A stretch of DNA of 64,000 nucleotides. It comes from an uncultured Schlesneria sp. GTDB taxonomy: Bacteria > Planctomycetota > Planctomycetia > Planctomycetales > Planctomycetaceae. Position numbers and translations under genes: made by a program. The notes under the pieces were generated by a model. That model worked only from the letters and a program-made list of their open reading frames with translations, did not search any database and was not told where the DNA came from. The stretch covers positions 1 through 64,000 of the forward strand of contig CAIQIR010000149.1 in the NCBI GenBank assembly GCA_903871875.1, read 5' to 3'. Below, piece after piece: positions 1 to 64,000 of this stretch (within the stretch, counting starts at the first letter, position 1; every line of letters begins with the position of its first letter).

Positions 1-339
1 CAATACATTTGTCTTTACAGCATTCGGTTCGTTTTGCAACTGGCCGAAAACCTTATTACACAAGGTTTACGCACGGCCAGCAACCGCATCAATACGACAA
101 GACTGATTCTCAATTCTCTCCAACCGTGTTTTCAAAGATCAGGTCCCACTCGCGACTTGCGTGTGAGCGGGGAGGAGATTCTAACATCGTCAGTCTGAGA
201 GTCAACCTTCAGCGATAAATTCTTCGAATTACCTCGCGGAATGTCGCTCCACCGTCCAAGACCAGCAGAAAATAGGAGGTTTGGGCTAAATCGCCCCCGC
301 ACCATCCTGATCAGCCGCCCCCGAAGATGGGCCAGGGCC
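1..339. other. Non-coding or unresolved window edge
   Basis: This stretch lies downstream of the minus-strand esterase gene. The short open frames on both strands have no Shine-Dalgarno sequence and no recognisable motif. I see no RNA gene, repeat or convincing terminator. Confidence 0.5.
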
Positions 340-1638
340 TTAGGGATTGCCAAGTTGCTTGTCGGCAAAGTCCAAGAACGCGCCCCAGTCCTCCCGGGTC
401 ATCGAATGTCGACCGGGTCGGATGTAATAGCCCAGCCGGCTATTGACCAGCTTTTGCAATTCGGGTTGTTCCGTCGCCCCCAAACCTCCGACACCCAACA
501 AGCGATAGACGGGATCGGCGGCCTTCAGCATCTCAAATTGACCATCGGGATTCGCCCACTGGTCCTCGACGGCATTCGACAGCAACACCGGACGAGGTGC
601 ACACAGCGCGATCAGACAGTGCTGATCGAACGGCAACTTCTCGGGCACTCGGTTAAACAAGGGAAAGTTATCACAAAACCAGTGTGGAAAATGTGTATTG
701 ATCCGCTCGATCGTCTCGACTTTCTTCGAGTCCAGCGGCACACGATCGGGAGCCGTACCACCGCAGCCGGCCTGATGCGGAATTGCCAGCCCAATCCGTT
801 CGTCCATCGCCGCCGCAAGCAGCGCCGTCTTGCCGTTTCGCGAATGACCGATTGAGATAATCCTTTTTTCATCAATGGGTTGTGACTGCTGGACCAGCAA
901 AAAATCGACAACCCGATGGAAACCCCAAGCCCAAGTGGCAATCGTGCCGGGATCATCGCCTTTCGGAGACGTCTGCCCCGGAGCATAAAACGCCGGCTCA
1001 ATCCCGTCAGAGAATTCCGGAGTATCCGGATCGATCTCTCCGCTGCAGAAGCAGGCAAACCCATAACCCCGATCGATGATCAGATCCAGATTCCAATCGC
1101 CCGCCTGGGTACCGCGTCCCGCTTCGGTGGCATGATCATTCACCGATCCGCCACAACTTTTGTAGACCCAACTTTCCGGAACATGAATTTGAGGATGATT
1201 GGCGATCGCATGATTGCCACAAAAATTCATGGCAACGAACACCGGCACGGGACCAGACCGCTTGTTGGGAACGACCAACATGACATGCAGACGATGCTTC
1301 AAATCGGGCCCGAAAAACGCCAGTCGACTCTCGCTGATGGTGGCTTTCCCGTCGAGAAAACGGTCATCCGTAAACAGCACCTGCTCCACAACCATTTTTT
1401 GCGGTTTGGGCGGCAGAAACCCGTACATGTAATGCTGAAATAGCTGTTTGAGCTCTGGACGCCGCCGCGCGACCCAATCTTCCGCAGTCGTCACCTTTGT
1501 TCCGTCGAGCATCACCAGCGGATCGGGCAATTCAGGCCGCGATGGCAGCGCCGCCACATCAGGGAACTCGGTCGCCATTCCCAGTCGACCACCAAAAACA
1601 ACGACGAGCAACAGAGACTGCCGAATGTTCATGAACAT
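340..1638 (-). CDS. Secreted CE15-like (glucuronoyl/acetylxylan) esterase
   Basis: This is an alpha/beta hydrolase of about 432 residues with an N-terminal hydrophobic export signal (MNIRQSLLLVVVFGG). The motif GHSRNGKTA matches the G-x-S-R-x-G-K nucleophile elbow of carbohydrate esterase family 15. Further on come a conserved acidic loop (LLSNAVEDQWANPDG) and a C-terminal histidine (GRHSMTREDW), which complete a plausible Ser-Glu/Asp-His triad. Family members cleave glucuronoyl or acetyl esters linking lignin or xylan. The exact substrate cannot be read here. I chose the ATG at 1638 because AGGA lies about 10 bases upstream; a second ATG at 1632 is possible, while an upstream TTG at 1662 is less likely. 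It probably acts outside the cytoplasm. The gene stands alone, downstream of thiC on the same strand. Confidence 0.82.
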   Translation of the reverse strand: MFMNIRQSLLLVVVFGGRLGMATEFPDVAALPSRPELPDPLVMLDGTKVTTAEDWVARRRPELKQLFQHYMYGFLPPKPQKMVVEQVLFTDDRFLDGKATISESRLAFFGPDLKHRLHVMLVVPNKRSGPVPVFVAMNFCGNHAIANHPQIHVPESWVYKSCGGSVNDHATEAGRGTQAGDWNLDLIIDRGYGFACFCSGEIDPDTPEFSDGIEPAFYAPGQTSPKGDDPGTIATWAWGFHRVVDFLLVQQSQPIDEKRIISIGHSRNGKTALLAAAMDERIGLAIPHQAGCGGTAPDRVPLDSKKVETIERINTHFPHWFCDNFPLFNRVPEKLPFDQHCLIALCAPRPVLLSNAVEDQWANPDGQFEMLKAADPVYRLLGVGGLGATEQPELQKLVNSRLGYYIRPGRHSMTREDWGAFLDFADKQLGNP

Positions 1639-1718
1639 GAAATAGAGGTTCCTCAGACGCAAATATCAACGCTCTTCGCAACTCACGTGGGACGATACCA
1701 TCACCAATCGGGCAGGCC

Positions 1719-3545
1719 TTACGGCAACGTCAATTCCACAATTTGCCCTTGCTTCTCTTGCAGCTTCTTGGCGGTATCCGGGTCGACGTAATCGCTGTGA
1801 CACGAGGCCTTGTCGGCTTCGCTCGTCATCACCTTTTTCGTTTTGGCGGCCAGGCGGTGAATTTCCTCGGGACTTAGGACACCGCGTTTGGCGAGGATTT
1901 CTTGCTGTTCCGGGGTCAATGCCGCAGTCACTTTGGCCTTTTCCCACTTGTACGTCTCGTCTTTGCCCGAGGTGAATTCGACAATCTCTTTGCTGATGCG
2001 AACACTGCACCAGTCGTGTCCGCACATCGCACAGAAATCGGTATCCACATCCAGATCTTCGTCGTGATAGGCCCGCGCCGTATCGGGGTCAAAGCTCAAT
2101 TCAAAATGCTTTTGCCAATTCAATGCGGCCCGTGCCTTCGTCAATTCGTCGTCACGATCTCGAGACCCCGGAATCCCCAACGCGACATCCGCCGCATGTG
2201 CCGCGATCTTGTAAGCGACGCAGCCCTGCTTCACGTCATCTTTCTTGGGCAATCCGAGATGTTCCTTGGGAGTGACATAACACAGCATCGCCGCCCCGTG
2301 ATAACCCGCGGCGGTGGCTCCGATGCAACTGGTGATGTGGTCGTACCCCGGAAAAATGTCCGTGACCAGCGGGCCCAGCACATAAAACGGCGCCCCATGA
2401 CACAACCGGCGCTGCAATTTCATATTGAATTCGATCTGATCGAAGGGCACGTGGCCAGGCCCTTCCACCATGACCTGAACGCCCTTCCGCCAGGCTCGTT
2501 CCGTCAATTCACCGAGCGTCACAAGCTCCGCCAGCTGGGCCTGATCGGTGGCGTCGGCCAGCCCCCCGGGCCGCAGACCATCGCCAATGGAGAACGTCAC
2601 ATCGTATTCTCGCATGACATCGCAAATCGCTTCCCAATGATCGTACATCGGATTCTGCTTACCGTGGACAATCATCCATTTCGCCAACAACGATCCGCCG
2701 CGACTGACAATTCCGATCAATCGCTGTTTGATAAACGGCAGATGCTCGCGCTGCACTCCCGCGTGAATTGTGAAGTAGTCAACCCCTTGTGCCGCTTGCT
2801 GTTTCAGCGATTCGAGAATCATCTCGGGCGTTAGATCCTCGATCCGGCGACCGATGATCATCGAATAGATTGGCACCGTGCCAATCGGCACCGTACTGTT
2901 GCGGACAATCGCTTCGCGACAGGCATCCAGATCCCCACCGGTCGACAAATCCATCACGGTGTCGGCACCCCAGCGTTCGGCCCATTTCAGTTTTTCCACT
3001 TCTTCGTCTGTGCTGGACGAGACGGGCGAAGCGCCCATGTTGGCGTTCACCTTGGTCTTCGAAGCGCGACCGATCGCCATCGGATCGAGCTGATATTGCA
3101 GGTGGACCTTGTTCGCGGGAATCACCATTCGCCCCGCCGCCACTTCGTCGCGCACTTGTTCCGGACTGAGATGCGGTTCCCGTTCCGCTACCCGCTTCAT
3201 CTCGGCGGTGATGACGCCGACACGAGCAAACTCCAACTGAGTAATCGGTTGGAATTGAGCAGGCGGTTGCCAGGCCGCCGCTTGCTCGTGACTGAGCTCG
3301 CCCGCCCCCACTCCATATCCGGGGCGCAAAGTCCAGTCGGCCGGCAGGAAATCCCAGGCCGTTTTTTCCGATGGAGCAGGCATCCCCGGCGTATCGGGCG
3401 AAGCAAATGTCAGCGCCCCGGCACGCCCCGGATGCAAAGCGGGTCGCAGGGCAAAACTACCCGGCGTTGTCCCCTGAGCGGTCGAGGAAGGATTTTGCCC
3501 CAGCGGCGGCAGTTGATACGAGCGATCAGTCGTGGGAATTGGCAT
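1719..3545 (-). CDS. thiC: Phosphomethylpyrimidine synthase ThiC
   Basis: ThiC is the radical-SAM enzyme that rearranges aminoimidazole ribotide to hydroxymethylpyrimidine phosphate in thiamine synthesis. The protein is about 608 residues. It shows the family's long conserved core ([51 protein letters not shown]) and the C-terminal cluster motif CAMCGHDWC near residue 503, which binds the [4Fe-4S] cluster. The start at 3545 is supported by GGAGAG 7 bases upstream; an in-frame extension to 3614 lacks support. No other thi gene is present. ThiC genes are often controlled by a TPP riboswitch, but I could not find the conserved thi-box core in the leader (see rejected items). Confidence 0.97.
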
Positions 3546-3799
3546 GAGTATCTCTCCGAAGGTACGCCGTGCGGTCGAACCTCGATGGTTATTTCTGAAC
3601 GTTCGCGAGATCACCTAGTCGGTCGAGAGCGATCACAAAATCGACAGCCGACGAAGCGAACCTATCCTAGTCCATCGTGGCCCACTTTTCAAAATCGGAC
3701 GCATTTCGCCGCTCGGGTCAGCCAGATCGCGCCCGACAAGCAAGCCAAATTGCACCGCCTGAGTAGACCCGTTCGCCCTCGCGCTCACAACTTTGTCCG

Positions 3800-3827
3800 C
3801 CACCGACGCAACGCTTTGCGTCGGTGG
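3800..3827. repeat. Intergenic hairpin, 12-bp stem
   Basis: CCACCGACGCAA (3800-3811) is exactly complementary to TTGCGTCGGTGG (3816-3827) with a 4-base loop. There is no T-tract on either side, so it is not a classical intrinsic terminator. It could stabilise the ftsH mRNA 3' end or be a REP-like element. Confidence 0.7.
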
Positions 3828-3841
3828 ATCAGTGACCACGC

Positions 3842-3859
3842 CCGCCCGTTTCAGGGCGG
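3842..3859. repeat. Intergenic hairpin, 6-bp GC stem
   Basis: CCGCCC (3842-3847) pairs with GGGCGG (3854-3859) around a GTTTCA loop, just beyond the larger hairpin downstream of ftsH. There is no T-tract. Confidence 0.55.
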
Positions 3860-3925
3860 AACTCAATCCGACGCGTTGTCGCGGGCATCAAACCGCCTGT
3901 CACCGGAAGACGGCAACGCACTGGG

Positions 3926-5866
3926 TCAGGGCGCGATGTCTTGCGACGGTTGTTCGTCATCGCGGCGGACCGGCGGACCGATAATCGCGGTGATTTCGCC
4001 GATGTCGAGTGATTCTTTTTCGACAAGCGCGACGGTCAGGGCATCGAGTTTCGATCGGTGCTCGGTCAATATCTGCACGGCGCGTTGATCACCTTGAATC
4101 AGGAACCGCTGCACTTCCGCATCGATGATCCGTGCGGTGTCATCGCTGTATTCTCGCGAGTCGCTCGCCATTTCCTTGCCAAGGAACGGATGTTCTTCGC
4201 CATCTCGGAACGCCACCGGACCGATCGCGGTGCTCATCCCCCACCGAGTGACCATCCGACGCGCGATCTGGGTCGCCCGCTTGAGATCGTCTTCGGCCCC
4301 GGCCGAGTACTCGTTGAAGACCAGTTTCTCGGCGGCTCGACCACCGAGCATAAAGGCCAGTTGCGAGTGCAGTCGCTTTTCGCCGATGTTGTAACGATCT
4401 TCGTCCGGCATCAACTGTGTGACGCCCAGCGCCCGTCCTCGTGGGATGACGGTCACTTTATGAACCGAATCGACCTCCGCCAGCAGCCATGCTAATAGCG
4501 CATGCCCCGCTTCGTGATAGGCCGTCATTTCTCGTTCTTTCGGACCGAGAACTTCTTCTCGCTTCGGCCCCATCAGAATCTTGTCGCGAGCCTGATCAAA
4601 GTCTTCCGAGGTGACGTTATCTCGATTATCGCGGGCGGCGTTTAGGGCCGCTTCGTTCACGAGATTTTTGAGTTCCGCACCGGAAAAGCCGATCGATCCC
4701 GCAGCCACTTTGTCCAAATTCACATCGTCGTTCAGAGGGACGCGACGGCTGTGGACCTTCAGGATCGCCGCTCGTCCGGTTTTCGTTGGGCGATCAACGG
4801 TCACATGCCGATCGAAACGCCCGGGACGCAGCAGAGCGGGGTCTAACACGTCGGGGCGATTGGTCGCGGCAATGACAATCACCGCTTCGGTCTGTTGAAA
4901 GCCATCCATTTCACTGAGAATCTGGTTGAGCGTCTGTTCTCGTTCGTCATGGCCACCGCCCAGCCCGGCACCACGGATGCGACCCACGGCATCAATTTCG
5001 TCGACGAACAGAATGCAGGGCGCATTTTCTTTGGCCGTGCGAAACATATCTCGCACCCGGCTGGCGCCGACACCCACAAACATCTGGATAAATTCGGATC
5101 CGTTGATGGCGTAGAACGGGACGCCAGCTTCGCCCGCCGTGGCTCGCGCCAGTAGTGTTTTTCCGGTTCCCGGCGGGCCCATCAGCAGCACACCCTTGGG
5201 GATTTGTGCCCCAAGTCGCTGGAACTTCGCCGGCGTTTTCAGAAATTCGACCACTTCCTGCAGGTCTTGTTTGGCGTGTTCCATCGCCGCGACATCATCA
5301 AACGTCGTCTGTTGATCACTGGGCTTAAACCGCTTCGCCGGACTTCGAATAAAACTTCCCAAGGGCCCCGAACCGAACGGATCACTGTTACGCCGCATCA
5401 TGCCCCACAAAAACCACATCAGAAACGCCAACGGCAGAATCTGAATCAACAACCAGATGAAATCGCGAGAACTAAATGTCCCGTCAGCTGACGTGGCCTT
5501 GATAATGACCCCGTTGGTCCGAAAGTGATCCAGCAGTTCGTGATCCAGAGCCATGGGCAACACCATTTCGAAATCGTCGGTCAGCTTGGGCGTCTTGCTG
5601 TCCGGAGAGTCGGGAATGTGCTTCCAATGCCCTTTGATTTTGTCCCCCTGAAACTCCACGGATTCGATATTTTTCTCTTCGGCCTGCTTCCAGACGAAGA
5701 CGTAGTCGACCGTCGAATTCTTGGTGGAGGACAGGCTGAATAGGAGCACGGCGATCAGCAAGCCGGCGGCAAATAACATGCTCCAAGATGCTGAAAACAT
5801 CGAATTGCCCCCCTCACGACGGGGAGACGAAGAATCCGGGCCACGATCGGGCGAGTCATCAGTCAT
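3926..5866 (-). CDS. ftsH: ATP-dependent zinc metalloprotease FtsH
   Basis: This is a membrane-anchored AAA+ protease that degrades misfolded membrane proteins and short-lived regulators. It is 646 residues, normal for the family. Two membrane segments lie near residues 28-46 and 133-156, flanking a periplasmic FtsH-extracellular domain. Walker A (GPPGTGKT) is near 229, Walker B (LFVDEIDA) near 285, an arginine-finger region (RPGRFDRHV) follows, and the zinc site HEAGH is near 449. The first ATG (5866) has only a weak ribosome site; an in-frame ATG at 5800 (MFSASW, just before the first membrane helix) is an alternative. The C-terminus is short and charged. Confidence 0.97.
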
Positions 5867-5887
5867 GCGAAAATCCGAGTAAAGTGA

Positions 5888-5953
5888 CGCCTGTCAGGCG
5901 ATGCCTGTTTGCAGGAGGTATTGCGAATTCAAAGTGGTCAGGCTTCGCCTGAC
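5888..5953. repeat. Pair of related intergenic palindromes
   Basis: Two inverted repeats sharing a GCCTG/CAGGC core lie in the GT2-ftsH spacer. One is CGCC-TGTCA-GGCG at 5888-5900. The other is GTCAGGC-TTC-GCCTGAC at 5937-5953. Neither has a T-tract. They may be processing or REP-like elements of the GT2-ftsH transcript. Confidence 0.5.
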
Positions 5954-5994
5954 TTACGGGCCAACGAAATGAGAATTTCACATTGGCCCCCGCT

Positions 5995-6834
5995 TCAGTC
6001 TTTCCACCAGTATCTGACGATGCACCAGAGAGCCTGAAATCCATCTTTCATTCCGATATGCTTACCTTCCTGGTAGGTACGACCATGGTAGCTGATTGCC
6101 ATCTCGTACACGCGAAGTCGGCGGCGGGCAATTTTGGCCGTCAATTCCGGCTCAATTCCGAAACGGTTCTGTTTCAGCGTCGGCCAGATATCTGCCAAGG
6201 CTCCGCGAGTGAAGACCTTATAGCACGTCTCCATATCTGTCAGGTTCAAATTCGTGAACCCGTTGGAAAGCAGGGTCAGAACTTTATTACCAATGGAATG
6301 CCAGAAGTAGAGCACCCGGTGCTCTTGATCGCCCAGGAAACGGCTTCCGTAAACAACATCGGCCGCCCCCTCAATGATCGGACGCAAGAGTCGTGAATAT
6401 TCGGACGGGTTGTATTCGAGATCGGCATCCTGAATGACAATCGCATCGCCTTTGGCTTTGGAAAAGCCGGTACGAACGGCCGCGCCTTTGCCTTTATTTA
6501 CTTCGTGATAGGTGACACTAATCACATTCAATGGATCGGGATTCGCAATTGCCTCGGCTTCTAACTGCCGCAAGATGTCGCGAGTATTGTCTTTACTGCA
6601 ATCTTCAACCAGCACCAGCTCTTTACGAATCGGAACAGCCCGCACCCGATCGATCAGTATTCGTAAGGTCCGCTCTTCATTATAGATCGGAATGACGACC
6701 GACAACAAAAAATCGTCGGGAATGGCATAGAGGCCCAATTGCCGACAGGCCGCTTCGCCTAATGTCGACCGCAGTGTTTCGAACCATGCCTCGGAGTAAG
6801 GTCGAACTTTGGCATCGAATTCCTCAGGCACCAT
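5995..6834 (-). CDS. Family 2 glycosyltransferase, dolichyl-phosphate-mannose-synthase-like
   Basis: This cytoplasmic GT-A glycosyltransferase has 279 residues. After about 45 unassigned residues comes the nucleotide-sugar domain: [14 protein letters not shown], a DCSKDNT loop, [10 protein letters not shown], and the metal-binding DADLEYNP motif. The [10 protein letters not shown] and [16 protein letters not shown] segments are typical of the DPM1/DPG-synthase branch, which transfers a sugar to polyprenyl phosphate. No C-terminal membrane segments are evident, so it is of the soluble or monotopic type. The ATG at 6834 is followed on the same strand by ftsH. The glycan it serves is not indicated by neighbours. 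Confidence 0.9.
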
Positions 6835-7204
6835 GCGGACTCCACCTGTCTATCTGCGAACAAAGTTCACGGGAAAAACTCCGCTCGCGGTCATGAATCA
6901 AGATTTCTTGACAGTTCGTTCCCGCCTTCCACCCCTTCGCTGCCATTCGCCAAACCGTGGGCGACGGTTTGGCAAAACATCGTCTCTGCCGCCACGTGAC
7001 CCCAATGCTAAGGAGGGAACGTCGCGAAGACCGAACCATTGTTGTACATTCTCGTCACGTTTCTGTCATCTGAGTTTGAACAGGCCTGAAATGAATTCAA
7101 CAGCCTGCCGCGGTTCCGGCCATCCGTAACGGCCACTGACCGCCGTGCAGGCCCGTTCGACTCGGGGACCGGACTTCGCATGATCGTTTTCGATTGAGGC
7201 CGCC
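6835..7204. promoter_or_regulatory. Divergent intergenic region, GT2 / DUF4432
   Basis: This 370-base space separates divergent genes and should hold promoters for both, but I cannot assign -35/-10 elements confidently. It contains a strong hairpin at 6949-6973, within the possible GT2 leader. Confidence 0.4.
6949..6973. repeat. Intergenic hairpin, 10-bp stem
   Basis: GCCAAACCGT (6949-6958) pairs exactly with ACGGTTTGGC (6964-6973) around GGGCG. There is no following T-tract on plus (AAAACATCG follows). It is similar in style to the hairpins near 3800 and 5937. Confidence 0.65.
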
Positions 7205-8380
7205 ATGACGATTCAAACATTGGTTCTCACCGACGCCGATTCCGGCGTGCATCTCGATCACGGCGAACTTCGGCCGAACAGTCTCTTGGATCTGAACGGG
7301 TCTTCGAATTGGTCGATTCGCTGGCGGACGCTGCACGGCGGCGTGTCGGAAGGTGTCGACGTTGTGGAAATCGACAATGGCCATTTGTCGCTTTCCATCC
7401 TGCCTACCCGGGGCATGGGAATCTGGAAGGGCCGCTACCACGACCTGCCACTGGAATGGAAATCGCCCGTCGAACGGCCGGTCCATCCGATGTTCGTCAA
7501 TCAACTCGATCGTGGCGGAATTGGATGGCTGCATGGGTTTAACGAACTGCTTTGTCGCTGCGGCTTGGCATTTCTGGGTCCCCCAGGAACTGACCAAGGG
7601 GAACAGCTGACACTGCACGGTCGCATTGCCAACCTTCCGGCGCATCGCGTGGAAGTTCGCGTCGATACCTCCGGCCCGGGATCGCTGGAGGTGATGGGAA
7701 TTGTCGATGAATGTTCGATGTTTGGACCACGCTGGCGAATGACGTCCACCTTCCGGATGGAAGCCGGATCAAACCGGTGTTCCATCGTGGATGAAATCAC
7801 CAATCTGGGCGGTCGGCCTGCAGAATTATCACTGCTATATCACATCAACATCGGCCGCCCGTTTCTCGAACCCTATGCGTCCTACTCCGTTCCCAGTATC
7901 GAAGTCGCGCCACGCGACTCACGGGCGGCGGAAGGCCTCGAAACTTACTCGGTTTATGGTGCCCCCGTGGCGGGGTTTGCCGAACAGGCCTATTTTCACA
8001 CTCCGCTCGGTGGCGCCGACGGATGGTCGACGGCATTGTTAGCGAATGCCGGCGGCCATGCGGGGTTTGCCGTTCATTTTCAAACTCGTCAATTGCCCGC
8101 GTTTACGGTCTGGAAAAACACTGTGGCCGAAGCCGATGGGTACGTTACGGGCTTGGAACCGGGCAACGTCTTTCCCAATTTCCGGGGGTACGAACGACAA
8201 CAAGGTCGTTTGCCTTCGATTCAGCCCGGGCACTCGTACAAAAGCGAATTGGCTCTGGAAGTCGCCGATACGCTCGAAGCCGTACGACTGATTCAGGATC
8301 GAATTCATCGATTGCAGGGAACGACGTCGCCGGTGATCCATCAATGGCCGATTGCTCGATTGTCACCGGCGGGGCAATAG
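7205..8380 (+). CDS. DUF4432 family protein, aldose-1-epimerase-like fold
   Basis: This protein of 391 residues resembles DUF4432, a branch of the galactose-mutarotase-like beta-sandwich superfamily. Visible landmarks are LSILPTRGMGIWKG near residue 62, HGFNELLCRCGLAFLGPPG near 113, HGRIANLPAHRVEV, and YHINIGRPFLEPYA in the second half. Family members are predicted to bind or epimerise sugars; no reaction has been assigned with confidence. No signal peptide is visible, so it is probably cytoplasmic. Its last 18 bases overlap the 3' end of the convergent GT4 gene. Confidence 0.85.
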   Translation: MTIQTLVLTDADSGVHLDHGELRPNSLLDLNGSSNWSIRWRTLHGGVSEGVDVVEIDNGHLSLSILPTRGMGIWKGRYHDLPLEWKSPVERPVHPMFVNQLDRGGIGWLHGFNELLCRCGLAFLGPPGTDQGEQLTLHGRIANLPAHRVEVRVDTSGPGSLEVMGIVDECSMFGPRWRMTSTFRMEAGSNRCSIVDEITNLGGRPAELSLLYHINIGRPFLEPYASYSVPSIEVAPRDSRAAEGLETYSVYGAPVAGFAEQAYFHTPLGGADGWSTALLANAGGHAGFAVHFQTRQLPAFTVWKNTVAEADGYVTGLEPGNVFPNFRGYERQQGRLPSIQPGHSYKSELALEVADTLEAVRLIQDRIHRLQGTTSPVIHQWPIARLSPAGQ

Positions 8381-9541
8381 CCTTTCACGGCCGTTGAGCA
8401 CCGATGCGTAAACTTCGCGAATCCGTTCTGTCATCGTTTGATGGCGAAACTGGTCGGTAAATCGTTCGCGGCCCGCTTGCCCCAATCGTTGTCGCAGCGA
8501 TGCGTCACCGGCCAGTTCGCACAGGGCCGCACTCAATTCGTCGATCGAACGCGGGGGCACCAGATAACCGGTCTGACCGGGAATCACGACTTCTTTCGCA
8601 CCATCAATGTCGTAACTGACAACGGGTTTGCCGGCGATCAATCCCTGTGGCAGCACCCGCGCCAAACCTTCCCAGACACTCGTATGAACCACGATGTCCA
8701 TCGCCTGAATCAGCTCAGGCACCTTCCCCGGAGGGACCAGGCCGGCGAAGACAAAATGGTCTCGCAGCCCCAGTGACGTCAATTGCTCCTCGATCTGAGA
8801 TCGCAGAATGCCATCTCCCACCAGTAAAAAGCGAACTTGGGGACATTTTTCGATCACCGCCTTGGCGGCAGGGACGATGAATTCGTGTCCTTTTAACGGA
8901 AACAGGCGAGCGACCTTGCCAATCACCACATGTTCGGGCTTCAGCCCCAATTCCGTTCGAACTTGTTCGGGCGAACGCGGCGGTGACAAAAACGGTTCGA
9001 CATCAAACCCGCTATAAACAGTGACGAATCGATCGCGCGGGGCGACCCCGGCCGCAACGTACTGATCCGTCATGGCATCGCAGACCGAAATGAACTTATC
9101 GGTTCGTTTGCCCGCCCACCGCTCAAGTCGTTGATAAAGCCCAAAGGCGAGCGGGTGCTGTCCATAGTGAAATGCGGCCCCATGAATCGTATGCACACAG
9201 GGCAGTCGCAATTGGGCCGCCGCGGCCCGGCCGATAATGCCCGCTTTGGACGAATGCGTGTGCAACAGATCCGGTTTGATTTCTCGCAGCAGCCCCAGCA
9301 ATTCGCGATAAGTCCGCCAGTCGTGCCACGGGTGAATGGCACGCCGTGAAGCGCCAATCAAACGCAGATCCAGCCCGCCACTTCGGGCTCTTTCTTCGAG
9401 TGACCCTTCCGGCCCCAAGCCCGGCCCCGTGATCAACGTCACCTTGTCGCCAAACAGATGATGCTGGTCCTCGACTGTCAGCAAGGTGTTTTCTTGGGCA
9501 CCGCCCACAATGAGTCGAGTGATGTAATGGACAATATTCAT
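8363..9541 (-). CDS. Family 4 glycosyltransferase
   Basis: This GT-B retaining glycosyltransferase of about 392 residues begins MNIVHYITRLIVGGAQENT, the usual donor-independent N-terminal start with the glycine-rich GGAQ turn. Conserved pieces include DLLHTHSSKAGIIGR, HTIHGAAFHYG, KVARLFPLKGHE, the C-terminal EGLARVLPQGLIAGKPVVSYDIDGAKEV (nucleotide-sugar site) and a final GRERFTDQF helix. It probably works in exopolysaccharide or cell-surface glycan synthesis. The ATG at 9541 fits the family; the reading frame stays open to 9604 without support. It overlaps the convergent DUF4432 gene by 18 bases at the 3' end. Confidence 0.92.
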   Translation of the reverse strand: MNIVHYITRLIVGGAQENTLLTVEDQHHLFGDKVTLITGPGLGPEGSLEERARSGGLDLRLIGASRRAIHPWHDWRTYRELLGLLREIKPDLLHTHSSKAGIIGRAAAAQLRLPCVHTIHGAAFHYGQHPLAFGLYQRLERWAGKRTDKFISVCDAMTDQYVAAGVAPRDRFVTVYSGFDVEPFLSPPRSPEQVRTELGLKPEHVVIGKVARLFPLKGHEFIVPAAKAVIEKCPQVRFLLVGDGILRSQIEEQLTSLGLRDHFVFAGLVPPGKVPELIQAMDIVVHTSVWEGLARVLPQGLIAGKPVVSYDIDGAKEVVIPGQTGYLVPPRSIDELSAALCELAGDASLRQRLGQAGRERFTDQFRHQTMTERIREVYASVLNGRERLLPRR

Positions 9542-9910
9542 ACGGATTTGATTTGTGGGTCGTTGAGAGAATTGATCTGAATCAGGCCGAATACGGAATG
9601 ACATAGGAAGGAAGAGGTTTTAACACGAAAAGGACGAAAAGCACGCCAGAAGTGCGAAGAGTTGTCATGAGCGGGTGGAAACGAACCACGCGCGAGCGAC
9701 TGCGGCAAGCGGCTCAATATTCCGGAATCTCTCATAATATTAACGACTCAACTCATTGCCTGCTGATTTTCTTCGTTGCCCTTTGGTGTGGCAAATCGTT
9801 CTCGTCTTTGTGTAAAGCCAATGTGTTGTCACACAACGGGTGTCAAAATTCTACTGGATTCGGTGTAAGATCGCGGCGGTTGCCGGAATAGACCTTGGGG
9901 AGTGCCTTTG
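9542..9910. promoter_or_regulatory. Divergent intergenic region, GT4 / sigma factor
   Basis: Promoters for the minus-strand glycosyltransferase and the plus-strand sigma factor should lie here. A run rich in TTGT/ACAA (about 9818-9845, including TTGTCACACAA) sits upstream of the sigma gene and could be an operator, but I cannot show it. Confidence 0.35.
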
Positions 9911-10528
9911 ATGGTGGAACCGACGACACGTCCGAGTTTGATGCTGCGATTACGCGAGGCGCGTGATCAGCAGGCTTGGCGTGAGTTCGTTTCCATCTAT
10001 GAACCACTCCTCTTGCGATTGATGCGGCAACGCGGTTTGCAAGAGGCAGATGCTCGCGATGTCACTCAACAGGTCATCATCGCCGTGACTCAAGCGGTTG
10101 ATCGATGGGAACCGGATGGGAAGGAGGCTTCCTTTCGGCGATGGCTGTTTGCGATCGCTCGAACGCTGGCGCTGAAGTTTGTTCAGCGCGGCCGAGCACC
10201 GCACATTGCCGCGGGTCGCGGAACGGGCGGGACCGACATGCTGCAAATACTCCACGGCCTTCCCGAACCGGAACGTCGTACTTCAACGGAATTCGATGAC
10301 GAATATCGCACGGAAGTCTTTCGCCTGACGGCGCAACGGATTCGTGGCGAGTTTCGTGACACGACCTGGCAGGCATTCTGGAGGACGTGCGTCTTGAATG
10401 AACCGATTGCCGATGTGGCGGATTATTTGGGAATGTCGGCAGGAAGCGTCTATGTGGCTCGCAGTCGGGTGATCGGTCGCTTGCGGCAGTCCGTGGAAGA
10501 GTTCGAGGCGACAAATGAAACCGTGTAA
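9911..10528 (+). CDS. ECF-type RNA polymerase sigma factor
   Basis: This protein of about 205 residues has sigma region 2 (EFVSIYEPLLLRLMRQRGLQEADARDVTQQV, then FRRWLFAIARTLALKF) and region 4 near the end (FWRTCVLNEPIADVADYLGMSAGSVYVARSRVIGRLR), with no regions 1 or 3. This is the planctomycete-expanded ECF architecture. I start at ATG 9911, which has GGGGAG about 8 bases upstream, rather than GTG 9902. Its 3' end overlaps the kinase gene by 14 bases, so the two are translationally coupled. Sigma factors next to Ser/Thr kinases form recognised ECF groups in which the kinase may control the sigma factor. That role is inferred from context only. Confidence 0.92.
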   Translation: MVEPTTRPSLMLRLREARDQQAWREFVSIYEPLLLRLMRQRGLQEADARDVTQQVIIAVTQAVDRWEPDGKEASFRRWLFAIARTLALKFVQRGRAPHIAAGRGTGGTDMLQILHGLPEPERRTSTEFDDEYRTEVFRLTAQRIRGEFRDTTWQAFWRTCVLNEPIADVADYLGMSAGSVYVARSRVIGRLRQSVEEFEATNETV

Positions 10529-12110
10529 CAACAGCCACCGCGGGCAATTGCAACGATTGCTCAATGAAGGCTTGCCAGAGGCCGTCGAGAGCGACGTTGC
10601 CGATCACGTGGCTGCATGTCCGGCATGCCAGCGGGAACTCGAGTCGCTGGCGGCCGCTCAAAACTGGTGGACGGAAGCGAGTCAACGGCTAAGCAACAAT
10701 GCGGCGGACGTGGGCTCGTTGCACATGGGTGCCATCGATCGAAATGCAGCGGGGCAGATCAAACCGCTGACAGATTGGACATCCGAAGACGAGCCATTGA
10801 GAAAAAACGCTCAGTCACTGGGTGGATCGAATGCGCCGAGCGACCTGTTCGACGATGTCTATGCCACCGATTTCGCCGTCGATTTTCTCGAACCGAGCGA
10901 CGATCCCTCGGTACTCGGGCGATTGGGTGAGTATGAAATCGTTGAGGTGATCGGGCGGGGCGGCATGGGGATCGTTCTGAAGGGCTTTCAAAAGGAACTC
11001 CATCGGTTCGTGGCCGTCAAAGTCTTGTCACCGCACTTGTCGACGAGCGGAGCCGCACGCCGCCGATTCGCTCGTGAAGCTCAAGCCACTGCGGCCGTGG
11101 TGAATCCCCACGTCATGGCCATTCATTCGGTGCACGCCAATTCCAAGTTGCCGTATCTGGTGATGCCATTCGTCGCGTGTGAATCGCTGCAACAGCGACT
11201 TGACCGTCAGGGACCGCTGGACTTGAAAGACGTATTGAGGATTGGCACGCAAGCGGCGATCGGCCTGGCTGCCGCTCATGCGCAGGGACTGGTCCACCGC
11301 GATGTGAAACCGGCCAATATCTTGTTGGAAACGAATGTCGACCGCGTGATGTTGACTGATTTCGGCCTGGCCCGTGCTGTGGACGATGCGACGTTGACGC
11401 GAACGGGTGTGATTGCCGGGACGCCGCAGTATATGTCGCCCGAACAAGCGAACGGAGACGCGGTCGATCACCGTTCCGACTTGTTCAGTTTAGGAAGCGT
11501 GCTCTACGCGATGTGTACGGCTCGCCCGCCGTTTCGCGCGGAGACAACATTCGGAGTGCTGCGGCGAATTCGCGAGACCGATCCCCGGCCCATCCGCGAG
11601 ATCAATCCCGACATCCCCGCTTGGCTCGAACAGATCACTTTCACACTGTTAGCGAAGAATCCGGAAAAACGCCTTTCCACAGCAACCGAAGTTGCGGCAT
11701 TGATGGAGCAATGCCTTGCGCATGTGCAGCAACCGACGACGGTGCCGTTGCCTGTCACAGCGACATGCGCTCGTCCGGCCATCGAGATTCGCCATTCCAT
11801 TTCCGCCCGGAATCTGCCGGCGAGATCGTATTGGGCGTTGCTCGTTGTTGCCGTCGTGGTCGTGATGGGAGCGTTGATGCGGTGGCCTCGCACGCAGCCG
11901 GAATCCGGCGAAATACGATCGCCCACATCCATGGGAACAACCAACGGCGTGGAAGCTGTTGGCAAATCAATTCCGGTGACGGACACGCTCGACCCCACGT
12001 TTGAATGGGATCAAACACAACTCGAACTTAACGGGGTCGATCGCACGCTGAAACAGTTGGAAATGAACGTGTTGTCAGAAATGGACGACGAAGACAAATC
12101 CGGTCGTTAA
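10515..12110 (+). CDS. Membrane Ser/Thr protein kinase with zinc-finger-like N-terminus
   Basis: This is a kinase of 531 residues. Near residues 27-40 is an anti-sigma-like HVAACPACQREL segment (H-x3-C-x2-C), which may bind zinc and touch the partner sigma factor. The Hanks-type kinase domain starts near 138 (YEIVEVIGRGGMG), with the VAVKVL lysine, HRDVKPANILL near 261, DFGLA, and GTPQYMSPEQ. One membrane helix lies at about 438-455 (YWALLVVAVVVVMGALMRW), leaving a short extracytoplasmic tail of about 75 residues. The gene starts inside the end of the sigma-factor gene. The anti-sigma/kinase link is inferred from domain order and coupling. Confidence 0.93.
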   Translation: MKPCNNSHRGQLQRLLNEGLPEAVESDVADHVAACPACQRELESLAAAQNWWTEASQRLSNNAADVGSLHMGAIDRNAAGQIKPLTDWTSEDEPLRKNAQSLGGSNAPSDLFDDVYATDFAVDFLEPSDDPSVLGRLGEYEIVEVIGRGGMGIVLKGFQKELHRFVAVKVLSPHLSTSGAARRRFAREAQATAAVVNPHVMAIHSVHANSKLPYLVMPFVACESLQQRLDRQGPLDLKDVLRIGTQAAIGLAAAHAQGLVHRDVKPANILLETNVDRVMLTDFGLARAVDDATLTRTGVIAGTPQYMSPEQANGDAVDHRSDLFSLGSVLYAMCTARPPFRAETTFGVLRRIRETDPRPIREINPDIPAWLEQITFTLLAKNPEKRLSTATEVAALMEQCLAHVQQPTTVPLPVTATCARPAIEIRHSISARNLPARSYWALLVVAVVVVMGALMRWPRTQPESGEIRSPTSMGTTNGVEAVGKSIPVTDTLDPTFEWDQTQLELNGVDRTLKQLEMNVLSEMDDEDKSGR

Positions 12111-12147
12111 CAAAAAAATGCTCAATCATTCCATTGGGAGAATGGCG

Positions 12148-13674
12148 ATGGCCAAGAAATATCAAAGTGGTTCCTGGTGGATGGCCGCGCTGTCGATAGG
12201 CCTTTGTCTGGATGTCGCGTCTGGACAGCAGCCCGAATTTCCACGGCGATCGCCGTCAGCGTCGGAATCGCCGGGAGTTCCGATTCTCACCGCCGCACCT
12301 GGGCGCCCCGATGATGACGAACCGACAATACCATCCAGCGCAACTCAAGACGCAAAGGCAAAGGATGTCACTGATTCCGGCAAAACGCCGATACCGGATC
12401 GAGAACCGACGCTGAAAATCTTCGTTCTTGAAAATGCCGACGCCACTGACTGCGCGCGGATACTAAACGAACTTTCTTTTCGTTTCATCACAAAAATCGT
12501 CGCGGATCCCAGAAAAAATTCATTGATTGTCGAATCCTGGGAAACCCAGGAACTTCGCAAAATGGAGGCGATTCTGCAGATGCTAGATGAGACTCCCACG
12601 AAGGCAAGGCGAGTCACGGAACGAACGGAGTCGGACTCGCCTCCAACGAGCGCGAGATTATCGTCAGATACGGACCGTGGACAGAACGTCAACTCGTCGG
12701 TGATGGTCGACGTCGGCGACAAACGGGAAGCTCGAAAGCGGATCGAACAGCTCCTTCAAAAAGAGGCGAAGGCGGCGGAACTCGCAGAGCAGATCCGAAT
12801 TCGTTCAAAAGAAGAAGGCATCGAACCGTCGCAGTTGGATCAGATTCGACGAGAGCTCCATGAGACGCTCACCGGCGCGATTGCCGTCAAATTCCAGCTC
12901 GAACAAATGCAGCTTAATGCCTTGGAAGAGCGGATTGTCCGTCTCAAAACACAGATCGCCCGCCGTACAGCCTCGGTCAAACAAATCGTCGAACGTCGCG
13001 CTCGTGAATTGATCGAAGGAGACGCTTCGCGATGGACTCCGAATGAACCCGATGCGACACAGACTTCCACGACGAAAGCGGCGGAAACGAAACAGTCAGC
13101 GGTCGTTGAACCTGCTGAGGCAAACACCGTTTCTCGTCAAGACTCCCCAGTGGCATCCAAGGGCCAACGAATGCCGGCAGACACAGAAGACCGTCATTCT
13201 GGCCTGTCTTCGGCTCAAGTCCCCTTCTCAAGTTATCAAGATTTTGCCTCAAAGCTATCGACGATGAATCGGGACGTGAGGCAAGCGGAAGAGCAACTGA
13301 GGCGGATGACATTAGCTGCTCAAGCCGGAGGGGCTACGAAGGTAGAACTGTTGAAAGCCAGTAACCATGTCGAAGACGCCATCCGCAATCGAAAGCTGAT
13401 CCAAGAGGAATACGCCGCCACCATGAAAGACCTCGCATTGCAGGTCGAAGGTGCGCGAGCGGACCTGGAAAATGCGCAGGAATCGTATGATCGACTTGTT
13501 AAATCAGGTGTGGTTCCAGAACGGGCAATTATCGAGGCAAAATCAGCGTTGGTACGAGCGAAAACCCCTTTGGAACGTCTCAAGCTTCGATATGAACTCT
13601 ATCAGAAAGCGGGCGACGGGCTGAAACCGAATGTGGGGTCGGAGGCTCCGCTGCCAAGCGACGACGGGCGGTAA
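12148..13674 (+). CDS. Secreted coiled-coil protein with secretin-N (NolW-like) domain
   Basis: This protein of about 508 residues has an N-terminal signal peptide (SWWMAALSIGLCLDVASGQ). Residues about 88-150 (TLKIFVLENADATDCARIL ... ADPRKNSLIVESWETQELR ... AILQMLDE) look like the short secretin N-domain (NolW-like) that builds rings in secretins. The rest is charged and helical, with heptad-like Glu/Lys/Leu patterns predicting coiled coils near 190-280 and 370-490, and no secretin barrel. GGGAG upstream fits ATG 12148 better than 12142. It follows the sigma-kinase pair by 37 bases and probably belongs to the same operon. Its function is unknown. It may be a periplasmic sensor or effector of the kinase, which is inference. 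Confidence 0.75.
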   Translation: MAKKYQSGSWWMAALSIGLCLDVASGQQPEFPRRSPSASESPGVPILTAAPGRPDDDEPTIPSSATQDAKAKDVTDSGKTPIPDREPTLKIFVLENADATDCARILNELSFRFITKIVADPRKNSLIVESWETQELRKMEAILQMLDETPTKARRVTERTESDSPPTSARLSSDTDRGQNVNSSVMVDVGDKREARKRIEQLLQKEAKAAELAEQIRIRSKEEGIEPSQLDQIRRELHETLTGAIAVKFQLEQMQLNALEERIVRLKTQIARRTASVKQIVERRARELIEGDASRWTPNEPDATQTSTTKAAETKQSAVVEPAEANTVSRQDSPVASKGQRMPADTEDRHSGLSSAQVPFSSYQDFASKLSTMNRDVRQAEEQLRRMTLAAQAGGATKVELLKASNHVEDAIRNRKLIQEEYAATMKDLALQVEGARADLENAQESYDRLVKSGVVPERAIIEAKSALVRAKTPLERLKLRYELYQKAGDGLKPNVGSEAPLPSDDGR

Positions 13675-13965
13675 TAGGTCGCGTTGTCACGAGGCCCGAT
13701 TCTGACGGCACACGGATCTCCCCTGATCAGCACTCATGACGACATGAAAAGTGATTGGCGAAAATCGGAGCGAATTCGTGTTCCAAATCGGGATTGGCCG
13801 AGAAATCGTGTTGAGACCTGCGTGGAATGATTTCTCGCCTGAGCGGATAGCAAAAACCCTGCTGGACAACGGCATCCGTCCTCGTGGATTTCGCGCGGCC
13901 TGACAGATGGCTTGCGGGGGCATTTCATGGTATGAATGACAGACTGAATTCATGAGGTGTCTGTC

Positions 13966-16872
13966 ATGGTTCGATTTCGTTTTTGTGTTTTGGCGATGGC
14001 CGTCTGTTGGCCGGGAATTCTTCCGGCGGATGACGGTCCCTCTTTGCCACCCGCCGCCCAGATCGGAGTGGACTTCGTCCGCGATATTCAACCGATTTTT
14101 CGCGAGCATTGCCTCAAATGTCATGGTGCGACCAAGCAGCGTGGCGATCTGCGTCTCGATCTCCAATCCGCGGCGATGAAGGGGGGCGAGAGCTTTGCCC
14201 CGGCGATCATTCCCGGCAAAGGCGAAGAAAGTCCACTGGTTCGCGTCACGGCCGGACTGGTGGACGGCATGCAAATGCCGCCTGAAGGGGAAAACCGCCT
14301 TTCCGCTCAGGAAATCGGCTTGCTGCGTGCGTGGATCGATCAAGGAGCCAAATGGCCCGTCGACACGACCGAAGTGAGCGACAAGCCCCACTGGTCTTTT
14401 CTTCCGCTGAGTCGACCTGTGGTTCCTTCCGTTTCGGACGCTGGTTCCGGTTGGTCAAGAAATCAGGTTGACCACTTTATTACCGCAACCCTGGAAGAAG
14501 TCGAGCGGGCGAGTTCGAACGGAAACGCCTCTCCGCTTCACCCCTCCGAGGAAGCGACCCGCGCGATCTTGATTCGTCGCTTGATGTTCGACCTGATCGG
14601 GCTTCCGCCGACCCCAGAAGAGAAGACCGAATTCCTCGCCGATGCACGTCCCGATGCATTTGAACGTCTGGTCGATCGCCTGTTGGCATCCCCTCATTTT
14701 GGCGAGCGTTGGGCTCGACATTGGCTGGATGTCGTGAGGTTTGCCGAAAGCGATGGATTTGAGACCAATCAACCTCGACGAAATGCCTGGCCCTATCGCG
14801 ACTATGTGATTTCCGCCTTCAACGACGACAAGCCGTTCGACAAGTTTTTGTTCGAACAACTGGCGGGCGACTCGATCGGCGTCGACGAGGCAACTGGATT
14901 CCTCGTGGGCGGTGCGGTGGATCGAGTGAAAAGTCCTGATCCCGTCCTCACCGCGCAACAACGCGCCGATGAGTTGCACGATATGGTCAGTACGACAGGC
15001 AGCGCGTTCTTTGGACTGACGGTCGGCTGTGCCCGCTGCCACAATCACAAATTCGATCCGATTTCGCAGACAGATTATTACTCGATAAAAGCGGTCCTTT
15101 CTGGTGTCCAGCACGGGGAACGACCGCTGAAGGCGGCCGATTTCGATCACCGTCAGCAACTGGCGGAGCAGCTGCGAGGCGAGTTGGAGCGGATTGATCG
15201 GGAACTGAGCCGATTTGAGCCGCTGGCCTCTGTGGCCGACGACGGCACATCAGAACGCCAACCCGATCCCGACCATCGCCCCCGATGGCGAGCTGCGGTT
15301 CACCGTCAGGCGAACGTCGAACGGATCCTTCCTACGCGGGCTCGCTACTTGAGATTCGTGATCGAAGCAACCACGGGCAGCGAACCGTGTCTCGACGAAC
15401 TCGAAGTCTTTACGACGTCTGAAGGCCCGACATCCCCGTCCCGGAATGTGGCGCTCGCGAGCGTGGGGACCCGCGTGACTTCGTCATCGAACTTACCGGG
15501 ACACGACATTCATCAGCTGAAATTCATCCACGACGGACGTTATGGCAATTCAGCCAGTTGGATTTCGAATGAGCCGGAGCGAGGCTGGATTCAACTGGAA
15601 TTTGTGACCCCGGTCGAAATCGACCGCATCGTCTGGAGTCGCGATCGACCAGAAGAGGGTCAGTTTCAAGATCGAATTCCGACGAAATACCGGATCGAAG
15701 CCGGCATGACGTTGGATTCCCTGCGGCTGGTTGCCTCCTCAGCCGATCGCCGGCCCTTCGATCGAAATCGACCGCAGACTTCCGAGCCCAATTTTGAAGG
15801 TCTCGATCCCGATGAGCAACGACTTGTCGACCAACTTGTCATGCAACGCAAATCGTTGCGTGAACGACTAGAAAAGCGATCTGACGCACCGGTGGCCTAT
15901 GCCGGAAGATTCGTCCAACCCGATCCGACGCATCGGCTGCATCGCGGCGACCCGCTGCAACCCAAAGAGCTGACACCGCCCGCGGCACTGAATGCGTTTG
16001 GCACAGCCTGGCAATTACCGTCCGATGCTCCCGAAGCGGAACGCCGTCGCTTGCTGGCCAACTGGATCAACGACTCACATCATCCGTTGACGGCGCGTGT
16101 CATGGCGAACCGGTTGTGGCATTTTCACTTTGGACAAGGGATCGTGACAACTCCCAGCGACTTCGGACGAAATGGGGCCGTGCCGTCGCATCAAGAATTG
16201 CTGGATTGGCTGGCCAGCGAATTGCGCGAGGGGGGCTCTCCCAAGCGTCTTCACCGATTGATCGTCACCTCAGCCGCCTATCGGCAGTCGAGCGAATCAC
16301 GGGCCGAGGGATCGCAAGTCGATGCCGGAACGCGGTTATTATGGCGATTTCCACCGCGACGGCTGGAGGCGGAACCGATTCGTGATGCCATTCTGACGGT
16401 CAGTGGCAATCTGGACGATCGCATGTACGGGGCGGGATTCGATCTGTTTGAACCGAACACGAACTACGTCAAAGTCTATCAATCAAAACAGCAATGGGGA
16501 CCGGCCGAATGGCGGCGGATGATCTATCAATCGAAGCCCCGGATGCAACTCGATGAAATCTTCGGTCAATTTGATTGCCCTGACGCGGGCCAAATATCGC
16601 CCAAACGAACGTCATCGATCACCGCGTTACAGGCACTGAACCTGTTGAACAGCGGATTCATGGTGCAGCAATCCACCCTCTTCGCAACCCGCCTGGCGAC
16701 ACAAGCGGGTGACGACGCGGCCCATCAAGTCCAGCTGGCGTTCTCGCTCGCTTTTCAACGGGAACCGTCCCCCAGTGAACTGGCCGCCGCGGTCGATTTG
16801 GTTCAGCAACATGGACTGCCCGCTTTTTGCCGGGCGCTCTTCAATGCCAACGAGTTCTTATTCGTGTTTTGA
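13966..16872 (+). CDS. PSD1-type planctomycete cytochrome c protein (PSCyt1-DUF1549-DUF1553) with discoidin-like insert
   Basis: This secreted protein of 968 residues has a signal peptide followed by a PSCyt1 domain (VDFVRDIQPIFREHCLKCHG; heme motif CLKCH at 49-53). Next is DUF1549 with ASPHFGERWARHWLDVVRF and a second CxxCH (CARCH, 355-359). Near 458-580 there is an insertion resembling a galactose-binding/F5-8C fold (RYLRFVIEATTGSEP ... WISNEPERGWIQLEF). DUF1553 closes the protein (HPLTARVMANRLWHFHFGQG; EAEPIRDAILTVSGNLD). ATG 13966 has GAGGTG 6 bases upstream. The function of this large planctomycete family is not established; extracytoplasmic redox or polysaccharide roles have been proposed. 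The usual DUF1501 partner gene does not follow; mutL does. Confidence 0.93.
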   Translation: MVRFRFCVLAMAVCWPGILPADDGPSLPPAAQIGVDFVRDIQPIFREHCLKCHGATKQRGDLRLDLQSAAMKGGESFAPAIIPGKGEESPLVRVTAGLVDGMQMPPEGENRLSAQEIGLLRAWIDQGAKWPVDTTEVSDKPHWSFLPLSRPVVPSVSDAGSGWSRNQVDHFITATLEEVERASSNGNASPLHPSEEATRAILIRRLMFDLIGLPPTPEEKTEFLADARPDAFERLVDRLLASPHFGERWARHWLDVVRFAESDGFETNQPRRNAWPYRDYVISAFNDDKPFDKFLFEQLAGDSIGVDEATGFLVGGAVDRVKSPDPVLTAQQRADELHDMVSTTGSAFFGLTVGCARCHNHKFDPISQTDYYSIKAVLSGVQHGERPLKAADFDHRQQLAEQLRGELERIDRELSRFEPLASVADDGTSERQPDPDHRPRWRAAVHRQANVERILPTRARYLRFVIEATTGSEPCLDELEVFTTSEGPTSPSRNVALASVGTRVTSSSNLPGHDIHQLKFIHDGRYGNSASWISNEPERGWIQLEFVTPVEIDRIVWSRDRPEEGQFQDRIPTKYRIEAGMTLDSLRLVASSADRRPFDRNRPQTSEPNFEGLDPDEQRLVDQLVMQRKSLRERLEKRSDAPVAYAGRFVQPDPTHRLHRGDPLQPKELTPPAALNAFGTAWQLPSDAPEAERRRLLANWINDSHHPLTARVMANRLWHFHFGQGIVTTPSDFGRNGAVPSHQELLDWLASELREGGSPKRLHRLIVTSAAYRQSSESRAEGSQVDAGTRLLWRFPPRRLEAEPIRDAILTVSGNLDDRMYGAGFDLFEPNTNYVKVYQSKQQWGPAEWRRMIYQSKPRMQLDEIFGQFDCPDAGQISPKRTSSITALQALNLLNSGFMVQQSTLFATRLATQAGDDAAHQVQLAFSLAFQREPSPSELAAAVDLVQQHGLPAFCRALFNANEFLFVF

Positions 16873-16976
16873 GGCTGACGCTTCGAGTTTCGATCACTCG
16901 GCGGTATTCTATCGGGAATCGCTCCCTTGCGGTTTGTCCCATGAAGAGGCTTTGTTCCAAGGATCGGTCGTTCGCA

Positions 16977-18965
16977 ATGTCCCGCATTCACCAGCTTTCC
17001 ACCAGCGTCATCAACAAGATTGCCGCGGGGGAAGTGATCGAGCGACCGGCCAGTGTTGTCAAAGAACTGCTGGAAAACAGCGTGGATGCTTTGTCGACCC
17101 GCATCGAAGTCGACATCGTAGCCGGGGGCAGTGAACTGATTCGGATCGTCGACGACGGCGAAGGGATTCATCCAGACGATTTACTACTCTCGGTCTCTTC
17201 GCACGCCACCAGCAAAATTCAAAATGCCGACGATTTGTTCGGCGTCCAAACCATGGGATTTCGCGGCGAGGCTCTGGCATCCGTTGCCGAAGTCAGTCGC
17301 GTGCGAATTCGGTCTCGCCAGGCAGGTGAACCGCACGGTCGTGAATTGGTCGTCAATCTCGGGGAACTGGTGCCTCCACGCGAATGCGGGTGCCCTCACG
17401 GGACACAGATCGAAGTTCGCAACCTTTTCGAAAACACACCGGTCCGCCGCAAGTTTTTGAAAACGATGTCGACCGAATTCGGGCATATCAGCGAACAGTT
17501 CACCCGAGTCGCGCTCGCGAACCCCCGTTTGCACATGGTGCTGCGACACAACGACAAACTAGTGATGGAACTGCCGGCCTCGGCCAAGCCGTTGGACCGA
17601 TTGCAATTGTTCTTCGGAAACGACATTGCCGACGAACTGATTCCCGTGGAGTCGACGCAAGGAGGCGTCAGACTTTGGGGTTATGTCGGGCATCCGAATA
17701 CGTCAAAAGCCACCCGCAAGATGCAGTACCTGTTCTTGAATGGGCGTTGGATCACCGATCGTTCGCTGCTGCACGCGCTCACGGAAGCTTATCGAGGCCT
17801 GTTAATGGTCGGGCGTCAGCCGGTGGCCTTTCTGTTTATTGAACTCCCGCCCGATCGAGTGGACGTCAACGTTCATCCGACGAAAGTGGAAGTGCGATTT
17901 CAGGACAGCCAGCAGTTGTTTCGCCAATTGTTGGGAATGATCCGTTCGAAGTTCTTGAGCATGGATCTGCAAAGCCAGCTGCGGCTGCCGACGGCGCCCG
18001 TACCGGCATTCGGCACGCTGACCGGATTCGCTCCGCCGCCATCCCGGCCGCTGGAAAAACAACGCGAATTGCAGGAAGAGTTCTCCAATTTTGCCGCAGA
18101 TCGGATCGGTACGCGCGACTTCGACTCGTCCAGCAGTGGAACGACGCTGCTCGCGCCACCGCGAACCGCGGAACAGTCCTCGGTGTCCCTCGAGCCTTGG
18201 GAAATCGGGCAAGAAGTCCGTGATCATGAGTCTTCAGTCCTGAAAGAGACTCGCAGTGCCAATCCTGCTGCCGAGCTGGCAGCGGCCGCTGATTCGCATG
18301 ATCAAATGACCAGTGCCACGAATGTGGTTTCTGAAACAGCAGAGACCACACTGCCCCCCCCAACGCAAAACGCTGGCAGTGCTTACCGAGCGATGCAAGT
18401 GCATGACTGCTATCTTATTGTGGAAACTACCGAAGGTGTGACGGTCATCGACCAACATGCTTTGCACGAACGGATCATGTACGAACACCTGAGGGCTCGG
18501 GTTCTGGCGGGCTCGGTGGAATCCCAGCGATTGCTGGTCCCTCAACCCATCGAAGTGACCTCGAAGGAAGCAGCAACATTACTGGAACAAAGTGAATCTT
18601 TGGAACGAGCAGGCTTGGGTGTCGAAGATTTCGGAAATGGGACATTGATTGTGACCCGCTATCCGGCCATGCTCAGGAAAGTCGATCTGCAAGAACTGGT
18701 TCGCGATCTGATCGAGAAGTTGGAAGGCGGCGGTTCGGCCGGAGTGCAAACCTCGGCCCGTCGAGATATCCTCGACGAACTGCTGCATATGATGTCTTGT
18801 AAAGCCGCCGTCAAAGCAGGCCAGCGACTGTCACAGGAAGAAATCGAAAGTTTGTTGATGCAGCGTCATCTTGTCGATGACGCGCATCATTGCCCCCACG
18901 GCCGTCCGACGGCCCTGTCGCTGAGCCGCATGGAGCTCGACAGACAATTTGGTCGTTTAGGATAG
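16977..18965 (+). CDS. mutL: DNA mismatch repair protein MutL (endonuclease type)
   Basis: MutL is the GHKL ATPase that links MutS mismatch recognition to strand excision. This protein has about 662 residues. The N-terminus has IAAGEVIERPASVVKELLEN, VDDGEGI, TSKI and GFRGEALASV. The transducer domain contains the NVHPTKVEVRF motif. After a low-complexity linker (about 340-460), the C-terminal domain carries DQHALHERIMYE near 492, matching the DQHA-x2-E-x4-E metal site of nicking MutL proteins, and CPHGRPT near 639. It is therefore expected to nick DNA itself, as in bacteria lacking MutH. ATG 16977 begins MSRIHQLS. mutS is not in the window. Confidence 0.97.
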   Translation: MSRIHQLSTSVINKIAAGEVIERPASVVKELLENSVDALSTRIEVDIVAGGSELIRIVDDGEGIHPDDLLLSVSSHATSKIQNADDLFGVQTMGFRGEALASVAEVSRVRIRSRQAGEPHGRELVVNLGELVPPRECGCPHGTQIEVRNLFENTPVRRKFLKTMSTEFGHISEQFTRVALANPRLHMVLRHNDKLVMELPASAKPLDRLQLFFGNDIADELIPVESTQGGVRLWGYVGHPNTSKATRKMQYLFLNGRWITDRSLLHALTEAYRGLLMVGRQPVAFLFIELPPDRVDVNVHPTKVEVRFQDSQQLFRQLLGMIRSKFLSMDLQSQLRLPTAPVPAFGTLTGFAPPPSRPLEKQRELQEEFSNFAADRIGTRDFDSSSSGTTLLAPPRTAEQSSVSLEPWEIGQEVRDHESSVLKETRSANPAAELAAAADSHDQMTSATNVVSETAETTLPPPTQNAGSAYRAMQVHDCYLIVETTEGVTVIDQHALHERIMYEHLRARVLAGSVESQRLLVPQPIEVTSKEAATLLEQSESLERAGLGVEDFGNGTLIVTRYPAMLRKVDLQELVRDLIEKLEGGGSAGVQTSARRDILDELLHMMSCKAAVKAGQRLSQEEIESLLMQRHLVDDAHHCPHGRPTALSLSRMELDRQFGRLG

Positions 18966-19051
18966 AACCGCGTTGACCGTTTTTCGTGTTCTAAAGAAAC
19001 GAGAAATTCCCCACGGAAAGCGGAACGCTGAAAACTGAAAATTAATTTGTC

Positions 19052-20530
19052 ATGATTTGTGTTTCCATTGCCCGCACTCGTCACCGAATGGTGATCGCCG
19101 AACACCATGCCCTGGCTGAACGCGGTGCCAAACTTGTCGAACTTCGCATCGATTGGCTGTCGCGCGAACCTGACGTTCCTCGTTTGCTGAAAGATCGCCC
19201 GACACCGGTCGTCCTGACATGTCGACGCGTCCAAGATGGCGGCCGATGGCGGGGCTCTGAAGAAGTTCGCTTGCGATTGCTGCGAACGGCAATTGTCTCG
19301 GGGGTCGACTATGTCGACTTGGAAGATGACATTGCGAATTCGATCCCTCGCTACGGTAAAACCAAACGAATCATCAGCCATCACGATTTCAATGGGACGC
19401 CAGATCACATTGAAGAAATCTGGGCTGAAATCGCCGAGATGAAGCCCGACATCATCAAGCTGGTGACGCTGGCCAACTCGCCCAGCGATTGTGTCCGCGT
19501 ATTGAGGCTGGTGGAAAATGCCAGAATCCCGACGATTGCCTTTTGCATGGGTGAATTTGGCGTTTGGAGTCGCGTCGTTTGTGCGAAGCTGGGTGCCCCC
19601 TTCACTTATGCGGCATTCAGTCCTGATCGCGAAGTGGCGCCAGGACAGTTGTCATTTCAGGAAATGAAGGACGTTTATCACTACGAATCGATCAACGCCG
19701 ACACCCAATTGTTCGGAGTGATCGGCGATCCGATCGGACATAGCCTGAGTCCTCTGCTGCACAATCGGCTGATGCAAAGCATCGGATTCAACGGGGTCTA
19801 CGTGCCGATTCGCGTCGCACGTGATCAATTGTCGCGCACCCTCAACGACCTCGGCTCGCTGGATTTTCGGGGCTTGAGTGTCACGATCCCGCACAAGGAA
19901 GCGGTGCTGGCGAAGTTTCCTCGCTGCGAAGAGTTTGTTCGCCAAATCGGCGCGGCCAATACGCTGTTCCGTGGGACAGACAATACCTGGCAGTCGTACA
20001 ACACCGATTATCAAGCGGCATTGGATAGCGTGAAGCTGGGGCTTCCTTCTGGCGACACGCTGGAAGGAAAACGCGTCTTGCTGCTGGGAGCCGGTGGAGC
20101 GGCACGAGCAATCGGCATGGGAATCGCTCGCGCCGGGGGGGTGCTGGTCGTTTGTGGCCGAACTTCCGCTCGAGCCAAGGCACTCGCTGAAGAACTGCAT
20201 TGCCGACACGTCACGTGGGAAAACCGGGGATCTGAGTTCGCCGATATCCTGATTAACTGCACGCCGGTGGGCATGTACCCCAACATGGATGAAACACCGT
20301 TCCACGAGAACTGGTTGCGGGATGGCATGATTGTGTTTGACACAATCTACACGCCAGAGAATACGTTGCTGATCAAGCATGCCAAGACGCGAGGTTGTGC
20401 CACCGTTTCGGGGGTGGAAATGTTCATTCGACAGGCGGCGGCCCAATTCGAGCGATTCACCGGAAAATCGGCTCCTTTGGACACCCTGCGCGAGACTCTG
20501 CGGCTGGGGATTTCCGCAGCCCGGCGGTAA
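19052..20530 (+). CDS. aroDE: Bifunctional 3-dehydroquinate dehydratase / shikimate dehydrogenase
   Basis: This fusion of 492 residues covers shikimate-pathway steps 3 and 4. Residues 1 to about 215 form a type I dehydroquinase barrel: VELRIDWL, a HHDFNGTP active-site histidine, and DIIKLVTLAN with the likely Schiff-base lysine. Residues about 220-492 are shikimate dehydrogenase: VIGDPIGHSLSPLLHNRLM, SVTIPHKEAV with the catalytic lysine, NTDYQAAL, a GAGGAARAIGMGIA nucleotide loop, NCTPVGMYP, and a QAAAQFERFTG C-terminus. The same fusion is known in plants, Chlamydiae and planctomycetes. The enzyme is cytoplasmic, lies on the same strand as mutL and gyrA, and is separated from them by ordinary spacers. 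Confidence 0.95.
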   Translation: MICVSIARTRHRMVIAEHHALAERGAKLVELRIDWLSREPDVPRLLKDRPTPVVLTCRRVQDGGRWRGSEEVRLRLLRTAIVSGVDYVDLEDDIANSIPRYGKTKRIISHHDFNGTPDHIEEIWAEIAEMKPDIIKLVTLANSPSDCVRVLRLVENARIPTIAFCMGEFGVWSRVVCAKLGAPFTYAAFSPDREVAPGQLSFQEMKDVYHYESINADTQLFGVIGDPIGHSLSPLLHNRLMQSIGFNGVYVPIRVARDQLSRTLNDLGSLDFRGLSVTIPHKEAVLAKFPRCEEFVRQIGAANTLFRGTDNTWQSYNTDYQAALDSVKLGLPSGDTLEGKRVLLLGAGGAARAIGMGIARAGGVLVVCGRTSARAKALAEELHCRHVTWENRGSEFADILINCTPVGMYPNMDETPFHENWLRDGMIVFDTIYTPENTLLIKHAKTRGCATVSGVEMFIRQAAAQFERFTGKSAPLDTLRETLRLGISAARR

Positions 20531-20740
20531 GCGAAAAAACCCTGTTTTTCTTGGGGAATTCCCCCCTCTGAAACGGCTCGAGTCCGTTGAGAAACGACGG
20601 CCGTTCGGATATCCTTTCCGTTTCGTGAATTGCGGCCTCTGAGACTGCAAGACTGCTGTCCGAAATCCTTCACAGGACGTCAGTTCCGTTCAGCGTCGCT
20701 CGACCGAATCGAGCCTGTGCGGAACTGCTGATGTGCCTCC

Positions 20741-20756
20741 AAGGAGTCCTCGATTG
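20741..20756 (+). promoter_or_regulatory. gyrA ribosome-binding site and TTG start
   Basis: AAGGAG (20741-20746) lies 7 bases before TTG (20754-20756), which is in frame with gyrA. The upstream in-frame GTG at 20733 would put this ribosome site inside the coding region, so the TTG start is preferred. Confidence 0.75.
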
Positions 20757-23603
20757 GCTAATGGTGACGGAACTCCCGGCGGACCCAATATTCCGACCGG
20801 TTTGAGTGCTGGAAACAACGATAACGAGCGTGTCAAAGATATCGCGATCCAGGACGAGATGCGGACGAGCTACGTCACGTACGCCATGTCTGTCATTATC
20901 AGTCGCGCGTTGCCGGATGTTCGCGACGGTTTAAAGCCGTCCCAGCGGCGTATTCTCGTCGCGATGAACGACCTGAATCTGGGCCCCAATTCGGGCCGGG
21001 TGAAGTGCGCCAAGATTTGCGGTGACACCAGCGGTAACTACCACCCTCACGGTGACGGCTCGATTTACCCCACGCTCGTGCGCATGGCCCAGAACTGGAA
21101 CGTGCGTGAAGTGCTGATCGACAAGCAAGGCAACTTCGGATCACTGGCCGGGATGCCTCCCGCCGCCATGCGATACACGGAAGCCCGGCTGTCCGCGGTC
21201 GCTTCCGAGATGCTGGACGATCTCAAGCGAGACACCGTCGATTATGTGCTGACGTACGACCAGCGAAACCGCGAACCGGTGGTCTTGCCCTCACGATTTC
21301 CCAACTTGATCGTCAACGGTTCCAACGGCATCGCCGTCGGGATGGCGACCAGTATCCCACCGCATAACCTGGGCGAAGTGTGCGACGCGACAATTCGTCT
21401 GATCGACGATCCTGAATCGACCTTGGACGATCTGATCGAATGTATTCCCGGCCCCGACTTCCCAACCGGGGGCACGATCTGCGGTCGTCTGGGTATTCGA
21501 CAAGCCTATTTGACCGGTCGATCGACGATCATCCTGCGCGCACGAACGCGGTTTCTGACGGAAAAGAATACCGACATTATCGAAGTGACCGAGATTCCCT
21601 ATCTCGAAACACGCGATCGCATCCGCGAGAAAATCGAGTTGTTGATTAAGGAAGAACGGGTCAAGGGAATTGCCCGCGTCACCGACCTGACCGACCGAAC
21701 GTTGCCCGCCTGGCAGACTTGTTTGCATATCGCCGTGAAACGCGGTGAAGACAAAGAAGTCGTGCTGAACCAACTGTTCCAGTTCTCGCCGCTGCAGTCG
21801 ACTGTCAGCATCATTCTGCTGGCGCTGGTAGGCAATCGTCCGCGATTGCTGTCGCTGAAAGAGATGCTGGCCGAATTCATCCGGCACCGCGTGACCGTCA
21901 TCCGCCGACGAACCGAGTTCCTGCTGGGCGAAGCTCGCAAGCGGAAACACACGGTAGAAGGGTTGTTGATCTCGCAGATCAACCTGGATGAAGTCATTGC
22001 GACGATCCGAAATTCCGCCAGTCGCTCGGAAGCGAAGGACCGGCTGCAACAGATCCAAGTCCCCGCGCCACTCGTGAAGCGAGCGTTGGGTGATGATGGC
22101 TTTGCCATGTATCAAAGCGAAGTCGGCGAAAAGCCGACCTATTCGCTGTCGGCAAATCAGTCCGAAGCGATCGTATCGATGCAGCTCGGTTCGCTGGCCA
22201 ACCTCGAGCGAGAAAAGCTGCACGACGAACATTCAAAACTACTGGTGGACATCCACGGCCACCTCTATCTGCTGTCGGATGAAGCCAATATTCGTGCCGT
22301 CGTTCGCGAGGACCTGGTCGCACTCAAAGTCAAGTATGCCAGCAAACGACGAACAGAAATCAACGACCTGGAACTGAGCGGCATCAATCAGGAAGATTTG
22401 ATCGCTGAAGAGCCAATGGTCGTCACGTTGTCACAACGCGGCTATATCAAGCGAATGCCGCTGAACACGTATCAGGCTCAGAATCGAGGCGGGAAAGGTG
22501 TGATCGGCGCCAAAGCCGACGACGAAGACCCGATCGAGCACCTGTTCGTGGCCAGCACTCACGCCTGGCTGTTGTTCTTCACCGATAAAGGCAAGGTTTT
22601 GTGGGAAAAGGTTTACAACCTTCCGCTGCAGAACCGAACCAGCAAGGGACGGGCACTGGTTAATTTGCTGGCATTGCCGGATGGCGATCGGATCAGCAGT
22701 TGTGTGGCCGTCCGTGAATTCGACGACCAGCGGTTCTTGATCATGGCCACCAAAAACGGTGTGGTGAAGAAGACGCCGCTCTCGGCTTATCGGCGTCCGA
22801 TGAAGGGCGGCATTATCGCGATCAATCTCCGTGACAATGATGCCTTGATCGAAACGATGATCGTCTCGCCAAACGACGATGTCCTGCTGGGAACCAAGGG
22901 CGGGATGGCAATCCGGTTTGCCGAAACCGATGCACGCAGCATGGGTCGCGACACAACCGGCGTTCGCGGCATCCGTCTTAAGAAAGACGATGTCGTCATC
23001 GGCATGATCCTGGCCGACCCCGCGATGAGTTTGTTGACCGTCTGCGAAAATGGTTATGGCAAACGGACGGCAATTGGCGTTGGCGGTGTCGCCGCCGACG
23101 AAGCGGCCGAAACCGGTGCCGAGATTGCCCCGGTGGAAGGCGCTGTCGACGATGAGGCAGTTGTTCCCGAAGATGACGCGGCGGACGACGACACCACTGC
23201 GGATGAGGTCGAATCCGAAGACGCCGAAGGCAGCGACGAAGTGGTCGGCTCTTCGAACCAATATCGCCGGCAGAAACGCGGCGGTAAGGGTGTGAAAGAC
23301 ATCAAGACTACTAAGCGAAATGGTAACGCGGTCAAAATTCTGGCCGTCACCGATCAAGACGAAGTGTTGATGGTCACCGCCAGTGGAAAGATCCAGCGGA
23401 TTCGAGCCGGAGACATCAACGAAATCGGTCGCAACACTCAAGGTGTCCGAGTCATCCGCCTGGAAGAAGGCGATAAGTTGGTCAGCATGGCCTGCATCCC
23501 GGCCGACTTGGTTGTCGATGACGTTCCTTCGGCTGCAGAAACTCCACCGACCGTCGATCCTTCAGTTCCTCCTGCAACTCCCGAGACACCTGCCGACGAG
23601 TGA
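20754..23603 (+). CDS. gyrA: DNA gyrase subunit A
   Basis: This is the breakage-reunion subunit of gyrase, about 949 residues from the TTG start ([10 protein letters not shown]). It has the [26 protein letters not shown] segment, the active tyrosine in RYTEARLS, and HPHGDGS. The six-bladed C-terminal wrapping domain contains a GyrA box QNRGGKG near residue 574, which marks gyrase rather than topoisomerase IV. In the last blade an acidic insertion of about 60 residues (about 775-835, Asp/Glu/Ala-rich) precedes a second box-like QKRGGKG near 840. A second box also occurs in mycobacterial GyrA. The C-terminal tail is Pro/Thr-rich. gyrB is not in the window. Confidence 0.96.
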
Positions 23604-23762
23604 TCGATGAACGCGACGCGGGCGGCAGACAAACACACGATGCATGAGAGTCGCCAACACGAAATCCAAACGGTGGTCGACTCGCCTTACACAACGTGAG
23701 CAGGCAACGGTCAGCCCGCAGATCGGGCCGATTGTCGTGTCAACAAATCGGCGGACAGACGC

Positions 23763-25493
23763 ATGCCAACCGTGAATATCTCGGTGCATTTGAAGGAAAT
23801 GGCGGAACGTCAACCGACCCAGTTGGCTGTGCTTTTTCCGATCTCGCGTGATCCTTCCACTGGCCGCAACAACTACGCCAGCTATACGTACAAACGACTC
23901 GATGAGGAAAGTGATTTTCTCGCCGCCGGGCTTGAGGAAATTGGAATCGGCCGGGGCGTGAAGACGGTCCTGATGGTGCCGCCTTCACTGGAGTTCTTTT
24001 CGCTGACGTTCGCCCTGTTCAAAGTGGGTGCGGTACCGGTACTGGTCGATCCCGGAATGGGGATCAAAAATCTGGGAAAGTGTCTGTCGGAAGCACGGCC
24101 CGATGCCTTCATTGGAGTGACGAAAGCTCATCTTGCGCGAATCCTCTTTGGTTGGGGTCGGTCGACGATCAAGCAACTGGTCACAGTGGGACGACGACTG
24201 GGTTGGAGCGGATTCAACCTGACAGATCTCATTCGCCAGGGTCAGATTCGTCAGACTCAAGCGACCCCGACGACAAGCCCCTGGCGAGCCGCCGAAACCG
24301 AATCGAACGAGACGGCGGCAATTCTGTTCACCAGCGGCAGCACCGGTGTCCCCAAAGGAGCCGTCTATTCACACGGCAATTTCGCGGCACAAGTGGCAGC
24401 ACTCAAGCAGGCGTTTCAAATCGAGCCGGGCGAGATCGATCTTTGCACCTTCCCGCTGTTCGCTTTGTTTGCTCCAGCACTTGGCATGACGGCGGTCGTC
24501 CCTCGAATGGATTTTACCAAGCCAGCCCGCGTCGATCCTCGTGAAATTGAAGTACCGATCGAAACATTTGCCATCAACAACCTGTTCGGATCACCGGCAC
24601 TGCTCAATCGGGTTGGACGAGCCTGGGAATCAGCGGCCTTGCCCACCGATCAAGTCGGCGTTCGTGACCAGAATCGGCCAAAAACATGGCCATCCATTCG
24701 ACGCGTTCTCTCGGCCGGAGCGCCCGTCTCGCCTTTGATCCTCGAACGATTTTCCAGAAGACTTTCTGCCGACACGCAGATTTTTACGCCCTACGGAGCA
24801 ACGGAATCGTTACCGGTCGCCGTCATCGGCAGCCACGAAATCCTGCGGGAGACACAGCACCTGACCGCAAAGGGAGCGGGAACCTGCGTCGGTCGCCCTG
24901 TCGACGGAATTGAAGTCCAAATTATCGGGATTAACGATGGACCGATCGCGGAATGGAGCGATGACCTTCGAGTTGCAAGGGGTGAAATTGGTGAGATTGT
25001 TGTCCATGGCCCCATGGTCACACAGACTTACTACAACCGGCCTGATCTGTCGGCATTGGCCAAGATTCTCGATCCAGCCACAGGTCGCATGCGTCACCGA
25101 ATGGGAGATCTCGGATATTTCGACGATCAGGGACGACTCTGGTTTTGCGGACGCAAGTCTCACCGCGTCGTGACGTCCGATCGAACGTACTTTACGGAGC
25201 CGGTGGAAGGAGTCTTCAATACGCACCCTGCCATCTTTCGAACGGCTCTCGTGGGTGTGACACGGGGCGATGGAATCGAACCGGTGTTGTGCGTCGAACG
25301 AGAACGTGGACTGCCCCTCTCCAATCAGACGCTGACGAGAGAATTATTGGTCATCGGTGAAAGGTTCGAACATACGCGCACGATCCGAACCATCCTGTAC
25401 CACTCCCGTTTTCCAGTCGACATCCGCCACAACTCGAAGATCTTTCGGGAAAAGTTGGCCTTCTGGGCGACCAAGCGACTTCGCTCGCATTGA
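23763..25493 (+). CDS. AMP-dependent ligase, OleC-like fatty-acid/beta-hydroxy-acid activating enzyme
   Basis: This ANL-superfamily adenylating enzyme has 576 residues. The AMP/phosphate loop is AILFTSGSTGVPKGAVYSH near residue 184. Also present are the IFTPYGATESLPV acceptor motif and the GDLGYFDDQGRLWFCGRKSHRV hinge. FPLFALFAPALGMTAVVPRMDF and the DPGMGIKNLGKCL segment resemble OleC, which makes beta-lactones from beta-hydroxy acids in olefin biosynthesis. oleA, oleB and oleD are not nearby, so the assignment rests on sequence resemblance and general acyl-CoA ligase activity remains possible. The ATG at 23763 follows gyrA by about 160 bases. Confidence 0.85.
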   Translation: MPTVNISVHLKEMAERQPTQLAVLFPISRDPSTGRNNYASYTYKRLDEESDFLAAGLEEIGIGRGVKTVLMVPPSLEFFSLTFALFKVGAVPVLVDPGMGIKNLGKCLSEARPDAFIGVTKAHLARILFGWGRSTIKQLVTVGRRLGWSGFNLTDLIRQGQIRQTQATPTTSPWRAAETESNETAAILFTSGSTGVPKGAVYSHGNFAAQVAALKQAFQIEPGEIDLCTFPLFALFAPALGMTAVVPRMDFTKPARVDPREIEVPIETFAINNLFGSPALLNRVGRAWESAALPTDQVGVRDQNRPKTWPSIRRVLSAGAPVSPLILERFSRRLSADTQIFTPYGATESLPVAVIGSHEILRETQHLTAKGAGTCVGRPVDGIEVQIIGINDGPIAEWSDDLRVARGEIGEIVVHGPMVTQTYYNRPDLSALAKILDPATGRMRHRMGDLGYFDDQGRLWFCGRKSHRVVTSDRTYFTEPVEGVFNTHPAIFRTALVGVTRGDGIEPVLCVERERGLPLSNQTLTRELLVIGERFEHTRTIRTILYHSRFPVDIRHNSKIFREKLAFWATKRLRSH

Positions 25494-25525
25494 ATGGGCG
25501 CGATTTCACACGGCCGCAAATTCCA

Positions 25526-25558
25526 CCGGTTCCGATCCGGTTCCGATCCGGTTCCAAT
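25526..25558. repeat. Short tandem repeat, three 11-bp units
   Basis: CCGGTTCCGAT occurs at 25526-25536 and 25537-25547, and CCGGTTCCAAT at 25548-25558, in the spacer between the convergent ligase and pectate-lyase-like genes. There is no obvious function; copy number may vary between strains. Confidence 0.8.
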
Positions 25559-25627
25559 CTTCGAAAACACCGCTCGACAGCTCCTCATCCAACCAGAGGG
25601 CTTGGCAACTGCGTCCAACACCTGACG

Positions 25628-27688
25628 CTAATTCGATGCGTCGTGAAACAACACGTTCAACGATAATGGTTGCAATGGAATTTCAGGCCCTTCATAGCGG
25701 ATCGACAGAGTTTTATCGTCATCTGAAGGAAAGTAGATTTGGAATTGGAGCGGATGCATCCCTCGCTTGAGGGCGATCGCACCCACACGTTCGCAGCGCC
25801 GACCTTCGCTTTCAACAACCGGTCGATCATGCATCAGTAACTGACCTAACGGAGAACATCGCAGGTAAAAATGGTATACGCCATCGCGCGGAGCTTCGAA
25901 CAATCCCTTGCAAAGCAGACCAAATTCCCCGTCTCGCCGACGAGGTGCCAGGCTGATTTGCGGCACGATTCCCGACGCGGTCACCTCGAGTTTCGAAAAG
26001 TCCGGAAAGCCCGTCCAGTCCGATTTTTCGTAATAGTCAAAGCAAAGACCGGGCAACACGAACATCGGAGCGATCGGTTCGTTCCATGTCAGTTGTTGGA
26101 AAGAGACGTTCTGAACATGACTTCGCTGTTCACCAGCGAACGCACACGTTCGTAGCGTTGCAGAGCGGTTGAGTTCCAGTGAGCCTTCATACCGCGGCGA
26201 GGACCGCTCAGGCAGACTGCCATCAAGCGTGTAATGAATCTCGGCGCCGTCCGACTGGGTAGCCAGAATCACGTGATTGGCCCCGACAAAATCCTCCCCG
26301 TTCTCCGCCCGAATGGTTGGAGGAAAGATCCAGAGGTCCTTTTCCTGTGGGTTTGTCCCGTTCAGAAATTCCTCTACATCCGCGTAGCCATCACCGTCAC
26401 GATCGCTGTCTGAACCGTCGAATCGATTTGGATCGAGGTGGTATTTCAACTCCCATTCGTCGGACATGCCATCACCGTCGTGATCAGCCGGTGCGGTCCC
26501 CGCAGCAAGAACCGGCCAACTACCGACTTCGGATTGCGAATTAATAATCTGCCCGGTTCCCCCGCGAATTTGATTCACGACTCGGACATCAACATCGTCC
26601 CGCACCGGTAGCGTGGCACCTCCCTCGTTAAGGACTCGCAAAGTTGCTTGATCGGGAGAATCCGTCGTTACTTCGGAAGTGGCAAATGGGCGAGTGACTC
26701 GCAATTCATCGCGAGCCTGCTTCTCGGTCATTCCGTTAGGGGTGCGGATCAGGAACCAATCGTCCGCCGGTGCGGCTTCGGTGGCTTGGAGGCGGTTTTC
26801 GGCGAGGTAAATACGTGGATGTGGCCCACCTGGCAAAAAAGCCAATCGGGGCGATTTAGAATAAATCAAGGGCCGAAGATCATTCCCCACGTAGTTCATT
26901 CGCAATCGTTCGTCGCCGCAATAACCGGCGCGATCTCCCCAGCCATAGATCAGATTGTTTCGAAAGTCCAACAGGACGTCACCCGGCCGCGGATTGCGGC
27001 TGCGATGATAGGCATAGACGTTGTGGTGATAGCTGATCTCGCCGGGCCCGCTGATCAGCGATCCGTATCCATGTGAACCCTTGTGATGATACGACCGATT
27101 GAGACTCTCGGTGATCAAACACCATTGAACGGTGACATTCGCGGAATCACCGTTTGTCGAAAGGACTTCGTCAATGGCCCAACTCGTCGAGCAATGATCG
27201 ATGATGACGTTTCGCCCGCTACAACTAACCGCATCACATTCCTTCTTTTCAACATCGCCCGGACGAATCCGCACGTGCCGCAGGACCACATCATGTGTTT
27301 CGATCCCCAACCCATAGTTGGTGAGGCAGATCCCACCTCCAGGAGCACTCTGACCCGCGATCGTCACAAACGGCTCTTGTATGACCAGGTCATGTTTTAA
27401 AGTGATATTTCCGGCCACTTGGAAGACAATGATTCGAGGCCCGGGCGTCGCTACAGCGGCTCGCAAGCTGCCTGCAATCGGCTTTTCCTTGCGGGGATCA
27501 TAGTCGGTCAAATTTGTGACAAAAATCACTTTGCCACCTCGTCCGCCGCGCGTGTAGGCCCCTGCCCCCTCCGCTCCGGGAAACGCTGGGAACTTCGCTT
27601 CTCCGCCCATAGCGGTCTGATCAATCCCCAGGGTAATCACCATTACTGTTGCGATGACCGAAAAACAGTTCCCATAGAAACTCTGCAT
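25628..27688 (-). CDS. Secreted pectate-lyase-like beta-helix protein with PA14-like C-terminus
   Basis: This multidomain exported protein has about 686 residues. A signal peptide (about 1-28) precedes FPAFPGAEGAGAYTRGGRGG, the typical start of family 1-like polysaccharide lyases. Beta-helix rungs follow (VTIAGQSAPGGGICL, NVIIDHCSTSWAIDEVLS, EISYHHNVYAYHRSRNPR). After about 430 come calcium-binding thrombospondin-3-like repeats (DHDGDGMSDEWELKY, DSDRDGDGYADVEEF), a chitobiase-C-like segment (IHYTLDGSLPERSSP) and a PA14-like domain at the end (GVYHFYLRCSPLGQLLMHD). ATG 27688 has AGAGGA 7 bases upstream. It probably binds and cleaves pectin or another acidic polysaccharide. It is divergent from the exported protein at 28019. 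Confidence 0.87.
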   Translation of the reverse strand: MQSFYGNCFSVIATVMVITLGIDQTAMGGEAKFPAFPGAEGAGAYTRGGRGGKVIFVTNLTDYDPRKEKPIAGSLRAAVATPGPRIIVFQVAGNITLKHDLVIQEPFVTIAGQSAPGGGICLTNYGLGIETHDVVLRHVRIRPGDVEKKECDAVSCSGRNVIIDHCSTSWAIDEVLSTNGDSANVTVQWCLITESLNRSYHHKGSHGYGSLISGPGEISYHHNVYAYHRSRNPRPGDVLLDFRNNLIYGWGDRAGYCGDERLRMNYVGNDLRPLIYSKSPRLAFLPGGPHPRIYLAENRLQATEAAPADDWFLIRTPNGMTEKQARDELRVTRPFATSEVTTDSPDQATLRVLNEGGATLPVRDDVDVRVVNQIRGGTGQIINSQSEVGSWPVLAAGTAPADHDGDGMSDEWELKYHLDPNRFDGSDSDRDGDGYADVEEFLNGTNPQEKDLWIFPPTIRAENGEDFVGANHVILATQSDGAEIHYTLDGSLPERSSPRYEGSLELNRSATLRTCAFAGEQRSHVQNVSFQQLTWNEPIAPMFVLPGLCFDYYEKSDWTGFPDFSKLEVTASGIVPQISLAPRRRDGEFGLLCKGLFEAPRDGVYHFYLRCSPLGQLLMHDRPVVESEGRRCERVGAIALKRGMHPLQFQIYFPSDDDKTLSIRYEGPEIPLQPLSLNVLFHDASN

Positions 27689-28018
27689 GACAATCCTCTG
27701 ATTCGAGTTCTGCTCTTTGGGTAATGATTGGTGGGCTGTATGTCGGTGAGCTCTCTGGACGTTTCTGGGCAATTCAACCTCTGTGTATTCGGGCCAACTA
27801 TAACCCCGCAAAGGCCCCTACGACATTCAACTCCGCTTTTTCCTCGGGCCGTTGTGACAGGGTTTTCTACAGTAAATCGGCCGCTGACAGTTCTACTCCG
27901 GTTATGTCTGAGTACACTGCCTCAGTCAGATCGTCATTCGAAATTGGCCCATGAGTAATCACGGTCAATTTTCGGGAATTGATCCAGCGAGTTCTCTCCA
28001 ACGGTCAAAGGCAAATCG
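27689..28018. promoter_or_regulatory. Divergent intergenic region between two exported-protein genes
   Basis: This 330-base shared upstream region separates the pectate-lyase-like gene and the TAT-exported protein gene and probably holds both promoters. A short imperfect dyad (CTGAG-TACACTGC-CTCAG, near 27908-27925) is a possible operator. No coding frame in it looks real. Confidence 0.35.
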
Positions 28019-29644
28019 ATGAGCAAGTTACAGCCACTAACACGTCGCGACATATTGCGAGCAGGACTGACCGCGTCGATCCTGCCTTGGCTGTACCAAG
28101 GCCAGTCCGCGGCGGACGAATTGGGGAAATCAAAAAAGCCGGGGGAGACGAAGCTGTTTCTCTTCGTCGACTGGTTTCATGTCAAGAAGGGAGATCTTCA
28201 AGTCACTTTGGATCCCCAACGGATCTCGGCCGAGGGCAAAACGCTGCTCGAAACGTATGCTCGAGATTTCAAAAAGACGTTCGACCAGTCTGGACATGGA
28301 TTCAAACCGGTTGACGTTCCCTTCGGCATCCGCATCGTCCAGGAACAGGCCACGCGAAGTAAACCGTGGTTACTCGCCGACAAACCTTGGGAAAAAAGTG
28401 CCACCAGCCCGACAGTCCTCTATGACGAAGGCCGCTACCGCTGCTGGTACATCTCGCGTCTAAAAGGAGAACCGCAAAAGATGACCGCCGATCAAGAGCG
28501 GTTAATGGAAGTCAGCGGCAGCGCTTTAGCCTATGCGGAGAGCGAAGATGGAATCAATTGGACAAAACCAGTATGCGGTGTATTGAATTTCGAGGGTTCA
28601 CGTGAAAACAACCTGGTCAGTCCCGACAACAACGGCGGATCCGTATTTCGTGATGATCACGGCCCCGCCGAAGAGCGTTACAAAGGATTTCATTTCGACG
28701 AATTGCCGAAAGAGGCCGCTGGCAGCGGCTCGATGGCGCGGTACGGACTATTCGGTGTTTCCTCGCCCGACGGCTACCACTGGAAGAAGAATCCCAAACC
28801 GCTCGTCCGCTATTTCAGCGACACCGTTAACATCGCCGGTTGGGACAATGAGATGGGGAAATATGTTGGCTACTTTCGACATCATCTCAGTGGCCGGACG
28901 ATCTCGCGGGCGGAGACGACCGACTTCTGGGATTGGCCCGCACCACAGCCGCTGTTGTATGCTGGTCCGTTAGATGGACCGGCAGAAGACTATTACACGA
29001 ACTGCTACACGACCTATCCTGGCGATCCTTCGTTGAGGCTGATGTTTCCCGCGATCTACCACCGCGATAGCGACTCGGTGGATGTCCGTCTGTCGGTCAG
29101 TCGCGATGGTCGTGCATTCCAATGGGTCTCATATAACCCGATTCTTAAGCTGGGAGCAGCCGGCGAGTGGGACGGGGGGTCGCTTTACGCTCACCCCAAC
29201 TTGGTCCAACTTCCCGATGGCCGACTGGCGCTGCCTTACGACGCCTATAACACAACACACAACGAAGTCTTTTTTGAAAACTTTTACGGTGATTACAATT
29301 CCACATCGGGAATTGCCTGGGCCTTATGGGACGATGCTCGTTTGGCCGGAATCCAGGCGGATCAAATGGGACAGTTTACGATGAACGCAGCCATCTTCGA
29401 GGGCCAGCAGATCCAGTTGAACGCCCGCACGACCCAGGCTGGTCGCATCGATGTGGAATTGCGTGACCGCGGTAAAGCCATTCCGGGTTTCTCGTTCGAC
29501 GACTGCGTGCCACTGAGCGGAAATCTGGTCTGGTCCCGTTGTCAGTGGAAAGGTCAGGAATCACTGGCCTCGCTCCGCGGCAAATACGTGGAACTCGCCA
29601 TTCGCCTGCGAAGCGCTAAAATCTTCGCCTGCCGATTTGTGTGA
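28019..29644 (+). CDS. TAT-exported protein, probable glycosidase-like beta-propeller
   Basis: This protein of 541 residues has a twin-arginine signal (TRRDILRAGLTASILPWLY). Repeated segments such as SPTVLYDEGRYRCWYIS, LAYAESEDGINWTKP and NLVQLPDGRLALPYDA resemble the blades of GH32/GH43-type five-bladed propellers, in which acidic residues line the active site. I cannot place the catalytic pair with confidence. The C-terminal 110 residues look like a beta-sandwich. Such proteins are common in planctomycetes beside polysaccharide lyases, and this one is divergent from a pectate-lyase-like gene. A role in plant or algal glycan breakdown is inferred. Confidence 0.75.
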   Translation: MSKLQPLTRRDILRAGLTASILPWLYQGQSAADELGKSKKPGETKLFLFVDWFHVKKGDLQVTLDPQRISAEGKTLLETYARDFKKTFDQSGHGFKPVDVPFGIRIVQEQATRSKPWLLADKPWEKSATSPTVLYDEGRYRCWYISRLKGEPQKMTADQERLMEVSGSALAYAESEDGINWTKPVCGVLNFEGSRENNLVSPDNNGGSVFRDDHGPAEERYKGFHFDELPKEAAGSGSMARYGLFGVSSPDGYHWKKNPKPLVRYFSDTVNIAGWDNEMGKYVGYFRHHLSGRTISRAETTDFWDWPAPQPLLYAGPLDGPAEDYYTNCYTTYPGDPSLRLMFPAIYHRDSDSVDVRLSVSRDGRAFQWVSYNPILKLGAAGEWDGGSLYAHPNLVQLPDGRLALPYDAYNTTHNEVFFENFYGDYNSTSGIAWALWDDARLAGIQADQMGQFTMNAAIFEGQQIQLNARTTQAGRIDVELRDRGKAIPGFSFDDCVPLSGNLVWSRCQWKGQESLASLRGKYVELAIRLRSAKIFACRFV

Positions 29645-29701
29645 TGCGAACGTCGCGTCCTGAACCACAACCGCCGATTGTCTCTGTGAGGATTGCCAGC
29701 C

Positions 29702-30361
29702 ATGCAGGCTTTGTTCGTCCACGGAATGGGAAGATCTCCTTTATCCGGCATGCCATTACTCTGGCGATTAAAGCGTCATGGAGTCACGGTCTCGTCATTC
29801 TTTTATACGGTGACCTTTCAAGACTTCAAATCGATTGAAGCAAGACTCTGTAAGAAGATCGTTCGAGTTGCCAATGCAGGAGAATACATTCTGGTCGGCC
29901 ACTCGCTAGGCGGCGTTCTCATCCGTAGTGCGCTCGCGGCGCTCCCACCGGGAACCCGGTTGCCGAGTCGAATATTTGTGCTTGGGTCACCCGTTCGACC
30001 TTCGCGAATTGCGAAATACTTGAGTCGCAACTTGTTGTTTCGAATCGCCACTCGCGATTGCGGTCAGTTGCTATCGTCAGAAGAACGCATGCAACGCATT
30101 GCCCCCAGCCAGGTCCCGACAACAAGTTTCGTGGGCACTCATGGACTGTACGGAAAGATGAGTCCCTTTGGTGACGAAATCAATGACGGCGTGGTTTCCG
30201 CCTCTGAAGTCGCTGCAAACTGGATCACGGAAGAAGTGCAGGTTCCCGTTGTTCACTCGTGGATGCCGTCCAGTAAGCAGATTTCGCAACTGATTATCGA
30301 ACGGTTACCAAACTCCGAATTGACTTCAAGCAACACGGATCCTGCTGATTCGCACCATTGA
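29702..30361 (+). CDS. Alpha/beta hydrolase, PGAP1/lipase-like
   Basis: This small hydrolase has about 219 residues. FVHGMGRSPLSGMP near the start supplies the oxyanion loop. LVGHSLGGVLIRSAL near 64 is the nucleophile elbow with serine. FGDEINDGVVS and VVHSWMP near the end provide the likely acid and histidine. The layout matches PGAP1-like or triacylglycerol-lipase-like serine esterases. GAGG about 10 bases upstream supports ATG 29702. No signal peptide is apparent. It lies 57 bases after the propeller gene on the same strand and converges with the AAA+ gene, leaving about 11 bases between stops. The substrate is unknown. Confidence 0.8.
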   Translation: MQALFVHGMGRSPLSGMPLLWRLKRHGVTVSSFFYTVTFQDFKSIEARLCKKIVRVANAGEYILVGHSLGGVLIRSALAALPPGTRLPSRIFVLGSPVRPSRIAKYLSRNLLFRIATRDCGQLLSSEERMQRIAPSQVPTTSFVGTHGLYGKMSPFGDEINDGVVSASEVAANWITEEVQVPVVHSWMPSSKQISQLIIERLPNSELTSSNTDPADSHH

Positions 30362-30372
30362 ACCTTCGAATC

Positions 30373-31932
30373 TCACATCACCGAGAAGTAGTTGATAACG
30401 GCGAAATCAAATGATGCGGCAGTCATCTTCCGAGGTTGGCTTTTGTAAGTGCAGTAGTTCTTCACTTGCAGCAGAAGGTCTCGTGGTTGGCACGATCGGA
30501 AGGGGCGATTCACTTTTCGATAGTGCGTCTCGATCAAATAGTCGACCGCATCTGAGTCGTATTGGAAACCCATTTTTGGCGAAAGTCGGCGAAGAATCTC
30601 TCGAAATTCCTCGTCTGTCGGATCGGGAACCTGAATTTTGTATGGGATACGCCGCAGGAACGCCCCATCGACCAAGTCTTTCGGTTCCAAGTTGGTCGAA
30701 AAGATAATGAGCTGATCGAACGGCACCTGGATTTTCTTACCGCTAGGCAAATTGAGAAAGTCGTATCGCTTTTCCAACGGCACAATCCAGCGATTCAACA
30801 GTTCATCAACGGGCATTCGTTGTCGACCGAAGTCGTCAATCACCAGTGTGCCGCAATTGCTTTTCAATTGCAGTGGCGCTTCGCAAACCTTGGTTTGCTG
30901 ATTCTGGCAGACTTCTAACTCGGACATCGTCAACTCGCCCCCGGCCACGACCGTCGGGCGCACGATCTGAACCCAACGTGGATCGACCCCGGACAAATCA
31001 AACAAGGCGTTCGTCGATTCTTGAGCCACCTCTTCGTGAACTCCAGGGTCGTAAAGACGAATAATATCGCCATCGATTCCCAGTGCCCGCGGAATCCAGA
31101 TCGTGGACCCAAAACAGCTGGTGATCCGTTCGGCAATGCTGGTCTTGCCGTTCCCTGGTGCTCCGAACAGGAACATCCCGCGGCCAGAATTGATCGCCGG
31201 ACCAAGTTGATCGAGCAGCCCAGGGTTGATCAGCAAATCAGCAAAAGCGTCTCGCAGATTCTGCTCGTTGACCGGCTGTTTGGCGATACTTTGCAGTTCC
31301 ATCGACTTCAGATAATCGCGCAGCGACACCGGTGCCGAGCCATAATAAGTACACTCTTCCGAATACCGCCGAGCTCGTTCGCGCCCTTGCTCGGTAATCC
31401 CATATTCATAGTCCCCCATATCGGCCGAATTGACCAACGAAAGCAATTGATCAAATTTCAGGGCCTTCAAAATGGGATCGATAATGCCGAACGGCATGCG
31501 AATCTGATGGGCGATCGAACGACCAGTGGAACTCCCTTTCTGCAGCAGGTATTTCAAAACCAAGCGTTCGATCTCATCCGCAGTCAGTCCCGATTCGAAC
31601 AATGTCTCCGGAACTTTCGGCAGAAATTTCTCTGAGTCGACCGATTGCTGAGCCCCCAGTAACGTTTGGACGCGGCTGAAGAGAGCGGACAAGTGAGAAT
31701 CCGCCAACACCGCGTCGGGAATATGACGTTTGGGGATCCACGAAGTTGACGAAGAATCGAGATCGGCCGACGTCTCAGTTTCGCTGGACGGCGGAACCGA
31801 TTCCTGCCCGGGCAACGTAGCAATGCCTCCTGCACCGTCTTGCATTTTCATCTCGTTCGTCGTCCGTTCTGAACTGCTGGCCGCGCGCGCCGTTAATGAT
31901 GACAACGCTGCCTGGAGATTTGCGAGTTGCAT
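30373..31932 (-). CDS. AAA+ ATPase with winged-helix-like N-terminal domain
   Basis: This protein of about 519 residues has a P-loop ATPase domain: GAPGNGKTS near 259, Walker [11 protein letters not shown] near 362, sensor-1 IIFSTNLEP, and an arginine-finger-like FLRRIPYKI. Residues about 100-210 ([29 protein letters not shown] ... [14 protein letters not shown]) look like a winged helix. The first 90 residues are low complexity. The kinase stop overlaps an in-frame TTG at 31950; I prefer ATG 31932. It is downstream of, and coupled to, the hybrid histidine kinase. The family is recognisable as a AAA+ protein but has no named role. It may be a switch or remodelling ATPase controlled by the kinase, which is inference. 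Confidence 0.8.
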
Positions 31933-31946
31933 GTTGGGGATTCCAC

Positions 31947-34358
31947 TCAAGCCAGCACCGGCAATGATGCGAGTTCGATGGCGACCGCTTTCGCGAGTTC
32001 GTCAATTTCGCGCAATACGATTTCGATCCTGTCGTGGCTACGCTGGTCAGCCAGACGCTCCAATCGACTGGACGGAACGGTGAATTGCTCATAGCCCGCT
32101 GTGCCACCACTGCCTTTCAACCAATGAGCCAGTTCCACTAGCTGATTCCATTCTTCGGAGGCATAGGCGAGCTTCATTCGCTGGACCTGACACGACAGTT
32201 TCTCCGAAAACTCTTCCACGATCTCTCGAAACGTTTCGTCATCAAGCGGAAGTGCACATCGGACGCGGACTTTCGGGGCATCTTCGAAGTCCTTCGCGTT
32301 TTTCAAATCCAGGCATTCGATAGGTTCCGGTTGGCCGGAAAGCCCGTGAAATTCAAAAGAATCCAGCGTTTCATCACACGAAATCGACTTCAGCGACTTC
32401 GATTCACTATCGGCACGACTGGCCGCGTTCAACAACTCTGCGATTTTCGACAACAGACGCGCTTCCTGGATTGGCTTGGACAAATACTCCGAACAACCAG
32501 CTTTGCGACATTTTTCCGAGACGCCTGCCATCGCATGAGCCGTCAAAGCCACGATTGGAATCGTCAGTCCTTTGGCTCGCAGTTCTGTTGCTGCCGTGTA
32601 ACCGTCCTTCACCGGCATCTGCATATCCATCAGAATCAGGTTGAATTCATGACTCATCGCCAGATCAACGCCGACCTGTCCGTTTGCGGCATCCATGACT
32701 TCGATCCCGCGACGTTCGAGCATTTTGTGGATCAGACGGCGATTCGTATCTCCGTCTTCGACCAAGAGTACTCGAGAACCACTGGGAATCGAACCGATTT
32801 GATCAAGCGATTCGGTTTCCGTGTGTGGAATCAGATCAGATACCGGAGCCGTTGCTCGCTGTTCAAGCTGACCGATGTCACCGGTCGGAATCGTTGCGGT
32901 AAACGTGCTGCCCGCGCCCGGTTCACTTTCCACCGTCAAGGAACCACCCAATTCTTCGGCGATCTTGCGGCTGATGCTAAGCCCCAGTCCGGTTCCTCCA
33001 AATCGACGAGTCATCGAAGCGTCGGCTTGGGAAAACGGAGTGAAGATCGTGTTTTGCTTGTCGGCAGGTATTCCAATGCCCGAATCGATCACCTGAATCT
33101 GCAAGCTACGCTGGTTCACGGCCAGACGTACAATCACGTGGACGCCGCCCCGTTCGGTGAATTTGATCGCATTGCCGATCAAGTTGATCAGCAATTGCCG
33201 TAACTTGGCAGGATCGGTCATGACTCGCTTGGGAACCGGACCAATCCAGTTGTAGTCCAGACCGAGCCCCTTGGCCAGCGCGTTGACGCGGGTGATCGAG
33301 ACCACATCGGCCACCAATTGATGTGGCGAAACCGGGATATTTTCGATCGTCATGCAACCGGCTTCGATCTTCGACAGATCGAGAATATTGCTAATCAAAC
33401 CCAGTAGATGTTCGCCGCTCGAGCAAATGGTGTTCAGGAATTCGACACGTTCGTCTTCGCTGTCGAAATTCCCGGACCGCAGCATGTTGGCAAATCCAAT
33501 GATCGCATTCATTGGCGTGCGAATTTCATGACTCATATTGGCCAGGAACACCGATTTCGCGACCGAAGCGGCCGTCGCTTCTTTGGTCTTCTGCTCCAGT
33601 TCAAGCGTTCGTTCCCTGACCAGACTTTCCAGGTTTTGCTGATGCCGCTCCAATTCCTCGTCGCGGGCTTCAATCGTGCCCAGCATCTCATTGAATCGAT
33701 CCACCAATTCGCCCAGTTCATCACCGGTTTCTTTTTCCGCGCGAACCGAAAAATCGCCGCTTGTGGTCACATGATGAGCTGTATCCACCAGGTGCAGCAC
33801 CGGACCTGAAATGAATCGCTGCAAGCGAGCCGCCAAAGCCACGGCGATCAACAGACTGAGGCAGCACATGCAACTGGCAACCAACACCTGATCCCACCAG
33901 CGTGAGGCCAGTTTCTCCACGCTGATCCGCAAATAAAGATGACCGAACGTCGATTTGTCTCGACGAATTGGACGAAGAATGTGCAGAAATCCGTCGGCAG
34001 TAAACGTTCCGTTCATTTGCCGAGCCCAATCCAAAACGGGAACTTCGGCGGACTGACTTTGAATGGTCGCGTAGGCCACCCCGTCGCGATTGTAAAGACT
34101 TGCCACCGCCACCTGGCGATCTTTGCGAAGTGCGGCAAGCGCATGATTGGCATCATCGAGGTCAGAGAATTCCAGCGACGCCAGACAATTCTGTCCCAGA
34201 ACGTCGGCCAGCGTGACATAACTCTCGACCATTGCCATTTGCGAGAGTTGACGATCAATCATGGACATCGCCGAAATCACGGCCACCATCGACAAGACTG
34301 TCGTCACGACGGCCAGCAGCGTCAACTTCCAACTGATCGATATGTCGCGAAATCTCAT
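31947..34358 (-). CDS. Hybrid sensor histidine kinase (sensor-HAMP-HisKA-HATPase-REC-Hpt)
   Basis: This membrane kinase has about 803 residues. Helix 1 ([20 protein letters not shown]) and helix 2 near 160-180 flank a CHASE8-like extracytoplasmic sensor. A HAMP domain follows. Then come HisKA ([18 protein letters not shown], phosphohistidine) and the ATPase ([31 protein letters not shown]). A receiver domain has RVLLVEDGD and acceptor LILMDMQMP. The C-terminal Hpt has [17 protein letters not shown]. The complete internal phosphorelay suggests that output goes to a separate protein. GGAG 6 bases upstream selects ATG 34358. It heads a two-gene operon with the AAA+ ATPase. Confidence 0.95.
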
Positions 34359-35252
34359 GATCACTCCAACCGGCAACGTCGTCCCGCATCAATTTGCTTG
34401 GCGGAACCTTGCGGTCACTCGACTACTCTTCTCCTTTTTTACTTAGTTCTCGGAAAAATGAGCGTGTTGAATTTCTGGAGGCATTCGGTAGAAACGCAGG
34501 CCTCTCGTAGCGGCCTGACTGTGATTGAGCTTTGTAGCGATCGTGAGGGTTACCTCAAAATCAGCAGGTTTGCGGGTGAGGCTTCGGCAGAAACGCTTTT
34601 GTATAGCGAGCACAAACTGACGTCCGCCGCGATTCGGCCCTCTTCCATCAGGGATTCGTTATGAGATCCCCTGCACACCAATGGTCAGAGTTCTGGAATC
34701 GCCGCTTTTAAAAAACTAAAAACTTAGCGGTCACTCGGTCTCACTTCCCGGGATTGTCGCTCTCGGCGATTTCCACTCTGCCGCACCCATCCGTTTGCTT
34801 CCATCCCTGACTCGACCTGACGGATTCCAACCCACGCATTTTCACGACTGCCTGGGTACCGCCTGACCCTCGCCCGAACTATCCAAATGTTAATTCACAC
34901 GAATTTTGGGACGTCGCAGAAAATTCTGCGGCCGACGTGGCCCGATCAGAAATCAGATTTCCGGATCGACTGCGAACCTGTTCCTAACCTCAATACTCCT
35001 TGATAAAAATCAATCTCTGCCACGAGAGATCGGGTCAAGCTTCGAACTCCCGTCGAGGTTTGCTTGATTTCCAGTACGGACGTCCGATATCGTCCAGGCA
35101 AGGGAATTTCCCGGCGGGTCGCAGACGAAGACATTTTGACAAAGAAGGCAACGCTGGACGGCTGGCGAAAGGTGTTGGTTTCTCTCCGTTTCACCGTGGA
35201 GGCGCTCAATCGGCCTCTTTTTTTTAATGCGTGCCGCAGTGGTGAGGTATTG
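34359..35252. other. Long non-coding region upstream of the hybrid kinase
   Basis: This stretch of about 890 bases has no convincing gene; open frames here are short, lack ribosome sites and overlap in antisense. It contains an extended inverted repeat at 34911-34938 and a T8 tract at 35218-35225. Regulatory sequence for the divergent kinase and the small-protein/dapB genes should be in it. A small RNA is possible but I cannot show one. Confidence 0.5.
34911..34938. repeat. Inverted repeat in non-coding region
   Basis: CGCAGAA (34915-34921) pairs with TTCTGCG (34924-34930), extended by an outer ACGTCG/CGACGT pair (34911-34916 and 34933-34938). No T-tract follows, so it is a possible operator or RNA hairpin rather than a terminator. 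Confidence 0.5.
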
Positions 35253-35528
35253 ATGGCGAAGAAAAAAGTCTCGGGAGGACTTGAAGGTTCTCGCATCCGA
35301 GTGAAACCAGGAGTCAATTCACCGGAATTTCCTGAGATTTCATTGGCAGGCTGGACCGGCTCAATCGTTGAAACCTCGGGAAAACCACCGGAACAAAAGG
35401 TCATCATCGAATGGGACGCCCAAACGCTCTCCGGGATGCCGGCGGATTACATCTCGAAATGCGAATCGGGACAGCTTTACCATATGATGGCCAGCCTCGG
35501 CAGTGACGACGTCGAGACGGTGGTCTAG
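35253..35528 (+). CDS. Small conserved-looking protein, SH3-like
   Basis: This predicted cytoplasmic protein of 91 residues begins MAKKKVSGGLEGSRIRVKPG, preceded by GAGG. The segment SLAGWTGSIVETSGKPPEQ followed by VIIEWDAQTLSGMP resembles small SH3-barrel proteins with a GW-x-G turn and a W-D-x-x-T-L motif, found in several phyla without assigned function. I assign no activity. It lies 50 bases upstream of dapB on the same strand and may be cotranscribed. Confidence 0.7.
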   Translation: MAKKKVSGGLEGSRIRVKPGVNSPEFPEISLAGWTGSIVETSGKPPEQKVIIEWDAQTLSGMPADYISKCESGQLYHMMASLGSDDVETVV

Positions 35529-35578
35529 TGACCGCCAAAACGGCGAAATCGCACTTTATAAGATCGAGGATTTGAGAG

Positions 35579-36385
35579 ATGTCGAATATTTTTAAGTTGG
35601 GTGTGAACGGCGCGACGGGACGAATGGGCCAACGCGTCGTGGCATTGGCAACGCAGGACAGCACTCTGCGAATTGCAGGAGCCTATGAGTCAGCGACCTC
35701 AGTCAAACTGGGGCAGGACGTCGGTGAACTAGCCGGCGTCGGGCATCTCGGAATTCCCGTAGAATCCACGATCGATCGCCCGGTTGATGTGATCATCGAT
35801 TTTTCGACGCCCGAAGGTTGCCTACAGATTCTTTCCCGTTGTGAAGAACGTCGAATTCCACTCGTGATCGCCACAACAGGCCTCACGCCGCACCAAAAAT
35901 CTCTGGTCGCGTCGGCCGCCCAGATGACCCCGATTCTGATGGCCCCGAGTATGAGTCTCGCGGTGAATATCGCGATGAAACTGGTGGCCGACGCGGGCCG
36001 GGCTCTGAAGGACCATTCCAGCGGAGTGGATGTTGAAATCATCGAACGCCATCATCGATACAAAGAGGATGCTCCGAGCGGTACGGCGCTCAAATTTGGA
36101 GAAATTGTCGCCAAAGAGATGGGCCAGACCAACCACATTCACGGCCGCGAGGGCCGGATTGGTCAACGACCGCGACAAGAAATTGGTTATCACGCGTTGC
36201 GAGTCGGCGACAATGTCGGCGAACATACGATTGTGTTCGGGATGCTGGGCGAAACGCTGGAAGTGACCGTCCGCGGGCAGTCACGGGACAGCTACGCTTT
36301 GGGGGCGCTGACTGCCGCCAAATTCCTCGTCACGCAGTCCGCGGGGCTCTACACGATGAACGACGCTCTTGGGCTGTCGGTATAA
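35579..36385 (+). CDS. dapB: 4-hydroxy-tetrahydrodipicolinate reductase DapB
   Basis: DapB reduces the DapA product with NAD(P)H in lysine and diaminopimelate synthesis. The protein has 268 residues, as expected. GVNGATGRMGQRV is the nucleotide-binding loop. DVIIDFSTPEG and VIATTGLT line the cofactor site. IIERHHRYKEDAPSGTAL, near 150-167, contains the catalytic His and Lys. The C-terminus (RDSYALGALTAAKFL) fits the family. ATG 35579 begins MSNIFKLG. No other lysine gene is adjacent. Planctomycetes use diaminopimelate both for lysine and for their thin peptidoglycan. Confidence 0.97.
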   Translation: MSNIFKLGVNGATGRMGQRVVALATQDSTLRIAGAYESATSVKLGQDVGELAGVGHLGIPVESTIDRPVDVIIDFSTPEGCLQILSRCEERRIPLVIATTGLTPHQKSLVASAAQMTPILMAPSMSLAVNIAMKLVADAGRALKDHSSGVDVEIIERHHRYKEDAPSGTALKFGEIVAKEMGQTNHIHGREGRIGQRPRQEIGYHALRVGDNVGEHTIVFGMLGETLEVTVRGQSRDSYALGALTAAKFLVTQSAGLYTMNDALGLSV

Positions 36386-36486
36386 TCGATTGTCCAGATC
36401 ATCTCCGTCGATCAAGAGAAGATGTCTGATCGTCCCTTACCGGACTGAAAACTTCGCACGTATCTTTTTACGATCGTTGATCTTCC

Positions 36487-37737
36487 ATGATTTCCGCACC
36501 GCAGCCAACGTTTGACGTTGAATCCGTTCGTCGCGATTTTCCGATCCTGTCACAATACCTGCCAAATGGTCGACCGCTTGTCTATCTTGATACGGCGGCC
36601 ACGTCGCAAAAACCACGCGTCGTCATCGAAAAATTGACGGAATGTCTTGAACAATACAACTCGAACGTCCACCGGGGCATCCATCAACTGGGTGACCGGA
36701 TGACGACCGAACTCGAAAACGCTCGCGAAAAAGTCCAACGGTTTCTGGGGGCAAAAGACGTCAACGAGATTGTGTTCACCTCGGGCACGACAATGTCGTT
36801 GAATTTGGTTGCGCACGGGTGGGCCAGAAAGTTCCTCAAGCCGGGTGACGAAATCCTCGTCAATGCCATGGAACATCATGCGAACCTGGTTCCCTGGCAA
36901 TTGGCGGCCAAAGCCACCGGCGCCGTTCTCAAATATATTCCCCTCACCGGTGATGGCCGGCTCGATCTGTCGGAGCTGGACCTGTACCTGACATCGCGCA
37001 CCAAACTTGTCGCGGTGACAGCAATGTCGAACGTTTTGGGCACGATCAATCCTATCGCCGACCTGGCCCGTCAAGCCCATGCTGTGGGAGCGTTGATTTG
37101 CGTCGACGCCGCTCAAAGCGTACCCCACAGTCCTACGGATGTGGTCGCCTCCAATATCGACTTTCTCGCTTTTTCAGGTCACAAACTTTATGCACCGACC
37201 GGCATCGGAGTTCTGTATGCTCGTCAGACGTTACTGGAGAACATGGATCCGTTTCTGGCCGGCGGCCATATGATTCGCGAAGTTCACGAACAATCGTCGA
37301 CTTGGGCAGATCCGCCGGCGAAATTTGAAGCAGGAACGTGCCCCTTCGTCGAGGCGGTTGCGCTGGGCACGGCAATCGATTACATCGAAACACTTGGCCT
37401 GAACCGCATCGCAGAATATGAACATCAACTGTCGACTTACGCGCATCAACGACTGAGCCAGGTGCCCGGCATTCGTATTCTGGGGCCGGATGTGGCCCAC
37501 AAAGGAGCCATCCTCAGTTTTGTCGTCGACGGGGTTCATCCGCACGACTTGTCGGATCTGCTTGATCGAGAGGGGGTCGCGATCCGCGCCGGCCACCACT
37601 GCACGATGCCACTTCATGATTTGCTGAACATCACGTCGTCGGCCCGCGCCAGTCTGGCGTTCTATAACACGACCGCCGAAGTCGACAAACTGGTCGAGGC
37701 CCTGCAGTCTGCCCGAAAGGTCTTCCGACTCAAGTAG
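36487..37737 (+). CDS. sufS: Cysteine desulfurase SufS
   Basis: SufS is a PLP enzyme that takes sulfur from cysteine for Fe-S cluster assembly. This protein has 416 residues of the group II (SufS/CsdA) type. It has VYLDTAATSQKP, SNVHRGIHQLGDRMT, FTSGTTMSLNLVAHGWA, HHANLVPWQ, the PLP lysine in FSGHKLYAPTGIG near 231, and the active cysteine in IRAGHHCTMPLH near 371. sufB, sufC, sufD and sufE are not in the window, so it may serve a cluster system encoded elsewhere. The ATG at 36487 follows dapB by about 100 bases. Confidence 0.95.
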   Translation: MISAPQPTFDVESVRRDFPILSQYLPNGRPLVYLDTAATSQKPRVVIEKLTECLEQYNSNVHRGIHQLGDRMTTELENAREKVQRFLGAKDVNEIVFTSGTTMSLNLVAHGWARKFLKPGDEILVNAMEHHANLVPWQLAAKATGAVLKYIPLTGDGRLDLSELDLYLTSRTKLVAVTAMSNVLGTINPIADLARQAHAVGALICVDAAQSVPHSPTDVVASNIDFLAFSGHKLYAPTGIGVLYARQTLLENMDPFLAGGHMIREVHEQSSTWADPPAKFEAGTCPFVEAVALGTAIDYIETLGLNRIAEYEHQLSTYAHQRLSQVPGIRILGPDVAHKGAILSFVVDGVHPHDLSDLLDREGVAIRAGHHCTMPLHDLLNITSSARASLAFYNTTAEVDKLVEALQSARKVFRLK

Positions 37738-37770
37738 CCGGGCAGCAGCGAACCCGATCACGCAGTCAGA

Positions 37771-38187
37771 TCACCACATCTCTTCAATCTGCTGTTGATT
37801 GACGACGGCGCGACGGCCCACTCCAAACCGCTCGGGAGCTGTTGAAGTAATTCGCAGCCAGATTTGCTTATTGTCGCAAATGCCTTCAACAGCCAGATGC
37901 GCACCCAATTCGTCATCAGAGCCCAGCGATTGTGACTGCCAGGAAATCGTTCCGACTTCTGAAAAGCATTGCAGTATGCCGCTGATGTCGACATTGAATG
38001 AGGCATGGCAAGTGAGTCCGTCCTGCGGTCCACCGACAATCTCTGTCCGCGACGCGAAAACAGTCACTTCCCAAATGTCTTTCACTTGCTGGTAATGGCA
38101 ACCTAACGGCGATAACACGTCATACGCATGAATGTTTGACGTGACCGAATCCACGAAATTCGACAACCAGCTCGGAGGGGACACCAT
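37771..38187 (-). CDS. Hypothetical protein, 138 residues
   Basis: I do not recognise this protein. It begins MVSPPSWLSNFVDSVTSN and is acidic to neutral, with no signal peptide or membrane segment. GRRAVVNQQQIEEMW closes it. AGGAAAG 7 bases before the ATG and coding-like composition make it a likely real gene. It converges with sufS, leaving 33 bases between stops. There is no functional clue from neighbours. Confidence 0.65.
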   Translation of the reverse strand: MVSPPSWLSNFVDSVTSNIHAYDVLSPLGCHYQQVKDIWEVTVFASRTEIVGGPQDGLTCHASFNVDISGILQCFSEVGTISWQSQSLGSDDELGAHLAVEGICDNKQIWLRITSTAPERFGVGRRAVVNQQQIEEMW

Positions 38188-38595
38188 GACACAACTTTCC
38201 TGTAATGTCAGCCGACGAAATCAATGTCAAAAATGATCAAGTACGGAAGACGTTACAGGCACATCTAATGCCATGTGGGCAAAAACAAAATCTTTTCTTG
38301 AGGATGATTTTGTATTCACGGCAGAAACGTTCGACATCGCATCATTTCAACATCGCTAGCGGTCGAATTTCCACCACTTAAGTTCATTCGAGGGCCTGTC
38401 GATTCAATCCGAGCGGCGTTCGATTCCCTCGGCCGTACTGATGCGTGATTAGTGTGCCCGAATGATCGCCTCAACCTCTGCATCCAGAATTCTCACAGAG
38501 CATCGGTTGATGCACCGCCAATTCGGAGAATGTGACCACGAGACAACAAAATGTTAAATCCCGTTAGCACGTATTCGTCCGGTGTATCGAACTAA
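38188..38595. other. Non-coding region beyond the tad genes
   Basis: This 408-base stretch lies between the hypothetical gene's start and the tadC end. No convincing frame, terminator or RNA motif is visible. A tRNA-like GTTCGATTCC at 38417 lacks matching stems. Confidence 0.5.
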
Positions 38596-39510
38596 TTACA
38601 TGTTACACATCTTGATCGCGGCCGGGCCGACCAGGACCACGAAGATACCGGGGAAGATAAATAGGATCATGGGAAACAACATTTGAACCGCTGTTTTCTG
38701 AGCTTTTTCTTCCGCCATCTGTCGGCGTTTGGTACGCATTGCTTCTGACTGAACTCGCAAGGCCTGCGCGATCGAAGAACCAAATCGTTCCGATTGAATC
38801 AGTGTCGCGACGAGTGCTTTCATGTCATCGCACCCGGTTCGCACCCCCAAATCGTGAAGTACGTCACGCCGCGTTCGTCCCATCTGTAATTGCATGTTCG
38901 CGAGGTTGAGTTCACTGCACAATTCGGGAGCGGTGTCACACAGCTCTTCTGCGATTCGTCGCATCCCGGCGTCAAGCCCCAGCCCAGCTTCCACGCAGAC
39001 GACCAACAGGTCCAGGCAGTCGGGCATCGACAAAAAGATCTTTTGCTTTCGCGACGACGACAGAAACGCCACCGCCAGATCGGGAATGTAAAACAAAAAT
39101 CCCGCCACGCACGCGATGGTCAAGTAACCGTTTTGAGTCGCACCGTAAGTCAACATGCCCACGCCACCGCCCAGGATTGCCCCCACTAAAAGGAGTAGCA
39201 TCTTCAGGGCCAGATAGATTTGCGCCGCATTGGGCAAATTGTATCCCGCAGTGGCCAGTCGAACTCGCAGTTCGTTGCTTTCGAGTTCAGATTTAGGTTG
39301 CAAGGCTTTGGAAAGGGTCGGCGCCGCTCGCTCGAACAAGCTCATGCCATTTTTCCCTTTTCCTTTCCCCCCGCGCAACGTCGGATCGCGCATTTCATCC
39401 AACCGTTCGGTGGCGCGCGATTCGTCTTTGCTAAAAAGACTCAGTACGGCCCACACTCCGACGGCAAATGCGCCGAAAATCATCCAGGGTAATAGTGTTG
39501 CGATTGACAT
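38596..39510 (-). CDS. tadC: Tad/Flp pilus inner-membrane protein TadC
   Basis: This T2SS-F family protein of about 304 residues has membrane helices at the N-terminus (LLPWMIFGAFAVGVWAVL), near the middle (ALKMLLLLVGAILGGGVGML, TIACVAGFLFYIPDLAVAFL) and at the end (FPMILFIFPGIFVVLVGPA). The cytoplasmic GspF-type segment includes DCLDLLVVCVEAGLGLDAGMRRIAEEL. The pair TadB/TadC forms the inner-membrane platform of the Flp pilus or type IVc machine. The ATG at 39510 lies 51 bases after tadB. It is the last gene of the tadABC operon. Confidence 0.9.
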   Translation of the reverse strand: MSIATLLPWMIFGAFAVGVWAVLSLFSKDESRATERLDEMRDPTLRGGKGKGKNGMSLFERAAPTLSKALQPKSELESNELRVRLATAGYNLPNAAQIYLALKMLLLLVGAILGGGVGMLTYGATQNGYLTIACVAGFLFYIPDLAVAFLSSSRKQKIFLSMPDCLDLLVVCVEAGLGLDAGMRRIAEELCDTAPELCSELNLANMQLQMGRTRRDVLHDLGVRTGCDDMKALVATLIQSERFGSSIAQALRVQSEAMRTKRRQMAEEKAQKTAVQMLFPMILFIFPGIFVVLVGPAAIKMCNM

Positions 39511-39560
39511 GATGGCCTCGAACGCTGGTCGAACTTTGATGCGAAAACTGATGGAGCAAA

Positions 39561-40532
39561 TCAAACTTTGATATCGATGATCTTCTTAATGACGAACGCG
39601 CCGAAGATCTGCATGACGATGGCGAATCCGATCATCTTTTTTCCAAATTCAGTGGCAAACAGCAACATGACGTAGTCGCGATTGATGAAATAAACCGCGA
39701 TGAACAGCCCGATGGGCAATGCCATCAACACGGCGCCACTTAGACGACCTTCGCCAGTCAACGCTTGAACCATCCCCAGGATTTTGAAACGTTCGCGAAC
39801 GACTTCGCAGATCTTGTCGATGATTTCCGCCAGGTCACCACCGGTCTGTCGTTGGATCGATACTGCGGTCACAAAAAATTTCAAATCCAGATTGGGCAGC
39901 CGTTTCAGCATGCTTTTGAGGGCCGCCTCGATTGGAACTCCGAGATTCTGCTCTTCATAGGCTCGCATGAATTCCACGGAAATCGGCGCGGCCATTTCTT
40001 CGGCCACCATGTGCAGGCCGGCATTCAGACTGTGGCCCGAGCGCAGGGCTCGCGCGATCAGCCCCAAGGCATCGGGAATCTGCTTGCCAAATTTCGCAAA
40101 CCGACGTTTTCGACGGAGGACCAACCACACTAGTGGCAACGGGCCCGTCAGAAACGCCAGTAACGGAAGCAGCGGTCCCGGCAGATTGGTGACGATTCCG
40201 ACCACCGGCCCAACCAAGCCGCAACCCACCATCAATAGAACCAGTGTCTGCATGTCAATCGGTGAATTGGCTTGTTCCAGAAATGTTCCCCAGCCGCCCA
40301 GTCCTCCAAACACTTTTCCAAGTGCACTGACGGCCCCCGTGCCTAAGCTGGAAAAGTCTTGGCGCATGATGCCCCGACTGACTTCCGCGTCTTGGGATTT
40401 GGTTCCCGCCAACGCGTCCAGCCGATCCTCGGCCTTGGTTTTGGTAAATTCCTTGAACATCGACAGAATTCCTGCAGCCATGGCGGCCGCCGCCACAAAT
40501 GCGGCAATCGAAATAATGACGACTGGACTCAT
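39561..40532 (-). CDS. tadB: Tad/Flp pilus inner-membrane protein TadB
   Basis: This T2SS-F family protein has 323 residues. Membrane segments lie at the N-terminus (VVIISIAAFVAAAAMAAGIL), in the middle (GLVGPVVGIVTNLPGPLLPLLAFL) and at the C-terminus (AVLMALPIGLFIAVYFI, MIGFAIVMQIFGAFVI). The conserved cytoplasmic core includes QIPDALGLIARALRSGHSL and QRQTGGDLAEIIDKI. GGAGG 6 bases before the ATG supports the start. It lies between tadA and tadC. Confidence 0.92.
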   Translation of the reverse strand: MSPVVIISIAAFVAAAAMAAGILSMFKEFTKTKAEDRLDALAGTKSQDAEVSRGIMRQDFSSLGTGAVSALGKVFGGLGGWGTFLEQANSPIDMQTLVLLMVGCGLVGPVVGIVTNLPGPLLPLLAFLTGPLPLVWLVLRRKRRFAKFGKQIPDALGLIARALRSGHSLNAGLHMVAEEMAAPISVEFMRAYEEQNLGVPIEAALKSMLKRLPNLDLKFFVTAVSIQRQTGGDLAEIIDKICEVVRERFKILGMVQALTGEGRLSGAVLMALPIGLFIAVYFINRDYVMLLFATEFGKKMIGFAIVMQIFGAFVIKKIIDIKV

Positions 40533-40583
40533 TTCAACTCCTCCCCCATTCCCAATTCAATACGATGTTCGATACCCGACGAT

Positions 40584-41906
40584 CTAACGTCCCAATGGAC
40601 GCTGAGCGAACAAATTCGAAGGTAACTTCACACCGGCCGACTCCAAGCGAGGCATAAACGAGGGTCGGACACCCGTCGCTTCGAAATGGCCGAAAGCCCG
40701 GCCTGTTTCATCGATGCCATCCTGTTTGAACAAGAACAAATCCTGCATGACAACCTGGTCTTGCTCCATATTCAACACCTCCGTGATGTAGGTCAGTCGA
40801 CGAGGGCCACCTTGCAATCGCTGAACTTGAATGATCAGGTCGACGGCAGCCGCAAATTGCTGTCGCAAGGCGCGAATCGGCAATTCCACTCCGCCCATCG
40901 AAATCATCGTTTCCAGTCGTGAAACCGCGTCGCGCGGAGTGTTCGCGTGAATGGTCGTCATCGAACCTTCGTGGCCAGTATTCATCGCTTGCAGCATGTC
41001 CAGCGATTCCGGACCGCGACACTCACCAATGATGATGCGGTCGGGTCGCATTCGCAGGGCGTTCTTCACCAGGTCCGTCGCGGTCACCCGCCCCTTGCCT
41101 TCGATGTTTGCTGGTCGCGTTTCCAATCGCAGGATGTGATCCTGCTGTAGCTGCAATTCGGCGGCATCTTCGATCGTAATGACGCGATGATCATTCTGAA
41201 TAAAGCCCGACAACGTATTCAGCAGTGTCGTTTTTCCGGAACCCGTGCCCCCACTGATAATAATGTTCAGCCGGGCCTTAATCGCCCCTTCCAACACCAG
41301 TGCGATTTCCGGCGTGAACGCACCAAATCGAAGCAAGTCTTCCAAACCAAGTGGCTTAGAACCGAACCGTCGAATCGTCAACGACGGACCGTCCAGAGCC
41401 AGCGGCGGAATGATGGCATTCACACGTGAACCGTCTGGCAAACGAGCGTCGACCATGGGAGACGTTTCATCGATACGGCGACCGATACGAGAAACGATTC
41501 GATCGAGAATCTGCATCAAGTGAGCATTATCGCGGAAGGTCACTTCCGAACGTTGAATTCGTCCATTTTTTTCGATGAACACGTTCTTGGGACCGTTGAT
41601 CATAATATCCGCGACTCCCTGCTCTTTCAGCAGGATCTCCAGCGGACCATAACCAAATGTCTCATCGAGAACCTCTTCAATCAATCGTTCCCGTTCGGCG
41701 CGATTGAGCAGCGCATTTTCGGTATCACACAGGTGTTCGATCACCAGTCGGATTTCGCGGCGAAGCGTCTCTCCCTGGAGGTCACCTAAGCGGGAAAGGT
41801 CAAGTTTTTCGACAAGCTTGCCGTGAATCAGTCGCTTGAGACTGTCAAAATCCATCTCAGTGGATGGTCCGCGACCGCGTGATGGCATTGTGGGGGGGGG
41901 AGCCAT
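40584..41906 (-). CDS. tadA: Tad/Flp pilus secretion ATPase TadA (CpaF)
   Basis: This secretion ATPase has about 440 residues and powers Flp/type IVc pilus assembly. After an N-terminal helical domain ([17 protein letters not shown]) come Walker [15 protein letters not shown] near 214, EDAAELQL (Asp box), [19 protein letters not shown] (Walker B) and [13 protein letters not shown] (His box). The start is uncertain: ATG 41906 reads through a C9 tract, and ATG 41888 (MPSRGRGP) or 41855 avoid it. It is followed by tadB and tadC. No prepilin, TadV peptidase, RcpA secretin or TadZ is in the window, so this may be one part of a split tad system. Confidence 0.94.
41892..41900. repeat. G9 homopolymer at the tadA 5' end
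   Basis: Nine consecutive G on plus (C9 in the tadA sense strand) lie between two candidate start codons (41906 and 41888). Slippage here would shift the frame from the first start but not the second. Confidence 0.85.
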
Positions 41907-42465
41907 GATTCGAGGGAACTCCGTCTTTCGAAATGCGTGGGAAAGCAAAAGGTTGAGCCGGTAAAGACACAACTTGACTCATTTCGAAACCTAGCTCGAA
42001 TTCCCGTAGGTTGCCAAAAAGAAACATGTAGAAACATGAAGATCAAACCGTTAATTCGTCACGACTTTGCCGAATATTCCGACAAATTCGGTCCGAGGTG
42101 AGAGCCAAAGGGCGTAAAACTGGCCGGCTACCACGGGAAGTGATCGGCGGATCTTGCCGATCTTCCGCCAAAAGCCTAGATCGCGGCGGCTAAGGCGAGA
42201 CACGGAATTTCTCCAACCACAACTTCTCGGAATTCGCTGATTTGTGATACAAGGACGCTGGCGACGCCGTCGTGTCGGGAAAGATTTTCATTCGCGAGCA
42301 GGACATCGCGGAAAAAACGATTCGTCGCTCCGTATCATTCACCACAGATGAATCATCATCGCCGCAAGGATTGGGGCTTCTCGATTTGGGAGTGGTCTCG
42401 TCAATCCTGCGGCTGCGTGATGGTTCAGATTGTTCATCGATCTCATCGCCGCGGAGTGCTCATTC
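41907..42465. promoter_or_regulatory. Divergent intergenic region, tadA / glmS
   Basis: This region of about 560 bases separates tadA (minus) and glmS (plus) and must carry both promoters. I see no glmS-ribozyme core, which is in any case mainly a Firmicute element, and no confident promoter boxes. Confidence 0.4.
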
Positions 42466-44328
42466 ATGTGTGGAATCGTTGGATACGTCGGCCCCAAGCA
42501 AGCCTACAACTATCTCATCGAGGGACTCTTTCGACTTGAGTACCGGGGATATGACAGTGCCGGGATTGCACTGCAAGACGGAAACAAAATCGGAATACGG
42601 AAGAAAACCGGCCGGGTTTCTCAATTGGCGGAGCTGTTCAAGCAAGAACCGCTGAAAGGTTCGGTTGGCATTGGCCATACACGCTGGGCGACGCATGGTG
42701 AACCGAGTGACCTGAATTCTCACCCCCACACCGGCGGCAATGGCGAAGTTGTCCTCGTCCATAACGGCGTGATTGAGAACTATTCAATTCTACGGGACCG
42801 TTTGCGCGAGTTGGGCTACGTTTTTCACACCTCGACAGATACCGAAGTCGCCGCCCATCTGGTTGCGCACCATCTTGAAGAGGCGGTCAAACTGGGGGCT
42901 GACGCCATGAACCCTGACACCTGTGTTAGGGCACTTGAAACCGCCATCAAGCAAATTAAGGGAACCTACGGGTTGGCCGTGTTGTTCCGCGACGTTCCCG
43001 GCTTACTTGTCGCGACGCGATTGGGAAGCCCGCTCGTCGTGGGAATCGGACGTGGGGAATATTATCTGGCCAGCGACGCGGGGCCTCTTGTCGGCAACAC
43101 AGAAGAGATCGTTTACATCAAAGATCACGAGACGGCGGTGATTACCGCAGATTCGTTCGTGCTTCGCCATCAGGACGGAAGTGAACCAACCGTCTCGATC
43201 CGCGCCCTCGAACAAACCACACAAGATACGGAACTGGGTGACTATGACCACTATATGCTGAAGGAAATCTTCGAGCAGCCTCAGACGATTGAAAACGCGA
43301 TGCGCGGACGTCTGGAGGATGACGAAGCGACAGCCAAGTTCGGCGGATTGAACATGGATCCACAGTCGCTTCGGCGGATTGATCGGATCATTCTCACCGC
43401 CTGCGGGACGAGCTGGCATGCAGGCCTGGTCGGTGAATATCTGATCGAAGAATTTGCTCGCATTCCTGTGGAAGTCGAATACGCCAGCGAGCTTCGCTAC
43501 CGCAATCCCCCGCTCAGCGACCGGACCATGATTTTCGCCATTACCCAAAGTGGCGAGACCGCGGACACGTTGGCCGCCATGCGCGAATGCAAACGAAAAG
43601 GGCATCAGTCCCTGGCCATCTGCAATACGGTGGGATCAACGATCGCCCGTGAAGCTGATGGTGGAATTTACCTTCATGCAGGTCCGGAAATCGGCGTCGC
43701 GTCGACCAAAGCGTTCACTTCACAGGTAACCGTGCTAACGCTGCTCGCACTGTTCCTCGGCCGCATGCGACATCTGTCCTATCCGGCGGGCAAACGGATC
43801 ATCAGCCATCTGCGGGCAATGCCGGATAAGATCCGCCAGACATTGAATTGCTTCGATGCGGTCAAAGAAGTCGCGAGGAAGTACTACACCGCCGAAAACT
43901 TCCTCTACATGGGCCGGTTATACAATTTCCCGGTTGCCCTGGAAGGTGCGCTCAAGCTGAAAGAAATCAGCTACATTCACGCCGAAGGCTATCCGGCAGC
44001 TGAAATGAAGCACGGTCCGATTGCTCTGGTTGACGAATACACACCGAGCGTCTTTGTGGCCCCGCGATGCCAGATCTATCCTAAGGTGATGAGTAACCTG
44101 GAAGAGGTCAAAGCCCGCAAGGGACCAGTGATCGCAATTGCTTGCGAAGGCGATGACAAGATTGCCGAGCTCGCCGATGACGTCATTTACGTCCCAGATG
44201 TGGACGAGTACCTGCAGCCTCTGGTCACTTCTATCCCGCTACAACTGCTCGCCTACCAAATCGCCATCTTGCGAGGATGTAATGTTGATCGACCAAGAAA
44301 TCTCGCGAAGAGCGTCACCGTCGAATGA
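42466..44328 (+). CDS. glmS: Glutamine-fructose-6-phosphate aminotransferase GlmS
   Basis: GlmS makes glucosamine-6-phosphate, the first step to UDP-GlcNAc for peptidoglycan and surface glycans. The protein has 620 residues, normal length. It starts Met-Cys-Gly-Ile-Val-Gly, so the processed Cys is the glutaminase nucleophile. HTRWATHGEPS and HNGVIENY follow. Two SIS domains have ACGTSWHAGLVG, TQSGETADTLAA, STKAFTSQ and the fructose-6-P site around EGALKLKEISYIHAEGYPAAEMKHGP, ending NLAKSVTVE. ATG 42466 is fixed by the required N-terminal Cys; GGAG lies about 12 bases upstream. Confidence 0.97.
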   Translation: MCGIVGYVGPKQAYNYLIEGLFRLEYRGYDSAGIALQDGNKIGIRKKTGRVSQLAELFKQEPLKGSVGIGHTRWATHGEPSDLNSHPHTGGNGEVVLVHNGVIENYSILRDRLRELGYVFHTSTDTEVAAHLVAHHLEEAVKLGADAMNPDTCVRALETAIKQIKGTYGLAVLFRDVPGLLVATRLGSPLVVGIGRGEYYLASDAGPLVGNTEEIVYIKDHETAVITADSFVLRHQDGSEPTVSIRALEQTTQDTELGDYDHYMLKEIFEQPQTIENAMRGRLEDDEATAKFGGLNMDPQSLRRIDRIILTACGTSWHAGLVGEYLIEEFARIPVEVEYASELRYRNPPLSDRTMIFAITQSGETADTLAAMRECKRKGHQSLAICNTVGSTIAREADGGIYLHAGPEIGVASTKAFTSQVTVLTLLALFLGRMRHLSYPAGKRIISHLRAMPDKIRQTLNCFDAVKEVARKYYTAENFLYMGRLYNFPVALEGALKLKEISYIHAEGYPAAEMKHGPIALVDEYTPSVFVAPRCQIYPKVMSNLEEVKARKGPVIAIACEGDDKIAELADDVIYVPDVDEYLQPLVTSIPLQLLAYQIAILRGCNVDRPRNLAKSVTVE

Positions 44329-44375
44329 CACCGTCAATTTGACAGGCTAAACCCAAAAATACTTGTCTGAAACGA

Positions 44376-44413
44376 GCCACACTGGAAGATTTTCACCCAG
44401 TGTGGCAATTTTT
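44376..44413 (+). terminator. Intrinsic terminator downstream of glmS
   Basis: GCCACACTGG (44376-44385) pairs exactly with CCAGTGTGGC (44397-44406), followed by AATTTTTC. It sits 48 bases after glmS and may also block read-through from csrA in the other direction. Confidence 0.88.
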
Positions 44414-44482
44414 CTTCCAAGTCATAGAAACTGGTCAATCTGTATAAATGAACAGAGATTTAGGCCCGAATCGGTCAATCAT

Positions 44483-44671
44483 CTAGCTCATGCTGGAGGC
44501 GCCAACCGCCTCGCCGCTCCCGACGCACAGCTCTGCGCGTCGAATCGAAATGCTGTCTGGCGCTTCGATTCCCAAGCGAACACGTCCGCCTTTCACTTCC
44601 AGCACTGTCACCGTGACCATTCGGTCGCCAATTTCAATTTGCTGTTTCAGGCCACGAGTTAAGACTAACAT
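44483..44671 (-). CDS. csrA: Carbon storage regulator CsrA
   Basis: CsrA is a dimeric RNA-binding protein that represses or stabilises mRNAs by binding GGA in leader hairpins. This one has 62 residues: MLVLTRGLKQQIEIGD, VTVLEVKGGRVRLGIEAP and RRAEL match the family, including the conserved Leu4/Arg6 and Arg44-region RNA contacts. The ribosome site AAGGAGGAG (44675-44683) is unusually strong and itself carries GGA motifs. The gene converges with glmS. In planctomycetes its targets are mostly unknown. Confidence 0.96.
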   Translation of the reverse strand: MLVLTRGLKQQIEIGDRMVTVTVLEVKGGRVRLGIEAPDSISIRRAELCVGSGEAVGASSMS

Positions 44672-45368
44672 GATCTCCTCCTTGATAGTTTGTCTGGATT
44701 CCCATCCCGCGATTGTCTATCCACTCGCAATTATTACACCCGAGTCAAGGTTTTCTTGATAAATTTCTCTTTTGACAGCGAATTTCATTCAGAAATGCTG
44801 ATCAAGACGGATTTCCGGTCGAAAAAACCCGCCTTTTGGTCACTTGAGGGCAGCCGCGACGCCCCAATCTACCGAGTCCAGCTATTCAGTCCCGGCAGAA
44901 TACTGTCCAACTGGACGACGTTTGTCTGCGATTATGCAACTGTCCGAACCACGCTGGTGCAAACCGAGACATCATTACGCGGCTATTCCGGAATTACGCG
45001 GCTTTTCCGGATCGAGCAATCACTTAGCCATTCTCTGATGCGACTACCGCCCAAGTGGAAAATTTCCGCCGGCTCTCGCGCCATGTCATCGTTTTTTTCC
45101 ATGAGATTCGAATTTTCCCACAAGGAGTTCGAATTCCATTCGATTGATGGAAACGGAGATGGTTTGTCGAGCATTTATTGCCCCGAGATTTTTCTGAGTT
45201 GAGCCAAATCATCAGCTTGATTCGATTTCACTCGAGGTAGTTCGCCCTCAACAGCAAGTCCTTGACACTCCCCCACCGAAATCTTCGGAAACACGACTTC
45301 TAAGACACCCCCCCGCTCAACGAGCGTTCCATTCGAGCTATTCACCCACAACCTCGGAGCCTGCAGAA
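44672..45368. promoter_or_regulatory. Divergent intergenic region, csrA / repeat protein
   Basis: This region of about 700 bases has no convincing gene. The csrA side holds its leader with several GGA motifs. The other side has GGAG about 11 bases before the repeat-protein ATG. One open frame spanning most of it (44690-45202, plus) has no ribosome site or recognisable motif, and I leave it out. Confidence 0.45.
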
Positions 45369-48300
45369 ATGTTTGATTTCATTACTGGTCAAAATGCGTT
45401 CAAGAAGATGTGGGCCAATCTGACGGAATCGTCGCAAGGCCCTCGCAGCAAGCGACGTGGGGCTCAAAATCGCGATAAGCTGATTGTTCCCGCCTGCGTT
45501 GAAATGCTCGAAAAACGCGAGCTGTTGACGGCTGCCGCCGTCGTGGGAGTAACGTTCACCGCTGGAACAGGCGTGTTGGCCATCACCGGAACTTCCGGAG
45601 CAGATTCGATTACCGTCGTCGCCAGTGCCTCGAACACGAAAATCAGCGTCAACGGCGCGCTCTATCAGACCATTCAGACAGCCACGAACGCCAACCTCAC
45701 TACCGTGAACTTCACCGGAGGCGGTGGAACAGATTCAATCGTCGTTTCCGGTACAACAGGAAACTTAACGTTGGGCCTGACGAACGTCGCTTCAGCCGGT
45801 GTCAGCGCCATTTCGGCAGGACAAAACGCGACGATCACCTCTAACGTTGCCCTGACTCTCACCGCATCGACGGTCGCCGGAAACCTCTCCGTCACGTCGA
45901 CTTCGGGCGCAGTCACCAACACCGGTGCCCTTGCAGTAACCGGAACGACAACGATTAATGCCGGTGCAAACGACATTTCCCTGACCACCAAAACCAACGC
46001 CTTCACAGGGGCTCTGATCCTAACCGGTAAGAATGTGTCGGTTGTCGCCACCGGCGCGGTGAAACTGAATGCCACCACCGCCACGGGTAATCTGGCCGTC
46101 ACGTCAACGGGAGCCATCACCGACGGCGGCGTCTGGACTGTGACCGGTACCACGACATTGAATGCCGGCGCGAATGCAATCACGCTCACCCAAAGTTCAG
46201 CGTTTACAGGAGCGATTGGCTTTACGGCCACGAACGCCGCCGTGAAGAATACGATTGCCACAGTCTTGGGCGCCTCAACGTTGACAGGCACACTGAACGT
46301 CTCCTCGACCGGGGGTGCGGTGACGGATACGGGAAAACTGACAATCGGTGGCACGACCACGATTGATGCGACCGGAAGTAACCTTAGCCTGAGCACACCC
46401 TCCAATGCCTTCACCGGCGCCCTGATTTTGAAGGGTGCTAATGTTACCGTAGATGCGACTGGCCCTGTGAAACTGGGACTGTCAACCGTCACTGGTAACC
46501 TGGCCGTGAAAACCAGTGGAGCGATTACTGATTCCGGTGTCTTGACTGTGACCGGAACAACCAGTTTGAACGCTGGCACGGCCGCAATCACGTTGGCGCA
46601 AGCCTCATCGTTCACGGGTGCGATCGGCTTCATTGGCTCGAACGCCACAGTGACGAACACCATTGCCACGGTGTTGGGGGCCTCCACATTGACCGGTAGT
46701 CTGGTCGTAACATCGACTGGCGGTGCCGTGACGGATACCGGAACACTCGTGATTGGTGGCACAACGACGATCAATTCTGGTGCAGGAAACAATCTGTCCG
46801 TGGGATCTGCCAGCAGCACGTTTGGCGGGGCACTCATCCTGACCGGCGACAATGTAACCATCACATCCAAATCGGCGACAAATTTGGGAGCGACCACTGC
46901 GGCCGGAACGTTGTCAGTGACCTCAACGGGGACGGTCTCCAATACGGGAACACTCACCATCACCGGAACGACAACGGTCAATGCGGGCAAGAATGACGTG
47001 ATTTTGGGGCATGCGGGTAATGCCTTCACCGCGGCGTTGACGCTGTCGGGTAACAATGTGACGGTGAATGCCGCTGGTGCGGTGATTCTGAATACTGTCA
47101 CTGCGACCAGCAACCTGTCGGTGACCACGACCGGAGCCATTACGAACACCGGTACACTGACCGTGACAGGAACCACAACGGTCAATGCCGGTGCCGGCAA
47201 CAATGTGACTCTGGGAACTACGACCAATAAGTTCGGTGGTGCGGTGGCCATCATCGGTGACGTTATCGTTCTTAAGAACACGGGAGCAATCACCCTGGGT
47301 GCAATCTCCGCTGCTGGTACTTTCTCGCTGACTTCAACGGGCGTTGTCAGTAATACGGGCACACTCGCCATTACCGGAATCACAACCGTCAATGCGGGTA
47401 CGGCTGACGTGACTCTGGGACATGCGGCCAACACGTTTGGGGCGGCCTTGGTTCTGACTGGCGCTAACGTGAGCGTGTCGGCCACGGGTGCAGTCCTACT
47501 GAACGCCACGACGGCCACGGGAAATCTGTCCGTGCTGGCGACGGGAGCGATCACTGACGGCGGTGTTTGGACCATCGGTGGAACCACAACGCTGAACGCG
47601 GGAGCGCACGCCATCACGCTGACGCAAAACTCTGCATTCACGGGAGCAATCAGCTTCATTGGTACCAATGTTGCGGTCAAGAACACGATTGCCACAGTGC
47701 TGGGGACCAGTACGTTGACTGGAACGTTGACAGTGACATCAACCGGCGGTGCCGTGACCAACACCGGTAAACTGAGCGTCGGTGGCGTGACGACGATCAC
47801 CGCCACAGGGCAAAACGTCTCCTTGGGTACCGCATCGAACGTATTCACCGGGAATGTGATCGTGACCGGGGCTAACGTAACGATCGGAGCAACCGGTGCC
47901 GTGGTTCTGGGTGCCTCGACGTTGACCGGCAACCTGACAGTGAAATCCACCGGAGCGATTTCCGATGCCGGTGTTTTGACCGTCGCTGGCACGACGTCGT
48001 TGGACGCAGGAACAACCACCGTCACTCTGTCTCAGAGTGACGTGTTGACGGGAGCCATCTCGCTGATCGGTTCGAATGCCTCAATCAAGAACACCATTGC
48101 CACGAATCTGGGTGCCAGCACGTTGACCGGAACGCTGAACGTCTCTTCCACCAGTGGAAACGTGACAAATTCCGGCAAGCTGGTCATCAGCGGAACAACG
48201 ACGATTGATGCCACCGGCAACAACTTGACGTTGAATACCGCAACGAACAGCTTCACGGGCGCGCTGATCCTGAAAGGGGTGAACGTGACCGTCGACGCCG

Positions 48301-48716
48301 CCAGTGCAGTAATCTTCGGTGCCTCGACCATTACCGGGACCTTCGCGGTGACCACGAAGGGTGCAATTACGAATACGGGTGCGATCGCGGTGACCGGCAC
48401 CACAACGGTGAACGCGGGCACGAATAACATCACCCTGACGAACGCCGGTTCGACTTACACGGGAGCCGTCTCTCTCGTGGGCAACAATGTCGCGATCACG
48501 TCAACCGCCGCAATGAACTTCGGCACCACCACCACCACCGGATCGTTGACGGTGATTTCGGGTGGAGCCGTAACCGATACCGCCGGTGTCCTGACGATTA
48601 AGGGTGCCCTGACCATGACCGCCAACGGCGGTGCTGCTGCGATTACTTTGACTCACGCCGGTGATTCGTTCGGTGGTGCCTTGAACCTGGACGGAAACCC
48701 CGTCACCGTTTCCTAA
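45369..48716 (+). CDS. Tandem-repeat surface/adhesin-like protein with LEPR-XLL-like N-terminus
   Basis: This protein of 1115 residues has a basic N-terminus (residues 1-46) leading to LEKRELLTA at 47-55, which matches the LEPR-XLL motif found at the start of very long repetitive planctomycete proteins and thought to mark export. From about residue 150 it consists of 68-residue repeats rich in Thr, Gly, Ala, Val and Asn (core TGTTTVNAG, NAFTGALILTG, GAITDTG), predicted to form a beta-helix or beta-solenoid. A longer period of 136 residues is marked by NTIATVLGAST. The GGAG before the ATG and the terminator after the stop mark a monocistronic gene. No cell-wall anchor or C-terminal domain is visible. 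It is probably an extracellular adhesin or matrix protein. Confidence 0.85.
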   Translation: MFDFITGQNAFKKMWANLTESSQGPRSKRRGAQNRDKLIVPACVEMLEKRELLTAAAVVGVTFTAGTGVLAITGTSGADSITVVASASNTKISVNGALYQTIQTATNANLTTVNFTGGGGTDSIVVSGTTGNLTLGLTNVASAGVSAISAGQNATITSNVALTLTASTVAGNLSVTSTSGAVTNTGALAVTGTTTINAGANDISLTTKTNAFTGALILTGKNVSVVATGAVKLNATTATGNLAVTSTGAITDGGVWTVTGTTTLNAGANAITLTQSSAFTGAIGFTATNAAVKNTIATVLGASTLTGTLNVSSTGGAVTDTGKLTIGGTTTIDATGSNLSLSTPSNAFTGALILKGANVTVDATGPVKLGLSTVTGNLAVKTSGAITDSGVLTVTGTTSLNAGTAAITLAQASSFTGAIGFIGSNATVTNTIATVLGASTLTGSLVVTSTGGAVTDTGTLVIGGTTTINSGAGNNLSVGSASSTFGGALILTGDNVTITSKSATNLGATTAAGTLSVTSTGTVSNTGTLTITGTTTVNAGKNDVILGHAGNAFTAALTLSGNNVTVNAAGAVILNTVTATSNLSVTTTGAITNTGTLTVTGTTTVNAGAGNNVTLGTTTNKFGGAVAIIGDVIVLKNTGAITLGAISAAGTFSLTSTGVVSNTGTLAITGITTVNAGTADVTLGHAANTFGAALVLTGANVSVSATGAVLLNATTATGNLSVLATGAITDGGVWTIGGTTTLNAGAHAITLTQNSAFTGAISFIGTNVAVKNTIATVLGTSTLTGTLTVTSTGGAVTNTGKLSVGGVTTITATGQNVSLGTASNVFTGNVIVTGANVTIGATGAVVLGASTLTGNLTVKSTGAISDAGVLTVAGTTSLDAGTTTVTLSQSDVLTGAISLIGSNASIKNTIATNLGASTLTGTLNVSSTSGNVTNSGKLVISGTTTIDATGNNLTLNTATNSFTGALILKGVNVTVDAASAVIFGASTITGTFAVTTKGAITNTGAIAVTGTTTVNAGTNNITLTNAGSTYTGAVSLVGNNVAITSTAAMNFGTTTTTGSLTVISGGAVTDTAGVLTIKGALTMTANGGAAAITLTHAGDSFGGALNLDGNPVTVS
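46251..48093 (+). repeat. Phased 68-residue repeat array, 136-residue super-repeat
   Basis: The codons for the Thr of NTIATVLG or NTIATNLG begin at 46251, 46659, 47685 and 48093. The gaps are 408, 1026 and 408 bases, i.e. 2, 5 and 2 units of about 68 codons. This shows whole-unit duplication rather than random low complexity. Confidence 0.85.
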
Positions 48717-49037
48717 ATGACTTCCGTGACAAGGGTTTGATGGGCTGCCGCGATCTCGCGGAATCCCAGAACCTGAGTTGCAATCCGAAAGTATCAACCG
48801 AACTGGCGATCCTCGCCAGGAATCTGGAAAAACAGCCGAACCTCGCAATCACCGATTGCGAGGTTCGGTCTTTTTGTGACAACAACTTTACCGCCCCTGC
48901 CGCAGATCAGACGGGTTCCGACGAATTAGGCCAATCTTGATCGACATCGTCGTATCTCTGATAAGGACCGAATATAACTGGTCTGAACGAACATTCTTCT
49001 CACGAGATCCCATGAACCTGAAATTGTGGTGGAATCG
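48717..49037. other. Spacer with terminator before the Cache-type kinase
   Basis: This region contains the strong terminator of the repeat-protein gene (48836-48875), then about 160 bases that should hold the kinase promoter. A nine-codon open frame at 49012-49041 ends over the kinase start. Confidence 0.5.
48836..48875 (+). terminator. Intrinsic terminator after the repeat-protein gene
   Basis: A perfect 15-bp stem (48836-48850 with 48854-48868, ACC loop) is followed by TCTTTTT. It is the strongest terminator in the window. Confidence 0.95.
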
Positions 49038-51260
49038 ATGAGTCAGCCAATCACGACCGACAATACGGAAGCTGGCGAACTGCAGGCGACGCTCAGCCAG
49101 GATCCCGACGAGATTCAGCGGTCTATGGAACTAAGCGGACTGGCGGGTGACGCGCCCTCAGTTGTTCCCGGTTATCGCATTCTGAAACCGATCGGCGAAG
49201 GAAAATACGGTTCTGTCTGGCTGGCACGGGAACAAAATACGGGCAAGCACGTCGCAATCAAGTTTTATACCCATCGCCGTGGCGTCGATTGGTCATTGCT
49301 GGGACGCGAAGTCGAAAAACTGGCGGTCCTGTACACGTCACGAAATATTGTCGGTTTACTCGCCGTAGGCTGGGACCACGATCCTCCCTACTACGTGATG
49401 GAGTATCTCGAAAACGGATCGCTGGCGGCGAAACTGTCAGCCGGTCCACTGCCGACAACCGAAGCCGTCCGCATCGCGACACGAATTTGCCAGGCCCTGG
49501 TTCACGCCCACGGCAGCGGAATTTTGCATTGCGATCTTAAACCGGCGAACATCTTGTTGGATCAGGACTTCGAACCTCGACTTTGTGACTTCGGCCAGTC
49601 GCGTTTGGCCGACGAGCACAGTCATTCGCTGGGAACCCTGTTCTATATGGCTCCAGAACAGGCCGACCTGAAAGCCGTTCCTGACGCTCGTTGGGATGTC
49701 TATGCACTCGGCGCGCTCATTTACAATATGTTAACCGGCGCACCTCCCTTCCGGACCAACGAGAACGAACAACGGCTGAGCGATGCCGGTTCGCTGGAAG
49801 ACCGATTGACCCTCTATCGCCATATCGTCAGCGACGGCCCCAAGCCTTCAAAGCATCGCAGCGTTGCCCGCGTGGATCAGCAATTGGCCGAGATTGTCGA
49901 TCGCTGTCTGGCCGCCGATCCTGCCAAGCGATTCCCCAATGCTCAAGCCGTGTACGACAAACTCCTGAGTCGTGAACGATTTCGGGCCAGGCGCCCTCTA
50001 ATCGTGCTGGGATTGATCCTGCCGGTCCTGTTATTGCTTTTCATCGCCCCCTTGGCGATGGAAGCAATGAACGATGCCGTCAATACCACGCAGGAAAACC
50101 TCACGCGACGCGCCCTTGAAAGCGATGTCCTCTCGGTCAATTTGCTCGCGGACAGCATCAATCGCGAACTGGAAGATCGGCGACATGAGTTGGAAACGTT
50201 CGCCGCCGACAAATCCCTGAGAGAAGCGGTTGCCGAGTTTTCGACAAAACCGGTCCACGAAAGACTTCCTCTGGAACAGCAGCTCGATCAACTGAAGCGG
50301 GAAAATGATCAACGACTGAAGGAACTGGGCCGCGAACTCGACGCCAGTTGGTTTCTGCTCGATGCCTCCGGAATCCAACGCTGGCGATCTCCGGCCAGCC
50401 CCATTCCTGATCACAATTTCGCCTCGCGGGATTTCTTTCACGGCGGTGGATTCGACTATTCCGAAAACGATATCCCGCCAGACAATCATGCGACTCGAAA
50501 TTGGATGATTTCCATTCCCTTTTGGTCCACGACCACAGAATTGTACGTCGTGGCCTTGTCTGTTCCGATCTTTGATCCACGGCAAGGCGAAGATGTGATC
50601 GGCCTGCTCTGTCGCACCTTGACCCTGGGTAGTCTGATCAAAGACTATCAACGAAATTGGCAAAAAAACGAAACGGATGGAGTCGATCGAAAGTTGGCAA
50701 TCATCGATGGCCGAGATCTGGACGGGAAATATTACTGGCAGTTGCTCGCCCACAGTTGGATGGACGATTCCAAGCTCGGGCAGATTCCCGAAGCCGATTT
50801 CAAGAAACTCAGACTCGACGGGATCGTTGACGCGGATGTCGCGCATGATCTCGAACAGTTAATGCGACAGAGCAAGAAGGGTGACGAGACCAATCCCCAA
50901 GAAGGTGAGTTCGATCGGACGCGACGGTATATCGATCCGGTATTTCAATTCGACCCCGACACGTACAAGGGCGAATGGCTCGCGGCGTTCAGTCGCGTCG
51001 GAAAGACCAAATGGGTCGCCGTCGTTCAGGAACGTAAAGATGCGGCGCTCAAGCCGGTGAAGGAGCTTCAATCGCGGATGCTGACTTCGGCATTCGGCGG
51101 AGTGCTGGTGGTCTTCAGTCTGGTGGCCGGATCCTGGTGGTTAATCATTACGCTGCTGAATGATCGAGCCCCTCGTTGGCTGAAGTTTTGGCGAGGTCAC
51201 ACGGCATCGACGGCCGCGACCATGATGTCCATGACAGGCAAAGGACCGGAGAGCAGCTGA
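49038..51260 (+). CDS. Membrane Ser/Thr protein kinase with Cache-like extracytoplasmic sensor
   Basis: This protein has about 740 residues. The kinase domain is at about 45-310: IGEGKYGSVWLA P-loop, VAIKFY lysine, GILHCDLKPANILL near 164, DFGQSRL, and GTLFYMAPEQ. The catalytic loop reads HCD rather than HRD, the so-called non-RD form, usually independent of activation-loop phosphorylation. Membrane helices lie at about 320-342 and 684-706, enclosing roughly 340 residues with SRDFFHGGGFDY and WMISIPFWSTTTELYVVALSVPIFD, typical of double-Cache ligand sensors. Architecture and orientation resemble a chemoreceptor sensor fused to a kinase. The ligand is unknown. Confidence 0.9.
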   Translation: MSQPITTDNTEAGELQATLSQDPDEIQRSMELSGLAGDAPSVVPGYRILKPIGEGKYGSVWLAREQNTGKHVAIKFYTHRRGVDWSLLGREVEKLAVLYTSRNIVGLLAVGWDHDPPYYVMEYLENGSLAAKLSAGPLPTTEAVRIATRICQALVHAHGSGILHCDLKPANILLDQDFEPRLCDFGQSRLADEHSHSLGTLFYMAPEQADLKAVPDARWDVYALGALIYNMLTGAPPFRTNENEQRLSDAGSLEDRLTLYRHIVSDGPKPSKHRSVARVDQQLAEIVDRCLAADPAKRFPNAQAVYDKLLSRERFRARRPLIVLGLILPVLLLLFIAPLAMEAMNDAVNTTQENLTRRALESDVLSVNLLADSINRELEDRRHELETFAADKSLREAVAEFSTKPVHERLPLEQQLDQLKRENDQRLKELGRELDASWFLLDASGIQRWRSPASPIPDHNFASRDFFHGGGFDYSENDIPPDNHATRNWMISIPFWSTTTELYVVALSVPIFDPRQGEDVIGLLCRTLTLGSLIKDYQRNWQKNETDGVDRKLAIIDGRDLDGKYYWQLLAHSWMDDSKLGQIPEADFKKLRLDGIVDADVAHDLEQLMRQSKKGDETNPQEGEFDRTRRYIDPVFQFDPDTYKGEWLAAFSRVGKTKWVAVVQERKDAALKPVKELQSRMLTSAFGGVLVVFSLVAGSWWLIITLLNDRAPRWLKFWRGHTASTAATMMSMTGKGPESS

Positions 51261-51468
51261 GCAGAAGACTTGAGCTATTTTCCGGCCACCCTTCGACTCC
51301 TATTCAGACTGCGCGATCGTTCCCGTCCAACGATTTGAAGAGATCGATCGTGTTCCTCAAGTCGGGCGGCTTAACCGACGATCAAAGTGTCAGACACCAG
51401 GGATGATCAGGTTGCTGGGCACGTCGCTTCGTGCCGCAACAAACTTTGAAAACGCCAAGGGACACTGC

Positions 51469-52038
51469 ATGTCGCATGGGAATCACGACCAGTTTCGGTT
51501 GGGCTTCCTGACGGCGGTTGAGGACGCGGAACGAGGATTTGTCGGCGGCCTGCTGATTACCAATCGCTTTGGTCGGCCGCTCGAATTCCAATGCACGGCG
51601 CCCGTAAAACCGAACCGAACACAACAGATTCTGTACGGACCGACCTTAAAGCCCTACGTATTGGGGGAATTGATCGGCCGCACGTTGCTCGAAAAAGTCG
51701 GCGTCAAGCCGCACATCGTGCTGGTGGAATCACCTGACCTGCTCGAACTGAGAAATGCAACTTCGACACTCGTGGCCAGCCTGATTCCCGCCGAAAGCGG
51801 TTCCAGCAAGCGGAAATCGCCTGACGCGGAAAACCAGAAACTTGAGCAAATTTTACCCAATCGTTTGAAACTTGGTAACGAGACGATTGAGCTCAGTGCT
51901 TCGCACCACGAAGACCGAAGCGAGATCGAGAAATTCGCGAAACTGGTTCCCGCCGATGCCGATCTTCGCGAACCGTTCGAGCGAATTCGCGAGGCACTGG
52001 CCGAAACGATCCGCTTGAGCATGGCGCGGCCCGCTTGA
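51469..52038 (+). CDS. Unknown protein paired with SNF2 ATPase
   Basis: I do not recognise this protein of about 189 residues. It begins [19 protein letters not shown]. Hydrophobic strands ([52 protein letters not shown]) alternate with charged helices, suggesting an alpha/beta globular cytoplasmic protein. AAGGGA precedes the ATG. It ends 64 bases before the SNF2 gene on the same strand, so a shared transcript is likely. A role as partner of that ATPase is inference. Confidence 0.75.
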
Positions 52039-52102
52039 TCCTGATAAGTCGACAAGGCAACGAAGGAATCGTTTGGGTCGATCGATAATCAAGGATGATG
52101 TC

Positions 52103-54076
52103 ATGGCCGACGTTCAGTCACATTCCGCCAAGGCCCAAACCGCCAGCGGACCGCTACAGGGTCCGCACTGGTCGCCGTTACAGGCACTCGATGCGCTGGA
52201 ATTGGGGCGCCATACTCAGGATTCATTGGAGGAATTGCTGGGAGAAGTGACCGTCTTCCCCATTCCAATGACAATGCGCGCGGAAATTTTGTCATCAGGC
52301 CTGAACGTCGCCTTGCAACGTTGGCCGAAAATCTCCGTTGAACCACTCAATATGCCCAAATCTCCTGGGCTAATGCCAACGTGGAAACCAACTCGACAGA
52401 AGATCACCACCTTCGGGTTGCAGTTTCCCGAGGGAGCGTCCCTGATCGCCAAACAAGACGCGGACGCCAAGAAGGATCAGGCCGCGAATGCCCCGCCGTC
52501 CTCCGCCGCCCCGCCCATCGAAATCTTGCCGGACTACGAACCGCCGACAGTCGCCTCGTTGATCGATGGCCTTAACGAAGAACCGAAGAAAAAACAGGTC
52601 ACACGCATCAAACCACCAGACGATGCGCTGGCCATCGAAGATCGACTGTTTTACCTGCTGCAGCCCCCGCTCCAATCATGGCTGGCTGGGCAGGAATTGA
52701 TCATGCCCTTCGAACCATTCCCGTATCAGTACGAGGGAATCGGTTGGCTGTTTTCTAAATCGTCAGCTCTCTTGGCGGACGAAATGGGGCTGGGCAAGAC
52801 GATGCAAACCATCACAGCGGTTCGGCTGCTTGTCCGTAGCGGACAAGTGCGTCGTGTCTTGCTGGTGTGTCCGAAGCCCTTGCTTCCCAACTGGCAGCGC
52901 GAATTTAGCACGTGGGCCGAAGAACTTCCCTTTGTGGTCGTTGAAGGAGATGGTGAACGTCGAAAACTGACGTGGACCATGCCCGGAGTTCCTGTCCTGA
53001 TCGCCAACTATGAATCGTTAGTTCGCGACTTCGCGGCGTTTGGTGAGGGCGAATTCCCCAAGTTCGATCTGATCATTCTGGATGAAGCCCAGCGAATCAA
53101 AAACCGAACGTCGCGTACGGCCGTGACCGCCCGCGCCCTTCCCCGCCGTCGCAGTTGGGCCTTAACCGGGACACCCATCGAGAATCGACCGGAAGAACTG
53201 GGAGCCCTCTACGAATTCCTCGAAGTCGTTCCTCCGAATGCCACCCCGGACTTGCGACAACTGCAATCATTGGCCAAGCAGTTCATTCTACGGCGAACCA
53301 AAAATCTGGTGATGAAAGATATGCCACCGCGACTCGATCGCGATGCCTATCTCGAATTATTGCCGGCTCAACAATCCGCCTATGATATGGCCGAAAAAGA
53401 GGGGGTGATCCAACTCAATGAGTTGGGCGACTCGATTTCGGTCCAGCATGTCTTCGAACTGGTACTTCGTCTCAAGCAAATCACCAACTTTGACCCACTG
53501 ACAGGTGAAAGCGCCAAACTGGATCGACTGGAAGCGGACATGGAAGAAATCGCGGCCAGTGGTGGCAAGGCGATTCTTTTCAGTCAATGGACCAAAGTCA
53601 TCGACTGGCTCGCAAAACCGATGGCCAAATATGGCGCACTCGTCTATCACGGTGGCGTTCCGACAAAACAACGCGAACCGATCCTTGCCAGATTCAAAGA
53701 AGATCCCGACGCTCATATCCTGCTGATGAGCTACGGCACCGGCGCCGTCGGACTGAATCTGCAGTTTGCCGGTTATGTGTTTTTGTTCGATCGTTGGTGG
53801 AATCCTGCCATCGAGGATCAGGCGATCAACCGTGCCCATCGGATCGGCTGCAAGAGCCAGGTCATCGTCACGCGATTCATCTCGAAAGATACGATCGAAG
53901 AGCGAATCGACAGAGTCCTCACAGAAAAACGGGAACTGTTCGCGGCGATTCTCGGCGATGGAGACGACACGAATGTCTCCCTGAGTATGAACGCGGCAGA
54001 AATCTTCGGGCTGTTCGATCTGAAAGCACGCCACGGCAAGGGCACTCGCGCCATCGGACCAAAACCGGCTGCCTAG
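52103..54076 (+). CDS. SNF2-family DNA-dependent ATPase/helicase-like protein
   Basis: This SF2 translocase has about 657 residues. Residues 1-190 are unassigned, with an Ala/Pro/Lys-rich patch. The ATPase begins with a Q-like motif [15 protein letters not shown] and Walker [13 protein letters not shown] near 225. [10 protein letters not shown] near 327 is the DEAQ box, followed by [21 protein letters not shown]. Helicase-C includes [46 protein letters not shown] and [11 protein letters not shown]. It is HepA/RapA-like in general form but lacks visible RapA-specific domains. Its role may be chromatin- or polymerase-associated remodelling. The ATG at 52103 is preceded by AAGGA. Confidence 0.93.
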
Positions 54077-54273
54077 CGATTTCTGTCGCAACCTGATCTT
54101 GGTTTTGTGCCACAACTTCGCAGTCTTCGCGGAAGCGGCGCAATTCTACTCTCTATGTCAACGAGATGCGCACCGCTTGATCAAAAACGGTCAAGCAGTG
54201 GCCACTTCGGCGATCACCGTTTTCCTTTGCATTAAGCAGTCGTCCTGGTCTGCACTGAGGTCGGCCATCGCTC

Positions 54274-54749
54274 TTATTTGGGATCGCCCGTTTTCGATTC
54301 AAATTGAGCTCGAAGTGCCAAATTGGTTTCGAGCACATTCACCAGATCGACACCGACCAGGCCACACAAGTGGCTTCCGTGTGCTAACGCAAAATGCCTT
54401 CGATTTGTTGACGCACTTTGCTCACCTCAGTCGGCGTGATCTCGGCCCATTTTGCGGCCACACGATCGAATTGATACTGCGAGTTTTTCAGTGTGATGTG
54501 CGGATCCAAACCAGATGCCGAAGCCATCACCAGATCCGTAGCGACTGGCTCGAGGTTAGCGTCAACATGGTCCTGCCACCAGATGTCAAAGACGATCGAT
54601 TGGATGTCGCTACCGATATTGACGGGTTCTATTTTCTTTTCAGTGGATCTCGCCAAGTGTTGGCCACATTGAGGCTCCGATCAGCAAACATGCCGTAAGC
54701 CGTACTAACCACTGGTGAACCAGATTTTCCAGTTTTTGAAGGTTTACAT
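54274..54749 (-). pseudogene. kdpC: Degraded kdpC (K+-transporting ATPase subunit C)
   Basis: On the minus strand one frame (from about 54656 to 54384) reads DLVMASASGLDPHITL and QYQFDRVAAKWAEITP, characteristic of KdpC, then stops. In another frame the KdpC ending LVGVDLVNVLETNLALR continues immediately and reaches a stop at 54274. Upstream, a third frame encodes a hydrophobic N-terminal segment (WLVRLTACLLIGASMW), and the ATG at 54749 is followed directly by TAA. At least two frame changes and an internal loss separate the pieces, and the total of about 158 codons is below the usual 190-200. kdpA and kdpB are not present upstream. The copy cannot make normal KdpC. Confidence 0.82.
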
Positions 54750-55316
54750 GGGTACTCCTGTCACCACAAGAAGGTGCGACTCAGTTTGTTTCCAACGAAA
54801 CATTTCAATGGCCGAATGGCAAAGCCCCTACCGAATTGACGCGGGGTGACATAACTCATTGGCGAACAACCACAAACCAATTGTGAACGCGCAAATCAGC
54901 CACAGACCGCAGATTGCACTTCGCCTGACTAATCGTGCAAATTGCAATTAAAAGCCCCTGCAGCCCTGTGCTCGAAACGATCGAGAGAATCAAGAAACCG
55001 GCTCGAACACAGGGCATTCGGAACAGGAACGACCGAGTTAAAGTGTTCTGGCATGCAGAATGCCCGATTCCTGGTAACGTCAACTCCCGTCGGGAAATTG
55101 ACCTGTCCATAAGTGATCGGCTTTGAAGCCATCTCGGACATTGGGGTATGCTTTGAACTGACGACCATCAGGTCGGTCTCGCGAAGCAGCCAAGATTCGA
55201 TCGAGTGCGAATGAAATCAGGACGAGTGCGGAATTGAACTCCAACTCGTTTCAACTCGCCGCTGGCTCAAGTTCGGTTACCACGGCACTTTGCTGCCGTC
55301 GAGGAGAAGATGCCCG
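54750..55316. other. Region between decayed kdpC and the Kdp-type regulator
   Basis: This region of about 570 bases has no convincing gene or clear kdpB remnant. It contains a possible sigma54 promoter at 55049-55063, followed by the leader of the response-regulator gene. Confidence 0.5.
55049..55063 (+). promoter_or_regulatory. Possible sigma54 promoter (GG-N10-GC)
   Basis: TGGCATGCAGAATGC matches 9 of 11 fixed positions of the TGGCACG-N4-TTGC consensus, with GG and GC 10 bases apart. It lies about 250 bases before the NtrC-type regulator gene. The same dyad (GGCAT-GCAGA-ATGCC) reads as a weaker GG-N10-GC toward kdpC. Confidence 0.35.
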
Positions 55317-56651
55317 GTGAATATCCTGCTGATTGATGACGATCCAAACCTGCGTAAATCGATCCGGCTCGCGCTGGAAACGATGAAACATCAAGTGACG
55401 GAGGCGCGTGACGGCACGCAAGCACAAGAACTCCTGGCCCACGGCCTGTACGACATCGCATTTCTCGATCTGCGACTGGGCCAGGAAAAAGGTATGGACA
55501 TCTTGTTGCAGCTTTTACGCTTGGCACCAGGCCTGGCTGTCGTCGTGATTACCGCCTATGCCACCATCGATATTGCGGTCGAAGCGATGCGGCGTGGTGC
55601 TGTCGATTTCTTGCCCAAGCCGTTTACCCCTGACGAAATCCGGATCGCATTAGATCGCGTCACTCGCCTGCGGCGGTTGCAGTCCCACGTCGAAGACCTG
55701 GAAGAACGAGTCCGCACGGTCGTCCCTGAAGTTGATTTAGAGACCCAAGACCAAACGATGCGCCACGCTTTGGACATCGCATTCCGCGCGGCGCCGACAC
55801 TAGCCACCATTCTCTTACGCGGAGAGAGTGGGACCGGTAAAGGAGTTCTCGCCCGGGCTATTCACGCTCGCAGTCAGAGGGCCGCCGAACCATTTGTCAC
55901 CATCCATTGTCCAAGCCTTTCCGCCGAACTGCTCGAAAGCGAATTATTCGGTCACGTCCGCGGAGCCTTTACCGGTGCGGTTCAAGATACGTTTGGAAAG
56001 GTTAGTGCGGCCGAAGGTGGCACACTGTTCCTCGACGAGATTGGCGACTTGCCTTCGGCACTGCAACCAAAACTACTGCGACTGCTGCAGGACAAACAGT
56101 ACGAACGTGTGGGAGAAACTCGCACGCGTGCCTCTGACGTCCGCATCCTGGCAGCAACGAATCGTGATTTGCTAGCCGCCGTGGCGGCGGGCACGTTCCG
56201 CGAAGATCTACTCTATCGATTGAACATGTTCGAAATCGTGCTGCCACCTCTGCGACAACGACAGAGTGACTTGGAATCGCTCGTCGATCACCTGGTGCGA
56301 TTCTTTGCTCGACAAAACGGGAAGACGGTTTCCGGTTTCACGACGGAAGCAAAGACAGCGCTGTTGAGATATCCCTGGCCGGGAAATGTTCGCGAATTGC
56401 GGAATGCCATCGAACGCGGCGTGATCTTGGCATCGGAATCAGCGGTGGGCCTGGCGGATTTGCCTGCTCAAATTGGCGAAGCGTTTCCCCCTGTTTCCAT
56501 GCAACTCGGTGGCGCCGTCACATTGGAACAGTTGGAGGCCGAACATATCCGACGGGTACTGAGCAAGACGCCCGTTCTGGAAGATGCGGCAGCAATATTG
56601 GGCATCGATACCAGCACGCTGTATCGGAAACGAAAACGATACGGTTTGTAA
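55317..56651 (+). CDS. NtrC-family sigma54-dependent response regulator
   Basis: This protein of about 444 residues starts at GTG 55317 (GAGGAGA about 9 bases upstream). The receiver has LLIDDDPN, phospho-acceptor FLDLRLGQ, and LPKPF. The AAA+ domain has GESGTGKGV, the sigma54-contact loop GAFTGAV, LFLDEIGDLP and RFFARQNGK. The Fis-type helix-turn-helix ends the protein (LEDAAAILGIDTSTLYRKRKRYGL). It is followed 56 bases later by a histidine kinase and then a KdpD-like sensor, so the three probably form a signalling operon. Use of an NtrC-type regulator in place of the OmpR-type KdpE is inferred from the KdpD neighbour. Confidence 0.94.
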   Translation: MNILLIDDDPNLRKSIRLALETMKHQVTEARDGTQAQELLAHGLYDIAFLDLRLGQEKGMDILLQLLRLAPGLAVVVITAYATIDIAVEAMRRGAVDFLPKPFTPDEIRIALDRVTRLRRLQSHVEDLEERVRTVVPEVDLETQDQTMRHALDIAFRAAPTLATILLRGESGTGKGVLARAIHARSQRAAEPFVTIHCPSLSAELLESELFGHVRGAFTGAVQDTFGKVSAAEGGTLFLDEIGDLPSALQPKLLRLLQDKQYERVGETRTRASDVRILAATNRDLLAAVAAGTFREDLLYRLNMFEIVLPPLRQRQSDLESLVDHLVRFFARQNGKTVSGFTTEAKTALLRYPWPGNVRELRNAIERGVILASESAVGLADLPAQIGEAFPPVSMQLGGAVTLEQLEAEHIRRVLSKTPVLEDAAAILGIDTSTLYRKRKRYGL

Positions 56652-56707
56652 GCCGTAACACGAACGGCCGTCACTCCTGCCACGAACTACGGACAAGAAT
56701 CCCCTTC

Positions 56708-58669
56708 ATGAACATGCCGATCACTCTGCGACAACGGATTCTGCTGACGCTGCTTCCCCTGCTGATCCTGTTGTGCATTCTGGGTAGCGCGGGCGTACTG
56801 CTGCTGCGACAACTGGGCGGCAGTATCGATGTCATCCTGCGCGAGAACTACCACAGCGTGATCGCGATGCAGGATCTGAAAGAAGCCTTGGAACGAATCG
56901 ATTCCTCGTTCCAATTCATATTGGTCGCCCAAGGGCTACAGAACGACGACGAACGAGACGCTTTAACGCAGAATGCGGTCAAACAATTCGATGCCAACTG
57001 GGAAAACTATCAACATGCATTGGCAACCGAGCAAGCGAACGTGACGATTCATCCGACAGAAGATCAACTGGTCGATCGTTTGACCGAACTCACACAAAGC
57101 TATCGTCAGCAGGGAAAAAGCTTCTTTCAACACGCGTCGGCCAGAAGTCTGAAGCATCAAGACTACTATGGCAAAGACGGGCTCTACGACAAGTTCCTGC
57201 TCATCAAACAACATGCCGACGATATCCTGCAACTGAATCAGCAGGAGATGAAACAGGCCAGCCAAGCCGCCAGCCAGTCGGCAACGATGTCACTCATCTG
57301 GCTAAGTGTCGGATCCGCCGTCGCCGTGTTTCTCGCCGGACTTTCCGCCTGGCATACGATTCGTTCCACGTTACGGCCAATCCAGGCTGTCACCCAGGCG
57401 GCACTGGGAATCAGCGCTGGCGATTTGGATCAAGTCGTTCCCGTGTTTTCACGCGATGAACTGGGCCAATTGGCCCAGGCATTCAACGTGATGGCTCACC
57501 ATCTGCGGGATTACCGTCATTCACAATCGACTCACCTGCTTCGCGCGCAACGCACCAGCCAGGCGGCAATCGACTCCTTTCCCGACGCAGTGCTGATGAT
57601 CGATTCCGTCGGCCGGATCGAAATGGCGAACCCTGCCGCACGACGGCTACTGGAACTCGCCCCACGAGAAAGAGATCTTCCGCCGTCTGGATTGTGGCAG
57701 CCACCGGAACAGTTGCGAGCACCGCTGAACGAAGCACTGCTGGGACAGCGAGACTATCTTCCCGAAGGATTCGACCAAATCATCGTCTTGGGCAAAGATG
57801 GGGCGGAACGCGCCCTGTTGCCTCGCATCCTCACGATCCGTGATCCCCAGGGTCAGGCACTGGGTGCGGCCGTACTGCTACAGGATGTGACGCGTCTACG
57901 TCTGCTCGATCAGATGAAAGGCGATCTTGTCGCCACCGCCAGTCATGAGCTGAAAACGCCGCTCACCAGCGTCCGACTGGCCGTCCACCTGCTGCTGGAA
58001 GAATCGACAGGACCACTCTCGCCAAAACAAACCGAACTACTGCTCGATGCGCGAGAGAACAGCGAACGACTGCTGGGAATGATCAATAACCTGCTCGACC
58101 TCGCCCGTCTGGAACAAGGCTGGAGGCAGTTGGATGTCAGCGCCACATCGCCCATGGCGCTTTTACGCGAAGCGGCGGACAGCATTCAGGTCCGGGCACA
58201 CGATAAGAAAGTCGACATCCAGATGAATGTGACGGATGGGCTGCCGCCCGTCGCCGCAGATAAAGGGCGGATTGGGCACGCCCTGCGAAATCTTCTCGAT
58301 AACGCGCTCACCTACACAGACGCAGGGGGACGAATTTCCTTGGCCGCCAAACGGAGTGGAGAATTCATCGAGTTTTCGGTCACTGACACAGGTCTCGGCA
58401 TTGCCCCCGAATATGTACCCCGAATCTTCGACAAGTTCTTTCGAGTGCCTGGTCAAAGCCGAGGCACGGGTACCGGCTTGGGATTGGCGATCGTTCATGA
58501 AATCGTGGTCGGACACGGCGGCACAATCGATTGCGAGAGCCAGCCCGGGGTCGGAACGACGTTTCACATCCGGATGCCGATTGCCGGCCCTGATATCGCC
58601 CCTCGTGATCATCAGGACGCCGCTATCGAATTGCCCGAATCGCTGAGTGGAGGACTGCGCCGTGAGTAA
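56708..58669 (+). CDS. Membrane sensor histidine kinase
   Basis: This protein has 653 residues. Helix 1 (ILLTLLPLLILLCILGSAGVLLL) and helix 2 (MSLIWLSVGSAVAVFLAGLSA, near 196-216) bound a helical extracytoplasmic bundle. HAMP (STLRPIQAVTQAALGISAGDLDQVV) and a PAS domain (AAIDSFPDAVLMIDSVGRIE) follow. HisKA contains ATASHELKTPLTSVRLAV. The ATPase shows NLLDNALTYTDAGG, DTGLGIAPEYVPRIFDKF and GTGTGLGLAIVHEIV. It lies between the sigma54 regulator and the KdpD-like gene; its stop overlaps the next start by 8 bases. It is likely the phosphodonor of the regulator upstream. Confidence 0.95.
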   Translation: MNMPITLRQRILLTLLPLLILLCILGSAGVLLLRQLGGSIDVILRENYHSVIAMQDLKEALERIDSSFQFILVAQGLQNDDERDALTQNAVKQFDANWENYQHALATEQANVTIHPTEDQLVDRLTELTQSYRQQGKSFFQHASARSLKHQDYYGKDGLYDKFLLIKQHADDILQLNQQEMKQASQAASQSATMSLIWLSVGSAVAVFLAGLSAWHTIRSTLRPIQAVTQAALGISAGDLDQVVPVFSRDELGQLAQAFNVMAHHLRDYRHSQSTHLLRAQRTSQAAIDSFPDAVLMIDSVGRIEMANPAARRLLELAPRERDLPPSGLWQPPEQLRAPLNEALLGQRDYLPEGFDQIIVLGKDGAERALLPRILTIRDPQGQALGAAVLLQDVTRLRLLDQMKGDLVATASHELKTPLTSVRLAVHLLLEESTGPLSPKQTELLLDARENSERLLGMINNLLDLARLEQGWRQLDVSATSPMALLREAADSIQVRAHDKKVDIQMNVTDGLPPVAADKGRIGHALRNLLDNALTYTDAGGRISLAAKRSGEFIEFSVTDTGLGIAPEYVPRIFDKFFRVPGQSRGTGTGLGLAIVHEIVVGHGGTIDCESQPGVGTTFHIRMPIAGPDIAPRDHQDAAIELPESLSGGLRRE

Positions 58670-59786
58670 CGACACAGGCTCAACCACGCCCGAACAATTC
58701 CTGACGTTGATTCGTCAACAGCGACGGGGCCGGCTGAAAATTTATCTCGGCTTCGCCGCCGGCGTCGGCAAAACCTATGAAATGCTGCAAGAAAGTCAGC
58801 GTCTGAAGGCGCGCGGCGTTGACGTGGTGATTGGTGTGGTCGAAACGCATGGCCGTGCCGATACCGCAGCCCAGATTCTCCAATTGGAGCAAGTCCCGCG
58901 TCGTAAAATTGAATATCGTGGCGTCGTCGTCGAAGAAATGGATCTGGACGCCATTCTGACCCGAAGCCCGGCGGTCGTACTCGTCGACGAATTGGCGCAC
59001 ACGAACGCCCCTGGCAGCCGTAACTCAAAACGTTATCAGGATGTCGAGGAATTGTTGCGAGCGGGGATCAATGTCATTAGCACGCTCAACATCCAACACC
59101 TGGAAAGCCTGTATGACATGGTCGAAAAGGCGACCGGAGTAAAGGTCAAAGAACGGATTCCCGACTACATCGTGGGGCTGGCCGATCAATTGATTAACGT
59201 GGATTTGTCGGCGGAAGATCTGCGCGAGCGGCTTTCGGCCGGAAAGATCTATCCTGCGGAACGAATCGATCGAGCATTGGAAAGCTTCTTCACTCAGGCC
59301 AACTTGACCCGGTTACGCGAATTCGCCCTGCACGAGATCGCCCATCGACTGGACCAACGACTGACTGACACAGAAACGACTCAACCCAGCACAAATCGCA
59401 TCATGGTTTGCCTGAGCTCGCGCGGGCCCAATGTCGATCACCTGGTCCGTAAAACGGCCCGCATGGCCGATCGATTGAGCGCGCCGTGGTACGCCGTCTA
59501 CATTCAAACCCCAAAGGAAGATGTGACCCGCATCCCTGCCGCACTGCAGCGTAAAATCAGCAATAACTTGGCGCTCGTCCAGCAACTCGGCGGAACTCAA
59601 ATGACGTTTAAAGGAGCCGACGTGGTCAGCACGATGGCAGCCTTCGCTAAAGAATATAGTATTTCGCACATTGTGATCGGTCGGTCGCGGCAACCATGGT
59701 ACCGACGCTGGTTCGGTCAATCCGTACAGTAACGGCTGATTCAAGCGGTGCCGGAAGTCGATGTCCTGGTCGCCGGAAATCCCTGA
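58662..59786 (+). pseudogene. kdpD: Stand-alone KdpD sensor (KdpD + Usp domains) interrupted by a late stop
   Basis: The KdpD N-terminal domain comprises residues 1 to about 225 (GFAAGVGKTYEMLQ with Walker A, VVETHGRADT, VVLVDELAHTNAPGS, INVISTLNIQHLESLYD). A Usp-like domain follows (RIMVCLSSRGPNVDHLV ... ISHIVIGRSRQPWYRRWFG). There is no histidine kinase part; that is encoded by the separate gene upstream. A TAA at 59730-59732 ends the frame after 356 codons, but the same frame continues with RLIQAVPEVDVLVAGNP to a stop at 59784-59786, matching how KdpD Usp domains normally end. A single base change, for example GAA to TAA, would explain it. GTG 58662 has GGAGG 8 bases upstream. The shortened protein may be partly functional. 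Confidence 0.8.
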
Positions 59787-59888
59787 CGGGGTTACTGCGA
59801 CTCGCCAGGAATTCCATTGGTCGCAGTTCGACACGAAACAATTTACCCACCGCGCTCATCCGTGACGGTCCACTGCAAGCAACCACCT

Positions 59889-60239
59889 TCAAACGATTCT
59901 TGGTGATTGCTTCACGAACCGCCCCGATTTGGGCCCACGGTTAATTTGAGCGGCCCTTTCAAACAACCGTCGACGGATTTCGAATCCTCGCGAGACTTCT
60001 CGGACAAACCCGACGGCCATACCGATGGTGAATCCGATGGCCGCATAGTATCCGGCCATCGAAAGCAATTCCGAATGCGATAGCTGATTACGAGCCTGCG
60101 CGCCGAAACCACCAAGCACCGTCCCGTACAACATACCGCAAACCGCACACAGTACCGCATCAGCGAACGTGACACGAACGACGTGATTTCCTAACACGAT
60201 CAACTTGCGGCACACCCGATTCGACAAAAAAACATTCAT
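59889..60239 (-). CDS. Small membrane protein, unknown function
   Basis: This predicted membrane protein of 116 residues begins MNVFLSNRVCRKLIVLG. Hydrophobic segments lie at about 23-43 (VVRVTFADAVLCAVCGMLYGTVLGGFG) and 59-78 (LLSMAGYYAAIGFTIGMAVGFV), followed by a basic C-terminal tail. The ribosome site GGGAGGAG 5 bases before the ATG supports the gene. I recognise no family. It converges with the kdpD-like gene and is not obviously part of its operon. Confidence 0.7.
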   Translation of the reverse strand: MNVFLSNRVCRKLIVLGNHVVRVTFADAVLCAVCGMLYGTVLGGFGAQARNQLSHSELLSMAGYYAAIGFTIGMAVGFVREVSRGFEIRRRLFERAAQINRGPKSGRFVKQSPRIV

Positions 60240-60669
60240 GGCATCTCCTCCCGTCCGAGACAATTGCGTGTGCCTAAAACCTTGCTTTTTTATTAGCAAA
60301 CACCGGACCGAGAAGCCCTCACATGCCCTAAACGGTTTCTGGATCGAACGATAGACAATTGACTGGATTTCGAAGGAGTGAAGGGACACTGCAAGTTGCC
60401 TGAGCGTTCGTGCAAAATGCCCTCAGTTTTGGGAGAATTTCCCCGCCTTTCTGACAGCACAACAAGCAGCAGACTCCCCCTTGTTGGCGTGTGATTCGAC
60501 CCGACGCGATTCCATCTGATCGATCAACGAAATTCTTAGAATCAACAAGTAACCCATTGTCGACACGGCAGACCTAGGTGTATTCTGTCCATCATCACAG
60601 ACGCATTTTGGTACACCACAACCCGATTTCGGTCTCAATACAGATGATGTAAGTTTTCGGAGACTCCTC
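60240..60669. promoter_or_regulatory. Divergent intergenic region, small membrane protein / kinase
   Basis: This 430-base region has no convincing gene. It must carry the promoters of the two flanking divergent genes. I see GGAGA 6 bases before the kinase ATG and GGGAGGAG before the membrane-protein ATG, but no confident -35/-10 pair. Confidence 0.4.
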
Positions 60670-61815
60670 ATGGTTGTCTCAGTTGCTGGCTTTCTCAAGC
60701 ATCTCAGTGACAGCGGAATCCTGTCGTCCGACGATTTGTCGGCGTTAGAGTCCCGGTTGACGCGGGAAAACCGACGCCAGGACGCGCAGTATCTGGCTCG
60801 CGAGTTAGTTCTCTCAAAAAAGCTGACTCAATTTCAGGCCAACGCTCTTTACGATACGAACCCTTCGCCGCTGATCTTGGGCAATTACATCTTGCAGGAA
60901 GAGATCGGAACCGGCGGAATGGGCGTGGTCTACAAAGCACGCCATCGTCGGATGAAACGGGCGGTCGCCGTCAAAGTCCTGTCAGCCAAAGGAAGTCAAT
61001 CGGCGAGTGTGGTCAAGCGATTTCTTCGCGAGGTCGAAGCGGCGGCCAAACTGATGCATCCGAATATTGTCGCCGCCTACGATGCTGACGAAATCAACGG
61101 AGTCCCCTTCCTGGCGATGGAATACGTCGAAGGGATCGATCTGGCGATCCACGTCAAAGAGAACGGTGCGATGCACTACAAGCAGGCACTGGATTGTTTG
61201 CTGCAAGCCGCCCGCGGACTTAAACATGCACATCAGCAGGGCATCATCCATCGCGACATCAAGCCGGCCAATATCCTTCTCGATAGGCACGGTACGATCA
61301 AAATTCTCGACATGGGTTTGGCTCGATTCCAAGAGGGCAATTCCCCCCTGTCGGCCGCCGAAACGGCGGATTCGCTGGAAAAATCCGCGATCACTCTCAC
61401 CGGCAGCATTGTCGGAACCGTCGACTTTATGTCTCCCGAGCAGGCGATCGATTCCAACAATGCCGATCACCTGTCGGATATCTACAGCCTGGGAGCCACC
61501 TTTTATTTTCTCGTCACCGGAAAGCCGATGTTCGAGTTCAACAATTTGATGGACCGAATCCTGGCACACCGCGATTTACCGCGGCCTTCGATCTGCGCAA
61601 CCAATCGCGAGATCCCGCCGCAAATCGACACGATCTTTCATCGAATGGTGGCGATACAGAAAGAAGATCGATACCCCTCAATGGGCAAAGTCATTCAGGA
61701 TCTGACTAACTGGCGAAAAGTAAGAGCCACTCGCCCGACGTCACCAAAGCCCAAAAAATCGAACGTCAACACGAAGATCATTGATGCCATCTTCGAGGAA
61801 GATCACGACGATTGA
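60670..61815 (+). CDS. Soluble Ser/Thr protein kinase
   Basis: This kinase of 381 residues has a roughly 70-residue N-terminal helical domain (FLKHLSDSGILSSDDLSALE) of the kind seen before planctomycete kinases. The kinase domain is at about 75-335: IGTGGMGVVYKA, VAVKVL lysine, IIHRDIKPANILL, ILDMGLARF and GTVDFMSPEQAID. The activation segment starts with DMG rather than DFG. There is no membrane helix or C-terminal sensor, and the tail is short and basic, so it is probably cytoplasmic and signals through partners. The ATG at 60670 has GGAGA upstream. It converges with the ABC-2 operon. Confidence 0.92.
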   Translation: MVVSVAGFLKHLSDSGILSSDDLSALESRLTRENRRQDAQYLARELVLSKKLTQFQANALYDTNPSPLILGNYILQEEIGTGGMGVVYKARHRRMKRAVAVKVLSAKGSQSASVVKRFLREVEAAAKLMHPNIVAAYDADEINGVPFLAMEYVEGIDLAIHVKENGAMHYKQALDCLLQAARGLKHAHQQGIIHRDIKPANILLDRHGTIKILDMGLARFQEGNSPLSAAETADSLEKSAITLTGSIVGTVDFMSPEQAIDSNNADHLSDIYSLGATFYFLVTGKPMFEFNNLMDRILAHRDLPRPSICATNREIPPQIDTIFHRMVAIQKEDRYPSMGKVIQDLTNWRKVRATRPTSPKPKKSNVNTKIIDAIFEEDHDD

Positions 61816-61946
61816 TGAATCGATCTTCGTCCGCAACCGGCAATGGCATCGGCCAGGTTTGGACGGTCGTGTGGCTCGCAAGCCGTTCGTCACGCGGGCG
61901 GCCGATCAAAGTCGGAGATTTACCCGCGATCAGCCAAGACAACGGC

Positions 61947-62744
61947 TCAAGTATCCGAATCGGCCGACGAAGAAAACTCCCTGGCTCGAAGTACGACAAC
62001 CGCCGCGGCCACGAGAACGAACGTCAGACACACTAGTGTCACAATGTGATGCCAGGGCGGTTCGGTTCCGATCAATGCCATTGCGCCCGATTCACGGGTA
62101 TTGAAGACATTCAAATCGCACCAATTCGCCGCCAGGGCTCGCAATCGATATTGAACGGTCATCTTGTTGATGACGGCGGGGATGAAACTGACCACCAATT
62201 CAAACACCAACGTATAGGCCACCGCCACGACCATCGCTCGCCGAGGGAAGATGACTCCCAACAGCAGATAAATTGCCGCGTAGGCGGGGCACGACAGAAA
62301 CACTAATCCCGACAGAGCCCGCCAGACTCGCCAACTATCCCCTGTGCCCGTGAGCGGGACGGCAATCGTCAGGCCGACCAGCGCCGGCGGAATCACCCAG
62401 GTGACCGCCGCCAGATATTTGCCCAACAGCACTGCCGTCGCGCCATGGGGACGCACCGCCAGATAAACCCAACTTCGCCGCTCCAGTTCCGAGGAGATCG
62501 CCGGTGTCGTCCACAGCAGCGTTCCCAGCATCGCGACGAGCATCGGAACCAGGGCAAACAGCAACCAGGTCGACAGATGACGCCATAGCCCTTCGGGACC
62601 GTTTTCATGATTCACTGCGGTAAAACGAACCAACCCCGCGATGAAAACCGGAAATGCGGCCAGCACCAGCCACCAGGCTTTTCGCGGCAACGTCAGTGCT
62701 CGCTTCCATTCAAAGGAAAAGACCGCGACCACGCTTCCGATCAC
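61947..62744 (-). CDS. ABC-2 type transporter permease
   Basis: This membrane protein of 265 residues has about six helices, for example AWWLVLAAFPVFIAGLVRF, WLLFALVPMLVAMLGTLL, WVIPPALVGLTIAVPLTG, AYAAIYLLLGVIF and LVCLTFVLVAAAVVVLRA. The segment SSELERRSWVYLAVRPHG is typical of ABC-2 permeases just after the first helices. The GTG start at 62744 overlaps the ATPase stop by 4 bases (GTGA), with GAGG upstream, so it is translationally coupled. It pairs with the ATPase gene next to it and probably forms an exporter. The substrate is unknown. Confidence 0.9.
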   Translation of the reverse strand: MIGSVVAVFSFEWKRALTLPRKAWWLVLAAFPVFIAGLVRFTAVNHENGPEGLWRHLSTWLLFALVPMLVAMLGTLLWTTPAISSELERRSWVYLAVRPHGATAVLLGKYLAAVTWVIPPALVGLTIAVPLTGTGDSWRVWRALSGLVFLSCPAYAAIYLLLGVIFPRRAMVVAVAYTLVFELVVSFIPAVINKMTVQYRLRALAANWCDLNVFNTRESGAMALIGTEPPWHHIVTLVCLTFVLVAAAVVVLRAREFSSSADSDT

Positions 62745-63667
62745 AGTTCACCTCGATGCATCTTCATCAATGAATTGAACAATGCCTGCAACGATTCATC
62801 CGCCGACCGCATCTCCGTCACCTTGACGTTCGACTCCGCCAGCCAAACCGGCAACTGCTCGTACAGTCGCTGCGGTTGCTGGGTCGCCACCGTCAGCAGG
62901 CCTTCTACGATTCGCACCGAATCGGCCACGCGTTCGCCCATCAAGCGCGAGGCCAGACAATACGGATCCGAACATTTTAATTCGATTTCGTTGGGCAGTC
63001 CGACCATCATCGTATGGACTTCTTCGGCCGTCCCCGATGCCAGCAACCGGCCACCACAAATCAACAGAAACGAGTGCGTGATCGATTCGATCTCGTGCAA
63101 CAGATGACTGGCGAATAGCAGACTTTTCCCCTGTCCGATCCAATCCCGCAGGACGTTGGTCAATTCGTGCCGCCCGATCGGATCTAATCCATTAAACGGC
63201 TCATCCAAAATCAAAAACTCGGGATTGTGAGCAATCGCCTGAGCCAGCTTGGTTCGTTGCCGCATTCCTCGTGAATAACTGGAAATCGGACGATTCATCG
63301 CCGCTTCCATTCCTACGAGAGCCAGCGAGGACTTTGCCGCCGAATCGGCCTCATGGACGGTCATACCGTGCAGCCGCTGCAGGTAGCGAACCCAGTCGTA
63401 TCCCGTCACATCGGAATACATCCCTTCGCCACCAGGACAATAACCCAGTTGCCGAAAAAGTCGCGCATTGTTGCGGGGAGAGCGGCCCAGAATCCGAACG
63501 GTTCCTAAGGTGGGGCGAAGTTGCCCCGTAATCAGGTTCAACAGCGTCGACTTCCCCGAACCATTCGGTCCCAATAACCCGTAAGCACCCGGTTCCAGCG
63601 TCAACGTGAAATCATTGACCCCAATGACCTTGCCATACAGCTTTGTGACATTTTTCAATTCAATCAT
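62741..63667 (-). CDS. ABC transporter ATP-binding protein
   Basis: This ABC-2 exporter ATPase has about 308 residues. Walker A is GLLGPNGSGKSTLLNLI near 32. The Q-loop region is QLGYCPGGEGMYSDVTGYDW. The signature is SSYSRGMRQRTKLAQAI near 128, and Walker B FLILDEPFNGLDPIGR is near 150, with H-loop FASHLLHEIES. The C-terminal 80 residues form the regulatory extension common in DrrA/CcmA-like ATPases. ATG 63667 (MIELKN) is preferred to an upstream TTG. The gene is coupled to the permease gene at 61947 and preceded by another permease-like gene at the edge. Confidence 0.93.
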   Translation of the reverse strand: MIELKNVTKLYGKVIGVNDFTLTLEPGAYGLLGPNGSGKSTLLNLITGQLRPTLGTVRILGRSPRNNARLFRQLGYCPGGEGMYSDVTGYDWVRYLQRLHGMTVHEADSAAKSSLALVGMEAAMNRPISSYSRGMRQRTKLAQAIAHNPEFLILDEPFNGLDPIGRHELTNVLRDWIGQGKSLLFASHLLHEIESITHSFLLICGGRLLASGTAEEVHTMMVGLPNEIELKCSDPYCLASRLMGERVADSVRIVEGLLTVATQQPQRLYEQLPVWLAESNVKVTEMRSADESLQALFNSLMKMHRGEL

Positions 63668-63726
63668 TGAAATCAATGCTCATGTTGTTTCTCACGAAGA
63701 AAATCAATTCGATCGCCAACAGTTCG

Positions 63727-64000
63727 TTAAACTCGCATCGGAGCCGAGATTCGATGAAAGAGAACCGCCAGCGACGCCGTCGCGACGACGATCAAGATCG
63801 TGATCGACACCATCACATCCTGCAATTCCGAGAAACCAAACACCCAATTCTGCACGCGGCCCAAGGTGTGATACAGCGACAAATGTGTCCAGACGGATTC
63901 ATGGTCAGAGATCACCTCACCATGCCGATGAAACTGCTGTTCCGCGTTAAACGCTTCCGCAGACGAGACCGCTCCATAAGTGAACCAACTTAGAATCCAA
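63727..64000 (-). CDS. Partial membrane protein, probable second ABC-2 permease (C-terminus)
   Basis: A minus-strand frame is open to the window edge and gives at least 91 residues. A last transmembrane helix (VMVSITILIVVATASLAVLF) is followed by HRISAPMRV, an ending common for permease subunits encoded beside ABC ATPases in planctomycetes. It lies 59 bases upstream of the ATPase gene on the same strand, so it is likely the first visible gene of the operon. The N-terminal part is outside the window. Confidence 0.65.
   Translation of the reverse strand, partial: WILSWFTYGAVSSAEAFNAEQQFHRHGEVISDHESVWTHLSLYHTLGRVQNWVFGFSELQDVMVSITILIVVATASLAVLFHRISAPMRV

Follow-up and report, generated by a model that had tools for sequence, protein, structure and literature searches.

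A putative remnant of a second Kdp potassium system and its retained regulator operon in an uncultured Schlesneria genome

Can the regulators of a bacterial potassium pump remain in use once the pump itself is gone? This question is raised by a locus of an uncultured Schlesneria sp., in which fragments of kdpC lie opposite a regulator operon that ends in a kdpD gene carrying a stop. A first-pass annotation read it as a Kdp locus in decay, without kdpA and kdpB, and took the lesions in kdpC and kdpD as signs of relaxed selection after loss of the pump. The window analysed here, i.e., the whole stretch of DNA under study, spans the opening 64 kb of contig C149, which belongs to a draft genome of 7.6 Mb in 178 contigs.

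Pump relic and regulator operon in the window

Two pieces of kdpC are recognisable on the minus strand. The first (54372-54650), in which one TAG is crossed, is matched by the Pfam KdpC model (54414-54569, E 5.4e-11) and, in tblastn, by residues 224-315 of the KdpC of the congener G012 (54372-54647, 60% identity, E 8e-34); a further search aligned residues 222-314 at 59%. The second (54292-54369), in a different frame, represents the C-terminal end and is matched by residues 317-342 of the same protein (54%, E 4e-4), both tblastn E-values applying to a search of three small subjects. Residues 1-223 of this 347-residue KdpC gave no match within 54001-55400, even at E 10, and kdpA and kdpB queries from the congener G007 gave none in the same region at E 1. 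An N-terminal kdpC piece suspected by eye at about 54650-54770 was not supported, the search of the region returning no match. With two frames, one stop and most of the gene missing, kdpC is a pseudogene by loss of its reading frame, and the earlier observation of fragments in separate minus-strand frames is borne out. The open kdpA, kdpB and kdpC of a functional pump locus are thus reduced in the window to this one relic which, judged by its sequence, is a genuine remainder of a Kdp pump once encoded here. No pump remnants were found in the adjoining stretch (54651-55316), which takes the position of kdpA, kdpB and the start of kdpC in G007. From the regulator start to the kdpC end, simple arithmetic gives about 7.7 kb in G007, about 6.0 kb in the planctomycete locus L117 and about 1.0 kb in the window, so that some 5 to 7 kb appear to have been lost, together with kdpA, kdpB and most of kdpC.

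On the plus strand, the first-pass description of a regulator operon ending in a kdpD with a stop holds. Its first gene (55317-56651) encodes an NtrC-type σ54 response regulator (RR; Pfam Response_reg, Sigma54_activat, HTH_8) that retains the GAFTGA motif; its GTG start was picked by eye, the list of open reading frames giving the frame from 55290. The second (56708-58669) encodes a histidine kinase (HK) with a 4HB sensor, HAMP, PAS, HisKA and HATPase domains, in which the H, N and G boxes are all present. The third (58647-59732) encodes a short KdpD composed of a KdpD domain (Pfam KdpD, E 3.9e-94) and a Usp domain; by eye, a likelier start is the GTG at 58662, which follows GGAGGA and overlaps the kinase gene by 8 bases. 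These genes do not form a KdpDE two-component system, as the RR combines Sigma54_activat with a Fis-type HTH and is not an OmpR-type KdpE.

Pfam finds the KdpD domain alone in the KdpD chain, and the Usp assignment comes from more sensitive comparisons: a profile of 38 KdpD homologues matches PDB entries 2r8r (KdpD N-terminus) and 7ji4 (KdpD Usp), and the fold of the G007 KdpD model also matches experimentally determined structures of the KdpD N-terminus and the KdpD Usp domain. There is no histidine kinase domain in the chain, and the ATP-binding motifs, Walker A (G-x5-GKT) and Walker B, lie upstream of the stop. This protein was short from the outset, with a KdpD and a Usp domain and no kinase half, an architecture that has already been published. 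A sensor kinase cut in half is ruled out, since the protein is naturally short and the lesion sits at its very end. The frame closes with TAA at 59730-59732, 17 sense codons ahead of the old end. The in-frame tail beyond it (59733-59786), which reads RLIQAVPEVDVLVAGNP followed by TGA, resembles the C-termini of relatives. Compared with 88 other loci, of which L191 (unreadable by the method) and L132 (which runs off its contig) were excluded, the window protein is shorter by at least 17 residues than all 86 counted, which stand for 83 different loci (L043/L113, L048/L149 and L049/L148 each being one locus). When the G007 protein is modelled with AlphaFold (mean pLDDT 82, pTM 0.58), the lost end corresponds to a helix (362-369) and a strand (374-378). 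The interruption of KdpD claimed in the first-pass annotation is therefore real in that recognisable sequence follows the TAA, but what it removes from this naturally short protein is only the last helix and strand, i.e., the end of the Usp domain.

The TAA might be an assembly or sequencing error, in which case the operon would be fully intact and the pump alone lost. A lone stop in a gene that is constrained elsewhere, followed by a tail that is still like that of relatives, is what such an error would leave in a draft of 178 contigs; however, the residue directly before the stop departs from relatives as well, and we consider an error improbable. The stop also counts as a mark of weakening. 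Nevertheless, the truncated protein may keep its activity, by analogy with the isolated KdpD domain of E. coli (residues 1-230), which still phosphorylates KdpB according to the available part of PMC11018627, and with the ATP-binding motifs lying upstream of the stop.

Two Kdp systems in the genus

Loss of Kdp from the cell is not what the rest of the genome indicates. A complete KdpA is encoded once, where C51 ends, and its closing residues recur at the start of C161; given an exact overlap of 141 bases between these contig ends, they were taken to carry one gene, which is the only kdpA of the genome. Next on C161 come kdpB, kdpC and the gene of a full-length KdpD, while C74 encodes a KdpE-like regulator with 52% identity to the G012 query, as near as the regulators linked to this kind of system in G002, G003 and G012. 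We refer to kdpABC with full-length KdpD (C51/C161) and the KdpE-like regulator (C74) as type A. The genome search for kdpA and kdpB proposed in the first-pass annotation thus retrieves both genes, on C51 and C161, and an intact kdpFABC elsewhere was what that annotation had named as refuting its reading. Its statement that kdpA and kdpB are absent stands beside the relic (54001-55400) and fails for the genome as a whole, and cell-wide loss of Kdp is rejected, as the type A system is complete.

The window locus corresponds to another arrangement, type B, in which kdpABC diverges from an operon of σ54 regulator, histidine kinase and short KdpD. The comparison with sister genomes shows its intact divergent form in G007, where kdpA, kdpB and kdpC face RR, HK and short KdpD genes matching the window operon. 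The divergent layout recurs in nine other planctomycete loci (G047, G053, L114, L117, L119, L128, L134, L141 and L153); kdpC runs off the contig in L134, and kdpB has a frame break in L141. Seen against these loci, the window preserves what remains of a second Kdp system, of type B. The pump loss assumed in the first-pass annotation did, by the intact counterpart in G007, take place at this locus, but what was lost is a spare pump next to a remaining type A system.

Both systems are unevenly distributed among the 15 genomes of the genus. KdpA is of type A in 11 of the 15 and of type B in one (G007, which is without type A), and three have no full KdpA (it is lacking in G008 and G014, and G009 gives only a weak partial match). 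Traces of type B occur in four (G007, G012, G005 and the window genome), the system being whole in G007 only; searches with KdpD, KdpC and KdpB found none in the other 11. In G012, kdpA is gone and what remains is kdpB (residue 189 onwards), kdpC and KdpD (residue 203 onwards), a pattern that fits one deletion. G005 has kept all three regulators in a genome without a type B pump, and no convincing kdp remnants were found upstream of its operon.

An rpoB tree of 15 rows (without G022, G046 and G050) joins the window genome with G007 (93/96), whereas the regulator tree joins it with G005 (100/100), and this conflict fits both separate losses from an old two-system state and transfer. Horizontal transfer, which would have brought the locus in, perhaps already without a working pump, would also be in keeping with the finding that the genes flanking the operon in the window are, bar one small gene, not beside it in the congeners fetched. 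However, that small gene, located beyond KdpD, is common to the window and G005, the kdpC relic occupies the divergent place known from relatives, the G+C content of the locus resembles that of the rest of the 14 kb profiled, and differential loss accounts for the trees equally well. We therefore regard transfer as quite unlikely.

Selection on the regulators and age of the pump loss

If the operon had been set free with its pump, its genes should have begun to drift. Omega values from our own codon model with six taxa are 0.042 (RR), 0.085 (HK) and 0.077 (KdpD) on the window branch, which does not differ from the background (2dL 0.7, 0.0 and 0.52, respectively); the relaxed selection proposed in the first-pass annotation is thus not seen in the regulators, none of which has an omega above background. 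On the G005 branch, omega of the RR is even below background (0.024, 2dL 6.38). Since synonymous change has nearly saturated, with neutral lengths of about 2 to 5 per branch, most of this signal may predate the loss of the pump. In a two-part branch model, a neutral last stretch is limited to less than 5% of the window branch, whether RR, HK or the three genes joined are considered, and KdpD alone permits a neutral fraction of 30%, the largest value tried. The operon thus shows no raised omega of the kind expected of a pseudogene operon, with this latitude for KdpD.

The 87 codons of the kdpC relic offer a second clock. When fitted freely, they accept zero neutral time (2dlnL 0.24) and likewise anything up to about 0.7; this free fit lets the earlier branches reach an implausible 12. 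With divergence fixed at 3 or 4, values chosen near the regulators' own total divergence of 3.3-4.2, the fit is best at a neutral time of 0.45 and rejects zero (2dlnL 17.7 and 9.5, respectively), with lower limits of about 0.23 and 0.13, respectively; at a divergence of 5 the lower limit falls to about 0.04 and overlaps the regulators. For the regulators (without the G005 row), the neutral time is at most about 0.17 at divergence 3 and about 0.09 at divergence 4, HK being the loosest. The intact KdpC of G007 and L114 gives a neutral time of zero at either divergence. The KdpC of G012, where kdpA is gone, gives zero or 0.1, with zero accepted in both fixed fits, and thus the method may miss real losses, or the loss in G012 is young. 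These fits support a survival of the regulators beyond the loss of the pump, conditional on the fixed divergence and on 87 codons, and the gap is narrow.

These dates bear on a simpler account, in which a spare pump was deleted lately and the operon, functionless but too young to show it, has the KdpD stop as its first sign of decay. A stop that is unique among the relatives read, well-preserved sequence beyond it, a kdpC free fit that accepts zero neutral time and the absence of type B traces (KdpD, KdpC and KdpB searches) from 11 of the 15 genus genomes all agree with such ordinary recent decay. Yet at divergence 3 or 4 the relic predates any release of the regulators, if narrowly for HK, and G005 also retains the three regulators without a pump, with an RR held more tightly than background. 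This account has an appreciable chance of being correct, though short of an even one.

Possible roles of the retained operon

With confidence barely above even, we favour an account in which a redundant type B pump was lost and its regulator operon was retained, perhaps acting in trans. The type B pump would have become redundant next to type A and been lost, while selection on a trans action would have preserved the three-gene operon. The kinase and the regulator would act on other σ54 promoters, and the KdpD domain might act on the type A KdpB, a possibility left by the TGES site present there, as it is in the type B KdpB of G007. The KdpD stop would have come late and done little harm, leaving the ATP-binding kinase domain untouched.

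The σ54 connection is visible upstream of type B pumps, where four of the 10 divergent loci have a σ54-like site of at least 10 of 11 in the direction of the pump (G007 has none); in 500 shuffles that preserve no more than the single-base composition, the mean was 0.06 and the maximum 1. Among 19 type A upstreams none has a site of at least 10 and one has a site of 9 (L062, with only 469 bases), so the type A operon as a σ54 target of the RR is not supported. The best site in the window (54651-55316) scores 8 of 11, near chance, and neither the σ54-like site scan nor the 19 type A upstreams pointed to a trans target of the window operon.

A scan of the collection confirmed 462 relatives of the window KdpD, of which 80 were kept: 23 have regulator, kinase and pump, and eight have regulator and kinase with the pump not in view, one of these being G005 and three (L112, L116 and L120) showing less than 1 kb on the expected pump side. 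The genomes of L124 and L125 have a type-B-like KdpA on another contig. In L158, two TrkA genes and a TrkH gene lie within the module. L162 has an amino-acid-permease-family protein encoded after regulator, kinase and KdpD, without kdpABC, while L159 has the order regulator, kinase, kdpABC, KdpD and the same kind of permease, with identities between both loci of 82% (regulator), 63% (kinase), 67% (KdpD) and 90% (permease). As L159 holds the gene set of L162 plus kdpABC, L162 looks like a loss of the pump with the module kept, and this Fibrobacteres locus appears to parallel the window. The permease as a replacement of the pump in L162 is unproven; in L159 it stands alongside kdpABC and is a neighbour. 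The KdpD proteins of L158 and L162 carry a PTS EIIA domain, and KdpA was not found in either genome, the completeness of both not being given. These cases allow the tentative and rather doubtful proposal that RR, HK and short KdpD form a portable potassium-control module that outlives the Kdp pump and is re-used, here possibly through KdpD acting in trans as a serine kinase of the type A pump and elsewhere with Trk-type transporters or a neighbouring permease.

The closest described counterpart of the window KdpD is the short KdpD/Usp atypical serine kinase of D. geothermalis. As far as the available part of PMC11018627 goes, the two share the G-x5-GKT and DE motifs, the Usp domain and a histidine kinase on a separate chain, and in both cases the genome has a diadenylate cyclase gene. 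In contrast, the window is without a linked KdpFABC, its KdpD has lost the last Usp helix and strand, and its kinase has HAMP and PAS domains and no GAF domain at E 0.001. The c-di-AMP motif given in the accessible part of PMC8214093, (A/G/C)XSXSX2N(Y/F), is not present either; by eye, the window has CLSSRGPNV, with the second S and the final Y/F replaced. As in the split kdp regulators described for cyanobacteria and Deinococcus radiodurans (PMC5716572, as partly available), the KdpD N-terminal part is not fused to the sensor kinase or the regulator. By the same partial source, the kinase and regulator operon of D. radiodurans lies opposite the pump operon; the window differs from these systems in that its RR is NtrC-type (σ54), its KdpD-N is encoded beside the regulators and no pump is left. 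With classical E. coli KdpDE (PMC2714519, in the portion available) the window shares the KdpD and Usp domains, but it has neither the fused kinase nor an OmpR-type KdpE, which in this genome belong to the type A copy (C161 and C74). PMC11841059 names KdpD in a reference only. Among the literature matches listed, the titles and abstract openings mention no pumpless KdpD operon and no σ54 kdp regulator.

In all, the genus offers a natural experiment, with two Kdp systems of which one pump has been lost by different routes and the regulator sometimes retained. For KdpD versions without the kinase half, control of KdpFABC is the apparent sole role in the available text of PMC11018627. If the orphan operon of the window is still used, such potassium regulators would control more than the adjacent pump.

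KdpC forms and the type B relic of G012

In the congener G012, the type B remnant contains a long KdpC (locus L050, 8984-10027, minus strand). L050, the congener G007, in which type B is intact, and the relatives' loci L117, L119, L128, L141 and L153 encode KdpC proteins that are about 310-350 residues long; a segment of roughly 100-130 residues in the middle of these proteins is absent from type A KdpC and from that of L114. One open frame of 698 residues in G012 leads from antisense KdpD into kdpB (L050 10049-12145, minus strand).

KdpE-like regulators

In G012, a KdpE-like regulator of the OmpR type is encoded near the type B relic (L050 6735-7529, minus strand), and another adjoins the type A genes on contig C96. 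Linkage to type A kdp also occurs in the congeners G002 (contig C138) and G003 (C1), and the regulator lies apart from these genes in the window genome (C74) and in G005 (C32).

Modules in other relatives

Regulator, kinase and KdpD genes enclose TrkA/TrkH genes in L158 (2138-11656), and kdpABC lies between kinase and KdpD in L159 (2037-13832) but is absent from the module of its near relative L162 (6473-13726). The KdpD proteins of L158 and L162 carry a PTS EIIA domain.

Other observations on type B loci

Beyond the window KdpD lies a small membrane-protein-like frame (59889-60389, minus strand), of which, among the compared loci, only that of G005 has a counterpart (46%) at the same place. 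In the genome of L120, the regulator operon is open and the type B KdpA is split over two frames with one TAG (L201), possibly reflecting another pump decay or a draft error.
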